Source: Nitrosomonas sp.
Lineage (GTDB): Bacteria > Pseudomonadota > Gammaproteobacteria > Burkholderiales > Nitrosomonadaceae
Reading direction: 5' to 3'
Assembly (NCBI GenBank): GCA_019745325.1
Contig: JAIETK010000003.1
Coordinates: 111,485-175,484 of the forward strand
Length of the DNA stretch: 64,000 nucleotides
The stretch's first letter is position 1. Every line of letters begins with the position of its first letter. Shown here in pieces: positions 1 through 64,000 of this stretch. The notes beneath the pieces are model-generated. The model was not told the origin of the DNA and did not search any database. It saw nothing but the letters and a program-made list of their open reading frames with translations. Position numbers and translations under genes: made by a program.

Positions 1-510
1 TTCAACATTATCCAGTAACACTTGTCCTGATGGCGGTGCTGCTGGTGCAGGAGGTATATCCGCGATATCACCTTTACACTGTAATTGAGCATTAAGCGAG
101 TCAAGATTAAAATGATTTTGAATAATTCTTCCGGCAGCGGTCACTCCAGCACCATCGCAATCTCTGTCACCGACAGCACCTTCGTATTGCACCGTCAGAG
201 TATCAGCAGCACCACCGGCACCATTCGTTCCGCTGATCGCAGTACCCTCAAAAGCAACTTTGAAACCCGTGAAAGGAACCTCTACATGTCCCGCTTGCTT
301 GATACTTCGTCCAAGAATTTCAAGTGCGTATCGGCCACTTTCTTGAAGCCGAGCATTATCCTCTTGCTCACGAAAAATCTGGCGGCTGCTAACAAAAACT
401 GTCCCAATGACTAATAGCAAAACTAACCCCAACGTCATGGCTATCATCAGTTCAACCAAGCTAAAGCCTCGTTGACTTGAACATTCAAAGAATTTAGTAT
501 CCGTTCTCAT
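1..510 (-). CDS. pilW: PilW-like minor type IV pilin (3' end beyond window)
   Basis: The reverse strand is open from an ATG at 508-510 to the window edge, giving the first 170 residues. Residues 14-34 form a prepilin-type N-terminus (GFSLVELMIAMTLGLVLLL) with the Gly-Phe cleavage context and the Glu at +5, followed by the hydrophobic helix. The next residues (SSRQIFREQEDNARLQESGR) fit the PilW family. The start overlaps the pilV stop as ATGA, so the two genes are translationally coupled. PilW is a minor pseudopilin that helps prime type IV pilus assembly together with FimT, PilV, PilX and PilY1. Later genes of that set would lie to the left of the window. The family call rests on the N-terminus and gene order; the C-terminal domain is not visible. 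Confidence 0.8.
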   Translation of the reverse strand, partial: MRTDTKFFECSSQRGFSLVELMIAMTLGLVLLLVIGTVFVSSRQIFREQEDNARLQESGRYALEILGRSIKQAGHVEVPFTGFKVAFEGTAISGTNGAGGAADTLTVQYEGAVGDRDCDGAGVTAAGRIIQNHFNLDSLNAQLQCKGDIADIPPAPAAPPSGQVLLDNVE

Positions 511-1013
511 GGAGAAAATCTTGTTAAAAAACAGCGAGTATTGACTGGGGTTCCGCCGGGACACGCAAGATCCGCTTGACCATTCATTTCTTTTTCAGTC
601 CACATTAGCGTGATCACAAAACCAATCGCCACACTGCCATTCACTGTTCCTGTACCACCAGGAAGTAATCTGGAATTGGCGGTGTTCCATTGCGCATGGT
701 CATACGCCGCGACTTGTGCGGCATTGCAAATATTCGTCAAACAGTCGTTACTTGCGGGAATAGTTGCTGTGAGCGCATTGTAAGCTCCGGCAGTAACCCC
801 GGCTAAATTCGCACGCATACGATCGGCGATGTCTTCGGTTTGCTTACTAGCAATTGAGCGGTAGTGCGCAATATTGTTGCTACGCGCTCCTGACAAAATC
901 AGCGCTGCCATACCAAGCAAGCCAAAAGATACAATTAGGATCGTAATGAGGACTTCTATCAGGCTGAAACCACTATTATTTCGTGGCTTTTTCTCCAAAT
1001 ATGCGCGATTCAT
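507..1013 (-). CDS. pilV: PilV-like minor type IV pilin
   Basis: This 168-residue protein has a prepilin leader of about 14 residues followed by GFSLIEVLITILIVSFGLLG, the type III signal processed by prepilin peptidase PilD. After the helix comes a typical PilV stretch (GARSNNIAHYRSIASKQ, then DIADRMRAN). I place the start at the ATG at 1011-1013 because it overlaps the fimT stop as ATGA, matching the pilV/pilW junction. An ATG six bases upstream (1019) is also possible. PilV is a minor pilin of the initiation complex at the pilus tip. The sequence has four Cys that may form disulphides in the periplasm. Confidence 0.82.
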   Translation of the reverse strand: MNRAYLEKKPRNNSGFSLIEVLITILIVSFGLLGMAALILSGARSNNIAHYRSIASKQTEDIADRMRANLAGVTAGAYNALTATIPASNDCLTNICNAAQVAAYDHAQWNTANSRLLPGGTGTVNGSVAIGFVITLMWTEKEMNGQADLACPGGTPVNTRCFLTRFSP

Positions 1014-1555
1014 CCACATGTTCCAGTTCCAGTTTCAGAACGCAGACGACCTTGATTATTCAGAACCAATGCTCTCGAATACGTTGCTCCACGGCTGTCA
1101 CATAAAGAGAAAGTGCCATTAAACCCTGATGAAAAACCATTTGCCGTAAAAGTAACTCTAGTACGTGTTGGTCCAGATCTAAGGGTATTTCCACCAGAAA
1201 GCGCCGCATTCACATGCAAGATTTGATCCCCAGCCTCAACAACGCCATTACCGTTGGCATCTGCAAAAACCAGCCAACCATCCGACCATACGGTACCCCC
1301 TGTACAACTGGTACCATTAGTACTCGGACACATAGTTGCCTGACTGCTGCGTCTGATTGCTTCGCTTTTTGCTAAAGCAATTGAAGATGCGAAATTATTG
1401 CTATGTACAACCATTAAATTATCTTGAGTAAAAGTACGGTAACTGGGGACTGCAACGGATAACAAAATACTTGCTAGACTTAATGTCACAAGTAACTCAA
1501 CCATGGTAAAACCACATTGAATTTGTAACTGAGTATATTTATAGACATTATTCAT
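1010..1555 (-). CDS. fimT: GspH/FimT family pseudopilin
   Basis: This 181-residue pseudopilin is the first gene of a minor pilin operon (fimT-pilV-pilW). Its prepilin signal is GFTMVELLVTLSLASILLSV, followed by a FimT/GspH globular domain with the family hallmarks SSIALAKSEAIRR and a C-terminal LVLNNQGRLR strand. A longer frame begins at 1639, but the ATG at 1555 gives a normal short leader and has a GGGGA-type ribosome site 9-10 bases upstream. The last bases overlap pilV. It probably acts in pilus assembly or in DNA uptake; FimT homologues in some bacteria bind DNA, which cannot be judged here. Confidence 0.8.
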   Translation of the reverse strand: MNNVYKYTQLQIQCGFTMVELLVTLSLASILLSVAVPSYRTFTQDNLMVVHSNNFASSIALAKSEAIRRSSQATMCPSTNGTSCTGGTVWSDGWLVFADANGNGVVEAGDQILHVNAALSGGNTLRSGPTRTRVTFTANGFSSGFNGTFSLCDSRGATYSRALVLNNQGRLRSETGTGTCG

Positions 1556-1682
1556 TCCCGAGATCCCCACTACTGCTTTACTGCTTTCTTTTAAATCAAA
1601 CCAGAATATTTTTGTCGTTTTTTTAGCGGCTGCAATCACAAGAAACTTTAGCGAAGTAAAGATGAATCACTTCTTTGGCCGC

Positions 1683-1711
1683 TTGGGCAGTCGGTTACGA
1701 CTAACTATAAT
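1683..1711 (+). promoter_or_regulatory. Predicted sigma-70 promoter for thiO
   Basis: TTGGGC at 1683-1688 and TATAAT at 1706-1711 are separated by 17 bases, a near-ideal housekeeping promoter. It points at thiO, whose ATG lies about 70 bases downstream. The prediction is from sequence only. Confidence 0.45.
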
Positions 1712-1780
1712 CGGTATCAGATAGAATTATTGGATTTTCCCGGTCTCTCCATTTTTGGTATAAACGGATAATCAAACATC

Positions 1781-2887
1781 ATGAAACAGGACATCATTAT
1801 CATCGGCGCCGGGATCATGGGTCTTGCATCAGCTGAGCGTCTTTTGGCACAAGGTGCCAGCGTCACGATTTTGGAAAGAAATAAAATAGGGCAGGAATCT
1901 TCCTGGGCTGGTGGTGGTATCTTGTCACCGCTCTTCCCCTGGAACTATTCTGATGCCGTAACCCAGCTTACCGGTTACAGTATTGAACTATTTCCAGCCT
2001 GGACGTCCAGCTTGAAGAAAAATACCGGGGTAGATCCTGAATACAATAGATCCGGCATGCTGATATTTCCGCCTTTCCAAGCAAACATTGCGATGGATTG
2101 GTGCCAAACTCGCGGAATAACGATAGAACATATCGAGACTCCTCTCACTCGAATCAACGAAGAGTGTGTCAGCTCTACCGGCAAAAAGATTGATGATCAC
2201 GCGTTGTATTTACCGGATATCGCCCAAGTACGTAATCCAAGATTGATAAGCGCCTTATTTAGACGAATTAAACAGTTGGGTGGAAAAATCATTGAAAATT
2301 GCGATGTTTATCCATTAAACACAGAGTCGCAGCAGATAACGTCTGTCACCACCGCATGCGGAGAATTTAAAGCCGATCATTTTATCGTCACTACCGGCGC
2401 CTGGAGTAAAGAAACATTGGGAATTCATGCTCTTAAGCTGGACATCAAACCGATAAGAGGACAAATGCTGTTATATAAATTCGATACCCCGCCAATAGAC
2501 CATATCATCGTCCGGGAAGATTTATACATCATCCCTCGCAAAGATGGCCATGTACTCATAGGCAGCACATTGGAAGACGTTGGGTTTAACAAACAGACAA
2601 CTGCAGCAGCGTTCGAAAACCTAATTGGAAATGCGGGAAAAATCTTGCCATTACTTTACCAAATGCCTGTCAAAAGACATTGGTCGGGACTCAGACCTGC
2701 GTCGCCTCAAAATATCCCGACTATTGGACGACACCCGGAAATTCGTAACTTATCAATCAATTGCGGGCATTTCCGTTACGGCGTAACAATGGCTCCTGGT
2801 AGCGCCGAAATACTGGTTAATGAATTAACGGAATCGGCGCAGCCATTTGATGTCAGCCCTTATCGGATGGGCTGGGATGGTCATTGA
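1781..2887 (+). CDS. thiO: Glycine oxidase ThiO
   Basis: This 368-residue FAD-dependent oxidoreductase is of the DAO family. The N-terminal dinucleotide-binding motif is IIIGAGIMGLASAERL (residues 6-21), followed by the adenine-contacting Glu at the end of beta-2 (TILERN) and the ThiO-typical stretch SSWAGGGILSPLFPW. The C-terminal GLRPASPQNIPTIGR and HFRYGVTMAPGSAE segments close the FAD site. ThiO oxidises glycine to the imine used by ThiG to build the thiazole of thiamine. No thiamine genes adjoin it and no TPP riboswitch is visible upstream. It ends 4 bases from the convergent ispH. The ribosome site is weak. Confidence 0.88.
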   Translation: MKQDIIIIGAGIMGLASAERLLAQGASVTILERNKIGQESSWAGGGILSPLFPWNYSDAVTQLTGYSIELFPAWTSSLKKNTGVDPEYNRSGMLIFPPFQANIAMDWCQTRGITIEHIETPLTRINEECVSSTGKKIDDHALYLPDIAQVRNPRLISALFRRIKQLGGKIIENCDVYPLNTESQQITSVTTACGEFKADHFIVTTGAWSKETLGIHALKLDIKPIRGQMLLYKFDTPPIDHIIVREDLYIIPRKDGHVLIGSTLEDVGFNKQTTAAAFENLIGNAGKILPLLYQMPVKRHWSGLRPASPQNIPTIGRHPEIRNLSINCGHFRYGVTMAPGSAEILVNELTESAQPFDVSPYRMGWDGH

Positions 2888-2891
2888 TAAA

Positions 2892-3836
2892 TCAAGCCTT
2901 GGGAAGCGGAAACACCACAGATTCAACCACGCCGCTCAATTCTTCGATCGTCACATCATCACCGATTTGTTCAGCGCCAATTTGTTTTAGACGGGATATT
3001 ACTTGCTGTACCAGAATTTCCGGAGCCGAAGCTCCTGCTGTGATGCCAATGTTTCTCTTACCGACAAACCATCCTTCCTGCAACTGCTCGGCACGATCAA
3101 CCATATAGGCTTCAACATTTGCATTTCTTGCCACCTCGCATAGCCGGTTAGAATTAGAGCTATTTGGAGAACCGACCACTATGACCAAATCACATTGATT
3201 CACCATTTTTTTCACAGCATCCTGCCGATTCTGAGTAGCGTAACAAATGTCATCTTTTTTCGGACCGGTTATCATCGGAAACCGTTTTTTTAACGCATCG
3301 ACAATTCTTGCAGCATCATCAACTGACAGGGTAGTTTGCGTGACATAAGCCAGGTTAGCCTCGTCTTTGACATTCAGAGTTTCGACATCCGCTTCGGTTT
3401 CCACCAAATACATTCCTTTATCATCACCCTCAATTTGCCCCATTGTCCCCTCAACCTCGGGATGTCCTTGGTGACCAATCATGATGATTTCTTTCCCTTC
3501 CTTACGCATTTTTGCAACTTCAACATGAACTTTGGTAACCAGCGGGCAAGTCGCATCAAAAACTTTTAACTTGCGCTCCGCAGCTTCACGGCGTACTGCG
3601 TGCGACACACCATGTGCACTAAAAATAAGAATACTGTCTTGCGGTACTTCATCCAAATTTTCCACAAACACAGCACCTTTCTTCTCCAGGTTTTCTACCA
3701 CAAAGCGATTATGCACTACTTCATGGCGAACATAGATCGGTGCCCCATGCATCGTTAGCGCGCGCTCAACAATTTCTATTGCACGATCCACACCGGCACA
3801 GAATCCTCGCGGATTTGAAAGTAGTACTTTAATCAT
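2892..3836 (-). CDS. ispH: 4-hydroxy-3-methylbut-2-enyl diphosphate reductase IspH (LytB)
   Basis: The 314-residue iron-sulfur enzyme performs the last step of the MEP isoprenoid pathway, making IPP and DMAPP from HMBPP. The three cluster-binding cysteines are at 13 ([12 protein letters not shown]), 97 ([12 protein letters not shown]) and 198 ([11 protein letters not shown]), the spacing known from E. coli IspH. The substrate-binding [10 protein letters not shown] motif is present. A longer frame starts at 3899, but the ATG at 3834-3836 follows a strong GGAGGG ribosome site and gives the family-standard N-terminus, so that start is used. The gene is monocistronic and converges on thiO. Confidence 0.95.
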
Positions 3837-4300
3837 TTCATTATCCCTCCAACAATGGATATTTGCTCTTTTATTGCGTGCATACGTTGAAATGCACACA
3901 ACATCTATCTAAAAAATAAAAACTCACTCGTCATTCGGTTTCAAAAAATAACGCAGCATTTTCCTGTAAACCCAAAATTGATCGGTTCCAAAGAACTGAA
4001 CACTTGTTATTCTCGCATTCTTTACCAGCAAATTCATTGATTGCTCAAAGCGGTGCAAACTTGCTTTGACCGTTCATCCAATAAACCTATTAAAATCTTA
4101 GACCCTTTTTTAATCTTAACCCTAATAAGGTTTACCAATCTGCAAATTCTAAACGAAGAAATTGCCAGTTACCATATTTCCAGTTAACACCTACCGTATG
4201 AAGCAATTAAACCGGATTTTCCTTTAATGATTGCACATAGCCCTTTCTCTTTGATCAAAAAAGAGCGATACCCATTATCGACGCCAATTCTCAACTTCAC
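3837..4300. other. Intergenic stretch between ispH and tRNA-Arg
   Basis: This is 464 AT-rich bases with no convincing open frame, hairpin or repeat. A promoter-like TTGACC...TATTAA pair with a 16-base spacer occurs around 4067-4094 on the plus strand, but nothing recognisable follows it, so I do not call it. Confidence 0.4.
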
Positions 4301-4376
4301 TGGCGCCCTGAACACGAATCGAACGTGCGACCTACCCCTTAGGAGGGGGTTGCTCTATCCACTGAGCTACCAGGGC
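4301..4376 (-). tRNA. tRNA-Arg (anticodon CCT)
   Basis: The reverse strand folds as a complete 76-base cloverleaf. The acceptor arm GCCCTGG pairs with TCAGGGC (one G-T pair), the D arm is GCTC/GAGC, and the anticodon stem ACCCC/GGGGT encloses loop CTCCTAA, giving anticodon CCT. The T loop is TTCGATT, and CCA is encoded at the 3' end. It reads AGG codons. It stands alone between ispH and the Bcp gene. Confidence 0.95.
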
Positions 4377-4822
4377 AAACTCCGCATTTTACGCTAATCT
4401 CATGGAATGAATAAACTGGATATGTAGATTTCTTCAAAGCGATAGAGACAGTGGTTGTAAGATTCAGCGACGAAATTGTTAATAAAACCACAGACTGCGA
4501 TGATATTGATGCCAAGATCGCCACTAATTGATCGCAGATAACGGTAAAACAATGGTTCGCGCATAAAAATCGACCATTACTCTGATGCGGATTGAATTGT
4601 TTTTTTGTGGTGTGATACTGTTTGCACTCGAACGTATGTCTGAAACTTTTACTTTCTTGTTTGGTTCTATTCAGGGATCTGCAGCTTTGAGCAGCTGCTA
4701 CTGTAAGCAATTCACAAGATTATGCGAGCCATTACTCCTGCCGAAAACCGGCGATTACACCTGTTCTAATATTGATTCAACGAGATTGATATGCACAACA
4801 GGCCGAATAAGGACTTAATATC
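4377..4822. other. Intergenic stretch between tRNA-Arg and bcp
   Basis: This region holds the promoter side of both the minus-strand tRNA and the plus-strand peroxiredoxin gene. Short frames exist on both strands, the longest a 77-codon frame at 4585-4818, but it lacks a ribosome site and has no protein-like pattern. I see no repeat or structured RNA. Confidence 0.4.
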
Positions 4823-5392
4823 ATGGAATGGATTACAATTCTGTTGTCATTACTTGCGCTGGGATTTATGTTTTGGTTTTTTTCCACAAACAAAACACTC
4901 CAATTAGGTCAATCTGCGCCGGATTTCAGACTGCCCGACCATCACGGCAAAGTCCACACCCTCTCCGACTTTCACGGAAAATGGCTAGCTTTGTATTTTT
5001 ACCCCAAAGATGACACGCCAGGTTGTACAAAGCAAGCTTGTTCTTTTCGCGATGGCTTACAGGAAATAGTACATTTAGGCGCGGCAGTTGTCGGCGTGAG
5101 CGTAGACGATACCGATAGCCATGCCGAATTTGCACAAAAATATCAATTGCAATTTCCGCTACTGGCGGATACCGCTGCACAAACGGCTGCTGATTATCAT
5201 TCTCTCGTTAATCTTGGATTCATCAAGTTTGCTAAGCGCAACACTTTTTTGATTGATCCGGAAGGAAGAATTGCTCGCATGTATTTATCAGCAAGCGCGT
5301 CACGAAATTCAACGGAGGTAATCGCGGACTTGAAAGGATTTCAGGCAAAAGAATCGAACAAAAATCCTTCCGGTTCACGCCTTCCCGATTAA
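4823..5392 (+). CDS. bcp: Membrane-anchored peroxiredoxin, Bcp/PrxQ family
   Basis: This is a 189-residue thiol peroxidase. Residues 1-21 form a hydrophobic N-terminal anchor (WITILLSLLALGFMFWFF), absent from typical cytoplasmic Bcp of about 155 residues. The catalytic domain carries the PrxQ motif DDTPGCTKQACSFRD with peroxidatic Cys68 and resolving Cys73 five residues later. It should reduce H2O2 and lipid hydroperoxides using thioredoxin or glutaredoxin; trxB lies about 1 kb away on the other strand. The anchor leaves open whether the domain faces the cytoplasm or periplasm: few positive charges precede the helix and Lys24 follows it. The start follows AAGGA with good spacing. Confidence 0.9.
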   Translation: MEWITILLSLLALGFMFWFFSTNKTLQLGQSAPDFRLPDHHGKVHTLSDFHGKWLALYFYPKDDTPGCTKQACSFRDGLQEIVHLGAAVVGVSVDDTDSHAEFAQKYQLQFPLLADTAAQTAADYHSLVNLGFIKFAKRNTFLIDPEGRIARMYLSASASRNSTEVIADLKGFQAKESNKNPSGSRLPD

Positions 5393-5454
5393 TAAAGGAT
5401 TGAAAATAGCGATTCCGGCAATATTATTGGATATAGATCAAGTAAGGAGCAAAG

Positions 5455-5826
5455 ATGGCCAATTTTACCGAAACACAATTAACTCAATTGAAAGCTGCGC
5501 TTCACAAACGATACCTGGATTTACAACAGGAAGTTCGTAATGAACTGGCGCATAATCAGGATATTAGCGACTCAAAACTGGAGAATTATCTGAATCAGAT
5601 TCCAGATGATATCGACACGGCGTTGGTCGATAGACAAATCAATGAAATGCGCGAACTCGAAATATCCATGAAATACCTAAGCGAACTGGAATTTGGCGAC
5701 TGCATTGATTGCGGTAATGAAATCGGATTTGAGCGCCTGCTTGCGCAACCATCCGCGCAGCGTTGCATTCAATGTCAGAGTAAGTATGAGAGAGACTTTC
5801 CGAAAGAATCGACACCTTCGCTATAG
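5455..5826 (+). CDS. DksA/TraR-family zinc-finger protein
   Basis: This 123-residue protein has an N-terminal coiled-coil (residues 5-75) and a C4 zinc finger with Cys83, Cys86, Cys104 and Cys107 (CIDC and CIQC), followed by the C-terminal helix. This is the DksA/TraR layout, but it is shorter than the 150-residue DksA. The coiled-coil tip residues DDIDTALVDR hold two acidic residues where DksA has its functional DxxDxA tip. It probably binds RNA polymerase in the secondary channel. It follows bcp by 62 bases with a good AAGGAG site and may be co-transcribed. Confidence 0.88.
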   Translation: MANFTETQLTQLKAALHKRYLDLQQEVRNELAHNQDISDSKLENYLNQIPDDIDTALVDRQINEMRELEISMKYLSELEFGDCIDCGNEIGFERLLAQPSAQRCIQCQSKYERDFPKESTPSL

Positions 5827-5844
5827 AGTCGCGGATTGCCGGAT

Positions 5845-6390
5845 TCAGTTTTTACTTCTAAGCAAGACCAACAGAGCACCACCTCCTCCGTCAGCTGGTC
5901 TCGCCTGACAAAAAGCCAATACATCAGCGCACTGAATCAGCCAATTACCGGCCCTTGTCTTTAGAACCGGTTCGCGGTCTTTTGAGCCTAATCCCTTCCC
6001 ATGAACGATACGAATACAACGGTAGCGATCACGTAAGCAATTTTCCAAGAAAAGAGTCAATTCCTGCCTTGCTTCATCGCGAGTAAATCCGTGCAAATCC
6101 AATGTCTCATCGATTTTCCAGTAGCCGCGGCGTAATCGCCTCAGCGTCTGAGCTGACATGCCAGGTCGTATGAAAGACCACACATCCCCCGTTTCCAGCT
6201 CGATAGCAATATGGTCGGAAAGATTGTCTGCTAAAGCCGTTTCATCGATATGTCTTGGTTTCCGCGGAACCGAAGTCTTCGCGCGGCTTTGCGGCAATCT
6301 GTCCGAAGCGGGTAATGGCGCTACATCACGCATTGCAGTGTGAAATAGCGCTTTATCATCTTCGTCGCTGACAGAGTCGTTATGGGCCAT
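5845..6390 (-). CDS. Smr-domain protein (SmrA/YdaL-like)
   Basis: The 181-residue protein has a variable N-terminus and a C-terminal Smr domain from about residue 95. Hallmarks are LDLHGFTRDEARQEL and, further on, IRIVHGKGLGSKD, both conserved in small MutS-related domains, and ending with an ADGGGGALLVLL strand. Smr domains can nick DNA or cleave RNA; stand-alone proteins such as this one have no settled role. It converges on the DksA-like gene with an 18-base gap and stands 37 bases downstream of trxB's stop-side neighbour region on the same strand, so it may be read from the trxB transcript. Confidence 0.85.
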   Translation of the reverse strand: MAHNDSVSDEDDKALFHTAMRDVAPLPASDRLPQSRAKTSVPRKPRHIDETALADNLSDHIAIELETGDVWSFIRPGMSAQTLRRLRRGYWKIDETLDLHGFTRDEARQELTLFLENCLRDRYRCIRIVHGKGLGSKDREPVLKTRAGNWLIQCADVLAFCQARPADGGGGALLVLLRSKN

Positions 6391-6427
6391 TGCCTTACCA
6401 CCAATTCACATCGATCCGGTTTCAGAT

Positions 6428-7384
<957 letters not shown>

Positions 7385-8047
7385 TTAGTTACGGAGTAAA
7401 TCAAGAACGATATTGTACTCGTAAAAAATCAAATTTCCTTCCCGGGCTTTTTCCGCGGCTATCATGGCGGATTGTTCCACAACCGATTTTTGGCCCAATA
7501 ATAAGTCGCTTTTATTCAGTTCCTGGTTGGGAAAATACATCTGGGTTGTCAATGCTTCATAGCCGGGTTTAAAAATCTTCAGGTGAATATGCGGCGGTCT
7601 CGTCCAAGTTCTGCTGGCTGGATATGCACCGGGCATCACTGTCTTGAAACGATACAAACCCTCATCATCGGTTTGAATCACCGCCCAGCCTTGGAAATTT
7701 TGATCGAGTTTGGCTTTGTTGGGATCACGAGGATGGCGGTAGCGGCCGTTGGCATCCGCTTGCCAAATATCAAGTAATGCCTTTCCCACCGGCTTACCGT
7801 AAATATCGGTCACACGGCCACTGATCATAATATGTTGTCCGGCTGCACGATCAAGATAGCCCTCGATGTGCGTCAAGTCGGCATCTTTATCTTTTTGATT
7901 CGCTACCGGGTAAAACGGCCCTTCGGTTTCACTGGGCGTGGACATCAACGCTAAAGCCTTGGCAAAACGGCTGCCCATCCCTAAAATTCCAGCTACACTG
8001 CTGATCAGACTATACTGCAGCAATTTCCTGCGTGAATATTTTTTCAT
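7385..8047 (-). CDS. Exported intradiol ring-cleavage dioxygenase-like protein
   Basis: The mature region resembles protocatechuate 3,4-dioxygenase beta chains: TEGPFYP, an ISGRVTDIYGKPVGKALLDI strand pair, then iron-ligand candidates Tyr in NGRYRHP, Tyr in PGAYP, and the two His of PPHIHLKI. The N-terminus MKKYSRRKLLQ with a hydrophobic run and AKA is a Tat-type signal, so the protein is probably exported folded with its Fe(III). I choose the ATG at 8047, which begins the signal cleanly; a GTG at 8077 and an ATG at 8062 are alternatives. The substrate is unknown; no aromatic catabolism genes lie nearby. It is coupled to trxB by a 3-base gap. Confidence 0.8.
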   Translation of the reverse strand: MKKYSRRKLLQYSLISSVAGILGMGSRFAKALALMSTPSETEGPFYPVANQKDKDADLTHIEGYLDRAAGQHIMISGRVTDIYGKPVGKALLDIWQADANGRYRHPRDPNKAKLDQNFQGWAVIQTDDEGLYRFKTVMPGAYPASRTWTRPPHIHLKIFKPGYEALTTQMYFPNQELNKSDLLLGQKSVVEQSAMIAAEKAREGNLIFYEYNIVLDLLRN

Positions 8048-8459
8048 CGAATTAGCTATCATTTCGTGAGCAAGCACTCACTGAATTGAGAAATAATCAG
8101 AATCACTGGCTTATGATTGCTGAACTGGTTGTTTGATACACTCAATTTTGATGACATTCACCGCGGTTTGTTCAAACGGCAATCTGGGATCTTCATTTAT
8201 TTCTGCAATGCATCGAATATTTTCTGATTCGCGGCACGGAAAAACTTCCTAGAATTGCAACCGGATTAAAGATTTAGAGAAAATTGATAATGCGGAAGAA
8301 CTGGGTTTTTTGTTCAGAATTACTGCTTCTACTTTTAACCTTCAGTTCTTCGCTTGATTTGAAAAACAATCTATGCCGGAATTACTCCGATTGACAATAC
8401 TTGAGCAGTATTAAGTTAAGACGAGGAAATTCTCAAAGAGTAACTTAGAAGATATCAGC
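8048..8459. other. Intergenic stretch upstream of the dioxygenase gene
   Basis: About 410 bases with no gene I would call. On the minus strand a 45-codon stop-free stretch at about 8117-8255 has protein-like composition (ENIRCIAEINEDPRLPFEQ) but no start codon and a stop just upstream, so it may be the tail of a decayed gene or chance. Promoters for the dioxygenase-trxB transcript should lie here. Confidence 0.35.
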
Positions 8460-8699
8460 TCATCGTAATTTGCCGCGAATAACCCGAATAGATTCTGGAT
8501 TTTTCACAACAAGCTTTCCTTCACCCCCTACGAGATTTCCACAGCTGCATGCTGATTTGATAAATGGCAAAGAATTAACAATCTCCGTACATTCCAGGCA
8601 TTCATAATATAAATCGCCGCTGGTCGGGAGCTTCGCCGGATCTGGAGCGGGTTCAACGGGATAGAAATTATAAATCTTGCGCATATCGATTTTCAGCAT
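8460..8699 (-). CDS. Small conserved-looking Cys4 protein, unknown function
   Basis: A 79-residue protein with a clear ribosome site (AAGGAGAGAAA then ATG). It contains four cysteines in two pairs, YYECLECTE near residues 33-36 and SACSCGN near 50-52, the pattern of a zinc ribbon or small metal-binding knuckle, followed by a basic beta-rich tail (GKLVVKNPESIRVIRGKLR). I do not recognise the family. It stands alone, with AT-rich flanks on both sides. The strong start signal and amino-acid pattern make it a real gene in my judgement. Confidence 0.65.
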   Translation of the reverse strand: MLKIDMRKIYNFYPVEPAPDPAKLPTSGDLYYECLECTEIVNSLPFIKSACSCGNLVGGEGKLVVKNPESIRVIRGKLR

Positions 8700-8989
8700 T
8701 TTCTCTCCTTGAATGAAGGTTATTTATTTCGCTAAGTTAACGGCAATCATCTTGAAAATCGTAGGGGCACAAATTTGAATTGAAGCAAAAACCTCTTTTA
8801 GGAAAATTTTCCAGTCTCAAAGGAACAAGGTTTGATCAACATCAAAACGAAGTCAGAAACAAAATACAAAGGCGATGGGATTAAGGTAAAATAAAAAAGT
8901 TAGGTTCGTGTGGCTGGGCCAACATCAGAAGTTATTGATAAATAAATAGATATATTAGATCGTAGTGTTTTTTTATAGGAAAATTTTAA

Positions 8990-9190
8990 ATGAAGGTTAA
9001 TAAAAATGTTGTTGGCATCATTGTTCTTAGTGTTGGTTTAGTAGGATGTAGCGGTGGCGGTCTTCCCGAAGCAGATTCAGTCAATTGCGCAGGACGAGGC
9101 ATGGAAAAGTCGCTGGCTGAATTCAAAAACAATGAACCTGCACGACAAGCTTTCTTAGATAAATGCAATGAAATAAACCAAGGGAAGTAA
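8990..9190 (+). CDS. Small predicted lipoprotein, unknown function
   Basis: A 66-residue protein with a short lysine-containing N-terminus, a hydrophobic stretch and a lipobox LVGC at Cys20 followed by SGGG, so it should be lipidated and cut to about 47 residues. The mature part has two cysteines that could pair and a charged helix (GMEKSLAEFKNNEPARQAF). AGGAAA precedes the ATG by a suitable distance. No relatives are recognised, and the adjacent genes do not suggest a role. A stop-bounded minus-strand frame of similar length covers the same bases but has no such signals. Confidence 0.65.
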   Translation: MKVNKNVVGIIVLSVGLVGCSGGGLPEADSVNCAGRGMEKSLAEFKNNEPARQAFLDKCNEINQGK

Positions 9191-9254
9191 ATCCTCGGAA
9201 GTTTTCAATAGGAATCACTTTTAAGTGATCTCCAGCTTCTGAGAAGCAGTCAAT

Positions 9255-9322
9255 GTAGGGTGATTAAGCCGGATTATATTTAGTCCAAGTTAACTGAGAT
9301 GGTCCGGATTACTACACCCTAC
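9255..9322. repeat. Imperfect palindromic intergenic repeat
   Basis: The arms GTAGGGTGATTAAGCCGGA and the reverse complement of TCCGGATTACTACACCCTAC pair imperfectly across about 68 bases, giving a long hairpin. It resembles the family of GTAGGGTG...-ended palindromes scattered in many proteobacterial genomes. It lies between the small lipoprotein gene and the convergent lipid-kinase gene and could also end transcription from either side. Confidence 0.55.
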
Positions 9323-9392
9323 GTTCCTTCTATAAAAAATCAATTAATCAGGCAGATATCTAATCGAATCGCCGACAAACCGCTCGTAGCGC

Positions 9393-10406
9393 TTATACAC
9401 TGAAGCGCGAAGGTAGCAATACCCGGATCGGGCGGGAACTGATGGTGAACTCGATGGTGCTTTCAGCCTCAATATCCCGGTTCCGGAAATAATCGCCGTC
9501 CACTTGTAACGGATAGGATTGTCCATGCAAAGTGCAAGCGATGTGTTTCCCGGAGTAGTATTGCATCGGCAAATTGGCGGGTTTGCGTTGCAGAATTTTC
9601 ATGGCTTTGATCAACTCATGTTGATGCCGCGCACCCGGCAAAAAACCGGCCACCAATTCATTTCTCGAAGGATTGGCACTCGGCACCAGTTGTAAATTTC
9701 TGGCGTATGCCGAGCTATTGGCTACGATGAGATAACCGGATTGATGATCGACAACGGCTTGCCCATCCACTTGCACGGAAACCTTAGGGTGATGCAACGA
9801 ACACAACGCTTTCAAGCCGTGCCAAAGATAAATCGAATCGTTCAGCGGACCTTTGCGCTTGCCGATGTTTTTGACGGTTAACGAATCCAATCCCATCGAA
9901 GCCATATGAAAAAAAGGCTTGCTGCCTTTAATCCCTTTACCGCTGATCAAACCATAATATTGCTGTATGCAGGAACCAGCTACAATCGCCCGCAAAAGAT
10001 CATCCGCGCTGGCGCTCATTTCGTAGGAACGGGCAAACAACGACTCATTCCCGCCGGGAATGGCATAAATCGGCATATCGGTTTTATCGATCAGATTCAG
10101 TAATTTTCTGACCGTACCATCGCCACCGGCCACCACAATCAGATCATTCTCCTCGATCTTGCCGGCAATACGCGAATATCTCTTGGTTTTTTTCTCGGAT
10201 GGTAGCACCTCCACCACTTTACCCTCGCACATCAGCTCTTTTGCCAATTCAACCGCCGTTGCTTCGGTGTTTCCGGCACTGGAAATCGGATTGAAAATAA
10301 TCAGGATTTTTTGCGGCGCTGGAATCTTGAGGATCAGCGGACTGGATTGAAATAATAGATTCTCATTTATCAAAGAAAGCGACATATCAACAATGTATTT
10401 AGGCAA
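9393..10406 (-). CDS. Diacylglycerol kinase-family lipid kinase
   Basis: This 337-residue protein has the DAGK catalytic fold: an N-terminal FNPISSAGN nucleotide-site loop near residue 38, VVAGGDGTVRKLLN with the GGDGT loop at 94-98, and IPGGNESLFARSYE where family members read PxGTxNDxAR. The C-terminal LQVDGDYF matches the second conserved block. Bacterial members phosphorylate diacylglycerol, sphingoid bases or act in lipid salvage (YegS, DgkB). The GGNES replacement of the usual GTxN suggests a changed substrate site. It is the last gene of a four-gene lipid cluster and overlaps the glycosyltransferase gene by 8 bases. Confidence 0.85.
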   Translation of the reverse strand: MPKYIVDMSLSLINENLLFQSSPLILKIPAPQKILIIFNPISSAGNTEATAVELAKELMCEGKVVEVLPSEKKTKRYSRIAGKIEENDLIVVAGGDGTVRKLLNLIDKTDMPIYAIPGGNESLFARSYEMSASADDLLRAIVAGSCIQQYYGLISGKGIKGSKPFFHMASMGLDSLTVKNIGKRKGPLNDSIYLWHGLKALCSLHHPKVSVQVDGQAVVDHQSGYLIVANSSAYARNLQLVPSANPSRNELVAGFLPGARHQHELIKAMKILQRKPANLPMQYYSGKHIACTLHGQSYPLQVDGDYFRNRDIEAESTIEFTISSRPIRVLLPSRFSV

Positions 10407-11442
10407 GATCCACGGGAATTATTTTGACTTCCGACCAAATCTGATGACACCAGGATTGATCGATTGGCGGCATTCCGGCTTTAATCCATTGCACCAGATG
10501 CTTGGCCGTATTGGGAAATGTCACGCGCAGCGCCTTCGTGATATACAGCCATTCCTCGATAATCGCCGCATCGACTGTCTGCATCGTATGCCCATAACCC
10601 AAGGCCTTCAAAGCGGCGGCATTGGATGCTTGTTCCATTTGCGCATGCACGGGTTTTACCAGAATTTTCTTGCCTAACTGTAGCGATTCGCTCGCCAACT
10701 CAAACCCGGCATTACAAATAATACCGGCGCAATCCGCCAGGTCTTTCTGGAACCCGGTGAGCGATAAAGGCTTGCAAAAAATATGCGCAAAAGACGAAGG
10801 AATCACCTCCGGGGAATAAATATGAAACTCGAAATCTTTAAAGCGCGAGAAAAGCTTGATGATGTGCTGCTGATTTTCGAACGGCAAATAAACGACAATC
10901 TTGTTTTTCCGCAACTGCTCCGCATTAAAAGGCGTTTCTATGACCGGCGGCAACAGCGGTTGATCGAAATGATGCCAATGCAGGCCGATACCGAAATCGA
11001 CCGGCGCAAATTTTTTTAACACTAATTCAGACATCGGATCGCTACCGGCGCGCGGTATGTTGTATTGAAACGCGTATTGGTGGCTGAAACCCACGGTTTT
11101 TTTACCCTGCCGTCTTGCCGACCAGGAAGTAACCGGCTCGAAGTCGCAAATCACCAGATCGTAGCGGCTCAAATCCAGCGCGCGGATATCCTTCAAAAAA
11201 CGCAGCGGCTTTGACTGGAACACAGTCCGCAGGTGATTGATCCTGCCGTTATGGGTACTGAAGGTCAGCCCTTCACGCCACTGATGACCGTTGAAGACCT
11301 CCATGTCGAAGAACTTGTCTTGCGGCCTGCCGGTAAATTGATACGTCACCTCCAGATCAGCCGCCCGAAACTCTTTCGCCATAATCCGGCCACGCGTGAT
11401 ATGGCCATTGCCCGTTCCTTGAATACCGTAAAAAATTTTCAT
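10399..11442 (-). CDS. MJ1255/VC2487-type glycosyltransferase
   Basis: The 347-residue protein begins MKIFYGIQGTGNGHITRGR, the signature of the MJ1255/VC2487 family of GT-B glycosyltransferases. It continues with DLVICDFEPVTSWSAR and a C-terminal donor-site half containing GIICNAGFELASESLQLGKK and KPVHAQMEQASNA, as in MurG- and UDP-glucosyltransferase-like folds. It probably transfers a sugar to a lipid acceptor at the inner membrane face. The downstream lipid kinase overlaps it, and the patatin gene lies 136 bases upstream on the same strand. The acceptor and sugar are unknown. Confidence 0.85.
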   Translation of the reverse strand: MKIFYGIQGTGNGHITRGRIMAKEFRAADLEVTYQFTGRPQDKFFDMEVFNGHQWREGLTFSTHNGRINHLRTVFQSKPLRFLKDIRALDLSRYDLVICDFEPVTSWSARRQGKKTVGFSHQYAFQYNIPRAGSDPMSELVLKKFAPVDFGIGLHWHHFDQPLLPPVIETPFNAEQLRKNKIVVYLPFENQQHIIKLFSRFKDFEFHIYSPEVIPSSFAHIFCKPLSLTGFQKDLADCAGIICNAGFELASESLQLGKKILVKPVHAQMEQASNAAALKALGYGHTMQTVDAAIIEEWLYITKALRVTFPNTAKHLVQWIKAGMPPIDQSWCHQIWSEVKIIPVDLA

Positions 11443-11578
11443 TGTGTCATTTCAAATTAGAGATTAATCATTTTATAAATCATAAAGATGAGAAATTCTA
11501 GCGGCTCTGTATGACAATCAAATGACCGATTCTTGGCAGCGGCATGACAATTGGGTTGCAATCGCGCGACCCAGTCAT

Positions 11579-12508
11579 TCAGTGCGCGTAGTTCAACCAC
11601 TGCCGGATTTGTGTCCGGTGCCGGTTAAACCACGATACGCCGACATCCAGCGCTTTTCGCTGGACTGCCGGATCCTTGGCGGAATCCATGTGATCCGGCA
11701 TGTTGTAATCCTGCAAGTAGTCATTGATATAGAGCATCTGATCGCCAAGTACCTGCACCGTATTATTGGCATTGGAAATCATCTTCTCCCGGAGAATCAG
11801 CGAGGCGATACCGGATGCGGACCATTGCAGCCCGCCATAGCGGCAGGCTTTCTTACCATCCATCGCAAATCTGCGCCAGCCGGATCCGATCGAAAGCATT
11901 CTGATGCCGGTATCCGGCCAGTTTTTTTGCGCGTATAAATAAGCACTCAGCCCGGGATTATTCATCCCGACCCCGCCATCGATGCGCCAATCACCGTCTT
12001 GTAAGCGGACCGGCGCATAAAACGAAGGCGCTGCGGTACACGCATCGGCAATTTCATGCAGCAGAAAATCCGGTTGAACGGAATTGGTAAAAACCTCCAG
12101 GGAATCGCGGCTCAGATTGAAGCAAGGAATAAAAAGCGATTTCTCTAGCGAGGAAAGCCTGCGATCTTGCAGCGCCGCTTGCAGCGTTTTGCTTTTAGGT
12201 GCGCTCTGAAACTTCGGCCGTAGCTGCAATCTGCTCAGAAAACGGCTCATGCCATGCTCAATCATCATTGCCTGCAGCAACCGCTCTTTGACAATCTTAT
12301 GAACGAGCGCCTCAGCACTGGTTTTTTGACCTAGAATCAAACAGGCGATCAAACCGCCGGACGAAGAACCGGCAATCATATCGAACCGCTCGTAAGTCGA
12401 TACGCCGGTGTCCTGTTCCAGGCACGCCAGCACACTGAGCTGAATCAGCAGATGGCTGCCGCCGCCATCCAAGCTCAACAAAAATCTAGGCGGCTTCTCT
12501 GCTGGCAA
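11579..12508 (-). CDS. Patatin-like phospholipase
   Basis: This 309-residue serine lipid acyl hydrolase has an oxyanion loop LSLDGGGSH at residues 11-19, the nucleophile elbow GSSSG with Ser49, and the DGG motif with Asp177 (WRIDGGVGMNNP), together forming the Ser-Asp dyad of patatins. The oxyanion loop reads GGGSH, where many members have GGGxRG; the missing Arg/Gly is a small oddity. No signal peptide is seen, so it acts in the cytoplasm or on the inner membrane face, or is secreted by a non-Sec route. It overlaps the upstream phosphoesterase gene by 23 bases, indicating coupled translation. Confidence 0.85.
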   Translation of the reverse strand: MPAEKPPRFLLSLDGGGSHLLIQLSVLACLEQDTGVSTYERFDMIAGSSSGGLIACLILGQKTSAEALVHKIVKERLLQAMMIEHGMSRFLSRLQLRPKFQSAPKSKTLQAALQDRRLSSLEKSLFIPCFNLSRDSLEVFTNSVQPDFLLHEIADACTAAPSFYAPVRLQDGDWRIDGGVGMNNPGLSAYLYAQKNWPDTGIRMLSIGSGWRRFAMDGKKACRYGGLQWSASGIASLILREKMISNANNTVQVLGDQMLYINDYLQDYNMPDHMDSAKDPAVQRKALDVGVSWFNRHRTQIRQWLNYAH

Positions 12509-13295
12509 GCAACTGTTCCTGTACTAGATTCTGGTATTGTTCATAGTGCTCGGTCCAAAACACGAGCTCCAGCGAGCCATCCGGATGTTCCAGCAGCGTC
12601 GAGCAACTTTCCACCCAATCGCCATCGTTACAGTAAAGCACCGAGTTGATTTCCCGCAACTCGGCATGATGAATATGACCGCACACCACGCCATCGACAC
12701 CCCGCTCCCTGGCAAGATGCGCCAGCGCATCTTCAAAGCTACTGATGTAACTGACCGCGTTCTTAACTTTCAACTTCAGGTAAGCGGATAGCGACCAATA
12801 CGAAAAACCGAAGAATTTGCGCAAGCCGTTCAAATAGTGACTCAGATCCAGCAGGGTGTCATAGGCGATATTGCCGAGCTTCGCCAGCCAGCGGCTGTGC
12901 TTGACGATCATGTCGAATTCGTCGCCGTGCATCACCAGCAGCTTTCTGCCGTCCGTAGTGGTATGCACGTAATCCTGATGGATCTCGACATTACCGAATA
13001 CATGCCCGACGCAATCACGCAGCGCTTCATCATGATTACCCGGCACATAAATCACTTTGGTGCCGTGTTTGGCTTTGCCGAGAATGGAGCGGATCACATT
13101 GGTATGCTGCTGCGGCCAGTAAGGCGTTTTTTTGATACTCCAGAAATCGACGATATCGCCAACCAGAAAAAGATAATCGGTCTCGACTGAATGCAAGAAA
13201 TGCAGCAGTGCCTCCGCCTGGCAACCGTGGAAGCCGAGGTGAACGTCGGAAATCCACACACTTCTAACCTTGATTGGCGCTTTGTCTGTCATCAT
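12486..13295 (-). CDS. LpxH-like metallophosphoesterase (UDP-2,3-diacylglucosamine diphosphatase family)
   Basis: The 269-residue calcineurin-like phosphoesterase shows all metal-binding blocks: SDVHLG (residues 16-21), VGDIVDFW, VPGNHDEALR, MHGDEFD and CGHIHHAE. This pattern, with GDIVDFW and GNHDE, matches the COG2908 group that includes LpxH, but it is longer than the 240-residue housekeeping LpxH, as seen in paralogues found with glycosyltransferase and lipid kinase genes. It probably hydrolyses a pyrophosphate or phosphodiester on a lipid head group. It is the first gene of the cluster. Confidence 0.8.
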   Translation of the reverse strand: MMTDKAPIKVRSVWISDVHLGFHGCQAEALLHFLHSVETDYLFLVGDIVDFWSIKKTPYWPQQHTNVIRSILGKAKHGTKVIYVPGNHDEALRDCVGHVFGNVEIHQDYVHTTTDGRKLLVMHGDEFDMIVKHSRWLAKLGNIAYDTLLDLSHYLNGLRKFFGFSYWSLSAYLKLKVKNAVSYISSFEDALAHLARERGVDGVVCGHIHHAELREINSVLYCNDGDWVESCSTLLEHPDGSLELVFWTEHYEQYQNLVQEQLLASREAA

Positions 13296-13395
13296 GAATG
13301 CCCTTATAGGATATTGATGACACGGAAGTTTAGAGCGGTATTGTTAAGCCCATTTGAAAAGTTTATGAAATATTCATGAACTTTTGATGAAGCGA

Positions 13396-14115
13396 TCAGA
13401 CCCTAAAGCAGCAAGCGGAGAACGATCGCACACCATTAACCGGGTAAGTTTCACCGGCAATGATTTGAAACGATGATGAATCCAAACGGGTATCCTGAAC
13501 CGGCAGCGTGTCGACTGCCAGCAATTCGCTGGCGATATCCGCAGGCTTCAAATCGCAACGGGCGCCGCGAATCAGTCCGACCAGCTTCAACGCATCCACA
13601 CCATACGATTCCAGACTTAACGATTCGAAATAAACCTTTTTCCCTTTGGCATCGATCTGGCAAAAATGATCGCTCAGGTGACACATCATTCGAATCTCTC
13701 TTTCATAACCCCAGCTTGAAAATTTTGTTGAGATTAATTGATTCAAGTCTGATTCTTCAAAACTACAGCGTTTACGTGCGGCATCAACATCCAACTTGAA
13801 ACGTTCAGGCTGATAATTGATGGCAATGGCTTTATCTTCGGGAATTTCAAACACCAACGCCACACCACGATGCCCATCGGCATAATGACTCCACAGCACC
13901 GGATCGTGATAGTTCTCGCAAAAACAGATAACGCCGTATCGTTCATTCGTTTGATTCTTGAATGCTTCCAGCTTGATCCGGGTATCCGCATCGGAAAAAT
14001 CCGCCGCGCAAAATTCAAATGGATCGTTCAGTTCATTGATGCGCGCAATCTTCAACCGGCGGTCACGCAATGCTTTGAGAGCAAATTCGGAAGAGGTGAA
14101 GTGGTAGATAATCAT
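13396..14115 (-). CDS. DUF2971-family protein
   Basis: A 239-residue protein beginning MIIYHFTSSEFALKALRDRR, followed by INELNDPFEF, ERYGVICFCEN and LWSHYADGHRGVALVFEI, the conserved blocks of DUF2971. The fold suggests a small-molecule or nucleotide-binding enzyme; members often sit in accessory gene sets, and the function is not established. I use the ATG at 14115. A longer frame runs to 14196, but its first part lies inside the decayed insertion element next door and is not part of the family domain. The ribosome site is weak. Nothing else nearby looks like a partner. Confidence 0.75.
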   Translation of the reverse strand: MIIYHFTSSEFALKALRDRRLKIARINELNDPFEFCAADFSDADTRIKLEAFKNQTNERYGVICFCENYHDPVLWSHYADGHRGVALVFEIPEDKAIAINYQPERFKLDVDAARKRCSFEESDLNQLISTKFSSWGYEREIRMMCHLSDHFCQIDAKGKKVYFESLSLESYGVDALKLVGLIRGARCDLKPADIASELLAVDTLPVQDTRLDSSSFQIIAGETYPVNGVRSFSACCFRV

Positions 14116-14136
14116 TGTGGAATTGTCTTTTAAAAA

Positions 14137-14565
14137 GGCTGTGTCACATTTAGCCGCTGAAACTGTCTTGTTTTTCCAAGAGACGCCGGGGAACAAAACG
14201 CTGGTGTAATATTTCGACCGAGGCGGTCAATCATTCTGCGCCACCCGAGGTAACTCCCAAGATAGCGCGTAGCTACTCCATCAAACTTTTCATCCATTGC
14301 TTGAGCCGGCTGCCATAAGAATTAACATTCTGAATATGTTGTTTACAACGCGCTGAGCTGCAGCAATATCAATCGGGTGGTGAACAATCACCGGTATAGC
14401 TCGATTGTTTCACAAGCAGGACTGGGAGGTTTCATCCTGGCTACGTTTGATCAATGCCATGACTTCATTCCGGTTTAAATTCCGCTGATTTTATTGTTTA
14501 TACCTCTATTTTTATGTCTCTATGCAGATCCGGCAAGCCATTCAACAATTATTTGTGACATAGCC
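14137..14565 (-). mobile_element. Decayed, internally deleted IS1595-like element
   Basis: GGCTGTGTCACATT at 14137-14150 and the reverse complement of ATTTGTGACATAGCC at 14551-14565 are near-matching terminal inverted repeats. Between them, on the minus strand, are fragments of a transposase C-terminus. At 429 bases the element is far shorter than a complete IS of this kind, so it must have lost an internal part. No target duplication is visible at the ends (tttaaaaa versus tgctaatt). The DUF2971 and darP genes border it. Confidence 0.65.
14196..14333 (-). pseudogene. IS1595-family transposase C-terminal fragment, frameshifted
   Basis: Reading the minus strand, NVNSYGSRLKQWMK is followed, after a shift of reading frame, by GVATRYLGSYLGWRRM and then IDRLGRNITPA. 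This is the ending typical of IS1595-group transposases (SRLKxWMxxFxGVATxYLxxYLGWRR). A TAG stop interrupts the first frame and a TGA the next. It cannot make a working enzyme. Confidence 0.65.
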
Positions 14566-14593
14566 TGCTAATTACCCGCACGCAATGAACCCA

Positions 14594-15103
14594 TCAGACC
14601 TCAACAATTCCCTGCAACTCCTGAAACAACAAGCGGAAGCTCTTCGGCGGTTTTTCGGCGGCTTTTTCCTTTTGCGCGTTGCGGATCAGCAGCCGCAAGC
14701 GCTGCAAGTCGGCTTGCGGGTATTGTTTGGCGAATTCGGTGAGCGCGTGTTCATCGCTTAACAAGCGTTCACGCCAGCGCTCCAGTTGATGCAGCCGGGC
14801 GGTTTGTTGTTTGGAGTTTTGCTGCCAGGAGTCGAGCTTTTCCTGGATCGGCGATGCATCGACTTCGCGCATCAAGCGGCCGATGTATTGCAGTTGCCGC
14901 CGCCGCGCGCCGTGTTTTTGCATGGGCCGGGCCAGCTTGATGGCGTCGACTAAAATTTCCGGCAGGTCAAACTCGGTCAATTTCTTCGGATCCAGTTCCA
15001 CCAGTTGCTCGCCGATTTCCTGCAAGGCGTGCATGTCTTTTTTGCGTTGCGTTTTACTTGGTTCGATTGCTTCTGTTTCGTCGTATTCTGGTTCTTTTTG
15101 CAC
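14594..15103 (-). CDS. darP: Ribosome-associated protein DarP/YjgA
   Basis: A 169-residue DUF615 protein. Typical features are the charged N-terminus ending PSKTQRKKDMHALQEIGEQL, then LDLPEIL-like FDLPEILVDAIKLA and GARRRQLQYIGRLMR, and a basic C-terminal helix bundle. DarP binds late 50S assembly intermediates near the peptidyl transferase centre and helps 23S rRNA fold. It is divergent from pmbA with a short gap of about 90 bases, an arrangement that recurs in beta- and gammaproteobacteria. Confidence 0.92.
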   Translation of the reverse strand: MQKEPEYDETEAIEPSKTQRKKDMHALQEIGEQLVELDPKKLTEFDLPEILVDAIKLARPMQKHGARRRQLQYIGRLMREVDASPIQEKLDSWQQNSKQQTARLHQLERWRERLLSDEHALTEFAKQYPQADLQRLRLLIRNAQKEKAAEKPPKSFRLLFQELQGIVEV

Positions 15104-15190
15104 GGTAACCTGTGTAATGCGGTGTCAAGAAGCTGTTATCATAGCTTCCTCGTTTGAGATTCGCTTATATTTTCATCCTGATTGCACGAC

Positions 15191-16549
15191 ATGAATAACT
15201 TGACTGTTTCCGATATCCGATTTTCCTATTCCCTCAGCACGCTGCAACAAATCGCCCGCGATATTCTGCAACACGCTCAGAAAGGCGGCGCCAGCGCTTG
15301 CGAAACCAACGTTTCCGATGGCTTCGGCCAGACTGTCACGGTGCGGCAGAAAGAAGTGGAAACAATCGAATACAACCGCGATAAGGGCTTGTCGGTTACG
15401 GTCTACATCGGGCAGAAACGCGGCCATGCCAGCACCTCCGACTTTTCACCGCAGGCAATCAGCGACACCGTTGCCGCGGCGTTGTCGATTGCGCGCTACA
15501 CCGCGGACGACGATTGCGCCGGACTGGCAGATGCCGAACTGCTGGCAAAAGACTATCCAAGCCTGAATTTGTATTACCCGTGGCAAATCAGCGTCGAGGA
15601 AGCCATCGAACTGGCCAAACAATGCGAACAATCCGGTTTTGCCGCCGATAAGCGCATCGCCAATTCCGAGGGCGCGACCGTTGCGGTCAGCGAATCACAG
15701 TTCATTTATGCCAACAGCCTGGGATTCATGGGCGGATACCCATTCTCGCGCCACAGCATCAGTTGCGCGATGATCGCCGAACAAGGCGACAGTAAACAGC
15801 GCGACTACTGGTACAGCGTGGTGCGCGATGCGGCGGATCTGGAAACCGTCGAAAGCATCGGACGAAAAGCCGGTGAACGAAGCGCAGCACGCCTGGGTGC
15901 CAGAAAAATCGGCACCTGCGAAGTACCGGTTCTGTTCGAAGCGCCCATTGCATCGGGCTTGTTCGGACATTTTGCTTCTGCAATATCCGGTAACAACTTG
16001 TACCGGAAATCTTCTTTTCTGATCGACAGCATCGGCCAGCAAGTCTTTGCGCCGGATGTTCAGATTGTGGAGTTACCGCATTTGCACAAAGGCTTGGCGA
16101 GTGGTCCGTTCGACGATGACGGCGTCGCCACCCTTGACCGTCATGTGGTGGAAAACGGCATTGTGCAAGGTTATTTCCTCGGTAGCTATTCCGCGCGCAA
16201 ACTCGGCATGCGCACGACCGGCAACGCCGGCGGCACGCACAACCTGATCATGAAAAATGGCACCCCTCTGTCTTTCCAGGATCTTTTAAAGAAAATGGAT
16301 ACCGGCCTGCTGGTCACCGAGTTACTGGGACACGGCATTAACCCGGTGACCGGGGATTATTCCCGGGGTGCTTCCGGATTCTGGGTTGAAAACGGCGCCA
16401 TCCGCTATCCGGTGGAAGAAATCACCATTGCCGGCAATCTGAAGGATATGTTCCGCGGAATCATTGCAATCGGCGATGATGTCATCGTGCGCGGCTCGAA
16501 GCAATGCGGTTCGGTATTGATCGACCGCATGACCGTTGCGGGCGGCTGA
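15191..16549 (+). CDS. pmbA: PmbA/TldE metalloprotease-complex subunit
   Basis: This 452-residue TldD/PmbA family protein is the TldE subunit, which pairs with the zinc protease TldD to degrade unfolded peptides and mature modified peptides such as microcin B17. Characteristic stretches are TVRQKEVETIEYNRDKGLSVTVY at the N-terminal half, GERSAARLGARKI, and the C-terminal GNAGGTHNLIM and DYSRGASGFWVENG. As expected for TldE, the HEXXXH metal motif of TldD is absent. The ATG at 15191 gives the standard N-terminus; a TTG nine bases upstream is less likely. Confidence 0.93.
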   Translation: MNNLTVSDIRFSYSLSTLQQIARDILQHAQKGGASACETNVSDGFGQTVTVRQKEVETIEYNRDKGLSVTVYIGQKRGHASTSDFSPQAISDTVAAALSIARYTADDDCAGLADAELLAKDYPSLNLYYPWQISVEEAIELAKQCEQSGFAADKRIANSEGATVAVSESQFIYANSLGFMGGYPFSRHSISCAMIAEQGDSKQRDYWYSVVRDAADLETVESIGRKAGERSAARLGARKIGTCEVPVLFEAPIASGLFGHFASAISGNNLYRKSSFLIDSIGQQVFAPDVQIVELPHLHKGLASGPFDDDGVATLDRHVVENGIVQGYFLGSYSARKLGMRTTGNAGGTHNLIMKNGTPLSFQDLLKKMDTGLLVTELLGHGINPVTGDYSRGASGFWVENGAIRYPVEEITIAGNLKDMFRGIIAIGDDVIVRGSKQCGSVLIDRMTVAGG

Positions 16550-16555
16550 CGGCGC

Positions 16556-18259
16556 TCAAAACCGCTGCATCAAAGGATCGGTAACACCCAATCCGTTAAT
16601 CGCAATTATTGCGATTGCCCCGGTTACGATCAGATAGTACAGCGTCGGGATAACGGTCATGCGAATGGTCTCCCCTTCGCGCCCCAGCAGCCCCACGGTC
16701 GCGGAAGCGGCCACCACGTTATGAATCGCGATCATGTTACCGGCCGCCGCCCCGGCTGCTTGCACCGCCACCAGCAGCGCGCTGGACACACCGATCAATT
16801 GCGCGGTATCAAATTGGAACTGTGCCAGCATCAAGTTCGACACGGTGTTGGATCCGGCGATGAAAGCACCGAGCGCACCCACCGACGGCGCGAAAAACGG
16901 ATAAACCGCGCCGACACTGTCGGCAACGAGTTGCGCCATCGCCTGCGGCATCGCCGGCAAACCCGCCAGATTCTCGCCGGAATTGATCAGAATGCGTACC
17001 ATCGGTACCGTGAAAATCAACACAAAACCGGCGCCGATCAGGGTTTGAGCCGATTCTTTAACCGCCATTTTGAGTTCGGCGAATTGCATGCGGTGCAGAA
17101 AAAAAGTCACCAGCACCACCAGGATCATCAATCCGCCCGGCTGATAAAGCAACGCGATGCTGCCGGAAATACCGGTTTCACCGAGGATATCATCCCAGTC
17201 CAGCACGCCGTGCTGATTCAGCCACGATTTGAGTCCGTCATGGGCACGCGACACCACCAGCAATAACGCCAGCAGCCCGTACGGGCACCATGCCGCAACC
17301 AGCGATACCGGTGTTTTTGCCGCCAGGCTTTCCAGCCGGATGTCGATACTGCCCAGCCATTTCGATGGCCAATCGCGGGCTTCAGGAAAATCCCACGGCT
17401 GCCTGGGGATCAAAAACCCAGCGCGCGCTGCCGGTACAACGATCGCCAATCCGATCATGGCACCGGTCAATGAGGGAAATTCCGGTCCCAGAAAAACACC
17501 CGCCAACGCATACGGCACCACGAAAGCCAGCCCGGCAAAAAGCGCAAACGGCGCGATCGCCAATCCTTCGCGCCAGGATTGATCTCGACCGAAAAAACGC
17601 GTCAGCATCGTGCACATCAGCAACGGCATTAATAAGCCCGCGACAGCATGTATCAATGCAACCTCTGATGTGATCATTTGGTATAGCGCATCCCAGCTTG
17701 AGCCCTGTTCGATCAGCCACTCGCTGATGGCCGTTTGGTCCAGCCCGCCGGTAACGCCGACGACGATCGGCGTGCCCACCGCGCCGAACGACACCGGTGT
17801 CGATTGCACCATCATACCGGCCATTACCGCCGCCAAAGCCGGAAACCCCAACGCCACCAGCAGCGGCGCCACTACTGCCGCGGGTGTGCCGAATCCCGAT
17901 GCGCCTTCGATAAAACATCCCAGCAACCATGCCACGATGATGACCTGCACGCGCCGGTCCGGGCTGATGTCCGAAAATCCGTGCCGGATCGTAGTAATCG
18001 CGCCGGAGTGTTTTAAGGTATTGAGCAGCAGAATCGCGCCGAAAATGATCCACAAGATCGAACCGGTCAGAATCAATCCTTGCAAAGCGGATGCGATCAC
18101 GCGATTGACGGTCATGCCCCACACGACCAGCGCAATCGCTACGGTGACGGCAAACACCGGCGGCATGGCGCGCCGCGCGGGCCAGTTGAACCCCACCAGC
18201 AATACCGCGGCCAACCCGAGCGGCAAAAAAGCGAAGAGTGGATGGATCGATTCAGGCAC
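16556..18259 (-). CDS. lctP: L-lactate permease-family transporter (LctP/LldP)
   Basis: This 567-residue integral membrane protein has about 13-14 hydrophobic helices and the family blocks [39 protein letters not shown] and [18 protein letters not shown]. The LctP family imports L-lactate, D-lactate or glycolate with protons. In an autotrophic ammonia oxidiser, glycolate from Rubisco oxygenation or lactate are plausible substrates. A longer frame begins at 18352, but the GTG at 18257-18259 has AGGA seven bases upstream and starts just before the first helix, so I prefer it. It converges on pmbA with a 6-base gap. Confidence 0.9.
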
Positions 18260-18382
18260 AACCGTTATCCTGTTAAATACTGCGCAATCCCGGGCGAAAT
18301 AACGCATCGGCTTGTTGTACCTGCAGCCAACAACCGGAAGCGATGGCATCAAACCATTTTGGACACGGAGCGCGCACGGGGA

Positions 18383-18613
18383 TCAGCGTTTTTTCAGCAC
18401 AAAAACAAACTCATCTGCCGTCTGCGACATCGACAGCAGCGCATGGCCGGTTTGTTCGGCGAATACTTGAAAGTCGATCACCGAACCTTTATCGGTGGCA
18501 ATAATCCGCAAAATTTGCCCGCTCGACATCGCCGCCAGCGATTGCTTGGTTCGTAAGATCGGCAGCGGGCAAACCAAGCCGCGGGCATCCAATTCCTTAT
18601 CGATATCTCGCAT
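18383..18613 (-). CDS. TusA-family sulfurtransferase
   Basis: A 76-residue small protein with the TusA/SirA signature LDARGLVCPLPILRTKQSL, the sulfur-carrying Cys15 in the CPxP motif and a C-terminal beta strand (EFVFVLKK). It shuttles persulfide sulfur, for example to tRNA 2-thiouridine synthesis or molybdenum cofactor routes. The gene stands alone upstream of the permease gene, about 120 bases from it and on the same strand. Confidence 0.9.
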   Translation of the reverse strand: MRDIDKELDARGLVCPLPILRTKQSLAAMSSGQILRIIATDKGSVIDFQVFAEQTGHALLSMSQTADEFVFVLKKR

Positions 18614-18751
18614 TTTCTAACATGTGTGTTGGAATCGAATGCGCAGTGTGATTTTTATCACAGACTGCGGCATTGATTCTTCGTAAACTGGTCAATACTA
18701 CCAAAAGTTAATTGTATCCTTGTTTCCATCTTCTTTTCAGCAGGAGGCCAT

Positions 18752-19573
18752 ATGCCGACCAACAATCTTTCTCTAAAATCAGCATATTGCCGATTCAGCT
18801 TGCTTGTACTGTCAGGCATGCTCTTAACAAGCGCGGCAAGCGCGGCATCTTTCGTTTTGGATAGCTTCGATGCGCCAACGCCCAAAGAATTTACCGTAAT
18901 CACTACCGCCGGCGATTTCAATACACCCGGCGCAGTCGGTGAAATTCAAACTTCCACGCCATCCGTACCCAGTGGCGTCCGCGAAGCCTTTTTACATGTT
19001 TACAATAATCCGTTACATAGCGTATCCGTGCTGCAGGTTGGCGATGGCAATCTCAGTGTCGCGCAGGGAACGGATGCCATGGCCGAAACATTGATCAATT
19101 ACGGTGCTTTCACCAGACCAACCGGCGATCCGTCGGTGGGCGGACCGCTGCTGAATTTGGATCTATCCGAGTATAACGCGCTGCAGTTTAATTTTTCGGG
19201 TGTGGAAGATGCATTGAATCTGGTCGCGGTATTTTATACCTCAGCGCCATTGGATCCATCCAGTCCGCTTTATTATTCACAGTCCGGACTAAACATTACG
19301 CCGGGCATTCCAGGGGGGCCGCTATCCGTAAACCTGGACGTATCCAACAACTTGGCTTTCAATTGGGATCAAGTCGACGGCATCGCGATCTTAATCAATC
19401 GTTCCGGACCGATACCAAGCACTTCCTATACACTGGATCACGTGAGCTTTGAAACCGTAACGCCGGTTCCGGAACCTCAGGCTTGGATCATGCTGCTCAT
19501 CGGATTGACCGCGCTGCCGCTATTCAGACCCCGTAGCTTACAACGCTTGTTAACCAGACGGCCAATCTCATAA
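18752..19573 (+). CDS. PEP-CTERM sorting-domain protein
   Basis: A 273-residue secreted protein with a Sec signal ending TSAASAA (cut near residue 33) and a C-terminal PEP-CTERM tail: VTPVPEPQAWIMLLIGLTALPLF, then an Arg-rich end (RPRSLQRLLTRR). The tail marks the protein for an exosortase (EpsH/XrtA type). The mature part is beta-rich with DSFDAPTPKEF and several NLDLS/NLDVS strands and has no catalytic motif. AGGAGG precedes the ATG. No exosortase gene lies in this window. Confidence 0.85.
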   Translation: MPTNNLSLKSAYCRFSLLVLSGMLLTSAASAASFVLDSFDAPTPKEFTVITTAGDFNTPGAVGEIQTSTPSVPSGVREAFLHVYNNPLHSVSVLQVGDGNLSVAQGTDAMAETLINYGAFTRPTGDPSVGGPLLNLDLSEYNALQFNFSGVEDALNLVAVFYTSAPLDPSSPLYYSQSGLNITPGIPGGPLSVNLDVSNNLAFNWDQVDGIAILINRSGPIPSTSYTLDHVSFETVTPVPEPQAWIMLLIGLTALPLFRPRSLQRLLTRRPIS

Positions 19574-19755
19574 CGATCACCTCCAGGCCGGGCATTGAGA
19601 AATCTATCGGAAACTGTCGTTGCAACGATCACTAGCAGGGTACCATCACAGCAAAACCGATAGCCGCTTTATGTCCGGCCAAACGCTTTCGATCTTATTA
19701 AGAACACACTGATTAATCGACTGCACGAGCAAATCGGCAAATCTCTCCCAGCCGC

Positions 19756-22700
19756 TCATTTTTGCACGTCATTGCCGTTCTCACCCTCGACAGACCCTTC
19801 TTTACCGAAAAGCGCAATCACAAGATTAACCAAACTCGACGGTATAAAGGGTTTATGCAAAATACCAATAGCATTATCCGTCTCGGATCTTCTTGAGAAC
19901 TCCGGATCCAGAGAATTGGTCATCAGAATGATTTTGGGTCTAACAGGCGCTGGCAGCGCCATTGCAATCGCCTTGCACGCATCTCGTCCGTCAGCGCCGG
20001 CATCGCGTAGAGTAAACAACATCAAATCGTATCTCATTGAGCCTTCACCCGTCAGTTGCCCGGCTGCCTGCTCAACATTCTCTACAGCAGTCACTTGCCA
20101 GCCGAATGACTGCATTGTTTCAGCCAATACCTTGCGCGTCACCGCGTGATCATCGATCAGCATCACATTGAGTGCACGCAGGGTTTCCGGAATAACCACC
20201 CAAGGCTGGAAGTCAGTTGCGGGTAATTGCAATTTGACGATGCAACGAAAGCAACTGCCTTTGCCATATTCGCTTTCAACAACGATGTCGCCGCCCATTT
20301 GCCGGGCCAGTCTGCGGGAGATGGCAAGTCCCAGGCCGCTACCGCCAAAACGGCGAGTGATGGAGGAATCCGCTTGTGAAAACGCCTCAAAAAGAATTTC
20401 CATTTGCTCTGGTTTGATCCCGATGCCGGTGTCGCTCACGCTGAAAATCAGTTTGACGGTATCCGCACGGTCCGTCTTTTCAATCGCGATGCGGATAATT
20501 ACTTCGCCTTGATCGGTAAACTTGATCGCATTATTGATAAGGTTGACTAAAATTTGACTTAATCGCAGTGGATCGCCGGAAAAGTATCTGGGCACATCGG
20601 GTGCAATGTAAAACATGACATCGATGGCTTTGTCTTTTACCGCTGTAGATCCGATCGCCGACAAATTCTCCAGAATATTATCCAAGTCAACCGGAATGTT
20701 ATCCAATTCAATTTTATTGGCTTCAATCTTGGAGTAGTCCAAAATATCGCTAATGACACCCAGTAATATCTTGGAGGATCCCTCGATATTCCGGAGAAAC
20801 ATGCTTTGCTGGGAATCGAGCGCGGTTTTTCCTAGTAAATAGGCCATGCCGATCACAGCATTCATCGGAGTACGGATTTCATGCGACATCATCGCAAGAA
20901 AACGGGTTTTCGCGATACTGGCTGCTTCTGCCTGGCGGCGCGCTTCAATCAGCATCGCCTCGCGCTCTTTTTGTTCGGTAATATCCTGATGCGTACCGAA
21001 CATCATCAGCGGTTTACCATCTTCCGTCCAGCTTGTAACCTTGCCGCGATCCAGCACCCAGACCCAATGACCGCCTTTATGGCGCATCCGGGCTTCACAC
21101 TCGTAAAATGGAATTTTTCTGGCGAAATGCTCTTTGAGTAATACCTCGGATTGCTTCAAATCTTCTGAATGCCCGTACTTAAGCCAGGTTTTGATCGACA
21201 TTGGAGCCAGCTCGTCAAGTGTATAGCCGATGATCTCCGCCCAGCGCTGGTTAAAAATGACTTCTCCGGTTTGCACATTCCATTCCCAGGTGCCGACATT
21301 TGTCCCTTCGATAATATTGGATAACCGCAAGCTTTGATATTGCATTTCTTTTTCACGTAACTTCCGTTTGGTAATTTCCCGCGACGATGCATAAATCAAT
21401 TGCTTGCCTGAGATTTCGATTCGTTGCGCATTGATCTCGACGTCGATGATGACGCCATCCTTGCGGCGGTGCAGCGTCTCGAAAACGCGCGGAGTTCTCG
21501 ATACCTCGCGCACGGCATCGATCAATTTATCTTTCGGAATCATGGCATCCCAGTCCATGACATTGAGCCGGGCGGTTTCCTCGTTGGAATAACCCAGCAT
21601 CTTCGCAAACGAGTGGCTGAATTCCACGATATTGCCGTCTTCGTCCAGAATATGCACGCCATCGCTGGCATACTCGAGCAAAGCCGCAAATTTCAGCGAG
21701 ATATTTTTCAGTTCGGTCATATCGGTTGCATAACCGTTCCAAATAATGCTGCCGTCCGCTTGTTTCTCGGGTTTGGATTGCGCGTGTATCCAACGGAACT
21801 CATTCTGCGGGGTAATGATCTGGAAATCGGCGTTCCAATCGCTCAAGCTATTGGCGGATTCCTGAATCGACCGGTTGACTGACTCGGAATCTTGCGGATG
21901 AATCATGGAAAAAATCGCGGATGCATCGGCCATCACGTTTTCCGGCCCTATGCCAAAAATCCCGGAAATGCCTTTGCTGGCATAGGGCACGCACGTCCGT
22001 CCATCCGGGAAACGCTGAAACTGGTAAATAAAACCGGGAATGCTATTGGATAAGTCCTCAAGAAACTTATGACTTCTAAAAAGTTGATTTTCCAGATTCT
22101 TGCGCAAGGTGATATCGACCAAGGTAATCAAGCGATGCTTGGGCGATGCGCCCGATCCCAGTGATGACGCAGAGGCGATCACACTCCGTTCAGAGCCATC
22201 CTTGCAGCGGATCACCACATCGAACGGCTCGAAACCGATGCCGCCGCGGGATGATTTTTCCAAACGTTCATTCCAGGTGGTTTTCACCCATTGACGATAG
22301 GATGGATCCGGGTATGCCTTGAGCCACCACTCCGCTAATACCGGGATATCGTTCAAGGTATAACCGAACGATTGAATAAACGCTTTATTAAGAAATACGA
22401 TATTTTGCTGATCATCGTTGATCGCTTTAGGTATCGGCGAGGAATCGATAATCGTATATAACCTGGCTTCGCTTTCCCGCAATGCTTTCTCGACTTGATT
22501 ACGTTCGGCGAACAATACACTGACAAATTGCGCCGTCAGCGAAATACCCAGAATAAAGATATTCATGTCGAGAATATGCAAGCTTTGCGTTTCGACAAAG
22601 GGTCCGAAGCCACGCGCCGTCTCGTACAAGGCGAGTACAGTAATGCCGCTGCAAATCAACGACACCACAGCCAAATTACTTGCTATCGCAATCCACAGCA

Positions 22701-23382
22701 AAAGCGGCACATAAATCACCAGAGCAAGCGCAATCCCGCTTAAAGCGGAATCGCCGAAAACCAGCCAGGTAGCCGGCAGCATCAGCATCAGCGGGATGAT
22801 TGCGCTCATGATGGCTTGCTGGAAATCCTTAAACCGGCCCGGAGACGAAAATACTACCAGCAAAAATGGCGTCACCAGAAACTGCCCCAAGCTATTTCCG
22901 AACCACCAATAAACCCATGCCAACTGAAAATTTTGCGATGCCTCAATGGCATTAAAGAAAAACAGCGTGACTGTTCCCAAGCTGGCGCTGAACGGTTGCA
23001 AAATCAAAAAAATCAACGCCACCAGCCGGCCTAAGTGGTGAACGTCGTTTAACGCCGGATTCATTCCCCAACGCTTGAACATCACCGCCCCAAGGACGGC
23101 TTCCATGCTATTGATAGCGGCAATCATGAGCGACGGCAGAAGATCAAGACCGGTACTCAAGGCCAATGCCCATTGGCCCAGAAAGACACCAGGCCAAACC
23201 TTACGGCCCAGCAAAATAACCGCAGCCAACGCAATCCCTTCGGATACAAAAAAAACCGGTGTGACAATAAAATGAGATACAGCGGTAATAAAACTGAGAT
23301 GGCCAAAAACAAAATACAAACCGGCCAGTCCCAATAGCTGTAAAAAATACCTTCGATTGAAAAAGCTGTTGCTACTTGCCAT
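19756..23382 (-). CDS. MASE1-PAS4 hybrid histidine kinase with degenerate receiver
   Basis: A 1208-residue membrane kinase. Residues 12-295 form a MASE1-type sensor with 8 or more helices. Four PAS domains follow at about 303-425, 440-558, 563-672 and 685-803. The HisKA domain has phosphoacceptor His834 ([13 protein letters not shown]), and the HATPase has [19 protein letters not shown] and [14 protein letters not shown]. The C-terminal receiver (about 1070-1190) keeps Asp1077/Asp1078 and Lys1177, but Thr1124 stands where the phosphorylated Asp should be ([10 protein letters not shown]). It therefore cannot take phosphate in the normal way. No response regulator gene adjoins it; partners must be elsewhere. 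Confidence 0.88.
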
Positions 23383-23780
23383 TACAAGCCATTGAGTGAA
23401 TCGATTGCAACATTACTGTCATAGTTGGGTACAAGAAATTTGCAGCTCCATTCGTCGCGTAAATCTGTTTACCGGCGCTGCTAATCGAGATATTCCAACA
23501 TTCAAGGATGTTACGCAATCAAAATCGGAAGCTGATCCGGATGTAACCGCCACGATCGTGCGATCGCTGCACCGCATTCGATATGTCCGCAATTTTTATT
23601 CGCGAATAAAGCAATTTTAAAAAAAGAATAAACACCATTTGCTTACTTTGCTCGCATAATCGGAAAAATAAATTTTTGCTAAGCTGGCAAGCAAATATCG
23701 TCGAACTCGGGTGGCGCATCCTTCGAAACAGTCGGAAAATAGCGGATGGAACCATTTATTCGAGTCAATATCAGACTTTT

Positions 23781-24464
23781 ATGTTTTATTTGATACTGAT
23801 CATCATTATTACCGCGGTAATCGTTGGGCCTTCTTACTGGGTTAAGCATACGCTCGCAAAGTACAGCATTCCGGAAGACCGCTACCCCGGTACCGGCGCG
23901 GAATTGGCGCGCATCCTGCTGGATTGGGCAAAATTGCAAACCGTGAAGGTAGAATTAACGGACCAAGGCGATCATTACGATCCGATTGCAAAAACCGTTC
24001 GGCTGACAGCCGATAAATATAACGGTAAATCGTTGACCGCCATCACCGTTGCCGCGCATGAAGTCGGTCATGCGATTCAGGATCGTGATGGTTATATGCC
24101 GTTGCGGTTGCGCACGCGTCTGGTGGAAATCGCCGCCCCGGTGGAAAAGCTGGGAGCGGCCATTTTAATGATTGCTCCGGTCATTACCGTCGCCACCAAA
24201 GCCCCGGTCGCAGGCGCGCTATTTTTAGCGGGCGGTCTGTTAACATTAGGGTTTGCCACCATCATTCATTTCATCACCTTGCCGATGGAACTGCACGCCA
24301 GCTTCGCCCGCGCGTTGCCGATGCTAGAGCAAGGCGGCTATCTGATCGAAGGCGATGAGCCGCATGCCCGGAAAATATTACGTGCAGCAGCCTGGACTTA
24401 CGTTTCGGCGTCCTTAATGACACTGCTCAATATCGCCCGGTGGTGGGCAATTCTCCGCCGATAG
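23781..24464 (+). CDS. YugP-type putative membrane zinc metallopeptidase
   Basis: A 227-residue membrane protein. An N-terminal helix (MFYLILIIIITAVIVGPSYW) is followed by a soluble part with the zinc motif AAHEVGHAIQ (His93, Glu94, His97) and two further hydrophobic segments, then LPMELHASFARA, a conserved block that supplies the third ligand region. This is the YugP-type Zn-peptidase family, whose substrates are unknown. A longer frame starts at 23676, but the ATG at 23781 gives the family-standard start at the first helix. Ribosome site is weak. Confidence 0.85.
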   Translation: MFYLILIIIITAVIVGPSYWVKHTLAKYSIPEDRYPGTGAELARILLDWAKLQTVKVELTDQGDHYDPIAKTVRLTADKYNGKSLTAITVAAHEVGHAIQDRDGYMPLRLRTRLVEIAAPVEKLGAAILMIAPVITVATKAPVAGALFLAGGLLTLGFATIIHFITLPMELHASFARALPMLEQGGYLIEGDEPHARKILRAAAWTYVSASLMTLLNIARWWAILRR

Positions 24465-24579
24465 TTGCTGACAGCCAACAAAATCCATTGCCTTGTGGCA
24501 TGCCTTCTTGACCCTGTCATATAAGCAACTTACCATGTGAAAGTTTAATATGATAAATCTTACTAGTTAAAGGAAAATC

Positions 24580-25014
24580 ATGATGTATCGGATTAGGCAT
24601 CAAAAAACAAATAATATGCTGGGTTTTACATTGCTTGAGCTTCTCGTTGTAATGGTTATTATTGGTTTACTCGCTGCCTATGTCGGACCAAAATACTTTT
24701 CTCAGGTTGGCAAATCTGAAATCAAAATGGCGCAGGCGCAGATCGATGCGCTGGAGAAAGCTTTGCATCAATACCGCTTGGATGTCGGCAGCTACCCGGC
24801 AACCGAGCAGGGCTTGGCGGCGTTGGTGACCCGCCCCAGCAACGAAGCAAGATGGCAAGGCCCCTATCTATCCAAACTGCCTCCAGCCGATCCGTGGGGA
24901 CGCCCCTATGTTTACAAGTATCCGGGCGATCGCGCCGAATTTGATCTGCTTTCCTACGGCAAGGACGGGCAACCCGGCGGCGAAGGCGAAGCAGCCGATA
25001 TCACCAATTGGTAG
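24580..25014 (+). CDS. gspG: Type II secretion major pseudopilin GspG
   Basis: A 144-residue pseudopilin with leader up to GFTLLELLVVMVIIGLLAAYV and the GspG hallmark KALHQYRLDVGSYPATEQGLAALV, ending GRPYVYKYPGDRAEFDLLSYGKDGQPGG, which carries the calcium-binding loop. AAAGGAAAA precedes the ATG well. It is the first gene of a long operon, 9 bases before gspF, and is probably the main subunit of the periplasmic pseudopilus of this secretion system. Confidence 0.93.
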   Translation: MMYRIRHQKTNNMLGFTLLELLVVMVIIGLLAAYVGPKYFSQVGKSEIKMAQAQIDALEKALHQYRLDVGSYPATEQGLAALVTRPSNEARWQGPYLSKLPPADPWGRPYVYKYPGDRAEFDLLSYGKDGQPGGEGEAADITNW

Positions 25015-25023
25015 AAATTGTTA

Positions 25024-26208
25024 ATGCGGTTTGAAATCAAAGCAGTCATCTCCGGGCAAGGAACCGTGCATCTGGAACTGGAAGCAAACAGCGAGGAAGA
25101 AGCACGCCGTCAGATCATCGAGCAAGGCGGGATGGTTCTCAGCATCAAGCGCAGTTTCTCGGGCTTCTCGCTGAAATCGAAAACGCGCTTTCCGCTGGTT
25201 CACTTCAGCCAGGAATTACTGTCGCTGCAAACCGCCGGATTAAGCTTGGTCGAAAGTATCGAAACGCTATTGGAGAAAGAGCAAGACACCAGCAATCGCA
25301 AAATTATCCAAAGTATTCTCGCGCGGCTGTATGAAGGGGTCACTTTCTCGCAGACCCTGGAAGAATACTCGCAAGCGTTTCCGCCGTTGTATATCGCCAC
25401 CGTTCGGGCCAGCGAGCGCACCGGCGATCTGGCGGAAGCGCTGACGCGTTTTATCACTTACCAGACACAAATGGACTTTGTCCGGAAGAAACTCATCGGC
25501 GCCTCGATCTACCCGGTTTTGCTATTGGCGGTCGGTTTTCTGGTTTCGGTATTCCTGATGGTGTTTGTCGTTCCCAAATTCAGCGCTATTTACGACGACA
25601 TGGGCAGCGACTTGCCATGGCTTTCGCTATTGCTGATCAAATGGGGACAATTCGTGCATGATCGCGGCTGGGAGCTGGCCATTACTTCATGCACAATTTT
25701 GGGGTTAACGATTTATACCGTCAGCCGCCCGGCATTCCGCGCCAAAGTCATGCAATGGCTATGGCGCATTCCCGCCATCGGCGAGCATATGCGGGTCTAT
25801 CAACTGGCCCGGTTCTACAAGACGCTGGGAATGTTATTACGCGGCGGTATTCCGATTACGCAAGCATTGGAAATGGTCGGCGGTTTGTTGCAATCCCATC
25901 TGCGCCCCAAAGTTGCTGCGGCTGCTAAACACATCCGTGAAGGCAGAACCATCTCCAGCGCCATGGAAATGGAAGGTTTGACGACTGCGGTCGGTAATCG
26001 CATGCTCCGTGTCGGCGAGCGTACCGGCTTGATGGGCGACATGATGGAACGCATCGGCAATTTTCATGATGAGGAGATTGCCCGCTGGGTCGAGTGGACA
26101 ACCAAACTGATTGAACCGTTGCTGATGGCATTCATCGGTATTGTGATCGGCGGTATCATCATATTGATGTATATGCCTATTTTTGAATTGGCAGGAAGCA
26201 TTAATTGA
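25024..26208 (+). CDS. gspF: Type II secretion inner-membrane platform protein GspF
   Basis: This 394-residue platform protein has two repeated GspF domains, one around residues 65-185 (FSQELLSLQTAGLSLVESIE...) and one around 265-385 (FYKTLGMLLRGGIPITQALEM), each with a hydrophobic helix (YPVLLLAVGFLVSVFLMVFVV; LLMAFIGIVIGGIIILMYM). It links the GspE ATPase to the pseudopilus. The ATG at 25024 is preferred over a TTG six bases earlier. Its TGA overlaps the gspE start by one base. Confidence 0.93.
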   Translation: MRFEIKAVISGQGTVHLELEANSEEEARRQIIEQGGMVLSIKRSFSGFSLKSKTRFPLVHFSQELLSLQTAGLSLVESIETLLEKEQDTSNRKIIQSILARLYEGVTFSQTLEEYSQAFPPLYIATVRASERTGDLAEALTRFITYQTQMDFVRKKLIGASIYPVLLLAVGFLVSVFLMVFVVPKFSAIYDDMGSDLPWLSLLLIKWGQFVHDRGWELAITSCTILGLTIYTVSRPAFRAKVMQWLWRIPAIGEHMRVYQLARFYKTLGMLLRGGIPITQALEMVGGLLQSHLRPKVAAAAKHIREGRTISSAMEMEGLTTAVGNRMLRVGERTGLMGDMMERIGNFHDEEIARWVEWTTKLIEPLLMAFIGIVIGGIIILMYMPIFELAGSIN

Positions 26209-27893
26209 TGGAGACCTCCTTGCAAACAGCCAACAATCCGCTTCTTGACCTCAACCGGCTGGCCGGAATCCGGCGTAAAGCGGTCATGCAAAATGTTTCA
26301 GTCATCCAGATACTGGAAGAAGAAGGTTTCTCCCCCGATGCTTTGATGCAGCAGCTCGGCCGATTGATGCACATGCCCGTGCTCGAAATGAAAGCCATTC
26401 ATACATTGCAACCGGCCTTCGATATCTTGCCGTTTGCAGAAGCACTAGCGCATGAATGCATACTCTTTCACCGTGACCAACAGCTGGTATTCGCAATCAG
26501 CAATCCTTTCTCCGGCAAGCTGCGCTCCTGGGCCGAGGAACGATTCGACCGGGCAGTTGAATGGCACTTGGTTCATCCGGCGGACTTGAGCGCTTTCTTC
26601 ACCCAGCAGGAAAAAACCATGCGCGCGATGGATCAAGTCCTGCCATCCGCAGAATTGAGCAATATTCAAAGCGGTGTCGAAGATTTATCGTTAAAGAGCA
26701 TCAATGAAGGCACCAGCCAGGTCGTCCGCCTGGTACATTCAACCCTGTACGACGCGCATAAATCGCAAGCCAGCGATATACACCTGGAAATGACCATCGG
26801 TGCATTGTCGATCAAATACCGGATCGACGGGGTATTGACACATATCGGCGTCATCCAGGGAGCCGATCTGGCCGAGCAAGTCATCTCCAGAATCAAGGTG
26901 ATGTCCGAATTGGACATTGCAGAACGCCGGGTGCCACAGGACGGGCGGTTCAAGATTTCCATCCAAGGGCGGGAGATCGATTTCCGCGTCTCCATTATGC
27001 CGAGCATTTTCGGTGAAGATGCGGTATTGCGGATACTCGACCGGCAAGCGCTGTCGGATCAACTGGAAGGCTTAACGCTCAATCAATTGGGATTCAGCCA
27101 GGCAGCCATCGCCAGTATCCGCCGTTTAAGTTCGGAACCCTACGGTATGCTGCTGGTTACCGGACCGACCGGCAGCGGCAAAACCACTTCGCTCTACGCC
27201 GCCATCTCGGAAGTCAACAAGGGTAACGACAAGATCATCACCATCGAGGATCCGATCGAATACCAGCTCCCCGGCGTTTTACAAATACCGGTCAATGAGA
27301 AAAAAGGCTTGACGTTTGCCCGCGGCTTGCGCTCCATTCTGCGGCACGATCCGGACAAGATTATGGTCGGGGAAATCCGCGATGCGGAAACCGCGCAGAT
27401 CGCCATACAAGCGGCACTCACCGGTCACTTGGTGTTTACCACCGTACATGCCAATAACGTATTTGACGTGATCGGCCGGTTCTCGCATATGGGTGTGGAT
27501 CCTTACAGTTTCGTATCGGCTTTGAATGGGATCGTGGCGCAGCGTTTGGTGCGGCTGCTTTGTTCGCATTGCGCCGTCGACGAACACCCGGATGATGGTT
27601 TAATCGAAGAATCGGGTATTCCATTGGATCAAGCGCATCTCTACAAATTCCGCAGCGGCAAGGGATGCGGACAATGCCGCGGCAGCGGCTATCGCGGCAG
27701 AAATGCGATCGCCGAGATCCTGTTATTGAACGATGAAATCCGCGAATTGATCGTGGCGCAAGAACCGATCCGGCGTATCAAAGACGCGGCCCGGGACAAC
27801 GGCACCCGTTTCTTGCGCGAAGCCGCGTTGGACATGGTCAAACAAGGATTAACCAGCTTGGAGGAAGCCAATCGTGTTACCATTGTGGCGTGA
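26208..27893 (+). CDS. gspE: Type II secretion assembly ATPase GspE
   Basis: A 561-residue AAA-type secretion ATPase. The N-terminal GspE/MshE domain (residues 1-130) is followed by the catalytic core: Walker A GPTGSGKTT at 319-327, Asp box TIEDPIEYQLPGV, Walker B KIMVGEIRDAE near 384-394, His box GHLVFTTVHANN and a zinc site with Cys452, Cys455, Cys487 and Cys490 (LCSHC, GCGQC). It powers pseudopilus assembly from the cytoplasmic face. The ATG shares a base with the gspF stop and follows AGGAAG. It overlaps the next gene by 20 bases. Confidence 0.94.
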   Translation: METSLQTANNPLLDLNRLAGIRRKAVMQNVSVIQILEEEGFSPDALMQQLGRLMHMPVLEMKAIHTLQPAFDILPFAEALAHECILFHRDQQLVFAISNPFSGKLRSWAEERFDRAVEWHLVHPADLSAFFTQQEKTMRAMDQVLPSAELSNIQSGVEDLSLKSINEGTSQVVRLVHSTLYDAHKSQASDIHLEMTIGALSIKYRIDGVLTHIGVIQGADLAEQVISRIKVMSELDIAERRVPQDGRFKISIQGREIDFRVSIMPSIFGEDAVLRILDRQALSDQLEGLTLNQLGFSQAAIASIRRLSSEPYGMLLVTGPTGSGKTTSLYAAISEVNKGNDKIITIEDPIEYQLPGVLQIPVNEKKGLTFARGLRSILRHDPDKIMVGEIRDAETAQIAIQAALTGHLVFTTVHANNVFDVIGRFSHMGVDPYSFVSALNGIVAQRLVRLLCSHCAVDEHPDDGLIEESGIPLDQAHLYKFRSGKGCGQCRGSGYRGRNAIAEILLLNDEIRELIVAQEPIRRIKDAARDNGTRFLREAALDMVKQGLTSLEEANRVTIVA

Positions 27894-28707
27894 CCGGATT
27901 CAGGTGTTTCTGGCGCCCGCACGGCTGGATTGGGTGCGCTTGAAACGCGGCTTTAAGCCGGTTCAGCTTGACAAAGCCACGGTATTTTTTGAACCGGACG
28001 GGAACGCGCCGGACTGGGAGCCGGCATTACGGCAACTGGACCGCGTGCTGTCCGAAGGATCCGGGACTCAGATATCCATCGTGCTATCCAATCATTTTGT
28101 GCGTTATGCCGCGCTTCCGCCGCAAAGCGAAATCAACACGCCGGAAGAAGTAAAATCGTATGCGCAATTCCGCATGCAGGAAGTCTATGGTGAGCGGGTG
28201 GAATCCTGGGCACTCAGCGTGAGTGACTGGAATCCGTTGGATGGCGCGGTTTGCGCCGCGATTCCGCGGGATTTGCTGGCGCGATTGGAACAGCTGATGG
28301 TTACTCACAGATGCAAGCTGCAACACATCGAACCGTATTTGGCATCGGTTTACGATCGCTGGTGCGCGCAATTGCAAAATGAGAAAATTTATTTGGCAGT
28401 GATAGAAACCGGCCGCATTTGTATCGCCATATCCTATCATGGCAAATGGCAAAGCATCCGCAATCAGCGGATTCTGCATAACGCCGCCGATGATTTACTC
28501 GCCGCTTTGGATCAAGAGGTTATTTGGTCCGGCACCAAAGAAGCGCTGGAATTCGTGTATTTATTCGCCCCCGAATACCCGGGCCTGACATTGCCGCCGC
28601 AAAGTGGCTGGCAGGTCGTTACCCTGCCGCAGAAAAATCTGCCGGTGCCGGCTTATTACCCCACCGTTACTATTCAACAATCCGGCCAAAATCAATGTCC
28701 CGCTTAA
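27874..28707 (+). CDS. PilM/GspL-like cytoplasmic platform protein
   Basis: A 277-residue protein starting with GTG, placed by a strong GGAGGAAG site 6-8 bases upstream and lying inside the end of gspE. The sequence looks like a diverged actin-like PilM or cytoplasmic GspL half: an early VFLAPARLDWVRLKRG strand pair, SIVLSNHFVRYAALPPQ (a common block in this group), EVKSYAQFRMQEVYG and AAIPRDLLARLEQLM. No membrane helix is visible. With the two following genes it replaces GspL/GspM by a PilM-PilN-PilO-like set. The similarity is by pattern and position; it needs a profile search. Confidence 0.75.
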   Translation: MLPLWRDRIQVFLAPARLDWVRLKRGFKPVQLDKATVFFEPDGNAPDWEPALRQLDRVLSEGSGTQISIVLSNHFVRYAALPPQSEINTPEEVKSYAQFRMQEVYGERVESWALSVSDWNPLDGAVCAAIPRDLLARLEQLMVTHRCKLQHIEPYLASVYDRWCAQLQNEKIYLAVIETGRICIAISYHGKWQSIRNQRILHNAADDLLAALDQEVIWSGTKEALEFVYLFAPEYPGLTLPPQSGWQVVTLPQKNLPVPAYYPTVTIQQSGQNQCPA

Positions 28708-29243
28708 GATTAAGATTTCCTTATCGCGAACAAGCAGCGCCGCAACTCGACATGCTCCTGTTATTACTGGGTTTGGCAGTCGTCGCGGGCGTGTTTCTGC
28801 AATTCCGCTATCAAGCCGAAGAAATCAATTTCTGGAGCAACCGGGTCGAGCGGATGGAAAAGCAGCAACAGCAAAAAACCGCGCCGCGCACGCGCGCGAC
28901 ATCGCGCATCCGCGAATTCAGCCAGGAAATCGGCAAGGAAGTCGCGCAAGCCAACGCTGTTCTCGACCAGCTCAATTTGCCTTGGGAAGCATTGTTCGAC
29001 TCGATCGAACATGCCGCAACCGACGATATCGCACTGCTATCGCTGCAACCCAATTTCGCCAACCGGACATTGCGGTTGAACGGCGAAGCCAAAAGCATGA
29101 CGGAATTATTGGATTTTGTCGAAGCGCTGGAGCGTGAACCGGTATTTGAAAATGTGCACTTGTTGAATTACAAAATCAAACAGGATAATCCGCACCGTCC
29201 GATCATTTTTCTGTTACATGCCGCATGGATACAAGTTTCCTGA
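28695..29243 (+). CDS. PilN-like inner-membrane protein
   Basis: A 182-residue bitopic protein. A short basic cytoplasmic N-terminus (SRLRLRFPYREQ) leads into one helix (LDMLLLLLGLAVVAGVFLQF), then a coiled coil with RVERMEKQQQQK, and a ferredoxin-like periplasmic domain ending with FVEALEREPVFENVHL, as in PilN or the periplasmic part of GspL. The start at 28695 lies 13 bases inside the upstream gene; a longer frame to 28524 is less likely because it lacks the PilN pattern. It overlaps the next gene by 19 bases. Confidence 0.75.
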   Translation: MSRLRLRFPYREQAAPQLDMLLLLLGLAVVAGVFLQFRYQAEEINFWSNRVERMEKQQQQKTAPRTRATSRIREFSQEIGKEVAQANAVLDQLNLPWEALFDSIEHAATDDIALLSLQPNFANRTLRLNGEAKSMTELLDFVEALEREPVFENVHLLNYKIKQDNPHRPIIFLLHAAWIQVS

Positions 29244-29830
29244 AAAAAGAACTGCCGTCCATCCCGTGGAACCGGATCCTGCTGCTGGTGCGGTGGCAAC
29301 TGGGACGCTTGGGCAATACCGGCAAGATCGGCTTTGGCTTGATGATCGCAGCCGGTATTTATTTTGTTCTCGCGGTGCTGCCGCAAGAAACGGAACTGCA
29401 GAAACTCAAAGATCGTGCGATTACCCTGCAAGCGCAAGCCGTATCGAAAAAATCCGCCACCGATGGCGCCGATCCGGAAGCGGGAAAGAAAATGAGTAGC
29501 GATCAAGCACTACAAGTGTTTTATGATTTCTTCCCGCGCATCGATTCATCGCCTTTCTGGATCCGCGAACTGACCGGACTGGCTCAGAAACAAGGTGTCG
29601 AACTGGCAAGCAGCGAGTACCGGTTAATCAATGAAAGTGACGCCCGTTTAGCACGTTATGAAATGATTCTGCCGGTTAAAGGCAGTTATCCGCAAATTCG
29701 CGCTTTCATCGCCGAAGCCTTGGAAACCGTCCCCGCAATGGCCATATCGGCAATTGCCATCAAGCGTGAAAGCACATCCGCCGACAAGCTGGATGTGCGC
29801 TTGGAAATTAATCTTTATTTGAATAAATAA
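29225..29830 (+). CDS. PilO/GspM-like inner-membrane protein
   Basis: A 201-residue bitopic protein with one helix (IGFGLMIAAGIYFVLAVL, residues about 35-52), a coiled coil (ETELQKLKDRAITLQAQ) and a C-terminal ferredoxin-like half with ITLPVKGSY-like EMILPVKGSYPQIRAFIAEAL, the core pattern of PilO and GspM. It should pair with the PilN-like protein to form the periplasmic assembly platform. Start and preceding gene overlap by 19 bases. Confidence 0.75.
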   Translation: MDTSFLKKELPSIPWNRILLLVRWQLGRLGNTGKIGFGLMIAAGIYFVLAVLPQETELQKLKDRAITLQAQAVSKKSATDGADPEAGKKMSSDQALQVFYDFFPRIDSSPFWIRELTGLAQKQGVELASSEYRLINESDARLARYEMILPVKGSYPQIRAFIAEALETVPAMAISAIAIKRESTSADKLDVRLEINLYLNK

Positions 29831-29834
29831 CGAC

Positions 29835-30401
29835 ATGGATGCCGCTGAAAGAAAACGGAAAATCATCATTGGGGGCGCATTGATCGCAACCTTAATCGCT
29901 GCATTACTGGTCGAAGACGAGGACGAACTCGCATTCCAAATGCCGGAAGCGCCGCTGCAACCGGCCAGAACGGCACAGGAAAAAAATAGAAAACCGGAAC
30001 CCAATACCGCTCAGTTGGACGTCAGCAAGCTGGGACAACGGAAATTTAACCCTCAAGCAGGCGAATTATTTGCATCGACCACCTGGATGCCCAAAAGAGC
30101 ACAGCTTGACGATCATGAAGAACATGAAATCAAAATCGTGCAGCCGGTCAAAATCGCACCGCCTGCGCCGACGGCTCCTCCCTTACAATTCAAATATGCC
30201 GGCAAGACCATTGCGGACAATCAAACCTGGGTTTTTCTTTCTCAATCGGGAGAGAATTTCATTACTAAGTTGGGTGGAAAAATAAACGATCAGTACCGCT
30301 TGGATGCGATCAACGACGATACCGTAACCGTCACGTATTTACCGCTTAATGTGAAGCAAACCCTCACGATCAATCAAAAACTGGCAGGAAATTTCCGATG
30401 A
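29835..30401 (+). CDS. PilP/GspC-like periplasmic linker protein, poorly conserved
   Basis: A 188-residue protein: an N-terminal charged segment, one helix (KIIIGGALIATLIAALL), an acidic-proline-rich linker (residues 25-115, with PEAPLQPAR and PAPTAPP), and a C-terminal globular part resembling the HR domain of GspC/PilP (LQFKYAGKTIADNQTWVFLS, then GGKINDQYRLDAI). HR domains contact the N0 domain of the secretin encoded next; the genes overlap by 4 bases. I infer the linker role from position and pattern. Confidence 0.65.
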   Translation: MDAAERKRKIIIGGALIATLIAALLVEDEDELAFQMPEAPLQPARTAQEKNRKPEPNTAQLDVSKLGQRKFNPQAGELFASTTWMPKRAQLDDHEEHEIKIVQPVKIAPPAPTAPPLQFKYAGKTIADNQTWVFLSQSGENFITKLGGKINDQYRLDAINDDTVTVTYLPLNVKQTLTINQKLAGNFR

Positions 30402-32677
30402 GAAGCAGGAAACTAATCGTTCTGATCATGGTATGTCTGGTTCAATCGGGATGCGCGATCAACAACAAAACTTTCAGTTTGCGCAATCAGGCGTTTGACG
30501 ATGGTAAGAAACTGATAGAGCTTGGTCAAATCGAGGACGGTATCGCAAAATTGGAGCAAGCGCGCCGCGAGAAACCGGATAATCAGGAGATCCAAGCAGT
30601 ATCGGCCCGCTTACGCGATGAAGCAATCACCAAACTGCTTTATGAAGCCGAGAGTATCCGGTTCGGAGGTGATCTAACGCGCGCCGAGCAAGCTTATCAG
30701 CGTATTTTAAATCTTTATCCCTACAACGAACGCGCCCGGGAAGGCATCGAGTTAATCGTATTGGAACGCCGCCATATCGCTAAAGTTGATACCGCAAGAG
30801 CGCTACTGGAGCGCGGCGAAGTATCCCAGGCGGAAACGCTTGTCCGCGCCGTGCTGCAAGAAAACCCGCAACAATCGCACGCACGCCAATTGATCTCGGA
30901 AATCAATTTGCGATTATCCCGGCCCGAGGTAACCGACCTGGCGCTCGAATCCGCTTTCAAAAAAGCAGTGACCATGGAATTCAAGGACACCGACTTGAAA
31001 ACGGTTTTCGAATTAATGTCTCGCACCGCCGGTATCAATTTTGTATTCGACAAGGATATCCGCCAGGAAGCAAAGATTTCCATTTTTGTGCGGCAAAATA
31101 CCATCGAAGATATTTTGAAATTAATCTTGGCAACCAATCAACTCGCCTATAAGGTTCTGAACAACAATTCATTACTGATCTACCCCAATACGCCCGCCAA
31201 ACAGAAGGATTATCAGGAGCTGGTAGTAAAAAGCTTTCAGGTCACGCATACCGATGTCAAGCAAATGGTGGCAATGGTTCGAGGCATCGTCAAAGCCAAG
31301 GACATTTACGTGAATGAGCAGCTCAATCTGTTTATCATGCGCGATACCCTTGAAGCCATCCGCTTGACTGAGCGTTTAGTCAGCTTAAACGATTACGCCG
31401 AACCCGAAGTGATGCTGGAAGTTACCATTCTGGATATCACTCGTACTAACAAATTTTTATTAGGCCCCAATTTTCCGCAATCATTGCAGTTTAACTACGC
31501 TGGAAGCGCAGTCGCCGGTGCAGCACCAGCCACGCTTCTCAGTAACTTCGGTTTTTCCGGCCTGAAAAGCTTCGGCATGACCAATCAAGCAAAAATCGAT
31601 TTTCTGCACAATCTATCCACAGGAGATATCCTGGCCAACCCCAGGATTCGCGTAAACAACAAGGAAAAAGCGAAAATCCATGTCGGTACCAAGCAACCTT
31701 TTTTCACAGCCAATGTGCAGCCCGGTGTAACGGCGATCGTTACCTCCACGCCGACATTTATCGACTTGGGTGTCAAGCTCGACGTGGAGCCGCGGATCGG
31801 ATTGAACGACGATGTCACGCTTAAAGTGACTTTGGAAGTAAGCTCGCTGCTTAATACAATAACTGGTCCGGGTGGAGCGACCGCGCCCGTTGTCGGTACG
31901 CGTAACGCCGAAACCATTCTGACGATCAAGGATGGTGAAACACAAGTCATCGCCGGACTCATTGATAATCGAGAATCCAGGAAAGTCGGTGGTTTGGCGG
32001 GATTATTGAATATCCCCGGACTGGACCGGTTGACTTCCAATCAAGACATCGAAAGAACAAAAAATGAAGTTGTCCTGCTGATTACCCCGCGCATCGTGCG
32101 CAATATCCCAAGACCGACTAACCTGGAAAACGAATACCATTTCGGCACCGCCAGCGAGGCGGGCAAATTGCCGGTAGCGATCAAGAAAACCGAGCCGCAA
32201 TCGTTAGCCATCGCACCGGCGGGTTCCGGTCTGGGGGCTGGGCGATCAGCGCCGAACCCGTTCGCTGCTGCTGCGATGGACGAGTTCCCCCCCGAGATGC
32301 CCAATCCGTTTGCCAGCGTTGCCGCTTCGTCGCCAACACTGACGCTGCAGGCCCCGACCAATGTCGGCATGGGCAAGGAATTTTCCGTCAATGTCCGGCT
32401 GGTCGGCGCCAAAGCGACCGTCAGTTCCGAGCTGCAGCTTAACTATGAGGCCAGCGCACTGGAAGCGCTGGATGAAGGCGACAAATCCGGTTCGCGCACC
32501 ATCCGGCTGGGTAAGGATCAACCCGCCGGCATGGCGACGCAGATCCGTTTCAAAGTCATTGCCGCCAATCCCGGCACGACCGAAATAAATCTCCAGAATG
32601 CGGTCGCGGAAGATAAGGAAAATGGCGAGGCCGTCGAAGTGACGTTACCGGCGCCGGTAACCGTTAATATGAAATAA
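30398..32677 (+). CDS. gspD: Lipoprotein secretin GspD with cohesin-like C-terminal domain
   Basis: A 759-residue outer-membrane channel protein. Residues 1-19 form a lipoprotein signal (CLVQSGC, Cys19). TPR-like helices span about 30-170, an N0/N1 region about 190-340 (TDLKTVFELMSRTAGINFVFD; VKSFQVTHTDVKQM), and the secretin core about 380-570 with GDILANPRIRVNNKEKA and RTKNEVVLLITPRIVR. After a Pro-rich linker (600-640), residues 646-757 form a cohesin-like beta domain (TLQAPTNVGMGKEFSVNVRL ... LQLNYEASALEAL). The lipid anchor may replace a pilotin. It overlaps the gene before and is followed 5 bases on by a pseudopilin gene. Confidence 0.9.
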   Translation: MRSRKLIVLIMVCLVQSGCAINNKTFSLRNQAFDDGKKLIELGQIEDGIAKLEQARREKPDNQEIQAVSARLRDEAITKLLYEAESIRFGGDLTRAEQAYQRILNLYPYNERAREGIELIVLERRHIAKVDTARALLERGEVSQAETLVRAVLQENPQQSHARQLISEINLRLSRPEVTDLALESAFKKAVTMEFKDTDLKTVFELMSRTAGINFVFDKDIRQEAKISIFVRQNTIEDILKLILATNQLAYKVLNNNSLLIYPNTPAKQKDYQELVVKSFQVTHTDVKQMVAMVRGIVKAKDIYVNEQLNLFIMRDTLEAIRLTERLVSLNDYAEPEVMLEVTILDITRTNKFLLGPNFPQSLQFNYAGSAVAGAAPATLLSNFGFSGLKSFGMTNQAKIDFLHNLSTGDILANPRIRVNNKEKAKIHVGTKQPFFTANVQPGVTAIVTSTPTFIDLGVKLDVEPRIGLNDDVTLKVTLEVSSLLNTITGPGGATAPVVGTRNAETILTIKDGETQVIAGLIDNRESRKVGGLAGLLNIPGLDRLTSNQDIERTKNEVVLLITPRIVRNIPRPTNLENEYHFGTASEAGKLPVAIKKTEPQSLAIAPAGSGLGAGRSAPNPFAAAAMDEFPPEMPNPFASVAASSPTLTLQAPTNVGMGKEFSVNVRLVGAKATVSSELQLNYEASALEALDEGDKSGSRTIRLGKDQPAGMATQIRFKVIAANPGTTEINLQNAVAEDKENGEAVEVTLPAPVTVNMK

Positions 32678-32682
32678 AGCGG

Positions 32683-33192
32683 ATGTCTTTGTTTAAAATT
32701 CCTGGAAAGCACCGAGGCTTTACCTTGATTGAGCTGATGATCGTGGTGGCGATCATGGCCATTCTTGCGACCGCTGCGCTACCGTTGCGCGAACTCATGG
32801 TAAAACGCGAGAAAGAGCAAGAGCTGCGGGTTGCGTTGCGGCAGATCCGTTCGGCAATCGATGCCTACAAACAGGCAACCGACGAGGGAAAAATCGCTAA
32901 AAAAGCCGATGAATCCGGCTATCCTCCCCGCCTCGAAGAGTTGTTCATGGGCGTGCAGGACATCAAAAGTCCTGATAAAAAAGTCATTTATTTCTTGCGC
33001 CGCTTGCCCCGTGATCCGATGTTTACCGAATTGGATGTTGCCGGTATCGAAATCACCCCGGCTGCCGATACCTGGGGCAAGCGCAGTTACGAAAGCCCTT
33101 GGGACAGCCCGAAAGAAGGCGACGATGTTTACGATGTGTACTCACGTTCGGAAGCCATCGGACTGAACGGTATTCCCTACAAAGAATGGTAA
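32683..33192 (+). CDS. GspG-like pseudopilin (second)
   Basis: A 169-residue pseudopilin with signal RGFTLIELMIVVAIMAILAT, then a GspG-like body: ELRVALRQIRSAIDAYKQAT, RLEELFMG, RRLPRDPMFTEL and a C-terminal loop PWDSPKEGDDVYDVYSRSE. The lack of the short calcium-loop pattern and a longer middle mark it off from GspG at 24580. Its stop overlaps the following start as ATGGTAA. With the two following genes it forms a set of minor pseudopilins. Confidence 0.85.
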   Translation: MSLFKIPGKHRGFTLIELMIVVAIMAILATAALPLRELMVKREKEQELRVALRQIRSAIDAYKQATDEGKIAKKADESGYPPRLEELFMGVQDIKSPDKKVIYFLRRLPRDPMFTELDVAGIEITPAADTWGKRSYESPWDSPKEGDDVYDVYSRSEAIGLNGIPYKEW

Positions 33193-33581
33193 ATCGCGCA
33201 CCCTTACATCTAAAAGCAACCGGCTTCACTCTAATCGAGCTGCTGGTGGTCATGGCAATCATCGCGACACTGTTAAGCATCGTCGCGCCGCGCTATTTCG
33301 GCGCTATCGACAAAACCAAGGAAACCGTTCTGCGCCAGGATCTCGGCATCATGCGCAATGCCATTGATCAATTTTACTCGGATACCGGCAAATATCCGAT
33401 CGACCTCATGGAACTCGTCGATAAAGGCTATATGCGCAAGGTTCCCGTAGACCCTTTCACCGAGAGCGATCAAACTTGGATTGCCGTTCCTCCCAAAAAT
33501 GAGTCCGAATCGGGCGTGTACGATGTCCATAGCGGTTACAACGGGCGGGCGCTCGATGGCTCGTATTACGAAGAATGGTGA
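33186..33581 (+). CDS. GspG-like pseudopilin (third)
   Basis: A 131-residue pseudopilin, signal TGFTLIELLVVMAIIATLLSIV, followed by RYFGAIDKTKETVLRQDL, NAIDQFYSDTGKYPIDL and MELVDKGYMRKVPVDPFT, the usual GspG-type layout. The start at 33186 overlaps the previous stop (ATGGTAA) and gives a normal 13-residue leader; a longer frame begins at 33099 within the gene before and has no leader pattern. Confidence 0.85.
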   Translation: MVNRAPLHLKATGFTLIELLVVMAIIATLLSIVAPRYFGAIDKTKETVLRQDLGIMRNAIDQFYSDTGKYPIDLMELVDKGYMRKVPVDPFTESDQTWIAVPPKNESESGVYDVHSGYNGRALDGSYYEEW

Positions 33582-34324
33582 CAGCGCCCACCCATCGGTC
33601 CAGCATTCCATCAGCGAAAAACATGATGCAGCGGGCGCAGGGTTTTGTGTATCTCTGGGCGTTGTTCGCAGTCGCCGTTACGGGAATTGTCATGGCGGGA
33701 ACCGGGCAAGTCTGGCAAATCAAGTTACAGCAAGAGAAAGAAGCCGAGTTGCTGTTTATCGGGGAGCAATTCCGCAAAGCGGTGATGTCCTACTATAACA
33801 GTCCGGGCGGCACCAAGGAATATCCAAAATCACTGGAGGACTTGATCGAGGACAAACGCTTACCCGCCACCAGACGGCATTTGAGAAAAATTTACATCGA
33901 TCCGATCACGAACACCGCCGAATGGGGATTGGTCGAAGAAGCGCCGCCCAATACCGGCACCGTAGCAACGTCCAACGTTAATGTCCGGATCACCGGCGTG
34001 CATAGTCTTTCCGAGAAAAAACCAATCAAAAAAGAAAAATTCCCGGAACACTACAAAAAATTCTCCGAAGCGATGACTTACCGTGATTGGAAGTTCGTTT
34101 ATAAACCGGGCGACCCCTCCAGTTCAACCAATCCCGCCTCCCAGCAACAGAAAACCAATACCCCCGGGACCCCCTCGCCCTTTGCGCCGCAATCCCCATC
34201 CGAAACGGGCGGATCGTCACCTTCCAGACCTTCAACGACCGGTGGCGCTTCCCCGTTTTCGCAACAACCCTCAACCGCACCCCAAACTGGCAGCAGCGCG
34301 CCCAGTTCGCCGTTCGATGACTGA
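33575..34324 (+). CDS. Pseudopilin-like protein with low-complexity tail (fourth)
   Basis: A 249-residue protein with leader RAQGFVYLWALFAVAVTGIV. The cleavage site keeps the Gly-Phe start, but the usual +5 Glu is replaced (VYLWA), as in GspK-type minor pseudopilins. The body (ELLFIGEQFRKAVMSYYNSPG; YPKSLEDLIEDKRLP) is pseudopilin-like; residues about 185-245 are Pro/Ser/Thr/Gln-rich (for example GTPSPFAPQSPSETGGSSPS). Lack of Glu5 suggests a tip position. It ends the long operon; no clear terminator follows. It starts inside the previous stop (ATGGTGA). Confidence 0.8.
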   Translation: MVTAPTHRSSIPSAKNMMQRAQGFVYLWALFAVAVTGIVMAGTGQVWQIKLQQEKEAELLFIGEQFRKAVMSYYNSPGGTKEYPKSLEDLIEDKRLPATRRHLRKIYIDPITNTAEWGLVEEAPPNTGTVATSNVNVRITGVHSLSEKKPIKKEKFPEHYKKFSEAMTYRDWKFVYKPGDPSSSTNPASQQQKTNTPGTPSPFAPQSPSETGGSSPSRPSTTGGASPFSQQPSTAPQTGSSAPSSPFDD

Positions 34325-34660
34325 CATCTCGATTCTGGCAGGACAAATGTACTACTTCTTCCACTTATAAAATGGTACATTTGCACTGCAGATTTAAGTT
34401 GCAATTGCCTATTTTTTAAACAGGACTATTAAGTTACTATCCCTAAAGCAATTTTTAGGCTGCCCGGATGAATAAAGTTGTCGCTGTCATCATATTTATT
34501 TTCGATCAACGCCTTAACGTCATTGCTGAAGGGTTGACAGGTCAATGTTTACCCGTGTATTCATCTTAAATACGCAACAATTTTTTAATAAATTTCAGGC
34601 CCCTCGTCAGAGGTTTTTCGAAACGCAGTTGGATTCATAATTTTTTTGGAGATAGAAGAA
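34325..34660. promoter_or_regulatory. Leader of PEP-CTERM gene with a 9-bp inverted repeat
   Basis: This gap between the secretion operon and the PEP-CTERM gene holds GGACAAATGTACTACTT at 34341-34357, and a perfect 9-base inverted repeat, CAAATGTAC at 34344-34352 and GTACATTTG at 34375-34383. The first motif recurs, inverted, at 35471-35490. This is likely an operator or promoter element; its protein is unknown. Confidence 0.4.
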
Positions 34661-35245
34661 ATGAAATTACGTTACCTCGTTACCATTGCTGCGTCAGCAG
34701 CGATTTTCTCAAGTACCGCGTTAGCAGGTACTGCAACCATCCACCTGAACGGCGGAAACTATATCCAATCCGGATCGGTGACCAACACATCGGCGCCGGG
34801 CGTTGACATCGTGAAAGTGGTATACGATCTCGGTACCCAAGCAGACGGCATTGCTATTTGGGAAATCTTCGGCAGCACCGGTACCCACTCGAACTTCCTG
34901 ACCGGTAGCCATTACTCGACCGAAACCTGGGACGGATTGAGCGTCCTGAGCGGCAATACTTTCAATTTCAGCGGACTGGATATTGACCTGATCACAACCG
35001 TAGCACCACCGGTTGTTGACAGCGGCACCATTCCTGTACCAGGAGGCCCAAGTTTAGCGAATGCAAGCGTTAGCGTGTATTTCAGCGATGGTTCGTTCGG
35101 TACCGCTGAGCTGATAGAACAAAACTGGGATGTGAGCCAAGACCTCGCCATCGCCGCTGTTCCGGAACCTGAAACCTATGCCATGTTACTGGCCGGTTTG
35201 GGATTGCTGGGTTTTGCCGCTCGCCGCAGACAACAAAACATTTAA
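34661..35245 (+). CDS. PEP-CTERM sorting-domain protein
   Basis: A 194-residue secreted protein with a signal ending STALAG and a C-terminal VPEPETYAMLLAGLGLLGFA followed by ARRRQQNI, a textbook PEP-CTERM tail. The mature part (TIHLNGGNYIQSGSVTNTS; GTHSNFLTGSHYSTETWDGL) is beta-rich and lacks catalytic motifs. GGAG lies 9 bases before the ATG at 34661; a TTG 15 bases upstream is a weaker start. It is a surface or matrix protein, probably held by an exosortase system. Confidence 0.88.
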   Translation: MKLRYLVTIAASAAIFSSTALAGTATIHLNGGNYIQSGSVTNTSAPGVDIVKVVYDLGTQADGIAIWEIFGSTGTHSNFLTGSHYSTETWDGLSVLSGNTFNFSGLDIDLITTVAPPVVDSGTIPVPGGPSLANASVSVYFSDGSFGTAELIEQNWDVSQDLAIAAVPEPETYAMLLAGLGLLGFAARRRQQNI

Positions 35246-35630
35246 TCAGAATCAACTTCCTAAAAAGAGCACTCAAACACGGGTGCTCTTTTTTTTTGCG
35301 CCTCGGTTCTCTTGATGATTGGAAATCATCGTCTTTTTCTGAGCGATCAGCAGCAACTGGCAATGCACCTGATCCTCTGGCGATTACGCAACGCATAAAA
35401 ATTATATGAAACCCGTACACTCGTTGCTGAATAAACATCGGCAAAGCATACGCACTATTATTCGCGGATAAAAGTAGTACACTTGTCCTAGTAAAAAGAG
35501 TTACGATTGACTATTTCCCCTGAGGAACTTTTACTCTATTTTACAGATGTAGCAAAAAGGGGTTCTTTCATTTCAACTGCCTAAAATACTTTATGCAGTT
35601 TAATTCATAAAAAAACGGAGATTAATTATT
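35246..35630. other. Intergenic region between two PEP-CTERM genes
   Basis: After the terminator, the rest carries AAAGTAGTACACTTGTCCTA at 35471-35490, the inverse of the motif at 34341, and the promoter of the next gene. A ribosome site ACGGAG lies 10 bases before the next ATG. Nothing else is seen. Confidence 0.4.
35262..35298 (+). terminator. Rho-independent terminator
   Basis: AAAAAGAGCAC and GTGCTCTTTTT pair around a short loop, and a run of nine T follows. It stops the PEP-CTERM gene transcript. Confidence 0.8.
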
Positions 35631-36185
35631 ATGAAATCAAAAATTTTGATGTCTTTATTGGCATTGTCTTTTGCCGGATTTACCACCGCTGCAAGCGCAA
35701 CAACCATTTATTTTAATGACACCGAGTGTCCTACATGTTCCAGCGGCTCAAATGTTGTCGGCAATGAATGGAGTTCTTTTGGCATATCGGTAAGCAATGC
35801 TTATTGGTACATCGACGATCGCGATACCTTCGATACCATGGGTTTAGCGGTATCCCCTGCTCCAGGGATCATCACCTTATCATCCGTTTCTAACGGCGCA
35901 ACCATTGATTACGTGGTAATCAGCGGACGTAGTATTTATGAAGCGTTTGACTCGGCTCACGTTTCGCTGGGAAGCCTCGCTGTTGACGCAAGCTCCGGCG
36001 ATGTACTAGGCACACACTCATTCTTGGGCGCTGTTGCATCCATTGAATGGACAGGCGATACCGGAACTGCGGGAATCTCTACGCTGACCATTTCTGCAGT
36101 TCCGGAACCTGAAACCTATGCCATGTTGCTGGCCGGTTTAGGATTATTAGGCTTTGCTGCTCGCCGCAGACAACAAAACGCTTAG
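35631..36185 (+). CDS. PEP-CTERM sorting-domain protein
   Basis: A 184-residue secreted protein, signal ending TTAASA (residues 1-23), tail VPEPETYAMLLAGLGLLGFA and ARRRQQNA nearly identical to that of the preceding gene. The mature part has a short CPTC motif (NDTECPTCSSGSN) that may form a disulphide, and beta strands (TISAVPEPE). The shared tail and shared upstream motif suggest common regulation and sorting. It is the last PEP-CTERM gene of this pair. Confidence 0.88.
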   Translation: MKSKILMSLLALSFAGFTTAASATTIYFNDTECPTCSSGSNVVGNEWSSFGISVSNAYWYIDDRDTFDTMGLAVSPAPGIITLSSVSNGATIDYVVISGRSIYEAFDSAHVSLGSLAVDASSGDVLGTHSFLGAVASIEWTGDTGTAGISTLTISAVPEPETYAMLLAGLGLLGFAARRRQQNA

Positions 36186-36199
36186 CCGGAATCAACCTC

Positions 36200-36232
36200 A
36201 AAAAAAGCACCCATTTCCGGGTGCTTTTTTTT
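36200..36232 (+). terminator. Rho-independent terminator
   Basis: AAAAAAGCACCC and GGGTGCTTTTTT form a perfect stem around a six-base loop, with a trailing T run. It ends the PEP-CTERM pair. Confidence 0.85.
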
Positions 36233-36262
36233 ATTATCTCTACAGCTTATCGCTACCGGATT

Positions 36263-36655
36263 TCATTCAGTTCCTGCATTGCGATACGCCGTCACCTGAA
36301 TCTCAATCTTCATGCGCGGGTCCGATAATCCGGCTGTCAACATCATCGCCGAAGGTCTGACATCACCCAGATATTTGCGCATTACCGGCCAGCATTTCTC
36401 GAAATCCTCAGCTTCAGGAAATACGTAGGTCACGCGCACCACCTCTTTCATACTCGATCCGGCTTGCTGCAACGCCATTTCAATATTTTTGAAGCATTGT
36501 TCCGCTTGCTCCAATAAATCATCGGAAATGGTCATTTTGCTGTAATCGAAACCGGTCGTGCCGGATACCAATACCCAATTATCCACGACCACCGCGCGCG
36601 AATAACCGATTTCCTTCTCAAATGTAGAACCTGAACTGATGAGTTTTCGTGCCAT
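36263..36655 (-). CDS. Rid (YjgF/UK114) family protein
   Basis: A 130-residue enamine/imine deaminase-like protein. Typical are the IGYSRAVVVDNWVLVSGTTG strand pair and the C-terminal RPSAMMLTAGLSDPRMKIEIQVTAY, which carries the conserved Arg. RidA proteins clear reactive 2-aminoacrylate arising from PLP enzymes; ilvA, whose product generates such enamines, lies 1.7 kb away. AAGGAAAA precedes the ATG. It faces away from sbcB. Confidence 0.88.
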   Translation of the reverse strand: MARKLISSGSTFEKEIGYSRAVVVDNWVLVSGTTGFDYSKMTISDDLLEQAEQCFKNIEMALQQAGSSMKEVVRVTYVFPEAEDFEKCWPVMRKYLGDVRPSAMMLTAGLSDPRMKIEIQVTAYRNAGTE

Positions 36656-36771
36656 ACTGTATTTTCCTTATTCGGGTTAAAAATTATTGGTCAAGATACT
36701 ACTATAATGCGAAGTACAGAAGTGATAAAAAGCATGTTTTCTCAGCCATACGGCCAAACCCGGCAATCGCA

Positions 36772-38205
36772 ATGATCTTTACTTTTTATTGGCATGACTA
36801 TGAAACGTTCGGCGCCGACCCCAGGCGCGATCGGCCCGCGCAATTTGCCGGCGTGCGCACCGATGAAGCATTGAACGAGATTGGCGAACCGCTGGTAATT
36901 TACTGCAAACCGCCGCGCGATTATCTGCCGCACCCGGAAGCATGCCTGCTCACGGGTATCACGCCGCAACTGGCCGATGAACGAGGCTTGCCCGAACCGG
37001 AATTTATCGCACATATCCATGCGGAGCTTTCACAGCCGGGCACATGCGGCGTTGGTTACAATTCGTTGCGATTCGATGATGAAGTCACGCGCTTCACGCT
37101 CTACCGCAATTTCTTCGATCCGTATGCGCGTGAATGGCAGCAAGGCAATTCGCGCTGGGACATCATTGATCTGGTGCGCATGACCTATGCATTGCGTCCC
37201 GACGGGATCACCTGGCCGCAACATGAAGACGGGCAACCGAGTTTCAAGCTGGAAGATCTGGTCGCCGCCAACGGTATTGTTCACGAATCCGCGCACGATG
37301 CTTTGTCCGATGTACGCGCCACCATCGCCTTGGCGCGCTTGCTACGCACGCAACAGCCGCGCTTGTACGATTGGTTGCTGCAACTTCGCGACAAGCGCAA
37401 AGCGGCGGCGCAACTTGATCTCACCACACGCAATCCGGTGTTGCACACCACGCGCATGTATCCGGCCAAAACCGGCTGCACGTCGCTGGTTATGCCGCTC
37501 ATCACCGAACCGGGCAACAACAACAGCGTGCTGGTCTACGATCTGCGCCACGATCCGGAAATGTTTTTATCGCTGGATGCAGACGAACTGAGCCAATTGC
37601 TGTTTACCCGCAACGATGAATTGCCCGAAGGCATGCAGCGGCTGCCGGTCAAATCAGTAAAAATCAACAAATGCCCGGCACTGGCGCCGCGCAATACGCT
37701 CGATGATGAGGCCGCCGAGCGCATCGCCTTGGATAAAGACCGGTGCTACCGCCACTGGCAAACACTGTGCAATCACCCCGGTTTCTTTCAACGCGTGGCG
37801 ACTGCGTATACCAGCCGCACGTTCGAACCTTCCGGTGATGTCGACGTGGCCTTGTATGACGGCTTTCTGGATAATGCCGATGCTGCGTCATTAGCCCAGA
37901 TCCGGCACGCTTCACCAAAACAACTGGCCAAAATGCGCTTTAATTTTCATGACCAGCGGTTGCCCGAGCTGCTGTTCCGCTACCGCGCCCGCAACTGGCC
38001 GGAAATGTTGACGCCGGATGAAAGGGAGCGATGGGAACGTTTCCGTTTGCAGCAGTTGATGCAAGCAAACAATAGTGAAAATCTGACAGCGGATGCATAC
38101 ATCACGCAAATTACGCAATTGCGTGACCGCTATAAAACCGATGAGAACGCAATAACAATCCTCAATGAATTGGAAACTTGGAGCAAAAACCTGCTAAACG
38201 CATGA
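36772..38205 (+). CDS. sbcB: Exodeoxyribonuclease I
   Basis: A 477-residue DnaQ-type 3'-5' exonuclease acting on single-stranded DNA in recombination and mismatch repair. The ExoI motif FYWHDYETFGADPRRDRPAQ gives the catalytic Asp-Glu pair; GVGYNSLRFDDEVTRFTLYRN and HDALSDVRATIALARLL carry the further acidic and His residues of the site. The length matches E. coli ExoI (475). A frame runs upstream to 36649, but the ATG at 36772 gives the family N-terminus. The C-terminal SH3-like and helical domains (RLPELLFRYRARN) are present. Confidence 0.92.
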   Translation: MIFTFYWHDYETFGADPRRDRPAQFAGVRTDEALNEIGEPLVIYCKPPRDYLPHPEACLLTGITPQLADERGLPEPEFIAHIHAELSQPGTCGVGYNSLRFDDEVTRFTLYRNFFDPYAREWQQGNSRWDIIDLVRMTYALRPDGITWPQHEDGQPSFKLEDLVAANGIVHESAHDALSDVRATIALARLLRTQQPRLYDWLLQLRDKRKAAAQLDLTTRNPVLHTTRMYPAKTGCTSLVMPLITEPGNNNSVLVYDLRHDPEMFLSLDADELSQLLFTRNDELPEGMQRLPVKSVKINKCPALAPRNTLDDEAAERIALDKDRCYRHWQTLCNHPGFFQRVATAYTSRTFEPSGDVDVALYDGFLDNADAASLAQIRHASPKQLAKMRFNFHDQRLPELLFRYRARNWPEMLTPDERERWERFRLQQLMQANNSENLTADAYITQITQLRDRYKTDENAITILNELETWSKNLLNA

Positions 38206-38349
38206 GTTTCTTCAATTGACAGGTATTCCGTTATCAGCAAAGCTGTTGATCCAGATAGCCATAACAAAACGCATGCCATCCATGATCATGATAAAATTCT
38301 GTTTTTTAGATCCAAACTGGCTTTTGCCCGGCCGTACTCGCTTTCCATC

Positions 38350-39861
38350 ATGAAAAACAATTACCTTGAAAGAATTCTGACCGCGCAGGTTTACGATGTC
38401 GCGATCGAAAGCCCATTGGAACTCGTCGCCAATTTGTCCGGGCGCATCCACAATCAGGTATTGTTGAAACGGGAAGACTTGCAGCAGGTGTTTTCATTCA
38501 AGCTGCGCGGTGCGTATAACAAGATGATCAAGTTACCGCCTGCCGTGCGCAATCGCGGCATCATCGCCGCTTCGGCGGGTAACCACGCGCAAGGCGTGGC
38601 GTTGGCCGCGAAAAAACTGGATTGCTCCGCCACCATCGTGATGCCGGTGACCACCCCGCAAATCAAGGTGAATGCTGTCATGGGGCATGGCGCGACGGTT
38701 GCGCTGCACGGCGATTCGTATAACGATGCCTACGAGCATGCGATTCAACTGGCCAAGGAAGAACAAGCGACGTTCGTGCATCCGTATGACGATCCGGACG
38801 TCATCGCCGGGCAAGGGACCGTCGGCATGGAAATCCTGCGCCAGCATACCGGGCCGATTCATGCCATTTTTGTGCCGATCGGCGGCGGCGGTTTGATCGC
38901 CGGGATTGCGGCGTATGTGAAACGGTTGTATCCGAAAATCAAAATCATCGGGGTCGAGCCGGTCGACGCCGATGCCATGTACCGCTCGCTGCAAAGCGGG
39001 CGGCGTGTCAAACTGGCGCAAGTCGGTTTGTTCGCCGACGGCGTGGCGGTGCGGCATGTCGGCAAGGAAACATTCCGCTTGTGCCGCGAGCTGGTCGACG
39101 AAGTGATGCTGGTCGATACCGACGCGATTTGCGCGGCGATCAAGGATGTGTTCGAAGACACCCGCACCATTCTGGAACCGTCCGGCGCGCTGTCGATCGC
39201 CGGTATTAAAGCCTACGTCGCGCGCGAAAAAATTCAACATAAAACGCTGGTGGGAATCGCTTCCGGCGCTAACATGAATTTCGACCGGTTGCGTCATATA
39301 TCCGAACGCGCCGAAATCGGCGAGCAACGCGAAGCGGTGATGTCCGTAACCATTCCGGAGCAACCCGGCAGTTTCAAGAAATTCTGTAATCTGCTCGGCG
39401 CCAAGAGCATCACCGAGTTCAATTACCGCTATTCCGATCCGAAAGTGGCGCATGTCTTTGTCGGCGTATCGGTGCGCAATCAGGAAGAAACACAGCAATT
39501 AATCAAGGAACTCAAACACAGCGGCTTGGCCACCGAGGACATGAGCAACAACGAAATGGCCAAATTGCATGTGCGCCACTTGGTCGGCGGACGGACGCAC
39601 GCGGTCAAAAATGAAATTGTTTACCGTTTTGAATTTCCCGACCGCCCCGGCGCGTTGATGAATTTCCTCAACAACATGAGCCACAACTGGAACATCAGCC
39701 TGTTCCACTACCGCAACCACGGCGCCGACTATGGCCGCGTCCTCATCGGTATTCAGGTTCCGCCGGAAGAGAAAAACGATTTCAAAGCCTTTCTCAACCA
39801 GCTGGGCTACCGCTACTGGGATGAAACCAAGAATCCCGCGTACAAATTGTTTCTTGGGTAA
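38350..39861 (+). CDS. ilvA: Threonine ammonia-lyase, biosynthetic (IlvA)
   Basis: A 503-residue PLP enzyme making 2-oxobutanoate from threonine for isoleucine synthesis. The cofactor Lys is in VFSFKLRGAYNKM, the phosphate loop is PIGGGGLIAGIAAYVKR. Two C-terminal ACT-like regulatory domains follow: EQREAVMSVTIPEQPGSFKKFCN and YRFEFPDRPGALMNFLNN, as in the isoleucine-inhibited enzyme. It stands alone downstream of sbcB; no clear ribosome site precedes the ATG. Confidence 0.94.
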   Translation: MKNNYLERILTAQVYDVAIESPLELVANLSGRIHNQVLLKREDLQQVFSFKLRGAYNKMIKLPPAVRNRGIIAASAGNHAQGVALAAKKLDCSATIVMPVTTPQIKVNAVMGHGATVALHGDSYNDAYEHAIQLAKEEQATFVHPYDDPDVIAGQGTVGMEILRQHTGPIHAIFVPIGGGGLIAGIAAYVKRLYPKIKIIGVEPVDADAMYRSLQSGRRVKLAQVGLFADGVAVRHVGKETFRLCRELVDEVMLVDTDAICAAIKDVFEDTRTILEPSGALSIAGIKAYVAREKIQHKTLVGIASGANMNFDRLRHISERAEIGEQREAVMSVTIPEQPGSFKKFCNLLGAKSITEFNYRYSDPKVAHVFVGVSVRNQEETQQLIKELKHSGLATEDMSNNEMAKLHVRHLVGGRTHAVKNEIVYRFEFPDRPGALMNFLNNMSHNWNISLFHYRNHGADYGRVLIGIQVPPEEKNDFKAFLNQLGYRYWDETKNPAYKLFLG

Positions 39862-40040
39862 CGCCAAATAATCTAAAAATCTGTTTCAAAGGTAGCCTGT
39901 CGAGTCACAGGCCTGTTCGCTCTCCATTATTTATAGATAGGAAGAGTATTTAGTGTTACAACAGGGCTCCCCCTGGCGTTATGATCTTTTACTTTCTGCG
40001 GGAGCAACAGATCTTCTAGCTAAGCGAAACGCTGCATGCA

Positions 40041-42026
40041 TCATACCATCCAGCATGAACAGCCAAGCGCACCCCAAAAGCCGCGCTGGTCATCGGTATC
40101 CACAGCATCCTGATACGCACGCCCATGTGCATGGCCGTGCACAGCACAACTGTTTCCGCAACCGCAAACCGTTTGAGCAAAAGGGTGTAGCGTTGTTGCG
40201 CCTGCCGCAGGTTTGAAATAGCCACCGAAACGATTCACTGGTGACCAATCCGGCATGGCGGGTGGCAAGGATGGAGAAAGCGTACTGAATTCATCATCGC
40301 CATAAACAATCCGTCCGCCAACCATTGTGAGTACAGAGACAAGTTGCCGGATTTCGCTTTCCGGAATGCTGAAATAATCCGCGGACAACACGGCGAGGTC
40401 GGCATATTGACCAACCTTAATTTGACCTTTGATACCTTGTTCGTTGGAGAACCAAGTATTTGCCTGTGTATAAAGCCGCAATGCGGTTTCACGGTCGACA
40501 AGATTGGCCGCCGGATACAACGAAAGATCACCTAGAGTCTTGCCGGTAATAAGCCAATACAGCGCATTCCAAGGATCGTAACTGGCAACGCGGGTAGCAT
40601 CAGCGCCTGCACCAACGTTCACACCCAATTCCAGCATACGTTTATAAGGCGGCGTGCGTTCTGCGGCTTTACGCCCGTATCGCTGCACAAAAAACTCACC
40701 CTGGTAGGCCATGCGGTGCTGGATAGCGATACCGCCACCCAGTTTGGCGATGCGCTCGAGATTGACGTCAGTCACAGTTTCCGCGTGATCAAAGAACCAG
40801 TGAATGCCATCGAATGGAATGTCACGGTTCACTTTTTCAAAAACATCCAGTGCACGCGAGATGGTTTCATTGTATGTGGCATGCAAGCGGAACGGCCAGC
40901 GATTGCTGACGAGAATGCGCACCACGGCTTCCAGATCATTTTCCATGTTTGGTGCCATATCCGGGCGTGGCATACGGAAATCCTCAAAATCCGCTGCGGA
41001 AAACACCAGCATTTCACCCCCGCCGTTGTGGCGGTAATAACCATCGCCGTCGCCAGGCTTCAGCATGTTGGTCCATTTGGTGAAATCCGCAATTTCTTCT
41101 CCGGGTTTCTGTGTAAATAAATTGTATGCAATTCGTAACGTCAGCTCGCCAGCTTTGTGCAGATCTTCGATGATTTTGTAATCGCCGGGATAATTCTGAT
41201 AGCCGCCACCGGCATCAATCACGCTGGTCACGCCCAGGCGATTCATTTCCCGCATAAAGTGGCGCGTCGAGTTGATCTGATAGTCATACGGCAGCTTTGG
41301 ACCTCTGGCGAGTGCTGAATATAAAATCAATGCATTGGGTTCCGCCAATAGTAGACCCGTCGGTTCTCCGTTTGCATCTTTGGCAATCAATCCGCCGGGC
41401 GGGTTGGGCGTATCCCGGTTATAGCCACAAGCGCGCAGTGCCGCGCGATTAAGCAGAGCGCGGTCGTAAAGATGTAAAATAAAAACCGGGGTATCCGGCG
41501 CTACGGCATTGATTTCATCAAGTGTCGGCAAGCGTTTCTCGGCAAACTGCATTTCTGTAAAACCGCCTATAACTCGTACCCACTGCGGTGCGGGCGTGCG
41601 CGCCACCTGCTCCTGCAGACGGCGCATGGCATCGGCCAACGAAGGGATGCCGTCCCAGCGCAATTCCAGGTTGTAATTGAGTCCGCCGCGAATAAGGTGT
41701 AGATGCGAATCGATCAAACCGGGAATCACACGACGGCGGTTAAGGTCGATCACTTTTGTCTGGTCATTGGCAAAGCGCATCACTTCGTTGTCCATTCCTA
41801 CCGCGATGAAATAGCCATCTGAAATAGCAGCGGCCGTGGCTTGTGGATTCTGCCGATCAAGCGTGGTGAATTGGCCGTTGCGCAATATCAGTTGCGCTTT
41901 AAGATTATCCATTGAAGACCCTTCTGAAGGTTCAGCCGCAAACGTGCCAGTTTTCGAAAGCAAAAAAGATGCACTCGCTGCCTGCAAAATACGGCGCCGG
42001 CGCAAATTTATCTCACGCTCACTCAT
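40041..42026 (-). CDS. Tat-exported amidohydrolase (YtcJ-like) with Cys/His tail
   Basis: A 661-residue metal-dependent hydrolase. The N-terminus (NLRRRRILQAASASFLLSKTG) is a Tat signal. IPGLIDSHLHLIRG carries the HxH metal pair, HLYDRALLNRAALR and GVTSVIDAGGG follow YtcJ enzymes, and VGAGADATRVASYDPW is the conserved late block. The last 45 residues are unusual: a Cys/His-rich stretch TVCGCGNSCAVHGHAHGRAY and GALGCSCWMV that suggest an extra metal site. Substrate unknown. It is the last gene of a probable three-gene transcript. Confidence 0.85.
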   Translation of the reverse strand: MSEREINLRRRRILQAASASFLLSKTGTFAAEPSEGSSMDNLKAQLILRNGQFTTLDRQNPQATAAAISDGYFIAVGMDNEVMRFANDQTKVIDLNRRRVIPGLIDSHLHLIRGGLNYNLELRWDGIPSLADAMRRLQEQVARTPAPQWVRVIGGFTEMQFAEKRLPTLDEINAVAPDTPVFILHLYDRALLNRAALRACGYNRDTPNPPGGLIAKDANGEPTGLLLAEPNALILYSALARGPKLPYDYQINSTRHFMREMNRLGVTSVIDAGGGYQNYPGDYKIIEDLHKAGELTLRIAYNLFTQKPGEEIADFTKWTNMLKPGDGDGYYRHNGGGEMLVFSAADFEDFRMPRPDMAPNMENDLEAVVRILVSNRWPFRLHATYNETISRALDVFEKVNRDIPFDGIHWFFDHAETVTDVNLERIAKLGGGIAIQHRMAYQGEFFVQRYGRKAAERTPPYKRMLELGVNVGAGADATRVASYDPWNALYWLITGKTLGDLSLYPAANLVDRETALRLYTQANTWFSNEQGIKGQIKVGQYADLAVLSADYFSIPESEIRQLVSVLTMVGGRIVYGDDEFSTLSPSLPPAMPDWSPVNRFGGYFKPAAGATTLHPFAQTVCGCGNSCAVHGHAHGRAYQDAVDTDDQRGFWGALGCSCWMV

Positions 42027-42058
42027 GAAAACCGGTCTCCCGTTGTAAACTTGCTGAC

Positions 42059-42688
42059 TTACTTCTTAGCGATGGTGAAGTAACTCGTCATTAGGTTCCG
42101 ATAGTTAGGTATGTAACTAGAGAACAAGGCACCTAAGCCTTCAACATCGTTACGCCAATCTCGATGCAATTCGCAAGCCACGCCAAACCAGTTCATCAAT
42201 TGTACGCCGGCCGATTGCATACGCGCCCAGGCTGCATCGCGTGTTACTTCATTGAAAGTACCGGAGGCATCAGTAACTACGAATACTTCGTAACCTTCCT
42301 CGATTGCAGATAGCGCCGGAAAAGCGACACAGACTTCGGTAACCACGCCGGCGATGATTAGCTGTTTGCGGCCGGTCTTTTTGACTGCGTTAACAAAATC
42401 CTCATTATCCCAAGCATTGATATTACCGGGGCGCGCAACATAAGGCGCGGTTGGGTGCATTTCCTTAATTTCCGGCACCAGCGGACCATTGGGGCCATCT
42501 TCGAAACTTGTAGTGAGAATGGTTGGCAACTTGAAATACTTGCCACAAGCGGTTAGTGCCAGCACATTGTTTTTGAACTCATTCGGTGAAAAATCTTGTA
42601 CCAGCGAGATCAATCCCGCTTGATGGTCTACCAGTAATAAAACCGCATCATCCTTGGAAAGCCGGTTGTATTTAAATGTCTTATTCAT
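42059..42688 (-). CDS. YcaC-like isochorismatase-family hydrolase
   Basis: A 209-residue cysteine hydrolase. The candidate nucleophile Cys120 sits in GVVTEVCVAFPALSA, Asp21 begins the DHQAGL motif, and RPGNINAWDNEDFV matches YcaC proteins. These enzymes have no settled substrate; some act on amides or isonitriles. A good AAGGAG site precedes the ATG. It lies between the NTF2-like gene (39 bases upstream) and the amidohydrolase (33 bases downstream), so the three are probably co-transcribed. Confidence 0.88.
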   Translation of the reverse strand: MNKTFKYNRLSKDDAVLLLVDHQAGLISLVQDFSPNEFKNNVLALTACGKYFKLPTILTTSFEDGPNGPLVPEIKEMHPTAPYVARPGNINAWDNEDFVNAVKKTGRKQLIIAGVVTEVCVAFPALSAIEEGYEVFVVTDASGTFNEVTRDAAWARMQSAGVQLMNWFGVACELHRDWRNDVEGLGALFSSYIPNYRNLMTSYFTIAKK

Positions 42689-42727
42689 TGTTATGCTCCT
42701 TACGGTAGTTGGTTGTGAAATGATTGT

Positions 42728-43078
42728 TTAATACAACGCATAGAAGCGGTCACTGATGATCTTGCCATCCTTCCAGTGCTGTACCGCTACTTGATCGAAT
42801 TTCTTGTGACCGAAATCTTTATGCTTGTATTCATAGTGCCACTCGGTCATCGTTACGTTCTCACCTATCGCGGTCGATACAATTTCCGATTTAAGCCATG
42901 CCTCAACGCCTTTGAATAGCTCAGATTCCCGGTCTTTGGCTTGCTTTAAACCTTTTGCTACCACATCGTTTTTTTCGATAACGATGCAATCGGAGTGGTA
43001 ATACTTGTCCATTGATTCCAATATCTCACCTTTTAGAATCATCCTATTGAAGCCATTTAGTTTTTCTTCTAATTTCAT
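42728..43078 (-). CDS. SnoaL/NTF2-like domain protein
   Basis: A 116-residue cone-fold protein: LNGFNRMILKGEILESMDKYYHSDCIVIE opens the SnoaL-like fold, and HWKDGKIISDRFYAL closes it. Such proteins bind small hydrophobic substrates and act as cyclases, isomerases or partners. I use the ATG at 43078, preceded by AGGTG; a GTG nine bases upstream is an alternative. It starts the operon and is divergent from the hxlR gene. Confidence 0.75.
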   Translation of the reverse strand: MKLEEKLNGFNRMILKGEILESMDKYYHSDCIVIEKNDVVAKGLKQAKDRESELFKGVEAWLKSEIVSTAIGENVTMTEWHYEYKHKDFGHKKFDQVAVQHWKDGKIISDRFYALY

Positions 43079-43308
43079 TTTGAGCACCTATACAAAATCG
43101 TGATGATCTCTCTTTCATTGAAGAAGCATAATGCTTCCTTGAGCACGACTGTCACCGTTATAGCCATTAAGTGCGGCAAGGCCCGCCAGTTCTGGTTCAT
43201 CAAGCACAAACTCCAGAAATTGATTGGTCTGCATGATAGAGTAATACCATCAGAATTAATTACAAGTACGCACAAAAAGGATACTGCCAAAAACAAGGGG
43301 ATTCAGAA

Positions 43309-43629
43309 ATGCCAACTAAAGCAGTGTGTTGTCCCGTTGAAGTGACATTGAAGGTCATTGGAGGGCGATGGAAGGTTCTGATTATTCATAACTTGCTGGG
43401 AGGTGCTATGCGATTCAATGAACTCCAAAGAAACTTGACTGGAATTACCCACCGCACTTTAAGCCGACAGTTACGCGAAATGGAAATGCATCAATTAATT
43501 GTCAGAAATGATTTCAACGAAACTCCTCCGCGTGTTGAATATTCGCTATCTCCATTAGGGCATTCGCTTAAATCCATCTTGTTTGTGATGGATGAATGGG
43601 GAAGGAAATATCGTGTCGGAACCAAATAA
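43309..43629 (+). CDS. HxlR-family transcriptional regulator
   Basis: A 106-residue winged-helix regulator. The Cys-rich start (AVCCPVEVTLKVIGGRWK) and core ITHRTLSRQLREMEMHQLI are typical of HxlR/MarR-like regulators that sense thiol-reactive or electrophilic compounds through N-terminal Cys. The start follows AAGGGG. It is divergent from the SnoaL-YcaC-amidohydrolase genes and probably controls them; the 230-base gap should hold its operators. Confidence 0.87.
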   Translation: MPTKAVCCPVEVTLKVIGGRWKVLIIHNLLGGAMRFNELQRNLTGITHRTLSRQLREMEMHQLIVRNDFNETPPRVEYSLSPLGHSLKSILFVMDEWGRKYRVGTK

Positions 43630-43920
43630 TTCGCCACAACAATTTGCAGACTTTCTCTAGCTACGGGCTATGCCGTTAATGAGGCAACGCTCGCCATCCG
43701 CAGCACAATCCTTCGCATCCACACTTTAGCAATCACTCTTGATGGGGGACGATGAACGCATAGCCGCTTCCATTTCTAAAAGACCTTGCTTTACGGTCTT
43801 TATTCCGCCTTTGATTAAATCTGATAACAGTTAAGCTATCGTCAATACCGGTAAACCGGGCATCAAATGTCATTGATTAGCATGCTTAATTGAGCAAGTC
43901 AGGCAGTACTGGAGGAAACG

Positions 43921-46029
43921 ATGGAAAACAATTTTTCTAAATTTGGATTAACAACCGGATTGGTTGCGATCGGCAAAAAATTGCCCGCGATTACGCTCCC
44001 CGCGAAAAAAAACATTCCAAAACAGCTTTCGTCGCTCAATCATTATTGGATGGCAGGCGGTGCCGTGGTCATCCTCACCGTATTGCTGATCATCACGCTA
44101 ATCGTCGGTTTGCAGCAAGCCAGACATTCCGGTGCCCAACCGGAGCTTGTAGCGCAACTAAAAGTTCAGCATTTACAACTGGTCAAAACCGCGCAGCAGG
44201 TGCTGACAGGCAACGACTCCGCTTTTTCGCAACTGCAAGACCAGCAGCAGCAATTCAATCAGGTTGTCAACTTGCTGATTGCAGGCGGCATATCCCGGAA
44301 CGGCAATGTGATTGCCGCTGCGGACGATCCATTATCGCCGGGTTTGGATGCGTTTCTGAAGAGCTGGCAACAGGATGATCAAAGAATACAAGCGATCCTG
44401 AACCGGAAAGAATCGCTGCTGAAGCTCCATCACAGCACCAAAGCAATACAAATCACCAACAGTCAGTTACGCCGGCGTACTGAAGAAATCATCAGCCGCC
44501 TGCTGCAAATCGGCAATATGCCGCAAGAAATCCGGGCGATCGAAGCCATCCGGATGCATGCGCGTGACGTCGCCAGGAATGTGAAAGCGATGCTGCCGGT
44601 CGAATTAGCGGTAACGGAACTGTCGACGCAATTGAATCGGGATCAAGCGCAGATTTCAGCGCTCATGCAAGTGTTAAGCCTGGGCGCTAACGGCTTAGGC
44701 GCTGCTTCCAGCAAAGATGAAGCGATCCAGGATCTGTTGTCGCATTTGTATGCATCGCTGCGTAAATTTGACGATCATTTGCGTATCATCCAGCAAGAAA
44801 TCCCGGCAGCGGTATCGATTCAGTCTGCGATCGGCGAAATTTCCAGCCATAGCGATAGCATGCTAGACACGACAACCGCGCTGGAAAACGATATACGCGC
44901 GCAAGTGACGCGCTCGGCGTCACTGTTCAATTGGCTGATGCTGCTCTTGGCCGCATGCATCGGTCTGGCATTGATCTTTTTTATCCGCGCCATGCGCCGC
45001 AATGCGCAACACCAAGATCTTTCCAGCAGAAATGAAGTGGCGAAAACACAAAAAGCCATGGTAAAACTGCTCGACGATATGAAAAAAATCGCGGACGGCG
45101 ATCTGACCGTCCGCACCGATATCACCAACCCGACAACCGGCGCTATCGCGGATGCCATCAATTGCACGATTGAAGAACTGCACACGCTGGTGGAGCAAGT
45201 CAACCAGGCCAGCAGGCTAGTGGTGAAATCATCCGGCCAGGCGCAGCAAGTTTCTTCGGGGTTATTGGCGGCAGCGCAGCAACAAACGGCTAAAATCGAG
45301 CAAACCACCATCGCGGTTTTAGGCATGACCGACTCAATTGGCGAGATCTCGGACATGGCGACGGAATCCGCCAAAGTCGCCAAACAGTCTTTGGCAGCTG
45401 CGGAAAAGGGAACTTTGGCCGTGCGCGAATCGATCGCCGGCATGAATGAAATCCGCAGCAATATCCAGGACACCTCAAAGCGTATCAAGCGCTTAGGCGA
45501 AAGTTCGCAGGAGATCGGCGAAATCGTTGCACTAATCACCGACATCACCGATCAGACCAATGTGCTGGCATTGAACGCCGCGTTGCAGGCAACCGCTGCG
45601 GGCGAAGCCGGGCAAGGATTCACCGTCATCGCGCAAGAAGTTCAGCGCCTGGCCGAACGATCCGCGGAAGCCAGCAAGCAAATCAGCGAACTGATCGCCA
45701 CGATTCAGGGCGATACCCAGGATGCCATTACCGCGATGGAGAGAAGTACGCTGGGCGTGGCCAAAGGCACAAAACGCTCCGATGCCGCCGGCCGTGCTCT
45801 GGAAGAAATCGAGAAGGTCTCAACGCAACTCGCGCAACTCGTGACCGGCATTTTCGAGGTCACCAGCACGCAAACGCGGGCTGCGCACAAGGTGGTTGCC
45901 AACATGGAAGAAATTCTTCATATTACCCGGCAAAACACCGAGGGAACCTTGAAAACCACCGGATCCATCAAGCAAATAACCGGCTTCGCATCCGAGCTGA
46001 AAGCGTCGGTCTCCAACTTTAAGGTGTGA
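43921..46029 (+). CDS. pilJ: Methyl-accepting chemotaxis protein PilJ
   Basis: A 702-residue chemoreceptor for type IV pilus motility. Two helices (residues about 42-63, MAGGAVVILTVLLIITLIVG, and about 338-356) bracket a periplasmic helical domain; a HAMP-like linker follows, then the signalling domain with GEIVALITDITDQTNVLALN, AAGEAGQGF and LAERSAEASKQISELI. The signalling tip contacts CheW/ChpA-type proteins. GGAGGAAACG gives a strong ribosome site. It is followed 39 bases on by chpA. Confidence 0.92.
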   Translation: MENNFSKFGLTTGLVAIGKKLPAITLPAKKNIPKQLSSLNHYWMAGGAVVILTVLLIITLIVGLQQARHSGAQPELVAQLKVQHLQLVKTAQQVLTGNDSAFSQLQDQQQQFNQVVNLLIAGGISRNGNVIAAADDPLSPGLDAFLKSWQQDDQRIQAILNRKESLLKLHHSTKAIQITNSQLRRRTEEIISRLLQIGNMPQEIRAIEAIRMHARDVARNVKAMLPVELAVTELSTQLNRDQAQISALMQVLSLGANGLGAASSKDEAIQDLLSHLYASLRKFDDHLRIIQQEIPAAVSIQSAIGEISSHSDSMLDTTTALENDIRAQVTRSASLFNWLMLLLAACIGLALIFFIRAMRRNAQHQDLSSRNEVAKTQKAMVKLLDDMKKIADGDLTVRTDITNPTTGAIADAINCTIEELHTLVEQVNQASRLVVKSSGQAQQVSSGLLAAAQQQTAKIEQTTIAVLGMTDSIGEISDMATESAKVAKQSLAAAEKGTLAVRESIAGMNEIRSNIQDTSKRIKRLGESSQEIGEIVALITDITDQTNVLALNAALQATAAGEAGQGFTVIAQEVQRLAERSAEASKQISELIATIQGDTQDAITAMERSTLGVAKGTKRSDAAGRALEEIEKVSTQLAQLVTGIFEVTSTQTRAAHKVVANMEEILHITRQNTEGTLKTTGSIKQITGFASELKASVSNFKV

Positions 46030-46068
46030 TGCTATTGTGATCTCAACAAGAATTGACGGTACCGAATA

Positions 46069-49000
46069 ATGAGTGCTCAACCGAAAATGAATATTGCTTC
46101 AATCATCGGCATCAAGGATGGGATCTATCAAGTCTTCGCTTTGATGGATCAGAATCTGGACGTGTACAGCAAACATCCCGAGAACGATAAATTCATCAAG
46201 GATTGCCGCAACTATATCCATCAGTTGGACGGGTTGCTGGAAATGCTGAATTTAACAAGCACCGCCGTCGTCACCGAGAAAATGGAACAATTGGTCGATG
46301 CGCTTATTTTCAAGAAAATCGAACCCAGTCCGGCAATTTTCGATGCGTTGAAACAAGCCACCAAGGCATTGTTATTCTATCTGAACGAGCTGATCGACGG
46401 CGCCGAAGAAAATGCCTTGCGACTGTTCCCGGTCTACCGTGAATTAATGCAGGTTTACGGTTATCAAAATGCGCCCGAAAGCGATTTATTTTTTCCAAGA
46501 TTGACCGGAAATCCGGCTTTAAAGCCCGAAGCAGCGCAGTTAGACGCTACGGCCGCCAGGACTCTGGCTAAAAAATTGGCGGCTGATTTTCAGGCAGGTT
46601 TGCTGAAATGGCTGCGCGGCCCCTCCAATCAAAACGGTTTGCAGCAAATGGCTGCTGCCGTTAGTGCCATCGAAGAATTTCCGGGAACAGCCGAGCAGCG
46701 TTCATTCTGGTGGGTTGCCGGTGGTTTTCTGGAAAGTTTGATGCCGCTCGAAGCCAGCCGGATCGATTTACCGGTGCGCCGCTTATGCGGCAAAATCGAA
46801 CAGACGATCCGCCATTTGGCAGCGGACACGGTTAGCGATACTCCCGTGTTGTTGCGGGAATTGTTGTATTTCATCTCCCAAAGCGAATCGGCCGGACAGC
46901 GCGCCAGCGACATCAAGCAATGCTATACCTGGCCTGGCCAAAACGGCGATAGCGCACGGACTTTTGAAGAAGCGGAAACTTTAAATCCGATCCTCGAAAG
47001 GCTGCGCAGCACGCTGATGCAAACCAACGATATCTGGCGTGAATTCTGTGCCGGACAAGAAAGCAGCTTACCGCCGCTGCTGGAATATATCGACTGGCTG
47101 GGGCACCAAGCCAAGCAAATAAACTGCGCGCCATTGGTCAAATTAATCGACGCCATCGGCAATACTATCGCTTATCTGCACGCGCAACCGCAGGATATGA
47201 ATGAAGAATTGGCGATGGAAATGGCCACCGCGCTGCTGCTGATCGAGAGCATCATCGACGATTTCGACAAATTGTCGCCTGACTTGCCGCGTCAGGTTGA
47301 CGTGCTGACGTCGCGTCTGATCGGAATCACCGCCGGCGATATCGGCATCCACGAGTTACCTGCGTCGCCGACATTCAATACGATCGCCAGCAAAACCCAG
47401 GAAACCGATATTCAAACCCAGGTCGCGCAAGAAATTCTGGCGAATCTGAATCAAATTGAAAGCATTCTGGACAAATTCTTTTTCGAACCGTCCAAACGCT
47501 CGGAATTGTCCTTACTGCCTGAATTCTTCAAGCAAATATCCGGCGCGCTGGTCATGCTCAATCTGGAACGCGCCAATACCTTATTGAACCACTGCCAGAG
47601 TTTGGTCAATAAGTTGCTTAGCCCGCAATATCAAATCATCGAAGCCGAGCAAATCTTGCTGGTCGATGGTTTAAGCAGTCTCAGCTTTTTTATCGAAGCG
47701 AGCAAAAGCGGCCAACCCGACAGCGATCAAATCATCGAGGAAGCGCTGGCATTATTCCGCATCAAACCGGTGCTGACCGGTTCAATGCCGCCCGCGAAAA
47801 CCATGGCGGACGCACCCGTCAATACCGCGGAAACGCAACCGGCAACGGTTCAGCCGCAAGAAACGCGGCGTGATCCGGAGTTACTCGAAATTTTCCTCGA
47901 AGAAGCGGAGGAAGTGCTGGCTGAAATCGCCGATGCGCTGCAACAGTGCCGTGTCGACGCAACCGATGCGGATACATTGCGCAATTTGCGGCGCGGATTT
48001 CATACGCTCAAAGGCAGTGGCCGCATGGTTCAGCTCGAAGCAATGAGCGACGCCGCCTGGAAAGTGGAACAAGTATTGAATGATTGGCTGCATGCAAAAA
48101 AACCGGCTTCTCAGCGATTCATTGATTTCATCGGCCATGCGCATCAGGCCTATTCCGGCTGGTGCCGTGACCTGCGCCAGCAAAGTACCGCCGAGGTTGA
48201 TGCCGGCGCGTTATTGCTCGAAGCGCAAGCACTGTTAACTGAGTTGACAACACCGCAGCCATCGCGGACGGAAACCCAAACGCCGATTTCCCGCGCCGCA
48301 GCCGCTCAAACTTACGTTAGCGATGCAATTGAGGCTCATCCGGAAACGGCGCAAGCATCCGCATCGCCGGTTCCGGCCTCTGTCGAAACACCGCCGCCGG
48401 TTATCGATTCGCTCAATCCGGAATTGCTTCAAACATTCCTTGAAGAAACGCATGAGCTTATTCCTCAAATCGGCGGCAAGCTACGCGCTTGGCGCATGTT
48501 ACCGCAAGACGAGGATATCCACCGGGCCATGCTGCGATTGTTGCATACCCTGAAAGGCAGCACCCGCATGGCTGGCGCTCTGCATCTTGGTGAATTGCTC
48601 CACGCCATGGAAAGCCATGTCGAATCGGCTTTCCGTGAACGCGATATTGCAGATGCCGCGTTAGATCAGTTAGAAAACGAATTTGACGCGATCTGCGATC
48701 TGATCGAGCAACTCCAGAGCCGCGACACGAATGCAATGGCCGCCGCCCAGCAACTGGCGCCGGTAGTGATTTCCGAATCCGTGCAACCGCCTGCCGGGAA
48801 AACCGAGGCGTTGCATGCCAAAACCATCGTACGCATCAATTCCGGACTCATTGACCGGCTGGTTAATGACTCCGGTGAAGCCAGCATTTTGCGCTCAAAA
48901 ATCGAAGCGCAATTGAACAGCTTCAAACAATCGCTGCAAGATCTGGCCGAGAGCACCCACCGGTTGCACGATCAATTGCGCGAAGTCGAGATTCAGGCGG

Positions 49001-50634
49001 AAACGCAGATGCAAACGCATCTTGCGCAACAGCAGGACAGCGAGCCTTCTTCGTTTGATCCGCTCGAATTCGATCGTTTCACCCGTTTCCAGGAATTGAC
49101 GCGGATGATGGCTGAAAGCGTCGACGACATTATTACCGCGCAAAAAAGCTTGCGGGCCAACCATACCATCGCCGAAGAAGCGGTCGCGCAACAAGCGGCG
49201 GTCAATCGTCAGTTACAGCAATCGCTGTTGCAAATCCGCACGATCCCGTTCAGTAATTACGCCGAACGGTACTATCGGATCGCCCGGCAAGTCGCGGACG
49301 ACATGGATAAGAAAGCGCAATTGGATATCCAAGGCCTGGATGTGGAGATTGACCGCAATATCCTGGAGAAAATCAACCCGCCGCTGGAACACATGCTGCG
49401 CAACGCCATCGCGCACGGTATCGAAACCCCGGCGGAGCGGATACAAGCCGGGAAACCGGAAGCCGGACAGGTGTCGATTCAACTGCATCAGGAAAGCAAC
49501 GAAGTCGTCATCACCGTCAGCGATGATGGCCGCGGCCTTGATTTACCGCGTATCCGCGCCGAAGCGCAACGGCTTGGGCTCATTCAACCCGATGAAGCTC
49601 TCGATGAAGACAAAATCATCTCGCTGATTTTCAAACAGGGACTTTCAACCACCGATACCGTCAGCGATATTGCCGGCCGCGGCATAGGCCTGGACGTTGT
49701 CAAAAATGAAATTTCGCTGCTCGGTGGACGGATCAGCGTCAATTCCTCTCCCGGTCAAGGAACAACTTTCACCATCCACTTACCGCTGTCGTTGTCAGTC
49801 ACGCAAACCTTTATGGTAAGAACCGGTAAACAAAACTATGCCATTCCGGCTTTCATCGTCGAGCATTATCGCGAATTCGATCCGGAAACTTTGAACAGAC
49901 TCTATCAGAGTCATTCGATCGAATTCAATGGCAAGAAATACCGCTTCGCGCACCTGGCGCATCTGCTGGGCGAATCCAGCGCCAGTCCTGTCGTCAGTCA
50001 ATCCGGTCCGGTATTGTTCCTGCATAGCGGCACGCAACACCTGGCGATCCAAGTCGATGAACTCGCCGGCGATTGCGAAATTGTCGCCAAGAGGATCGGC
50101 GATCAGCTTGCGCAAGCGCCGGGCGTCGAAGGCGCCACCATTACCGCCGACGGTGAAGTCATTTTGGTGCTGAACCCGGTGAAGCTGATGCAACGAAACG
50201 ATGTGCAGCAAGTTTTCAGCACACCCATTTCGGAATTCTCAGCCGTTGCGCATAAAAATCCGGTCAAAATTCCCACGGTGCTGGTTGTAGACGACTCCCT
50301 GACAGTCCGGAAAGTAACCTGCCGTTTGCTGGAACGCGAAGGCTGCGATGTCTTGATCGCCAAGAATGGCGCAGAAGCTATCAGCATCCTGAAAGAAGGC
50401 ATCCCGGATGTCATGCTGATCGACCTGGAAATGCCTAAAATGAACGGCTTTGAGCTTATCAAGAATATCCGGAATAATCCCCAAACAGCCGCCATTCCGG
50501 TCATCATCATTTCGTCGCGCACTGCGGAAAAGCATCAAAAAATCGCTAAAGATTTAGGGGTTAACGTCTTCCTCGGCAAGCCTTACAAGGAAGAGGAATT
50601 GCTCGGCCACTTAGCGGACTTTGTCGCACGATGA
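46069..50634 (+). CDS. chpA: Hybrid chemotaxis kinase ChpA of the type IV pilus system
   Basis: A 1521-residue multidomain kinase. N-terminal helical, His-less Hpt-like repeats (about 1-600) are followed by two Hpt domains with His645 (RRGFHTLKGSGRM) and His826 (RLLHTLKGSTRM). A dimerisation/linker helix precedes the HATPase: MLRNAIAHGIETPAER (Asn1112, His1116), SDDGRGLDLP, IAGRGIGLDVVKNE. A CheW domain (about 1245-1380) and a C-terminal receiver with Asp1452 and Lys1504 (LVVDDSL, LGKPY) follow. It phosphorylates pilus response regulators. Two Hpt with His is fewer than in Pseudomonas ChpA. It lies just after pilJ. Confidence 0.92.
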   Translation: MSAQPKMNIASIIGIKDGIYQVFALMDQNLDVYSKHPENDKFIKDCRNYIHQLDGLLEMLNLTSTAVVTEKMEQLVDALIFKKIEPSPAIFDALKQATKALLFYLNELIDGAEENALRLFPVYRELMQVYGYQNAPESDLFFPRLTGNPALKPEAAQLDATAARTLAKKLAADFQAGLLKWLRGPSNQNGLQQMAAAVSAIEEFPGTAEQRSFWWVAGGFLESLMPLEASRIDLPVRRLCGKIEQTIRHLAADTVSDTPVLLRELLYFISQSESAGQRASDIKQCYTWPGQNGDSARTFEEAETLNPILERLRSTLMQTNDIWREFCAGQESSLPPLLEYIDWLGHQAKQINCAPLVKLIDAIGNTIAYLHAQPQDMNEELAMEMATALLLIESIIDDFDKLSPDLPRQVDVLTSRLIGITAGDIGIHELPASPTFNTIASKTQETDIQTQVAQEILANLNQIESILDKFFFEPSKRSELSLLPEFFKQISGALVMLNLERANTLLNHCQSLVNKLLSPQYQIIEAEQILLVDGLSSLSFFIEASKSGQPDSDQIIEEALALFRIKPVLTGSMPPAKTMADAPVNTAETQPATVQPQETRRDPELLEIFLEEAEEVLAEIADALQQCRVDATDADTLRNLRRGFHTLKGSGRMVQLEAMSDAAWKVEQVLNDWLHAKKPASQRFIDFIGHAHQAYSGWCRDLRQQSTAEVDAGALLLEAQALLTELTTPQPSRTETQTPISRAAAAQTYVSDAIEAHPETAQASASPVPASVETPPPVIDSLNPELLQTFLEETHELIPQIGGKLRAWRMLPQDEDIHRAMLRLLHTLKGSTRMAGALHLGELLHAMESHVESAFRERDIADAALDQLENEFDAICDLIEQLQSRDTNAMAAAQQLAPVVISESVQPPAGKTEALHAKTIVRINSGLIDRLVNDSGEASILRSKIEAQLNSFKQSLQDLAESTHRLHDQLREVEIQAETQMQTHLAQQQDSEPSSFDPLEFDRFTRFQELTRMMAESVDDIITAQKSLRANHTIAEEAVAQQAAVNRQLQQSLLQIRTIPFSNYAERYYRIARQVADDMDKKAQLDIQGLDVEIDRNILEKINPPLEHMLRNAIAHGIETPAERIQAGKPEAGQVSIQLHQESNEVVITVSDDGRGLDLPRIRAEAQRLGLIQPDEALDEDKIISLIFKQGLSTTDTVSDIAGRGIGLDVVKNEISLLGGRISVNSSPGQGTTFTIHLPLSLSVTQTFMVRTGKQNYAIPAFIVEHYREFDPETLNRLYQSHSIEFNGKKYRFAHLAHLLGESSASPVVSQSGPVLFLHSGTQHLAIQVDELAGDCEIVAKRIGDQLAQAPGVEGATITADGEVILVLNPVKLMQRNDVQQVFSTPISEFSAVAHKNPVKIPTVLVVDDSLTVRKVTCRLLEREGCDVLIAKNGAEAISILKEGIPDVMLIDLEMPKMNGFELIKNIRNNPQTAAIPVIIISSRTAEKHQKIAKDLGVNVFLGKPYKEEELLGHLADFVAR

Positions 50635-50698
50635 TCTTAAGGGCATCTTTAAAATTCAGAATTTCAAATAAGACAAGGCGATAACAAAAAATATTAAC

Positions 50699-50731
50699 GC
50701 AGCATATGATTGATAGGGCGTTCTATGCTGC
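50699..50731. repeat. Inverted repeat after chpA, possible terminator or mobile palindrome
   Basis: GCAGCATA at 50699-50706 and TATGCTGC at 50724-50731 form an 8-base stem with a 17-base loop. No T run follows directly, so it may be a short palindromic element rather than a terminator. Confidence 0.35.
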
Positions 50732-50868
50732 ATCCGCCGGAGAAATTAACTCACACCGGTTTCTCAGGAACCTTTAAAATCTCCTGTCAAAATCCCACCC
50801 ATCAAAGCAACCCGGAGTTTGCATGATGGTTCATAAACCGGTTCATATCAACGCAAGGAATTTATTTT

Positions 50869-51375
50869 ATGAAAAAACATTTTTTATCAATCGCATTAGC
50901 CGCGTCGTTAGGTCTATCAGGTGTGCAAACAGTACTGGCAGAACCGGTTGCTGTCGATGGCAATAGCATTTTTATTATCGACAACAGTGTCGATGGTTCT
51001 CAAATAGTCGTCAGGAATCTCAACAATGGCCAGCTAAATACCTGTTTAGCCAATGCCGGCCAAAATCTGCTCGAATTGGGTGTCAATACTATCGCAACCG
51101 ATATCCTGATCAAAAATGGCACTGCGGTTGTGACGACTTATAATGATGCCAGCTTGGTCACTGATGTTAAATTAGTCGATGTCACGAGCTGCCCGATCGT
51201 CAGCACCGTTGATCTCAGCGCATGCTACGCCACGGTTGAAGATGACCGGTTAATGATCCCTTGTCTCCGATACGGCGCCAATCTGATCTCCGTTATCCTG
51301 AAACAACGCGGCAATTCGATGAATTTCGAATTTGATTCTTATAAACCCGGCAAAGGCCGCAGACACGACGATTAA
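50869..51375 (+). CDS. Secreted protein of unknown function
   Basis: A 168-residue protein with a Sec signal (HFLSIALAASLGLSGVQTVLA, cut near residue 24) and a mature beta-rich body containing several Cys (NTCLANAG, TSCPIVS, SACYATVE, IPCLRYGA) that can pair. The end is basic and disordered (KPGKGRRHDD). It has no PEP-CTERM tail and no domain I recognise. It is well formed: a terminator follows at once. It lies between chpA and the repeat/HAF region and has no visible partner. Confidence 0.7.
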   Translation: MKKHFLSIALAASLGLSGVQTVLAEPVAVDGNSIFIIDNSVDGSQIVVRNLNNGQLNTCLANAGQNLLELGVNTIATDILIKNGTAVVTTYNDASLVTDVKLVDVTSCPIVSTVDLSACYATVEDDRLMIPCLRYGANLISVILKQRGNSMNFEFDSYKPGKGRRHDD

Positions 51376-51382
51376 TTGTCTT

Positions 51383-51413
51383 AAATGCCGGTAAAAACTT
51401 AACCGGCATTTTT
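51383..51413 (+). terminator. Rho-independent terminator
   Basis: AATGCCGGT and ACCGGCATT form a perfect 9-base stem with a nine-base loop, followed by TTT. It ends the secreted-protein gene. Confidence 0.75.
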
Positions 51414-51536
51414 CGTCAAACAGCAGTCTCAATGGCAGCTCGCACCGCCATTCCTTGACTGCCTCCTTGCCCGGCATCGCTCCACCGCAGCCCGCTTGCG
51501 CCTCATCATCACTCCCGGCAGCCCCAAGAAATTCCG

Positions 51537-51790
51537 CTTGACAAATAAAATAATCCACAATGTCAGAGCATGATAAATGTCCTTTTTGAGCTCTCATGCA
51601 AAAACCGGAAATATTTCTTAAGCAACTGATATTTAGCACATAATTATGATGTTAAATAATTAATCAACCTAAGAAAAACCCTTACAATTCCGCTGAGTTA
51701 TCGATCAAATAAAAAGCTTATTCACAATGTTATCCACAGAATTTGTGGATAATGAAAAAAATCTTATGTGAAATAATGTGATACCCGGAT
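51537..51790. repeat. AT-rich repeat A, copy 1 (leftmost)
   Basis: First of three diverged copies of a roughly 250-base AT-rich segment, opening with a TGACAAATAAAATAATCCACA block and holding TAATCAACCTAAGAAAAACC, then a DnaA-box trio. The matching copies begin at 53429 and 55524. This copy is the most diverged and lacks the 59-base palindrome-bearing block found in the other two. Confidence 0.75.
51718..51752. promoter_or_regulatory. Three DnaA boxes, copy 1
   Basis: TTATTCACA at 51718-51726, TTATCCACA at 51730-51738 and, in inverted orientation, TTATCCACA (read as TGTGGATAA) at 51744-51752. All three fit the DnaA consensus TTATNCACA; two are the strongest form. Exactly the same spacing is found in copies 2 and 3. 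Confidence 0.7.
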
Positions 51791-51939
51791 TCACAACGAG
51801 AATTATTGCGCGAGAGAAAATCGTATTTCAATGTGTAAGCCTTTATCGATAATGCTTACGATTTTTTCGTTTGATCTCAGTAATACTGCATCAAAAGTTC
51901 CTGCCATCATTCAATAATCTGATGTTTATATCAAATAAG

Positions 51940-52156
51940 AATCCTCTCGTTACAGTATTTTCTTAAAGTAAAGTTCAAAAAATACAAGAAAAACAAGAGC
52001 ATCAAATAAGAAAATTCTTATAGACTGGGCAGTAATTTTACCTATACTTAATATGTTACTTGCTAATTTGTTTGAATCACGATACCGGTCAACTTGAAAC
52101 TCTACAGGCCAATCGAAATGGCCATGCAAACTGAATCCTTATCAGGGGAGAAAATA
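51940..52156. repeat. Leader of HAF-repeat gene 1 (repeat B, copy 1)
   Basis: Matches the leader of the second HAF gene (53984-54207) almost base for base: GTTACAGTATTTTCTTAAAG..., ending in GGGGAGAAAATAATG. The shared part covers the region that should hold the promoter and translation start. Confidence 0.7.
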
Positions 52157-53332
52157 ATGAATCAAAATTTTTCAAAATTTAAGCAACGCATCGCTGGTTT
52201 TACTTTATTAACAACAGTCTTGATATCAACCAATACATACGCTGAGTGGTCATTGTCTTTCCTGGGTACTTTAGAAGGAACAGACTCATTCGCTGTAGAT
52301 ATCAACAATTTGGGACAAGTAGTAGGCAGTTATTCCAAATCCGGTATTCCAGGAAGCCGCGCTTTCATTACCGGTCCTAATGGAATTGGGATGACTGCGC
52401 TTGGAACGCTGGATGGAGGCCATACCTTTGCTACCGGCATTAATGATTCAGGTCAGGTCACAGGCTCGTCAAGCCTCAGTAACAGTTTTGATCTGATACA
52501 TTCATTCATTACGGGTCCCAATGGTGCCGGAATGACTGATTTAGGTGTTCTCCATGAGATTACTGGTGAATACCAGCATGTGAATAATGCCTTGGACATT
52601 AATGAATCTGGCCAAGTGGTTGGTTATGAATATCATAGAGATCCTCATAGTGAAAGTCGGCCAGAACTTCAAGCTTTCATGACAGGACCCAATGGCGTTG
52701 GAATAACCGGAATGAATGTTGGTGAAGCCAAAGCAATTAACGATTCCGGACAGATAGTGGGTAGCACCACCGCATCCGGCTCTTTAGGAAGTCGTGCCTT
52801 CATCACCGGCCCCGATGGGATTGGATTAACCATCATAGAAGAAGGTCTACACGGAAATAGTAGCTGGGCCAGCGCCATCAACAATTCCGGGCAGGTAGTG
52901 ATCAATTCTTACTTACCTGGAGATATGCGCGCCTACGTTACCGGTCCCAATGGGGTAGGCATTACCGCCCTTGGAACCCTGGGCGGAAAAACTTCTAACG
53001 CTTTAGATATTAACGAATCCGGCCAAATCATTGGAGTATCCCAAATAGCCGATGGCCGCTATCACGCTTTTTTATACAGCGATGGAGAAATGCTTGATTT
53101 GTCGCTGCTCCCGGCATTCATTAACGCAGGATTCATTCACATGATAAATGTAACGGCCATTAACGATCACGGTCAAATCGTTGGGTGGGGATATCCGGAT
53201 GGCGGTAGCGCACAGGCTTTCTTGCTATCACCGTTTCCTGTTCCGGAACCTCAAACCTACGCGATGTTGCTGGCGGGTCTAGGCATTCTTGGTTTCATGG
53301 CTCCACGGCGCAAGAAACTTAATCTAAGTTGA
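52157..53332 (+). CDS. HAF-repeat PEP-CTERM protein 1
   Basis: A 391-residue exported protein. Signal peptide residues 1-29 (TLLTTVLISTNTYAEWS) are followed by about six HAF-type repeats of roughly 50 residues, each with a pattern like SFAVDINNLGQVVGS and ITGPNGIGMTALGTLDGG, known from extracellular HAF-family proteins with beta-propeller-like repeats. The end VPEPQTYAMLLAGLGILGFM and PRRKKLNLS is the PEP-CTERM tail. GGGGAG precedes the ATG at 52157. It is a paralogue of the next gene with shared leader and tail. Confidence 0.88.
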   Translation: MNQNFSKFKQRIAGFTLLTTVLISTNTYAEWSLSFLGTLEGTDSFAVDINNLGQVVGSYSKSGIPGSRAFITGPNGIGMTALGTLDGGHTFATGINDSGQVTGSSSLSNSFDLIHSFITGPNGAGMTDLGVLHEITGEYQHVNNALDINESGQVVGYEYHRDPHSESRPELQAFMTGPNGVGITGMNVGEAKAINDSGQIVGSTTASGSLGSRAFITGPDGIGLTIIEEGLHGNSSWASAINNSGQVVINSYLPGDMRAYVTGPNGVGITALGTLGGKTSNALDINESGQIIGVSQIADGRYHAFLYSDGEMLDLSLLPAFINAGFIHMINVTAINDHGQIVGWGYPDGGSAQAFLLSPFPVPEPQTYAMLLAGLGILGFMAPRRKKLNLS

Positions 53333-53347
53333 ATTTGAATTTTTAAG

Positions 53348-53374
53348 AACCCGTCATGGTTACGGTTTTTTTTT
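53348..53374 (+). terminator. Terminator-like hairpin after HAF gene 1
   Basis: AACCCGT at 53348-53354 pairs with ACGGTT just downstream, one base short of the perfect stem of the paralogous site at 55444, followed by a T run. Likely a weaker terminator. Confidence 0.5.
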
Positions 53375-53428
53375 ATTTCCTTCAAATTTCTTGATTCTTT
53401 CTTTGTTCCATCGCTGTTTTAATTTTTC

Positions 53429-53690
53429 CTTGACATTTGAAATAATCCACAGTTTTGAAAAATGACAAATATCCTTTTAAATATTTAAACCTCGACTGAG
53501 ATATACGAAATAACTATATGATAAATATCACATAACCAACATGTTAAATATTTAATCACCCCAAGAAAAACCCTTACAATTCCGGGAAGTTACCGATCAA
53601 ATAAAAGGTTTATTCACAATGTTATCCACAGATTTTGTGGATAATGAGAAAATCTTTCAAGAAAATAAGGTGATACTTGAAATTTTACTG
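53429..53690. repeat. AT-rich repeat A, copy 2
   Basis: Second copy of the repeat, nearly the same as copy 3 over about 260 bases (for example TTTTAAATATTTAAACCTCGACTGAG versus TTTTAAATACTTAAATCTCGACTGAG, quoted in part). It carries the second DnaA-box trio. Confidence 0.8.
53610..53644. promoter_or_regulatory. Three DnaA boxes, copy 2
   Basis: TTATTCACA at 53610-53618, TTATCCACA at 53622-53630 and inverted TTATCCACA at 53636-53644. The spacing equals copies 1 and 3. Confidence 0.7.
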
Positions 53691-53773
53691 ATGGATCAAA
53701 ATTCACCTGCTCCAAAGACTTTATTCAAACGAAATAGACTCAATCATGATTGATTTTGCGAGGATTTACTGCT

Positions 53774-53832
53774 GATCTTGCTTGTTTAATTGACTACCGT
53801 GACAATCCGCACCGGTGCGATGCAAGATGTTC
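53774..53832. repeat. Repeat C, copy with 12-bp palindrome
   Basis: Matches 55871-55929 at 56 of 59 bases. At its centre is the perfect palindrome CGCACCGGTGCG (53808-53819). About 12 bases further on is a tRNA-Leu 3'-end-like remnant. Confidence 0.7.
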
Positions 53833-53843
53833 TTGAAATTATT

Positions 53844-53859
53844 GCGAGAGGGGGAACCG
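53844..53859. other. Remnant of a tRNA-Leu 3' end in the repeat
   Basis: GCGAGAGGGGGAACCG resembles CCGAGAGGGGGAATCG of the tRNA-Leu gene at 55949-55964 (14 of 16). It sits at the same point of the repeat relative to block C. The match is short, so chance is possible. Confidence 0.35.
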
Positions 53860-53983
53860 CATATAGTTATGCAGCCCTTTATCCATAAAAACTTTTATTT
53901 TATGAACTAGATAAGTACCGTCATAAATACCGTCAATTTATTTTACTAGTCAAGATTTTTACTCAATCTTCACTTGTCTTTCT

Positions 53984-54207
53984 AATAGAAATCCTTTCGT
54001 TACAGTATTTTCTTAAAGCAAAGTTCAAAAAATATAAGAAAAACAAGATTATGAAATAATAAAATTCTTATAGACATGGAAGTGATTTTACTTATACTTA
54101 ATATGTCACTTGTTAATTTGTTTAAGTTGCGATACCGGTCAACTTGAAAACTCCACAAACCAATCAAAATGACCGTGCAAATTGAATCCTCATCACGGGA
54201 GAAAATA
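53984..54207. repeat. Leader of HAF-repeat gene 2 (repeat B, copy 2)
   Basis: Near copy of 51940-52156. Contains the same GTTACAGTATTTTCTTAAAG start and the same ribosome region GGGAGAAAATAATG. Confidence 0.7.
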
Positions 54208-55422
54208 ATGAATCAAAATTTTTCAAAGTTTAAGCAACGAATCGCTGGTTTTACTTTATTTACAACAATTTTGATATCAGCAAACGCTAGTGCTGAGTGG
54301 TCAATTGTAAATCTTGGAGCCTCATATCTTAGTGGCGCTGGAGATAGCGATGCTCTAGCTATTAACAATTCAGGGCAAGTAGCCGGTGTTTTCACGCCAA
54401 AATATTCTGAAAACCCAAAAGCTTTCCTCATTGATTTAGATGGTGAAGGATTTACCACCTTGGGAACTCTGAGTGACCCAGGAACAGCCTTCCCCACTGA
54501 CTTTGCCACCGAAATTAATGATTCCGGACAGGTGGTAGGATTTTCTCGCACTGTTGGTGGTCGCGACCATGCTTTCATTACCGGCCCTAATGGTGTAGGC
54601 ATAATCGACTTAGGGACATTAGGCGGGCTAGATAGCGCAGCCTACGGAGTTAACAATTCCGGGCAAGTGGTAGGAGAATCTTACATGCCAGGTAATACTA
54701 GTAGGCATGCGTTCATCACAGGCCCTAATAGTATAGGCATGACTGACTTGGGCACCTTGGGCGGAACATACAGTGGTGCCGGTGGTATCAATGATTCCGG
54801 ACAAGTAGCCGGAAATTCTTCCATTTCGGGCGATACTGCTACCCATGCTTTCATTACCGGCCCCAATGGCATAGGCATGACCGACTTGGGTACGTTAGGA
54901 GGAACACATAGTTTTGCTTCAGGTATCAACAATTTTGGTCAGGTAGTAGGAGCATCAACCACTGTGGATGGCAATCGCCATGCTTTTATTACTGGTTCCA
55001 ATGGTGAAGACATGACCGACTTAGGTACTATGGGTGCAGATTTCAGTTTCGCATTTGATATTAACAATTTGGGACAAGCTATCGGTATCGCTGGATTTGA
55101 TGGTTGTTCATATTGTGAGAATTCTTTTGTTTATAGTGACGGCGTAATGGTCAACCTTTCTAAGCTTGATGAAGTTATCAGTTCTGGATGGACTCACTTA
55201 CTTGCACGCGACATCAACGATCATGGCCAAATTGTTGGATATGGGATATTGCATGGCGTTACACAGGCGTTTTTACTTTCCGGTGCTGATGACAAAGATT
55301 TTTTCCGCAATTATGTCGAGACACCCATGATTCCAGAACCTCAAACCTATGCGATGTTGCTGGCGGGTCTAGGCTTACTTGGTTTCATGGCTCAACGGCG
55401 CAAGAAATTCAATCTAAGTTGA
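54208..55422 (+). CDS. HAF-repeat PEP-CTERM protein 2
   Basis: A 404-residue paralogue of HAF protein 1. Signal peptide (TLFTTILISANASAEWS), then about six HAF repeats of the type HAFITGPNGIGMTDLGTLGG and INDSGQVAGNSSIS, and the tail IPEPQTYAMLLAGLGLLGFM with QRRKKFNLS. The leader, signal and tail match HAF protein 1 closely, the repeats less so. GGGAG precedes the ATG at 54208. The expansion of this surface-protein gene looks recent and linked to the repeats around it. Confidence 0.88.
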   Translation: MNQNFSKFKQRIAGFTLFTTILISANASAEWSIVNLGASYLSGAGDSDALAINNSGQVAGVFTPKYSENPKAFLIDLDGEGFTTLGTLSDPGTAFPTDFATEINDSGQVVGFSRTVGGRDHAFITGPNGVGIIDLGTLGGLDSAAYGVNNSGQVVGESYMPGNTSRHAFITGPNSIGMTDLGTLGGTYSGAGGINDSGQVAGNSSISGDTATHAFITGPNGIGMTDLGTLGGTHSFASGINNFGQVVGASTTVDGNRHAFITGSNGEDMTDLGTMGADFSFAFDINNLGQAIGIAGFDGCSYCENSFVYSDGVMVNLSKLDEVISSGWTHLLARDINDHGQIVGYGILHGVTQAFLLSGADDKDFFRNYVETPMIPEPQTYAMLLAGLGLLGFMAQRRKKFNLS

Positions 55423-55443
55423 AATTGAACTTGAATTTTTAAG

Positions 55444-55469
55444 AACCCGTCATGGTTACGGGTTTTTTT
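55444..55469 (+). terminator. Rho-independent terminator after HAF gene 2
   Basis: AACCCGT at 55444-55450 pairs perfectly with ACGGGTT at 55458-55464, followed by a T run. It matches the imperfect hairpin after HAF gene 1. Confidence 0.75.
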
Positions 55470-55523
55470 ATTTCCTTCAAATTTCTTGATTCGTTCTTTG
55501 TGCCGTCGCTGTTTTAATTTTTC

Positions 55524-55790
55524 CTTGACATTTGAAACAATCCACAATTTTGAAAAATGACAAATATCCTTTTAAATACTTAAATCTCGACTGAGATACA
55601 CAAAATAACTATATGATAAATATCACATAACCAACATGTTAAATATTTAATCAACCTAAGAAAAACCCTTACAATTCCGGGAAGTTATCGATCAAACAAA
55701 AGGCTTATTCACAATGTTATCCACAGAATTTGTGGATAATGAGAAAATCTTTCAAGAAAATAAAGTGATATTTCGAATTTTATTAATGCA
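55524..55790. repeat. AT-rich repeat A, copy 3
   Basis: Third copy, close to copy 2. It lies between HAF gene 2 and tRNA-Leu and carries the third DnaA-box trio. Confidence 0.8.
55705..55739. promoter_or_regulatory. Three DnaA boxes, copy 3
   Basis: TTATTCACA at 55705-55713, TTATCCACA at 55717-55725 and inverted TTATCCACA at 55731-55739. Spacing is the same as in the two copies to the left. Confidence 0.7.
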
Positions 55791-55870
55791 GCAAACCCTA
55801 ACTGCTCCGGAGATCTCGCTTGAAAGCAATATAGCCTCAACCATCATTGATTTTACGAGACCTACTCACT

Positions 55871-55929
55871 GATCTTGCTTGTTTAATTGACTACTATGAC
55901 AATCCGCACCGGTGCGATGCAAGGTGTTC
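55871..55929. repeat. Repeat C, second copy, next to tRNA-Leu
   Basis: Matches 53774-53832 at 56 of 59 bases. It carries the same palindrome CGCACCGGTGCG, here at 55905-55916. The tRNA-Leu 3' end starts 15 bases further on. Confidence 0.7.
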
Positions 55930-55943
55930 ATTAACTTGTCACT

Positions 55944-56030
55944 TGGTGCCGAGAGGGGGAATCGAACCCCCATGATGTCACCATCGCGGGATTTTGAGTC
56001 CCGTGCGTCTACCAATTCCGCCATCTCGGC
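55944..56030 (-). tRNA. tRNA-Leu (anticodon CAA)
   Basis: The 87-base minus-strand gene has a class II fold. The acceptor GCCGAGA pairs with TCTCGGC, the anticodon stem CGGGA/TCCCG encloses loop CTCAAAA giving anticodon CAA, a long variable arm follows, the T loop is TTCGATT and CCA is encoded. It reads UUG codons. It borders the repeat region on one side and queA on the other. Confidence 0.95.
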
Positions 56031-56141
56031 CTGCGGTTGAACTGTTTATTGAATTAACAGAAGGCGCAATTATCACTGAAAACCCGGAGTACAGCAAGCC
56101 GCGCGGATTGAAAACCGGATGCAACCGGTATAATAGACGGC

Positions 56142-58258
<2,117 letters not shown>

Positions 58259-58301
58259 GCGGTCATCATGCTAAAATGTGGGCTTTTGGTATAAGGAGAT
58301 T

Positions 58302-58739
58302 ATGATGCTGATTAGTGACGCATTTGCGCAAGCTGCTTCGACAACACAGAATGAAGCTGGCTGGGTGGCATTATTACCGATGGTCGGTATATTGGTTCTG
58401 TTTTACTTCTTGTTGATCCGCCCCCAAGCAAAGCGGGCGAAAGAACATAAGCAAATGGTGGAAGCGTTGCAAAGAGGCGATGAAGTGATTACCAATGGCG
58501 GAATTCTGGGGCAAATTCTCAATGTCAGCGAATCCTATGTGATTATCGAAATTGCACCAACCATTGAAATTACCGTTTTGAAATCTTCGGTACAAACCCT
58601 ATTACCCAAAGGCACGCTAAGAAGCATTGAGCCTAAGGGCAAATCATCCAAAAACAAAGCAACCAAGGTGGATAATAGTAAAGCCGAGTCAGTTGCGGAT
58701 ACCGAGGAAAGCAAAGATTCCGATGCTGAAAAAAAATAA
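58302..58739 (+). CDS. yajC: Sec translocon accessory subunit YajC
   Basis: A 145-residue membrane protein. One helix (VALLPMVGILVLFYFLLIRP) precedes the YajC motif PQAKRAKEHKQMVEALQRGDEVITNGGILG. The C-terminus is extended by a charged Lys/Asp-rich tail of about 35 residues beyond the usual 110-residue length. AAGGAG precedes the ATG at 58302. It joins SecD and SecF in the SecDF-YajC complex. Confidence 0.93.
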   Translation: MMLISDAFAQAASTTQNEAGWVALLPMVGILVLFYFLLIRPQAKRAKEHKQMVEALQRGDEVITNGGILGQILNVSESYVIIEIAPTIEITVLKSSVQTLLPKGTLRSIEPKGKSSKNKATKVDNSKAESVADTEESKDSDAEKK

Positions 58740-58820
58740 CGCGGATCTGAGAGAAACTGCAAGATCGTTAAGTTTCTGTCTTCATAATCAATTTACTTTT
58801 CAATTTTTTGACTGATACCC

Positions 58821-60875
58821 ATGAACCGCTACGCACTATGGCAATATCTGATTATTGCGGTTTCACTCCTACTAGGTTTGCTCTATACGCTGCCAAATTT
58901 CTATGGCGAATCACCAGCCGTTCAAATTTCACCGTTACGGGTTAGCGTTAGTACCGATACGGCTCTGATGCAACGCGTAGAAGACGCGCTCAAGCAAGCC
59001 AATCTCGAAACGACTGGCATTTATCTGGAAGAAGGCAGCGTCAAAGCACGCTTTGTAGATACCGATACGCAAATCAAAGCTAAAGATTTACTCGAAACAG
59101 CACTTGGCAATGATTACATTATCGCTCTGAATTTATTGCCGAATTCTCCACAATGGCTGACAAGCCTGGGCGCGCTCCCCATGTACTTGGGACTCGATCT
59201 CCGTGGCGGTGTCCATTTCATGCTGGCAGTGGATATGGAAGGCGCGCTGGACAAGTCGCTCGATCGCTACAGCGCGGATATCCGCGGCACGCTGCGCGAA
59301 AAGAAAATTACCTACGCCGGATTGGAAAAACAGGCTAAAAAGCTGATTATCAAGTTTCGTGATGCTGAAACGCGCGGTCAAGCTGAAACCGAGCTCAAAA
59401 ACAGTTTTACCGATCTCGGGTTTAGCTATGAAGATGCCGGTAACCGCTATCATTTAGTGGCAGCAATCAAACCAGATGCACAACTTCGCATGCAAGATGC
59501 AACCGTGATACAAAATATCACGACGTTACGTAACCGGGTAAACGAACTGGGTGTTGCGGAACCGATCATCCAGAAAGCCGGCTCAGATCGAGTCATTGTT
59601 CAATTACCGGGTGTGCAGGATACCGCTAAAGCCAAGGAGATCCTCGGACGAACAGCCACGCTGGAAGTTCGCATGGTCGACGATGAGCAAGATCTGGACT
59701 CAGCGATCCGCGGAAGAGTACCTTTCGGTACCGAACTCTACGAGGAACGCGGCGGTATTCCGATACTCGTTAAAAAGCAAGTGTTGCTGACGGGTGAACG
59801 CATTACGGATGCGCAACCGGGGTTTGATAAAGATAATCAACCCGCCGTGCATATCAGCCTGGACAACAATGGCTCGCGTATTTTCAAACAGTTGACGCGC
59901 GATAATGTCGGCAGAAGAATGGCGATCCTTTTGATTGAAAAGAATCATACCGAAGTTGTCACGGCACCGGTCATCCGCGAGGAAATCGGCGGCGGACGCG
60001 TGCAAATCAGCGGCCGCATGACCAGCATGGAAGCCCGGGATGTCGCATTACTGTTACGGGCCGGCGCGCTTGCAGCACCGATGGATATTATCGAAGAGCG
60101 CACGGTTGGTCCAAGCCTGGGGGCGGATAATATCGCGCGGGGATTCGACTCTACGCTTTACGGTTTCTTGGCTGTAGCGATCTTCATTGCCGTTTACTAC
60201 ACGGCTTTCGGCGTGATTTCGGTACTTGCGCTCGGTTTGAATATATTGCTGCTGGTCGGTTTATTATCCATTATGCAGGCCACATTAACACTTCCGGGCA
60301 TGGCTGCGCTGGCATTGACGGTCGGCATGGCGATTGATGCGAATGTGCTGATCAATGAACGGATCCGCGATGAATTGCGAGCCGGACTATCGCCGCAACT
60401 TGCCATTCATGCCGGCTATGAGCGTGCTTTCGGAACGATTCTTGACTCCAACATCACCACGCTGATCGCGGGGATCGCTTTGTTTGCATTCGGTTCCGGT
60501 CCTGTCAAAGGGTTCGCGGTAGTACTTTGTCTTGGCATTTTGACTTCTGTGTTTACAGCGACTTTTGTATCACGCGGCATGGTCAATTTGATGTACGGTG
60601 GCAAACGCAAACTGGATTATGTTCCAATTGGAAAAATCTGGATACCTGACAATCAAGTGAACCAGAAGACCATTGCTCCGGATGTAAATAGCAATGATAA
60701 GGCAAGAGCTGCAGATTCAGCCGATGTTTCAGCAAAGCCAAATGCTGGCCAGGCTCTTGTAACCTCCAGTGAATCAAATCAAGTCGGCGATACTGTAGTT
60801 CAATCCGGTGAAAAATCCGCAGCTAAAACTAAAAGCAAACGAAAATCTGCGGAAGGTAAACAAACCAAGTCGTAG
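58821..60875 (+). CDS. secD: Protein translocase subunit SecD
   Basis: A 684-residue translocase subunit using proton flow to help pull proteins across the membrane. Blocks include an N-terminal helix, YLGLDLRGGVHFMLAVD, VITAPVIREEIGGGR-like TAPVIREEIGGGRVQISGRM, and the C-terminal six-helix region ending at about residue 612 (MYGGKRKLDYVPIGKIW). A Ser/Lys/Asn-rich tail of about 70 residues beyond the usual end looks disordered. The ribosome site is weak. Confidence 0.95.
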   Translation: MNRYALWQYLIIAVSLLLGLLYTLPNFYGESPAVQISPLRVSVSTDTALMQRVEDALKQANLETTGIYLEEGSVKARFVDTDTQIKAKDLLETALGNDYIIALNLLPNSPQWLTSLGALPMYLGLDLRGGVHFMLAVDMEGALDKSLDRYSADIRGTLREKKITYAGLEKQAKKLIIKFRDAETRGQAETELKNSFTDLGFSYEDAGNRYHLVAAIKPDAQLRMQDATVIQNITTLRNRVNELGVAEPIIQKAGSDRVIVQLPGVQDTAKAKEILGRTATLEVRMVDDEQDLDSAIRGRVPFGTELYEERGGIPILVKKQVLLTGERITDAQPGFDKDNQPAVHISLDNNGSRIFKQLTRDNVGRRMAILLIEKNHTEVVTAPVIREEIGGGRVQISGRMTSMEARDVALLLRAGALAAPMDIIEERTVGPSLGADNIARGFDSTLYGFLAVAIFIAVYYTAFGVISVLALGLNILLLVGLLSIMQATLTLPGMAALALTVGMAIDANVLINERIRDELRAGLSPQLAIHAGYERAFGTILDSNITTLIAGIALFAFGSGPVKGFAVVLCLGILTSVFTATFVSRGMVNLMYGGKRKLDYVPIGKIWIPDNQVNQKTIAPDVNSNDKARAADSADVSAKPNAGQALVTSSESNQVGDTVVQSGEKSAAKTKSKRKSAEGKQTKS

Positions 60876-60900
60876 TTAATCGGCATTTAAGGAAGTCACA

Positions 60901-61839
60901 ATGGAATTATTCAGATTTAATCGCGATATCCCCTTTATGAGTTGGAGAAAGACAGGGGCTGTCATTTCAATTGCCACTTTTATTCTTTCTGTTTTCTTTA
61001 TTGCCACGAAGGGATTGAATCTCGGTGTCGATTTCACCGGTGGCACCGTTCTTGAAGTTGGCTATAGTCAAGCAGCCGATCTCCAAAAAATCAGAAGTGT
61101 CCTTGCGGAGTTGGAAATGCCTGATGCCAGTGTGCAAAATTTCGGTACTTCACGCGATGTCTTAATACGTCTGCCGATTCGTGCTGAAATTTCCAGCGCG
61201 CAGTTGTCGGAAACGGTTTTGGCTGCGCTTAAACAAGCGGATAGCACCGTTGAAATGCGGCGTGTTGAGTTTGTCGGCCCGCAAGTCGGCCAGGAATTAC
61301 TCGAAAATGGCGCGCTTGCACTTCTGTTCGTTTCATTGGGAATTGTTGCCTACCTGGCTATGCGATTCGAGTGGAAATTCGGTGTAGCGGGAATTATCGC
61401 TAACTTGCATGATGTCGTGATTATTGTGGGCTTCTTTGCATTTTTTCAGTGGGAGTTCTCGCTTACGGTATTGGCGGCTGTCTTGGCAATTCTGGGGTAT
61501 TCCGTTAATGAATCTGTCGTTATTTTCGACCGTATCCGGGAAAATTTCAGAAAACAGCGTAAATCGAACCTCGTACAAGTCATTGATAATGCGATTACAC
61601 TAACGATGTCACGTACGATCATTACGCATGGCAGTACACAAATGGTGGTCATCGCAATGTTATTGTTTGGGGGTGAAGTTCTCTATTATTTCGCGCTTGC
61701 TCTGACAATTGGCATTTTATTTGGCATTTATTCTTCAATAATGGTCGGCAGTTCCATACTGGTGCTACTTGGTGTAAAACGTGAGGACTTGCTAAAACCG
61801 GAAAAGAAACCGCTTGAAAACGATGGTGCAGTGGTTTAA
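60901..61839 (+). CDS. secF: Protein translocase subunit SecF
   Basis: A 312-residue subunit with GLNLGVDFTGGTVLEVGY in the first periplasmic loop and the conserved FEWKFGVAGIIANLHDVVIIVG and YSVNESVVIFDRIRENF blocks of SecD/SecF. Six helices are visible. AAGGAAG lies before the ATG, 25 bases after secD. Confidence 0.95.
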   Translation: MELFRFNRDIPFMSWRKTGAVISIATFILSVFFIATKGLNLGVDFTGGTVLEVGYSQAADLQKIRSVLAELEMPDASVQNFGTSRDVLIRLPIRAEISSAQLSETVLAALKQADSTVEMRRVEFVGPQVGQELLENGALALLFVSLGIVAYLAMRFEWKFGVAGIIANLHDVVIIVGFFAFFQWEFSLTVLAAVLAILGYSVNESVVIFDRIRENFRKQRKSNLVQVIDNAITLTMSRTIITHGSTQMVVIAMLLFGGEVLYYFALALTIGILFGIYSSIMVGSSILVLLGVKREDLLKPEKKPLENDGAVV

Positions 61840-61909
61840 CTGTCTGCTTTGTTTTCACAAATTAGCACAATGCGGGTTTGATCAATAACGCTCAGGAGAC
61901 TCGACAGAC

Positions 61910-62512
61910 TTGATTACCGATATCATCACATGGATTGTCGGCACAATCAGCAGCTTAGGATACTTAGGAATTTTTATCCTGATGTTGATTGAATCCAGTT
62001 TTATTCCTTTTCCCAGTGAAGTAATTATGATACCGGCTGGCTACTTAGCCTCGAAAGGTGAAATGAACATGCTCGCCGTAATTGGCTGTGGAATCTTAGG
62101 TAGTTTGGTTGGCGCCTTGATTAATTATTATCTAGCAATCCGGTTAGGGCGGCCTTTGCTCCTTGAGTACGGCAAATACGTAATGTTCAAGGAGCATCAC
62201 TTATTAAAAATGGAGAGCTTTTTTGCTCGACACGGACATATATCGACATTCACGGGACGCTTAATACCCATGATTCGTCAGTACATTTCAATTCCGGCTG
62301 GCTTGGCCAGAATGAACTTGCCGGTCTTTTGTTTTTATACCAGTCTGGGAGCAGGCATTTGGGTGATCATTCTTTCCTTATTAGGCTATTTCATTGGTGA
62401 AAATGAAACGCTGATCAAGGAATATTTACGAGACATCATTATTGCGTTAGTTCTCAGCTGTGCAATCGGCATTACGCTTTACTGGTTTTATCAGCGACGC
62501 AATAACCACTGA
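61910..62512 (+). CDS. DedA-family membrane protein
   Basis: A 200-residue protein with the DedA core: [58 protein letters not shown] and four to five helices. DedA proteins move polyprenyl or phospholipid carriers across the inner membrane. The likely start is TTG at 61910 with AGGAG upstream; no nearer ATG fits the family. It lies 70 bases after secF and converges on amoD. Confidence 0.88.
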
Positions 62513-62583
62513 TAAATGCCATGGAAACACAGTCTCCGATTTTTTACTGCTTACTGTGTTTCCATTGCTGACGCCTAAGTTAT

Positions 62584-63162
62584 TTACGCAGCGGCGCCAT
62601 CGGATTTACGTTTGCGCATCATCAAGAAAGCTACACCGGCAACCACCAGCACGATCGGCGCGATAATGGCTATTTTCGGTGTCGGACGTCCTTCTCCCAC
62701 TGAAAACGGAAACCGCGATACATACTCTTGCGGTCCGCCCGATACCGTTACCAATCCTACAAACTTGCCTTTTTCCGGGAAGGTATGATCAATCGTTATG
62801 GATGCTGTCGGATATACCTTCGGCGGTAAATGAAAGACCGTGATCTCGTCGAGATTCGCTTCTGATCCCGTATCCCGGATTATCCGAACTTCCGTCAGTA
62901 ACGGACGCAGTTCTTCTTGTATGTAATCCAACGCTATGACCGTTTTCCCTACTTCCGGTATATCTTCACAAAATTCTTCTTCTTGCGATAATGGCTGATA
63001 GCCGGTAAAGTGCATCCGGTAGGGGCCTACCGTCAATACACACATATCTTCCGCCAGCGCTAACCCTCCGTGCGCTTGCACTTGCGTCGTAAACATGACG
63101 CTGACCGCCATGATTCCCGCCATTACCAATTGTTTTATTGTTCCACTTCTTTCTACTAACAT
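62584..63162 (-). CDS. amoD: AmoD, PmoD-like membrane protein of the amo operon
   Basis: A 192-residue protein with a Sec signal ending VQAHGG, a periplasmic part with conserved DMC and FCEDIPEVGKTVIALDY, and a C-terminal anchor (IAIIAPIVLVVAGVAFLMM). The His and Cys residues near the mature N-terminus resemble the PmoD copper-binding family. In Nitrosomonas amoE and amoD follow amoCAB; their products are thought to help copper supply to ammonia monooxygenase. It is separated from amoE by 2 bases. Confidence 0.88.
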   Translation of the reverse strand: MLVERSGTIKQLVMAGIMAVSVMFTTQVQAHGGLALAEDMCVLTVGPYRMHFTGYQPLSQEEEFCEDIPEVGKTVIALDYIQEELRPLLTEVRIIRDTGSEANLDEITVFHLPPKVYPTASITIDHTFPEKGKFVGLVTVSGGPQEYVSRFPFSVGEGRPTPKIAIIAPIVLVVAGVAFLMMRKRKSDGAAA

Positions 63163-63164
63163 CG

Positions 63165-63830
63165 CTAGGATTCCCCGTCTTTAGTTTGTTTGTTGATTGA
63201 TGTCTTTTCTTCGTCGACTGCCGATGATTTTGCTCCGCCATCGACTTTTTCAGTTCCTTTCGAGCTGCGTGATGCCATCCATTCCCTGAATCGTCTTGAC
63301 CGGATGAGTTTATACCCAAGTATGGCGGTCAGCAATAGACCGACCAGTGGCCCTACCGACGCTCTAAATGCGTCCGCATAATTAATCATCTCAACGCGCA
63401 GATGATATTCATAGTGCAGGGGCGGCACGCCTTCGGCAGTCACTTGTATGAGATATTTTCCTTGTTCCAGCGCTTTTTGCGTGCTGATAACTCCATCCTG
63501 ATATACCGCCGGACGCAGATCCGTGACGGTTTCTCCTTCCGTCCGATCGCCTCTGATTATCTTCATCCCGATCGGCATCTCTCTCAGTGCAGGATCCACT
63601 AAGTCTATCACTAGGATCGTGCTTCCCATTTTGGGTATATCCGTGCAGTAGTGCCCTTCTTCATCAACCTGGGGTTGATAGATACTCAGGTGGATCATGT
63701 TTTCGCCTATCCGGCGCATACAACTGTCATCTTCCATGGCTACCTTGCCATGGGCGCCGGCTGTGCTTGTGTAAAGTGTCATAACAAGCATAAAGGCCGC
63801 AATCCCTGCTCGTGCTATTTGTCTGACCAC
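63165..63830 (-). CDS. amoE: AmoE, PmoD-like membrane protein of the amo operon
   Basis: A 221-residue paralogue of AmoD. Signal ending TAGAHG, mature start AHGKVAMEDDSCMRR, then HYCTDIPKMGSTILVIDL, matching AmoD block for block, a helix (SVGPLVGLLLTAILGYKLI) and a charged cytoplasmic tail of about 45 residues absent from AmoD. The start is GTG at 63828-63830 behind a strong AGGAGG site. It lies downstream of the presumed amoB end. Confidence 0.88.
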   Translation of the reverse strand: MVRQIARAGIAAFMLVMTLYTSTAGAHGKVAMEDDSCMRRIGENMIHLSIYQPQVDEEGHYCTDIPKMGSTILVIDLVDPALREMPIGMKIIRGDRTEGETVTDLRPAVYQDGVISTQKALEQGKYLIQVTAEGVPPLHYEYHLRVEMINYADAFRASVGPLVGLLLTAILGYKLIRSRRFREWMASRSSKGTEKVDGGAKSSAVDEEKTSINKQTKDGES

Positions 63831-63927
63831 GACAAATCCTCCTTTCGCGTTAGTGCCTCTATTTTTGCCAGTTCTTTTGTCCGCATTCTTTGTTGCACCT
63901 TAAGTTTTCTTTGTTCTCTACCCATAT

Positions 63928-63972
63928 AAAAAAACCGGTACACCGGCTGTCTTGCGACAGTGGTGTACCGGT
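63928..63972 (-). terminator. Strong hairpin between presumed amoB and amoE
   Basis: On the minus strand CCGGTACACC...CTGTC-type arms pair (35-40 with 66-71, 41-44 with 62-65, 47-51 with 56-60, last two digits of positions 639xx) around a four-base loop, followed by seven T. It may partly stop transcription after amoB, with read-through or a separate promoter for amoED. Confidence 0.75.
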
Positions 63973-63990
63973 GTTCAGACTCGCTCTATC

Positions 63991-64000
63991 TTACAGCTTG
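63991..64000 (-). CDS. Possible 3' end of amoB (stop codon at window edge)
   Basis: On the minus strand the last ten bases read AAG CTG TAA after one base. A stop placed just before the terminator is what the amoCAB-amoED order predicts. Only two codons are visible, so this is inference from context. Confidence 0.3.

Follow-up and report, generated by a model that had tools for sequence, protein, structure and literature searches.

Why should nine strong DnaA boxes, grouped in three identically spaced trios, stand at a Nitrosomonas locus without any replication gene beside them? The high-affinity DnaA site TTATNCACA is known in clusters at oriC, datA and DARS, the last represented by DARS1 and DARS2, E. 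coli loci that convert ADP-DnaA back to ATP-DnaA. The original prediction for this stretch of 64,000 nucleotides (hereafter 'the window') was a DnaA-titration site, a reactivation site or the origin of a lost element; as developed below, reactivation is the part of it that is well supported and a lost origin the part that lacks support, while titration may hold to some extent, its fit to datA having failed.

Three box trios in a recurring gene context

The window contains TTATNCACA 12 times against a chance expectation of 1.92, a count reached in 0 of 100 shuffles, and nine of the 12 occurrences form the trios, whose box starts (51718/51730/51744, 53610/53622/53636 and 55705/55717/55731) lie 12 and 14 bases apart in every case, just as had been noted. 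Numbered as in DARS, candidate core copy 1 (51718..51752, + strand) comprises box III (51718-51726, +), box II (51730-51738, +) and box I (51744-51752, -); copy 2 (53610..53644, +) comprises box III (53610-53618), box II (53622-53630) and box I (53636-53644, -); and copy 3 (55705..55739, +) comprises box III (55705-55713), box II (55717-55725) and box I (55731-55739, -), with boxes I and II forming a perfect 9-5-9 inverted repeat. A search of all 33 contigs of the genome returned 87 occurrences of TTATNCACA versus 44 for a reversed control pattern, the exact trio only at the window's three places, and one further trio, differing at 2 bases, on contig C15.

The flanks are AT-rich, as had been noted: A+T is 65 to 72% in the 150-bp stretches bordering the trios, versus 51% for the window. 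Also borne out is the claim that the boxes stayed fixed while copy 1 diverged around them, since all 27 box bases are identical in the three pairwise comparisons, while ungapped identity over the 120 bp upstream of the core is 86/120 for copies 1 and 2, 88/120 for copies 1 and 3, and 112/120 for copies 2 and 3. Copies 2 and 3 are 95% alike over 300 bp, close enough for their intact boxes to be explained by nothing more than a recent duplication or gene conversion.

The neighbours that could be named, from Pfam (a ChpA-like kinase, the PEP-CTERM genes, queA, tgt) or from reading of the open reading frames (yajC, secD, secF), and a tRNA-Leu include no replication gene, in agreement with the original prediction. 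Between cores 1 and 2 lies a gene for a PEP-CTERM protein with a weak DUF3466 match and internal repeats (52157..53332, +), and between cores 2 and 3 a second PEP-CTERM/DUF3466 gene, a paralogue of the first (54208..55422, +); tRNA-Leu (CAA; 55944..56030, -) separates the array from queA (56142..57176, +), which anchors the locus in other Nitrosomonas. We surveyed 59 chosen loci, mostly of 3 kb, from 38 Nitrosomonas genomes, and found two sites that recur with the same neighbours, one running from queA/tRNA-Leu to an ABC-F gene and the other from xseA to exbB. A core lies near queA or the ABC-F gene in 18 of the 38 genomes (G076 counts only through cores 4.9 and 6.6 kb away from queA) and at xseA/exbB in 16 (in G084 by exbB only), and 9 of the 38 have neither context within these loci of mostly 3 kb. 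The window represents the queA/tRNA-Leu-to-ABC-F site, apparently enlarged to three copies with two PEP-CTERM genes between them, and gene context is conserved within Nitrosomonas, as the DARS2 subtype would have it.

Spread of the core and its accessory sites

In related Nitrosomonas, where a check for the repeat had been suggested, the core is present with up to 3 mismatches in 60 of 61 genomes of the genus and the reversed control in none, with 0 to 18 matches per genome and often several. At up to 2 mismatches it is found in 238 of 369 genomes of the class, where the reversed pattern has 0 matches, and not found in the other 131, nor in 86 of 150 genomes of the phylum. When both spacers were left free from 0 to 15 (256 combinations) across the 369 class genomes, 24 of 26 exact trios, 3 of these 24 being the window's own, had spacers of 3 and 5, which, with the empty reversed search, argues for constraint on the spacing rather than chance. 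Nearly all Nitrosomonas elements (79 of 81) lie outside open reading frames of at least 100 amino acids. Their common model spans ~167 positions, and a search with model R1, built from these same elements and so not independent of them, gave matches in at least 60 of 61 genomes among the matches listed.

The prediction was to fail for a common dispersed repeat, or for boxes conserved less well than the rest, and the outcome was the opposite: the element is dispersed, yet the boxes are its most conserved part, in sequences that had been found by their boxes. A mobile element was set aside on the two points covered, the ~167-position extent of the common model and the gene neighbourhoods shared from one species to another.

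Certain trios with 2-3 mismatches, L210 among them, are unlikely to be sites of this kind. Some of these resemble chance, coding or IS-linked matches; L210 is without an IHF-like site and, in G029, has at ~1.6 kb a sequence that weakly matches the Hda model and may be an IS gene.

Each window core is accompanied upstream by an IHF-like site at ~98 bp and a Fis-like site at ~66 bp. The IHF-like sites, all on the - strand and matched to YAANNNNTTGATW, a pattern whose first base is less strict than in the published TAAnnnnTTGATW, read TAAGCAACTGATA in copy 1 (51619..51631) and TAACTATATGATA in copies 2 (53511..53523) and 3 (55606..55618); the Fis-like sites occupy 51651..51665, 53543..53557 and 55638..55652 and were matched to GNNYANNNNNTRNNC. 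Every one of these sites carries one mismatch, a point against a DARS-type reading, as is the less strict IHF pattern. Further out, copies 1 and 2 have a distal DnaA-like box on the + strand (TAATCCACA, 1 mismatch; 51551..51559 and 53443..53451), and the equivalent position in copy 3 reads CAATCCACA, with 2 mismatches.

All elements were selected by their boxes, so that only the counts of IHF-like, Fis-like and distal-box sites are independent of selection. We compared these counts with shuffles preserving base composition only, in regions that for IHF and Fis were chosen after viewing the Nitrosomonas data and for Fis after the other lineages as well. From 69 Nitrosomonas elements 2 out-of-register overlaps were dropped, and the remaining 67 were dereplicated at 85% identity to 50. 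An IHF-like site falls at -101..-94 in 40 of these (shuffle mean 0.57, maximum 3) and is missing from that usual place in 10, and up to 11 of the 50 have a second one at -75/-76; a Fis-like site with up to 1 mismatch falls at -68..-64 in 44 (shuffle mean 3.4), and a + strand distal box at -175..-150 in 36 (shuffle means 2.2 and 2.5 in two runs). Among 102 elements of other lineages (99 loci without Nitrosomonas, counted without dereplication, trios too near a locus end being left out), 69 have an IHF-like site at -105..-80 (shuffle mean 3.1, maximum 7), with 35 matches at -98, 15 at -99 and 13 at -97, and for the Fis-like site the interval and mismatch limit used in Nitrosomonas give 78 (shuffle mean 7.1). 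We infer from these sequence matches that IHF, Fis and DnaA would bind at the predicted sites.

Reactivation site, origin, sink or passive repeat

The arrangement has a counterpart in E. coli (NC_000913.3), where the core boxes of DARS1 start at 813107, 813121 and 813133 and those of DARS2 at 2969135, 2969149 and 2969161; in both, orientation, order and the 12/14 start spacing are identical to those of the window trios, with box I opposed to II and III. Over the 24 fixed bases of the trio DARS1 has 2 mismatches and DARS2 has 3, against a best of 6 in the datA region and 9 in the oriC region. A 2017 review gives the box spacing as the same in both DARS with box I opposed to II and III, and calls the head-to-head box pair a prominent DARS feature (PMC5742627). 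This geometry, the IHF-like site at a fixed place and the genus-wide conservation of the boxes together lend good support, on the level of sequence, to the predicted reactivation site: each trio is probably a DARS-type core, most like the IHF-dependent DARS2, with its accessory sites reordered. Points against this reading are the near-identity of copies 2 and 3, the 10 Nitrosomonas elements missing an IHF-like site at the usual place, the class and phylum genomes in which no trio was found, the Fis-like site placed between IHF and core, and the variable distance from dnaA.

An origin, whether oriC itself relocated or one left over from a plasmid or integrated element, was taken seriously because the window's GC skew shifts locally and weakly from below to above zero at ~52 kb and because the element is rich in A+T; strong boxes and an IHF-like site would suit it too. 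Sampled skew in other genomes nevertheless points away from the element. In G035 the switch of sign falls at dnaA, next to eleven TTATCCACA boxes, and every sample from there past the orthologous element at 1.61 Mb has a positive or near-zero skew; in G068 the switch is close to dnaA, and the orthologous element has negative skew to either side, so that in neither genome does the element sit at the switch or beside dnaA; our own genome is a draft, and on its contig C1 the sign change can be placed only to ~40-60 kb from dnaA. In G029, where the position of the switch is ambiguous, the element has positive skew to its left and right. Of 12 genomes compared, 11 carry dnaA on the same contig as their cores, and none of these 11 has a core less than 100 kb from dnaA; among 30 dnaA loci only L040 contains a trio, one with 3 mismatches. 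We dropped the origin reading, and with it the lost-element origin first suggested, because the skew of G035, G068 and contig C1 points to dnaA or its neighbourhood; an origin here is very improbable. Other stretches of contig C4 also have skew near zero.

A datA-like sink, where boxes and IHF withhold DnaA from oriC or promote ATP hydrolysis and so lower initiation, would draw on nine strong boxes with IHF-like sites and on a position beside a tRNA gene, which E. coli datA shares, lying beside the tRNA genes glyVXY. Titration on the chromosome has been argued for (PMC12371093), and any cluster of strong boxes may hold some DnaA, so that this much of the suggested titration may be true. The datA region, however, lacks the trio arrangement, the head-to-head pair is a feature of DARS, and simple titration has no need for a spacing that is fixed across a class; we regard a sink as unlikely. 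Even less plausible is a site for some other, unknown regulator of the neighbouring genes that resembles paired DnaA boxes by chance: the perfect inverted repeat and the mostly intergenic position would fit it, but the third box, the many kinds of neighbours and the exact DARS1/DARS2 spacing are left unexplained. A different objection concerns number rather than kind, namely that one ancestral DARS is functional and its tripling a passive tandem duplication of a PEP-CTERM gene with its flanks, copy number having no function. In G034 one core stands alone between queA/tRNA-Leu and the homologues of window ORF 50869-51375 and of the ChpA-like gene, and its 3-kb locus yielded no homologue of the first PEP-CTERM protein; moreover, the repeat blocks run past the core into gene ends and spacer. 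Yet several cores near queA/ABC-F occur with other intervening genes in other species (G020, G022, G028 and G068), and copy 1 kept its boxes intact despite diverged flanks, leaving passive tripling a possible but doubtful account.

Proposed mechanism and relation to known DARS

If the trios are DARS-type cores, ADP-DnaA would, by analogy with E. coli, bind boxes I and II head to head with box III beside them, and IHF bound ~98 bp away, probably with the Fis homologue ~66 bp away, would bend the DNA towards the core; ADP would then be released, and apo-DnaA would depart and take up ATP, enlarging the pool competent to start replication at oriC. Such nucleotide exchange at the element is compatible with the gene content, which includes Hda, IHF-alpha and a Fis homologue as well as a DnaA that keeps Asp269, Arg281, Arg285, Leu290 and Arg334 and the five DNA-contact residues checked. 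The tandem array of three in the window may go back to one ancestral site next to tRNA-Leu/queA that was copied along with a PEP-CTERM gene, and the extra copies may add activity.

On a broader scale, the chances seem about even that a composite DARS (IHF-like site at ~-98, Fis-like site at ~-66, boxes III-II-I) is an ancestral element of replication control in Gammaproteobacteria including the former Betaproteobacteria, and perhaps in some neighbouring classes, with E. coli DARS2 a rearranged descendant and Nitrosomonas a multi-copy tandem system in which reactivation is set by DARS dosage. A core in so many genomes of the class, with IHF- and Fis-like sites at fixed places in most of the elements examined outside Nitrosomonas, would imply that the recharging of DnaA is ancient and widespread, and the composite layout would provide a search pattern for DARS in any genome; ammonia oxidisers, with their widely varying numbers of core matches, would, if this is true, be natural experiments on dosage.

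DARS function is, in the sources consulted, studied in E. coli; the DARS2 core was called specific to E. coli-related gamma-proteobacteria in 2014 (PMC4245941), and the group named in the 2017 review is E. coli-proximal beta- or gamma-proteobacteria (PMC5742627). Among the papers listed by our literature search beyond E. coli relatives, none dealt with DARS in Nitrosomonas, judged by title and the opening of the abstract, and the matches for DnaA box and Nitrosomonas were unrelated by title. In E. coli the distances of DARS from oriC are described as conserved (PMC5010248); the chromosomal distance between core and dnaA varies between species here, and a fixed distance from dnaA was rejected, positions differing between genomes.

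Among the E. coli loci, datA has DnaA boxes and IHF (PMC5742627), paralleled in the window by its boxes and IHF-like sites. DARS1, between bioD and uvrB, has a 5-bp spacer, GGAAT, also present in 7 of 21 exact Nitrosomonas cores, but as far as 420 bp upstream and 200 bp downstream of its core no sequence comes within 1 mismatch of the IHF pattern. The IHF- and Fis-dependent DARS2, between rppH and ygdT/mutH, comes closer, having an intergenic core with a further DnaA box upstream, as in the window. Between -260 and +40 of its core there is one exact Fis match, at -125, beyond the IHF pair and presumably part of FBS2-3, whereas the Fis-like match of the window lies between IHF and core; we therefore file the element as a DARS variant rather than as DARS2 proper. 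The IHF-like sites stand on the same, box III side of the core in both, as far as sequence matches go, at -87 and -71 in DARS2 (3 bp apart, as published for IBS1-2) and at their fixed distance ~11 bp, or about one helical turn, further out in the window. Finally, the window boxes are perfect consensus where those of DARS2 have their 3 mismatches in 24, and, unlike DARS2, its cores stand three in tandem.

Three trios of DnaA boxes and their distribution

The window carries nine exact TTATNCACA DnaA boxes in three equally spaced trios starting at 51718, 53610 and 55705, which confirms the original prediction; in each trio two rightward boxes (III and II) with a 3-bp gap are followed after 5 bp by a leftward third (box I). 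TTATNCACA occurs 12 times in the window versus 1.92 expected, a count reached in 0 of 100 shuffles. The host genome (3.02 Mb, 33 contigs) contains 87 of these boxes (40 forward, 47 reverse) and 44 of the reversed control pattern; across all 33 contigs the exact trio occurs only at the window's three places, and contig C15 holds one further trio with two mismatches. Across 300 bp, copies 2 and 3 agree at 95%, and a recent origin can account for their perfect boxes. Copy 1 was predicted to have diverged around a fixed arrangement, and indeed it retains its boxes although the adjoining 120 bp upstream have diverged by 28%.

At up to two mismatches, the trio is present in 238 of 369 genomes of the class (Gammaproteobacteria, including Burkholderiales), spanning 183 of 271 genera and 205 of 314 good-quality genomes; none of the 369 has the reversed control pattern. 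A search of the same genomes for exact boxes, with both spacers allowed to range from 0 to 15, returned 26 places in 22 genomes; the spacers are 3 and 5 at 24 of these places, including the window's own three. Judged from such sequence comparison, the spacing of the trio is under selection.

Across Pseudomonadota the trio occurs in 64 of 150 sampled genomes (17 of 37 within the host's class and 47 of 113 in other classes, by hand count of the table), and 30 of the 47 belong to a single family of another class, f216. Within that family, 30 of 35 genomes have the trio at two mismatches or fewer, one of them in seven copies. Named species genomes contributed at least 118 stretches with the trio (80 inspected); the matches listed include Nitrosomonas oligotropha Nm75, Nitrosomonas sp. 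Nm84, Gallionellaceae, Methylomonas, Marinicella, Neisseriaceae and a Magnetococcales MAG, together with a few MAGs whose labels place them in other phyla. The repeat does recur in related Nitrosomonas, as had been raised for checking: with up to three mismatches, 60 of 61 genus genomes have at least one core (the three-box unit), 53 at least two and 41 at least three (median 3, maximum 18), and one genome that is 83% complete (G014) has none at this threshold. Some of the weaker ones among them probably arose by chance or fall in coding sequence. The genome with 18 matches against the median of 3 (G018) possibly owes its excess to a repeat or IS element.

Accessory sites and replication proteins

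Upstream of the core, with positions counted from box III, an IHF-like pattern, YAANNNNTTGATW (up to one mismatch; the form given in the available text of PMC8682772 is TAAnnnnTTGATW), matches at -101 to -94 in 40 of the 50 Nitrosomonas elements left after dereplication (57 of the initial 67), versus a mean of 0.57 and a maximum of 3 in shuffles that, here and below, preserve base composition only, the IHF, Fis and distal-box regions having been picked post hoc from the same data. In other lineages, whose counts are uncorrected for relatedness, 69 of 102 elements match at -105 to -80 (shuffle mean 3.1, maximum 7), with 35 matches at -98, 15 at -99 and 13 at -97. The Fis-like consensus in that same partial text, again allowing one mismatch, is matched at -68 to -64 in 44 of 50 Nitrosomonas elements versus 3.4 shuffled and in 78 of the 102 others versus 7.1; exact matches there number 11 versus 0.2 and 41 versus 0.3, respectively. 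Between -175 and -150, a distal DnaA-like box is present in 36 of 50 Nitrosomonas elements (2.5 shuffled) and 22 of 102 others (3.5). Trios lie outside ORFs of at least 100 aa in 79 of 81 Nitrosomonas and 101 of 105 non-Nitrosomonas cases, and random places in the loci of the latter do so in 28 of 109. The 109 class and named-genome loci yielded no DnaA-like protein motif.

The host DnaA shares identical residues with E. coli DnaA at 241 of 452 aligned positions. It retains Asp269, Arg281, Arg285, Leu290 and Arg334, as well as the DNA-contact residues checked; His replaces Arg227. The sections of PMC5742627 available assign roles at DARS to Asp269 and Leu290, and roles at datA or oriC to Arg281, Arg285 and Arg334. 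Hda and IHF-alpha score above curated cut-offs in all five genomes searched. A Fis homologue is likewise present in all five (the host copy 41% identical over 76 residues), although Fis is described, in the part of PMC4245941 at hand, as specific to E. coli relatives.

Gene neighbourhood of the array

The array is preceded by a gene for a ChpA-like hybrid kinase, which ends at 50634, and a 168-aa ORF (50869-51375) with a signal-like start and without a Pfam match; core 3 is followed by tRNA-Leu, queA, tgt and ORFs read as yajC, secD and secF. Homologues of the 168-aa ORF also adjoin DARS-type cores in G020, G022, G034 and G068. A PEP-CTERM gene (52157-53332) lies between cores 1 and 2 and its paralogue (54208-55422) between cores 2 and 3, each with a weak DUF3466 match and repeats of ~46 residues. 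The two proteins share ~50% identity, whereas spacer copies 2 and 3 match at 95% across 300 bp; this contrast suggests either gene conversion or rapid divergence of the proteins.

Among 59 chosen loci, mostly of 3 kb, from 38 Nitrosomonas genomes, 18 genomes have a core near queA or an ABC-F gene (identity to the query 70.7 to 100%) and 16 have one at xseA/exbB (G084 via exbB only); five show both contexts and nine neither. G034 has a single core with queA and tRNA-Leu on one flank and homologues of the 168-aa ORF and the ChpA-like gene on the other, which looks like the state before expansion. Among the matches listed, the stretch from queA to ABC-F holds one core (up to four mismatches) in G035, two in G068 and three in both G020 and G022, separated in the last three genomes by other genes than in the window; G028 has three cores beyond the far side of the ABC-F gene, and G076 a queA-secF block with cores on both sides. 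Integrase-like ORFs, recognized by eye, occur near tRNA-Leu/queA in G020 and G022 (loci L213 and L231), and at its tRNA end the DARS interval resembles a hot spot for integration.

Origin or DARS

The suggestion that the array is the origin of a lost element was rejected: the sign change of sampled GC skew coincides with dnaA in G035 and falls near it in G068, with the elements elsewhere. The G035 element is 1.58 Mb along the chromosome, and the skew samples between are positive or about zero. On host contig C1 the sign change falls ~40-60 kb from dnaA; in G029 it was not placeable from the samples. Only one of 30 dnaA loci carries a trio, a weak match (L040). A weak skew shift from negative to positive does occur at the array, at ~52 kb of the window, and an origin here does not explain it. 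Near dnaA in G035 (L123, 9313-9544) there are eleven TTATCCACA boxes, eight of which form two series of four at 11-bp spacing, and five other inspected Nitrosomonas dnaA neighbourhoods have two or three each; we read this lineage as having an unusual, iteron-like oriC.

For comparison, we take the E. coli stretches at bioD-uvrB, rppH-mutH and glyVXY to be DARS1, DARS2 and datA, respectively. The DARS1 and DARS2 boxes, read from NC_000913.3, have the order and start distances (14 and 12) of the window trios, and over the 24 fixed bases DARS1 differs at 2 and DARS2 at 3, the best matches in the datA and oriC regions differing at 6 and 9. As background, the best trio match has 8 to 10 mismatches in 222 of 240 five-kilobase pieces of Nitrosomonas DNA; six or fewer occur in five, three of them exact and one with 3 mismatches, as expected where a piece contains a real site. 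The available text of PMC5742627 puts DARS1 and DARS2 at 0.81 and 2.97 Mb, with identical box spacing and box I opposed to II and III, and that of PMC8682772 describes how DnaA bound to boxes I and II makes contact head to head. If the mechanism follows that of E. coli, ADP-DnaA would occupy these two boxes in the head-to-head arrangement, IHF-bent DNA would help the bound DnaA to release ADP, and apo-DnaA would then take up ATP.

DARS are already known, but the literature did not show the layout seen here (perfect boxes, Fis-like site between IHF and core, tandem arrays, many copies): titles and abstract openings, in a search that mostly covered papers outside subscription, contained no DARS of such layout or breadth, and the sole remark on breadth, in the accessible part of PMC5742627, concerns E. 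coli-proximal beta- or gamma-proteobacteria. In E. coli DARS2 the IHF-like matches fall at -87 and -71 with 3 bp between them, which is the separation published for E. coli IBS1-2; they lie on the same side of the core as in Nitrosomonas, about one helical turn nearer. Its sole exact Fis match within -260 to +40 is at -125, beyond IHF, whereas the Nitrosomonas Fis-like site lies between IHF and the core. Because this order differs, the window element is, from its predicted sites, a variant of DARS and not DARS2 proper.
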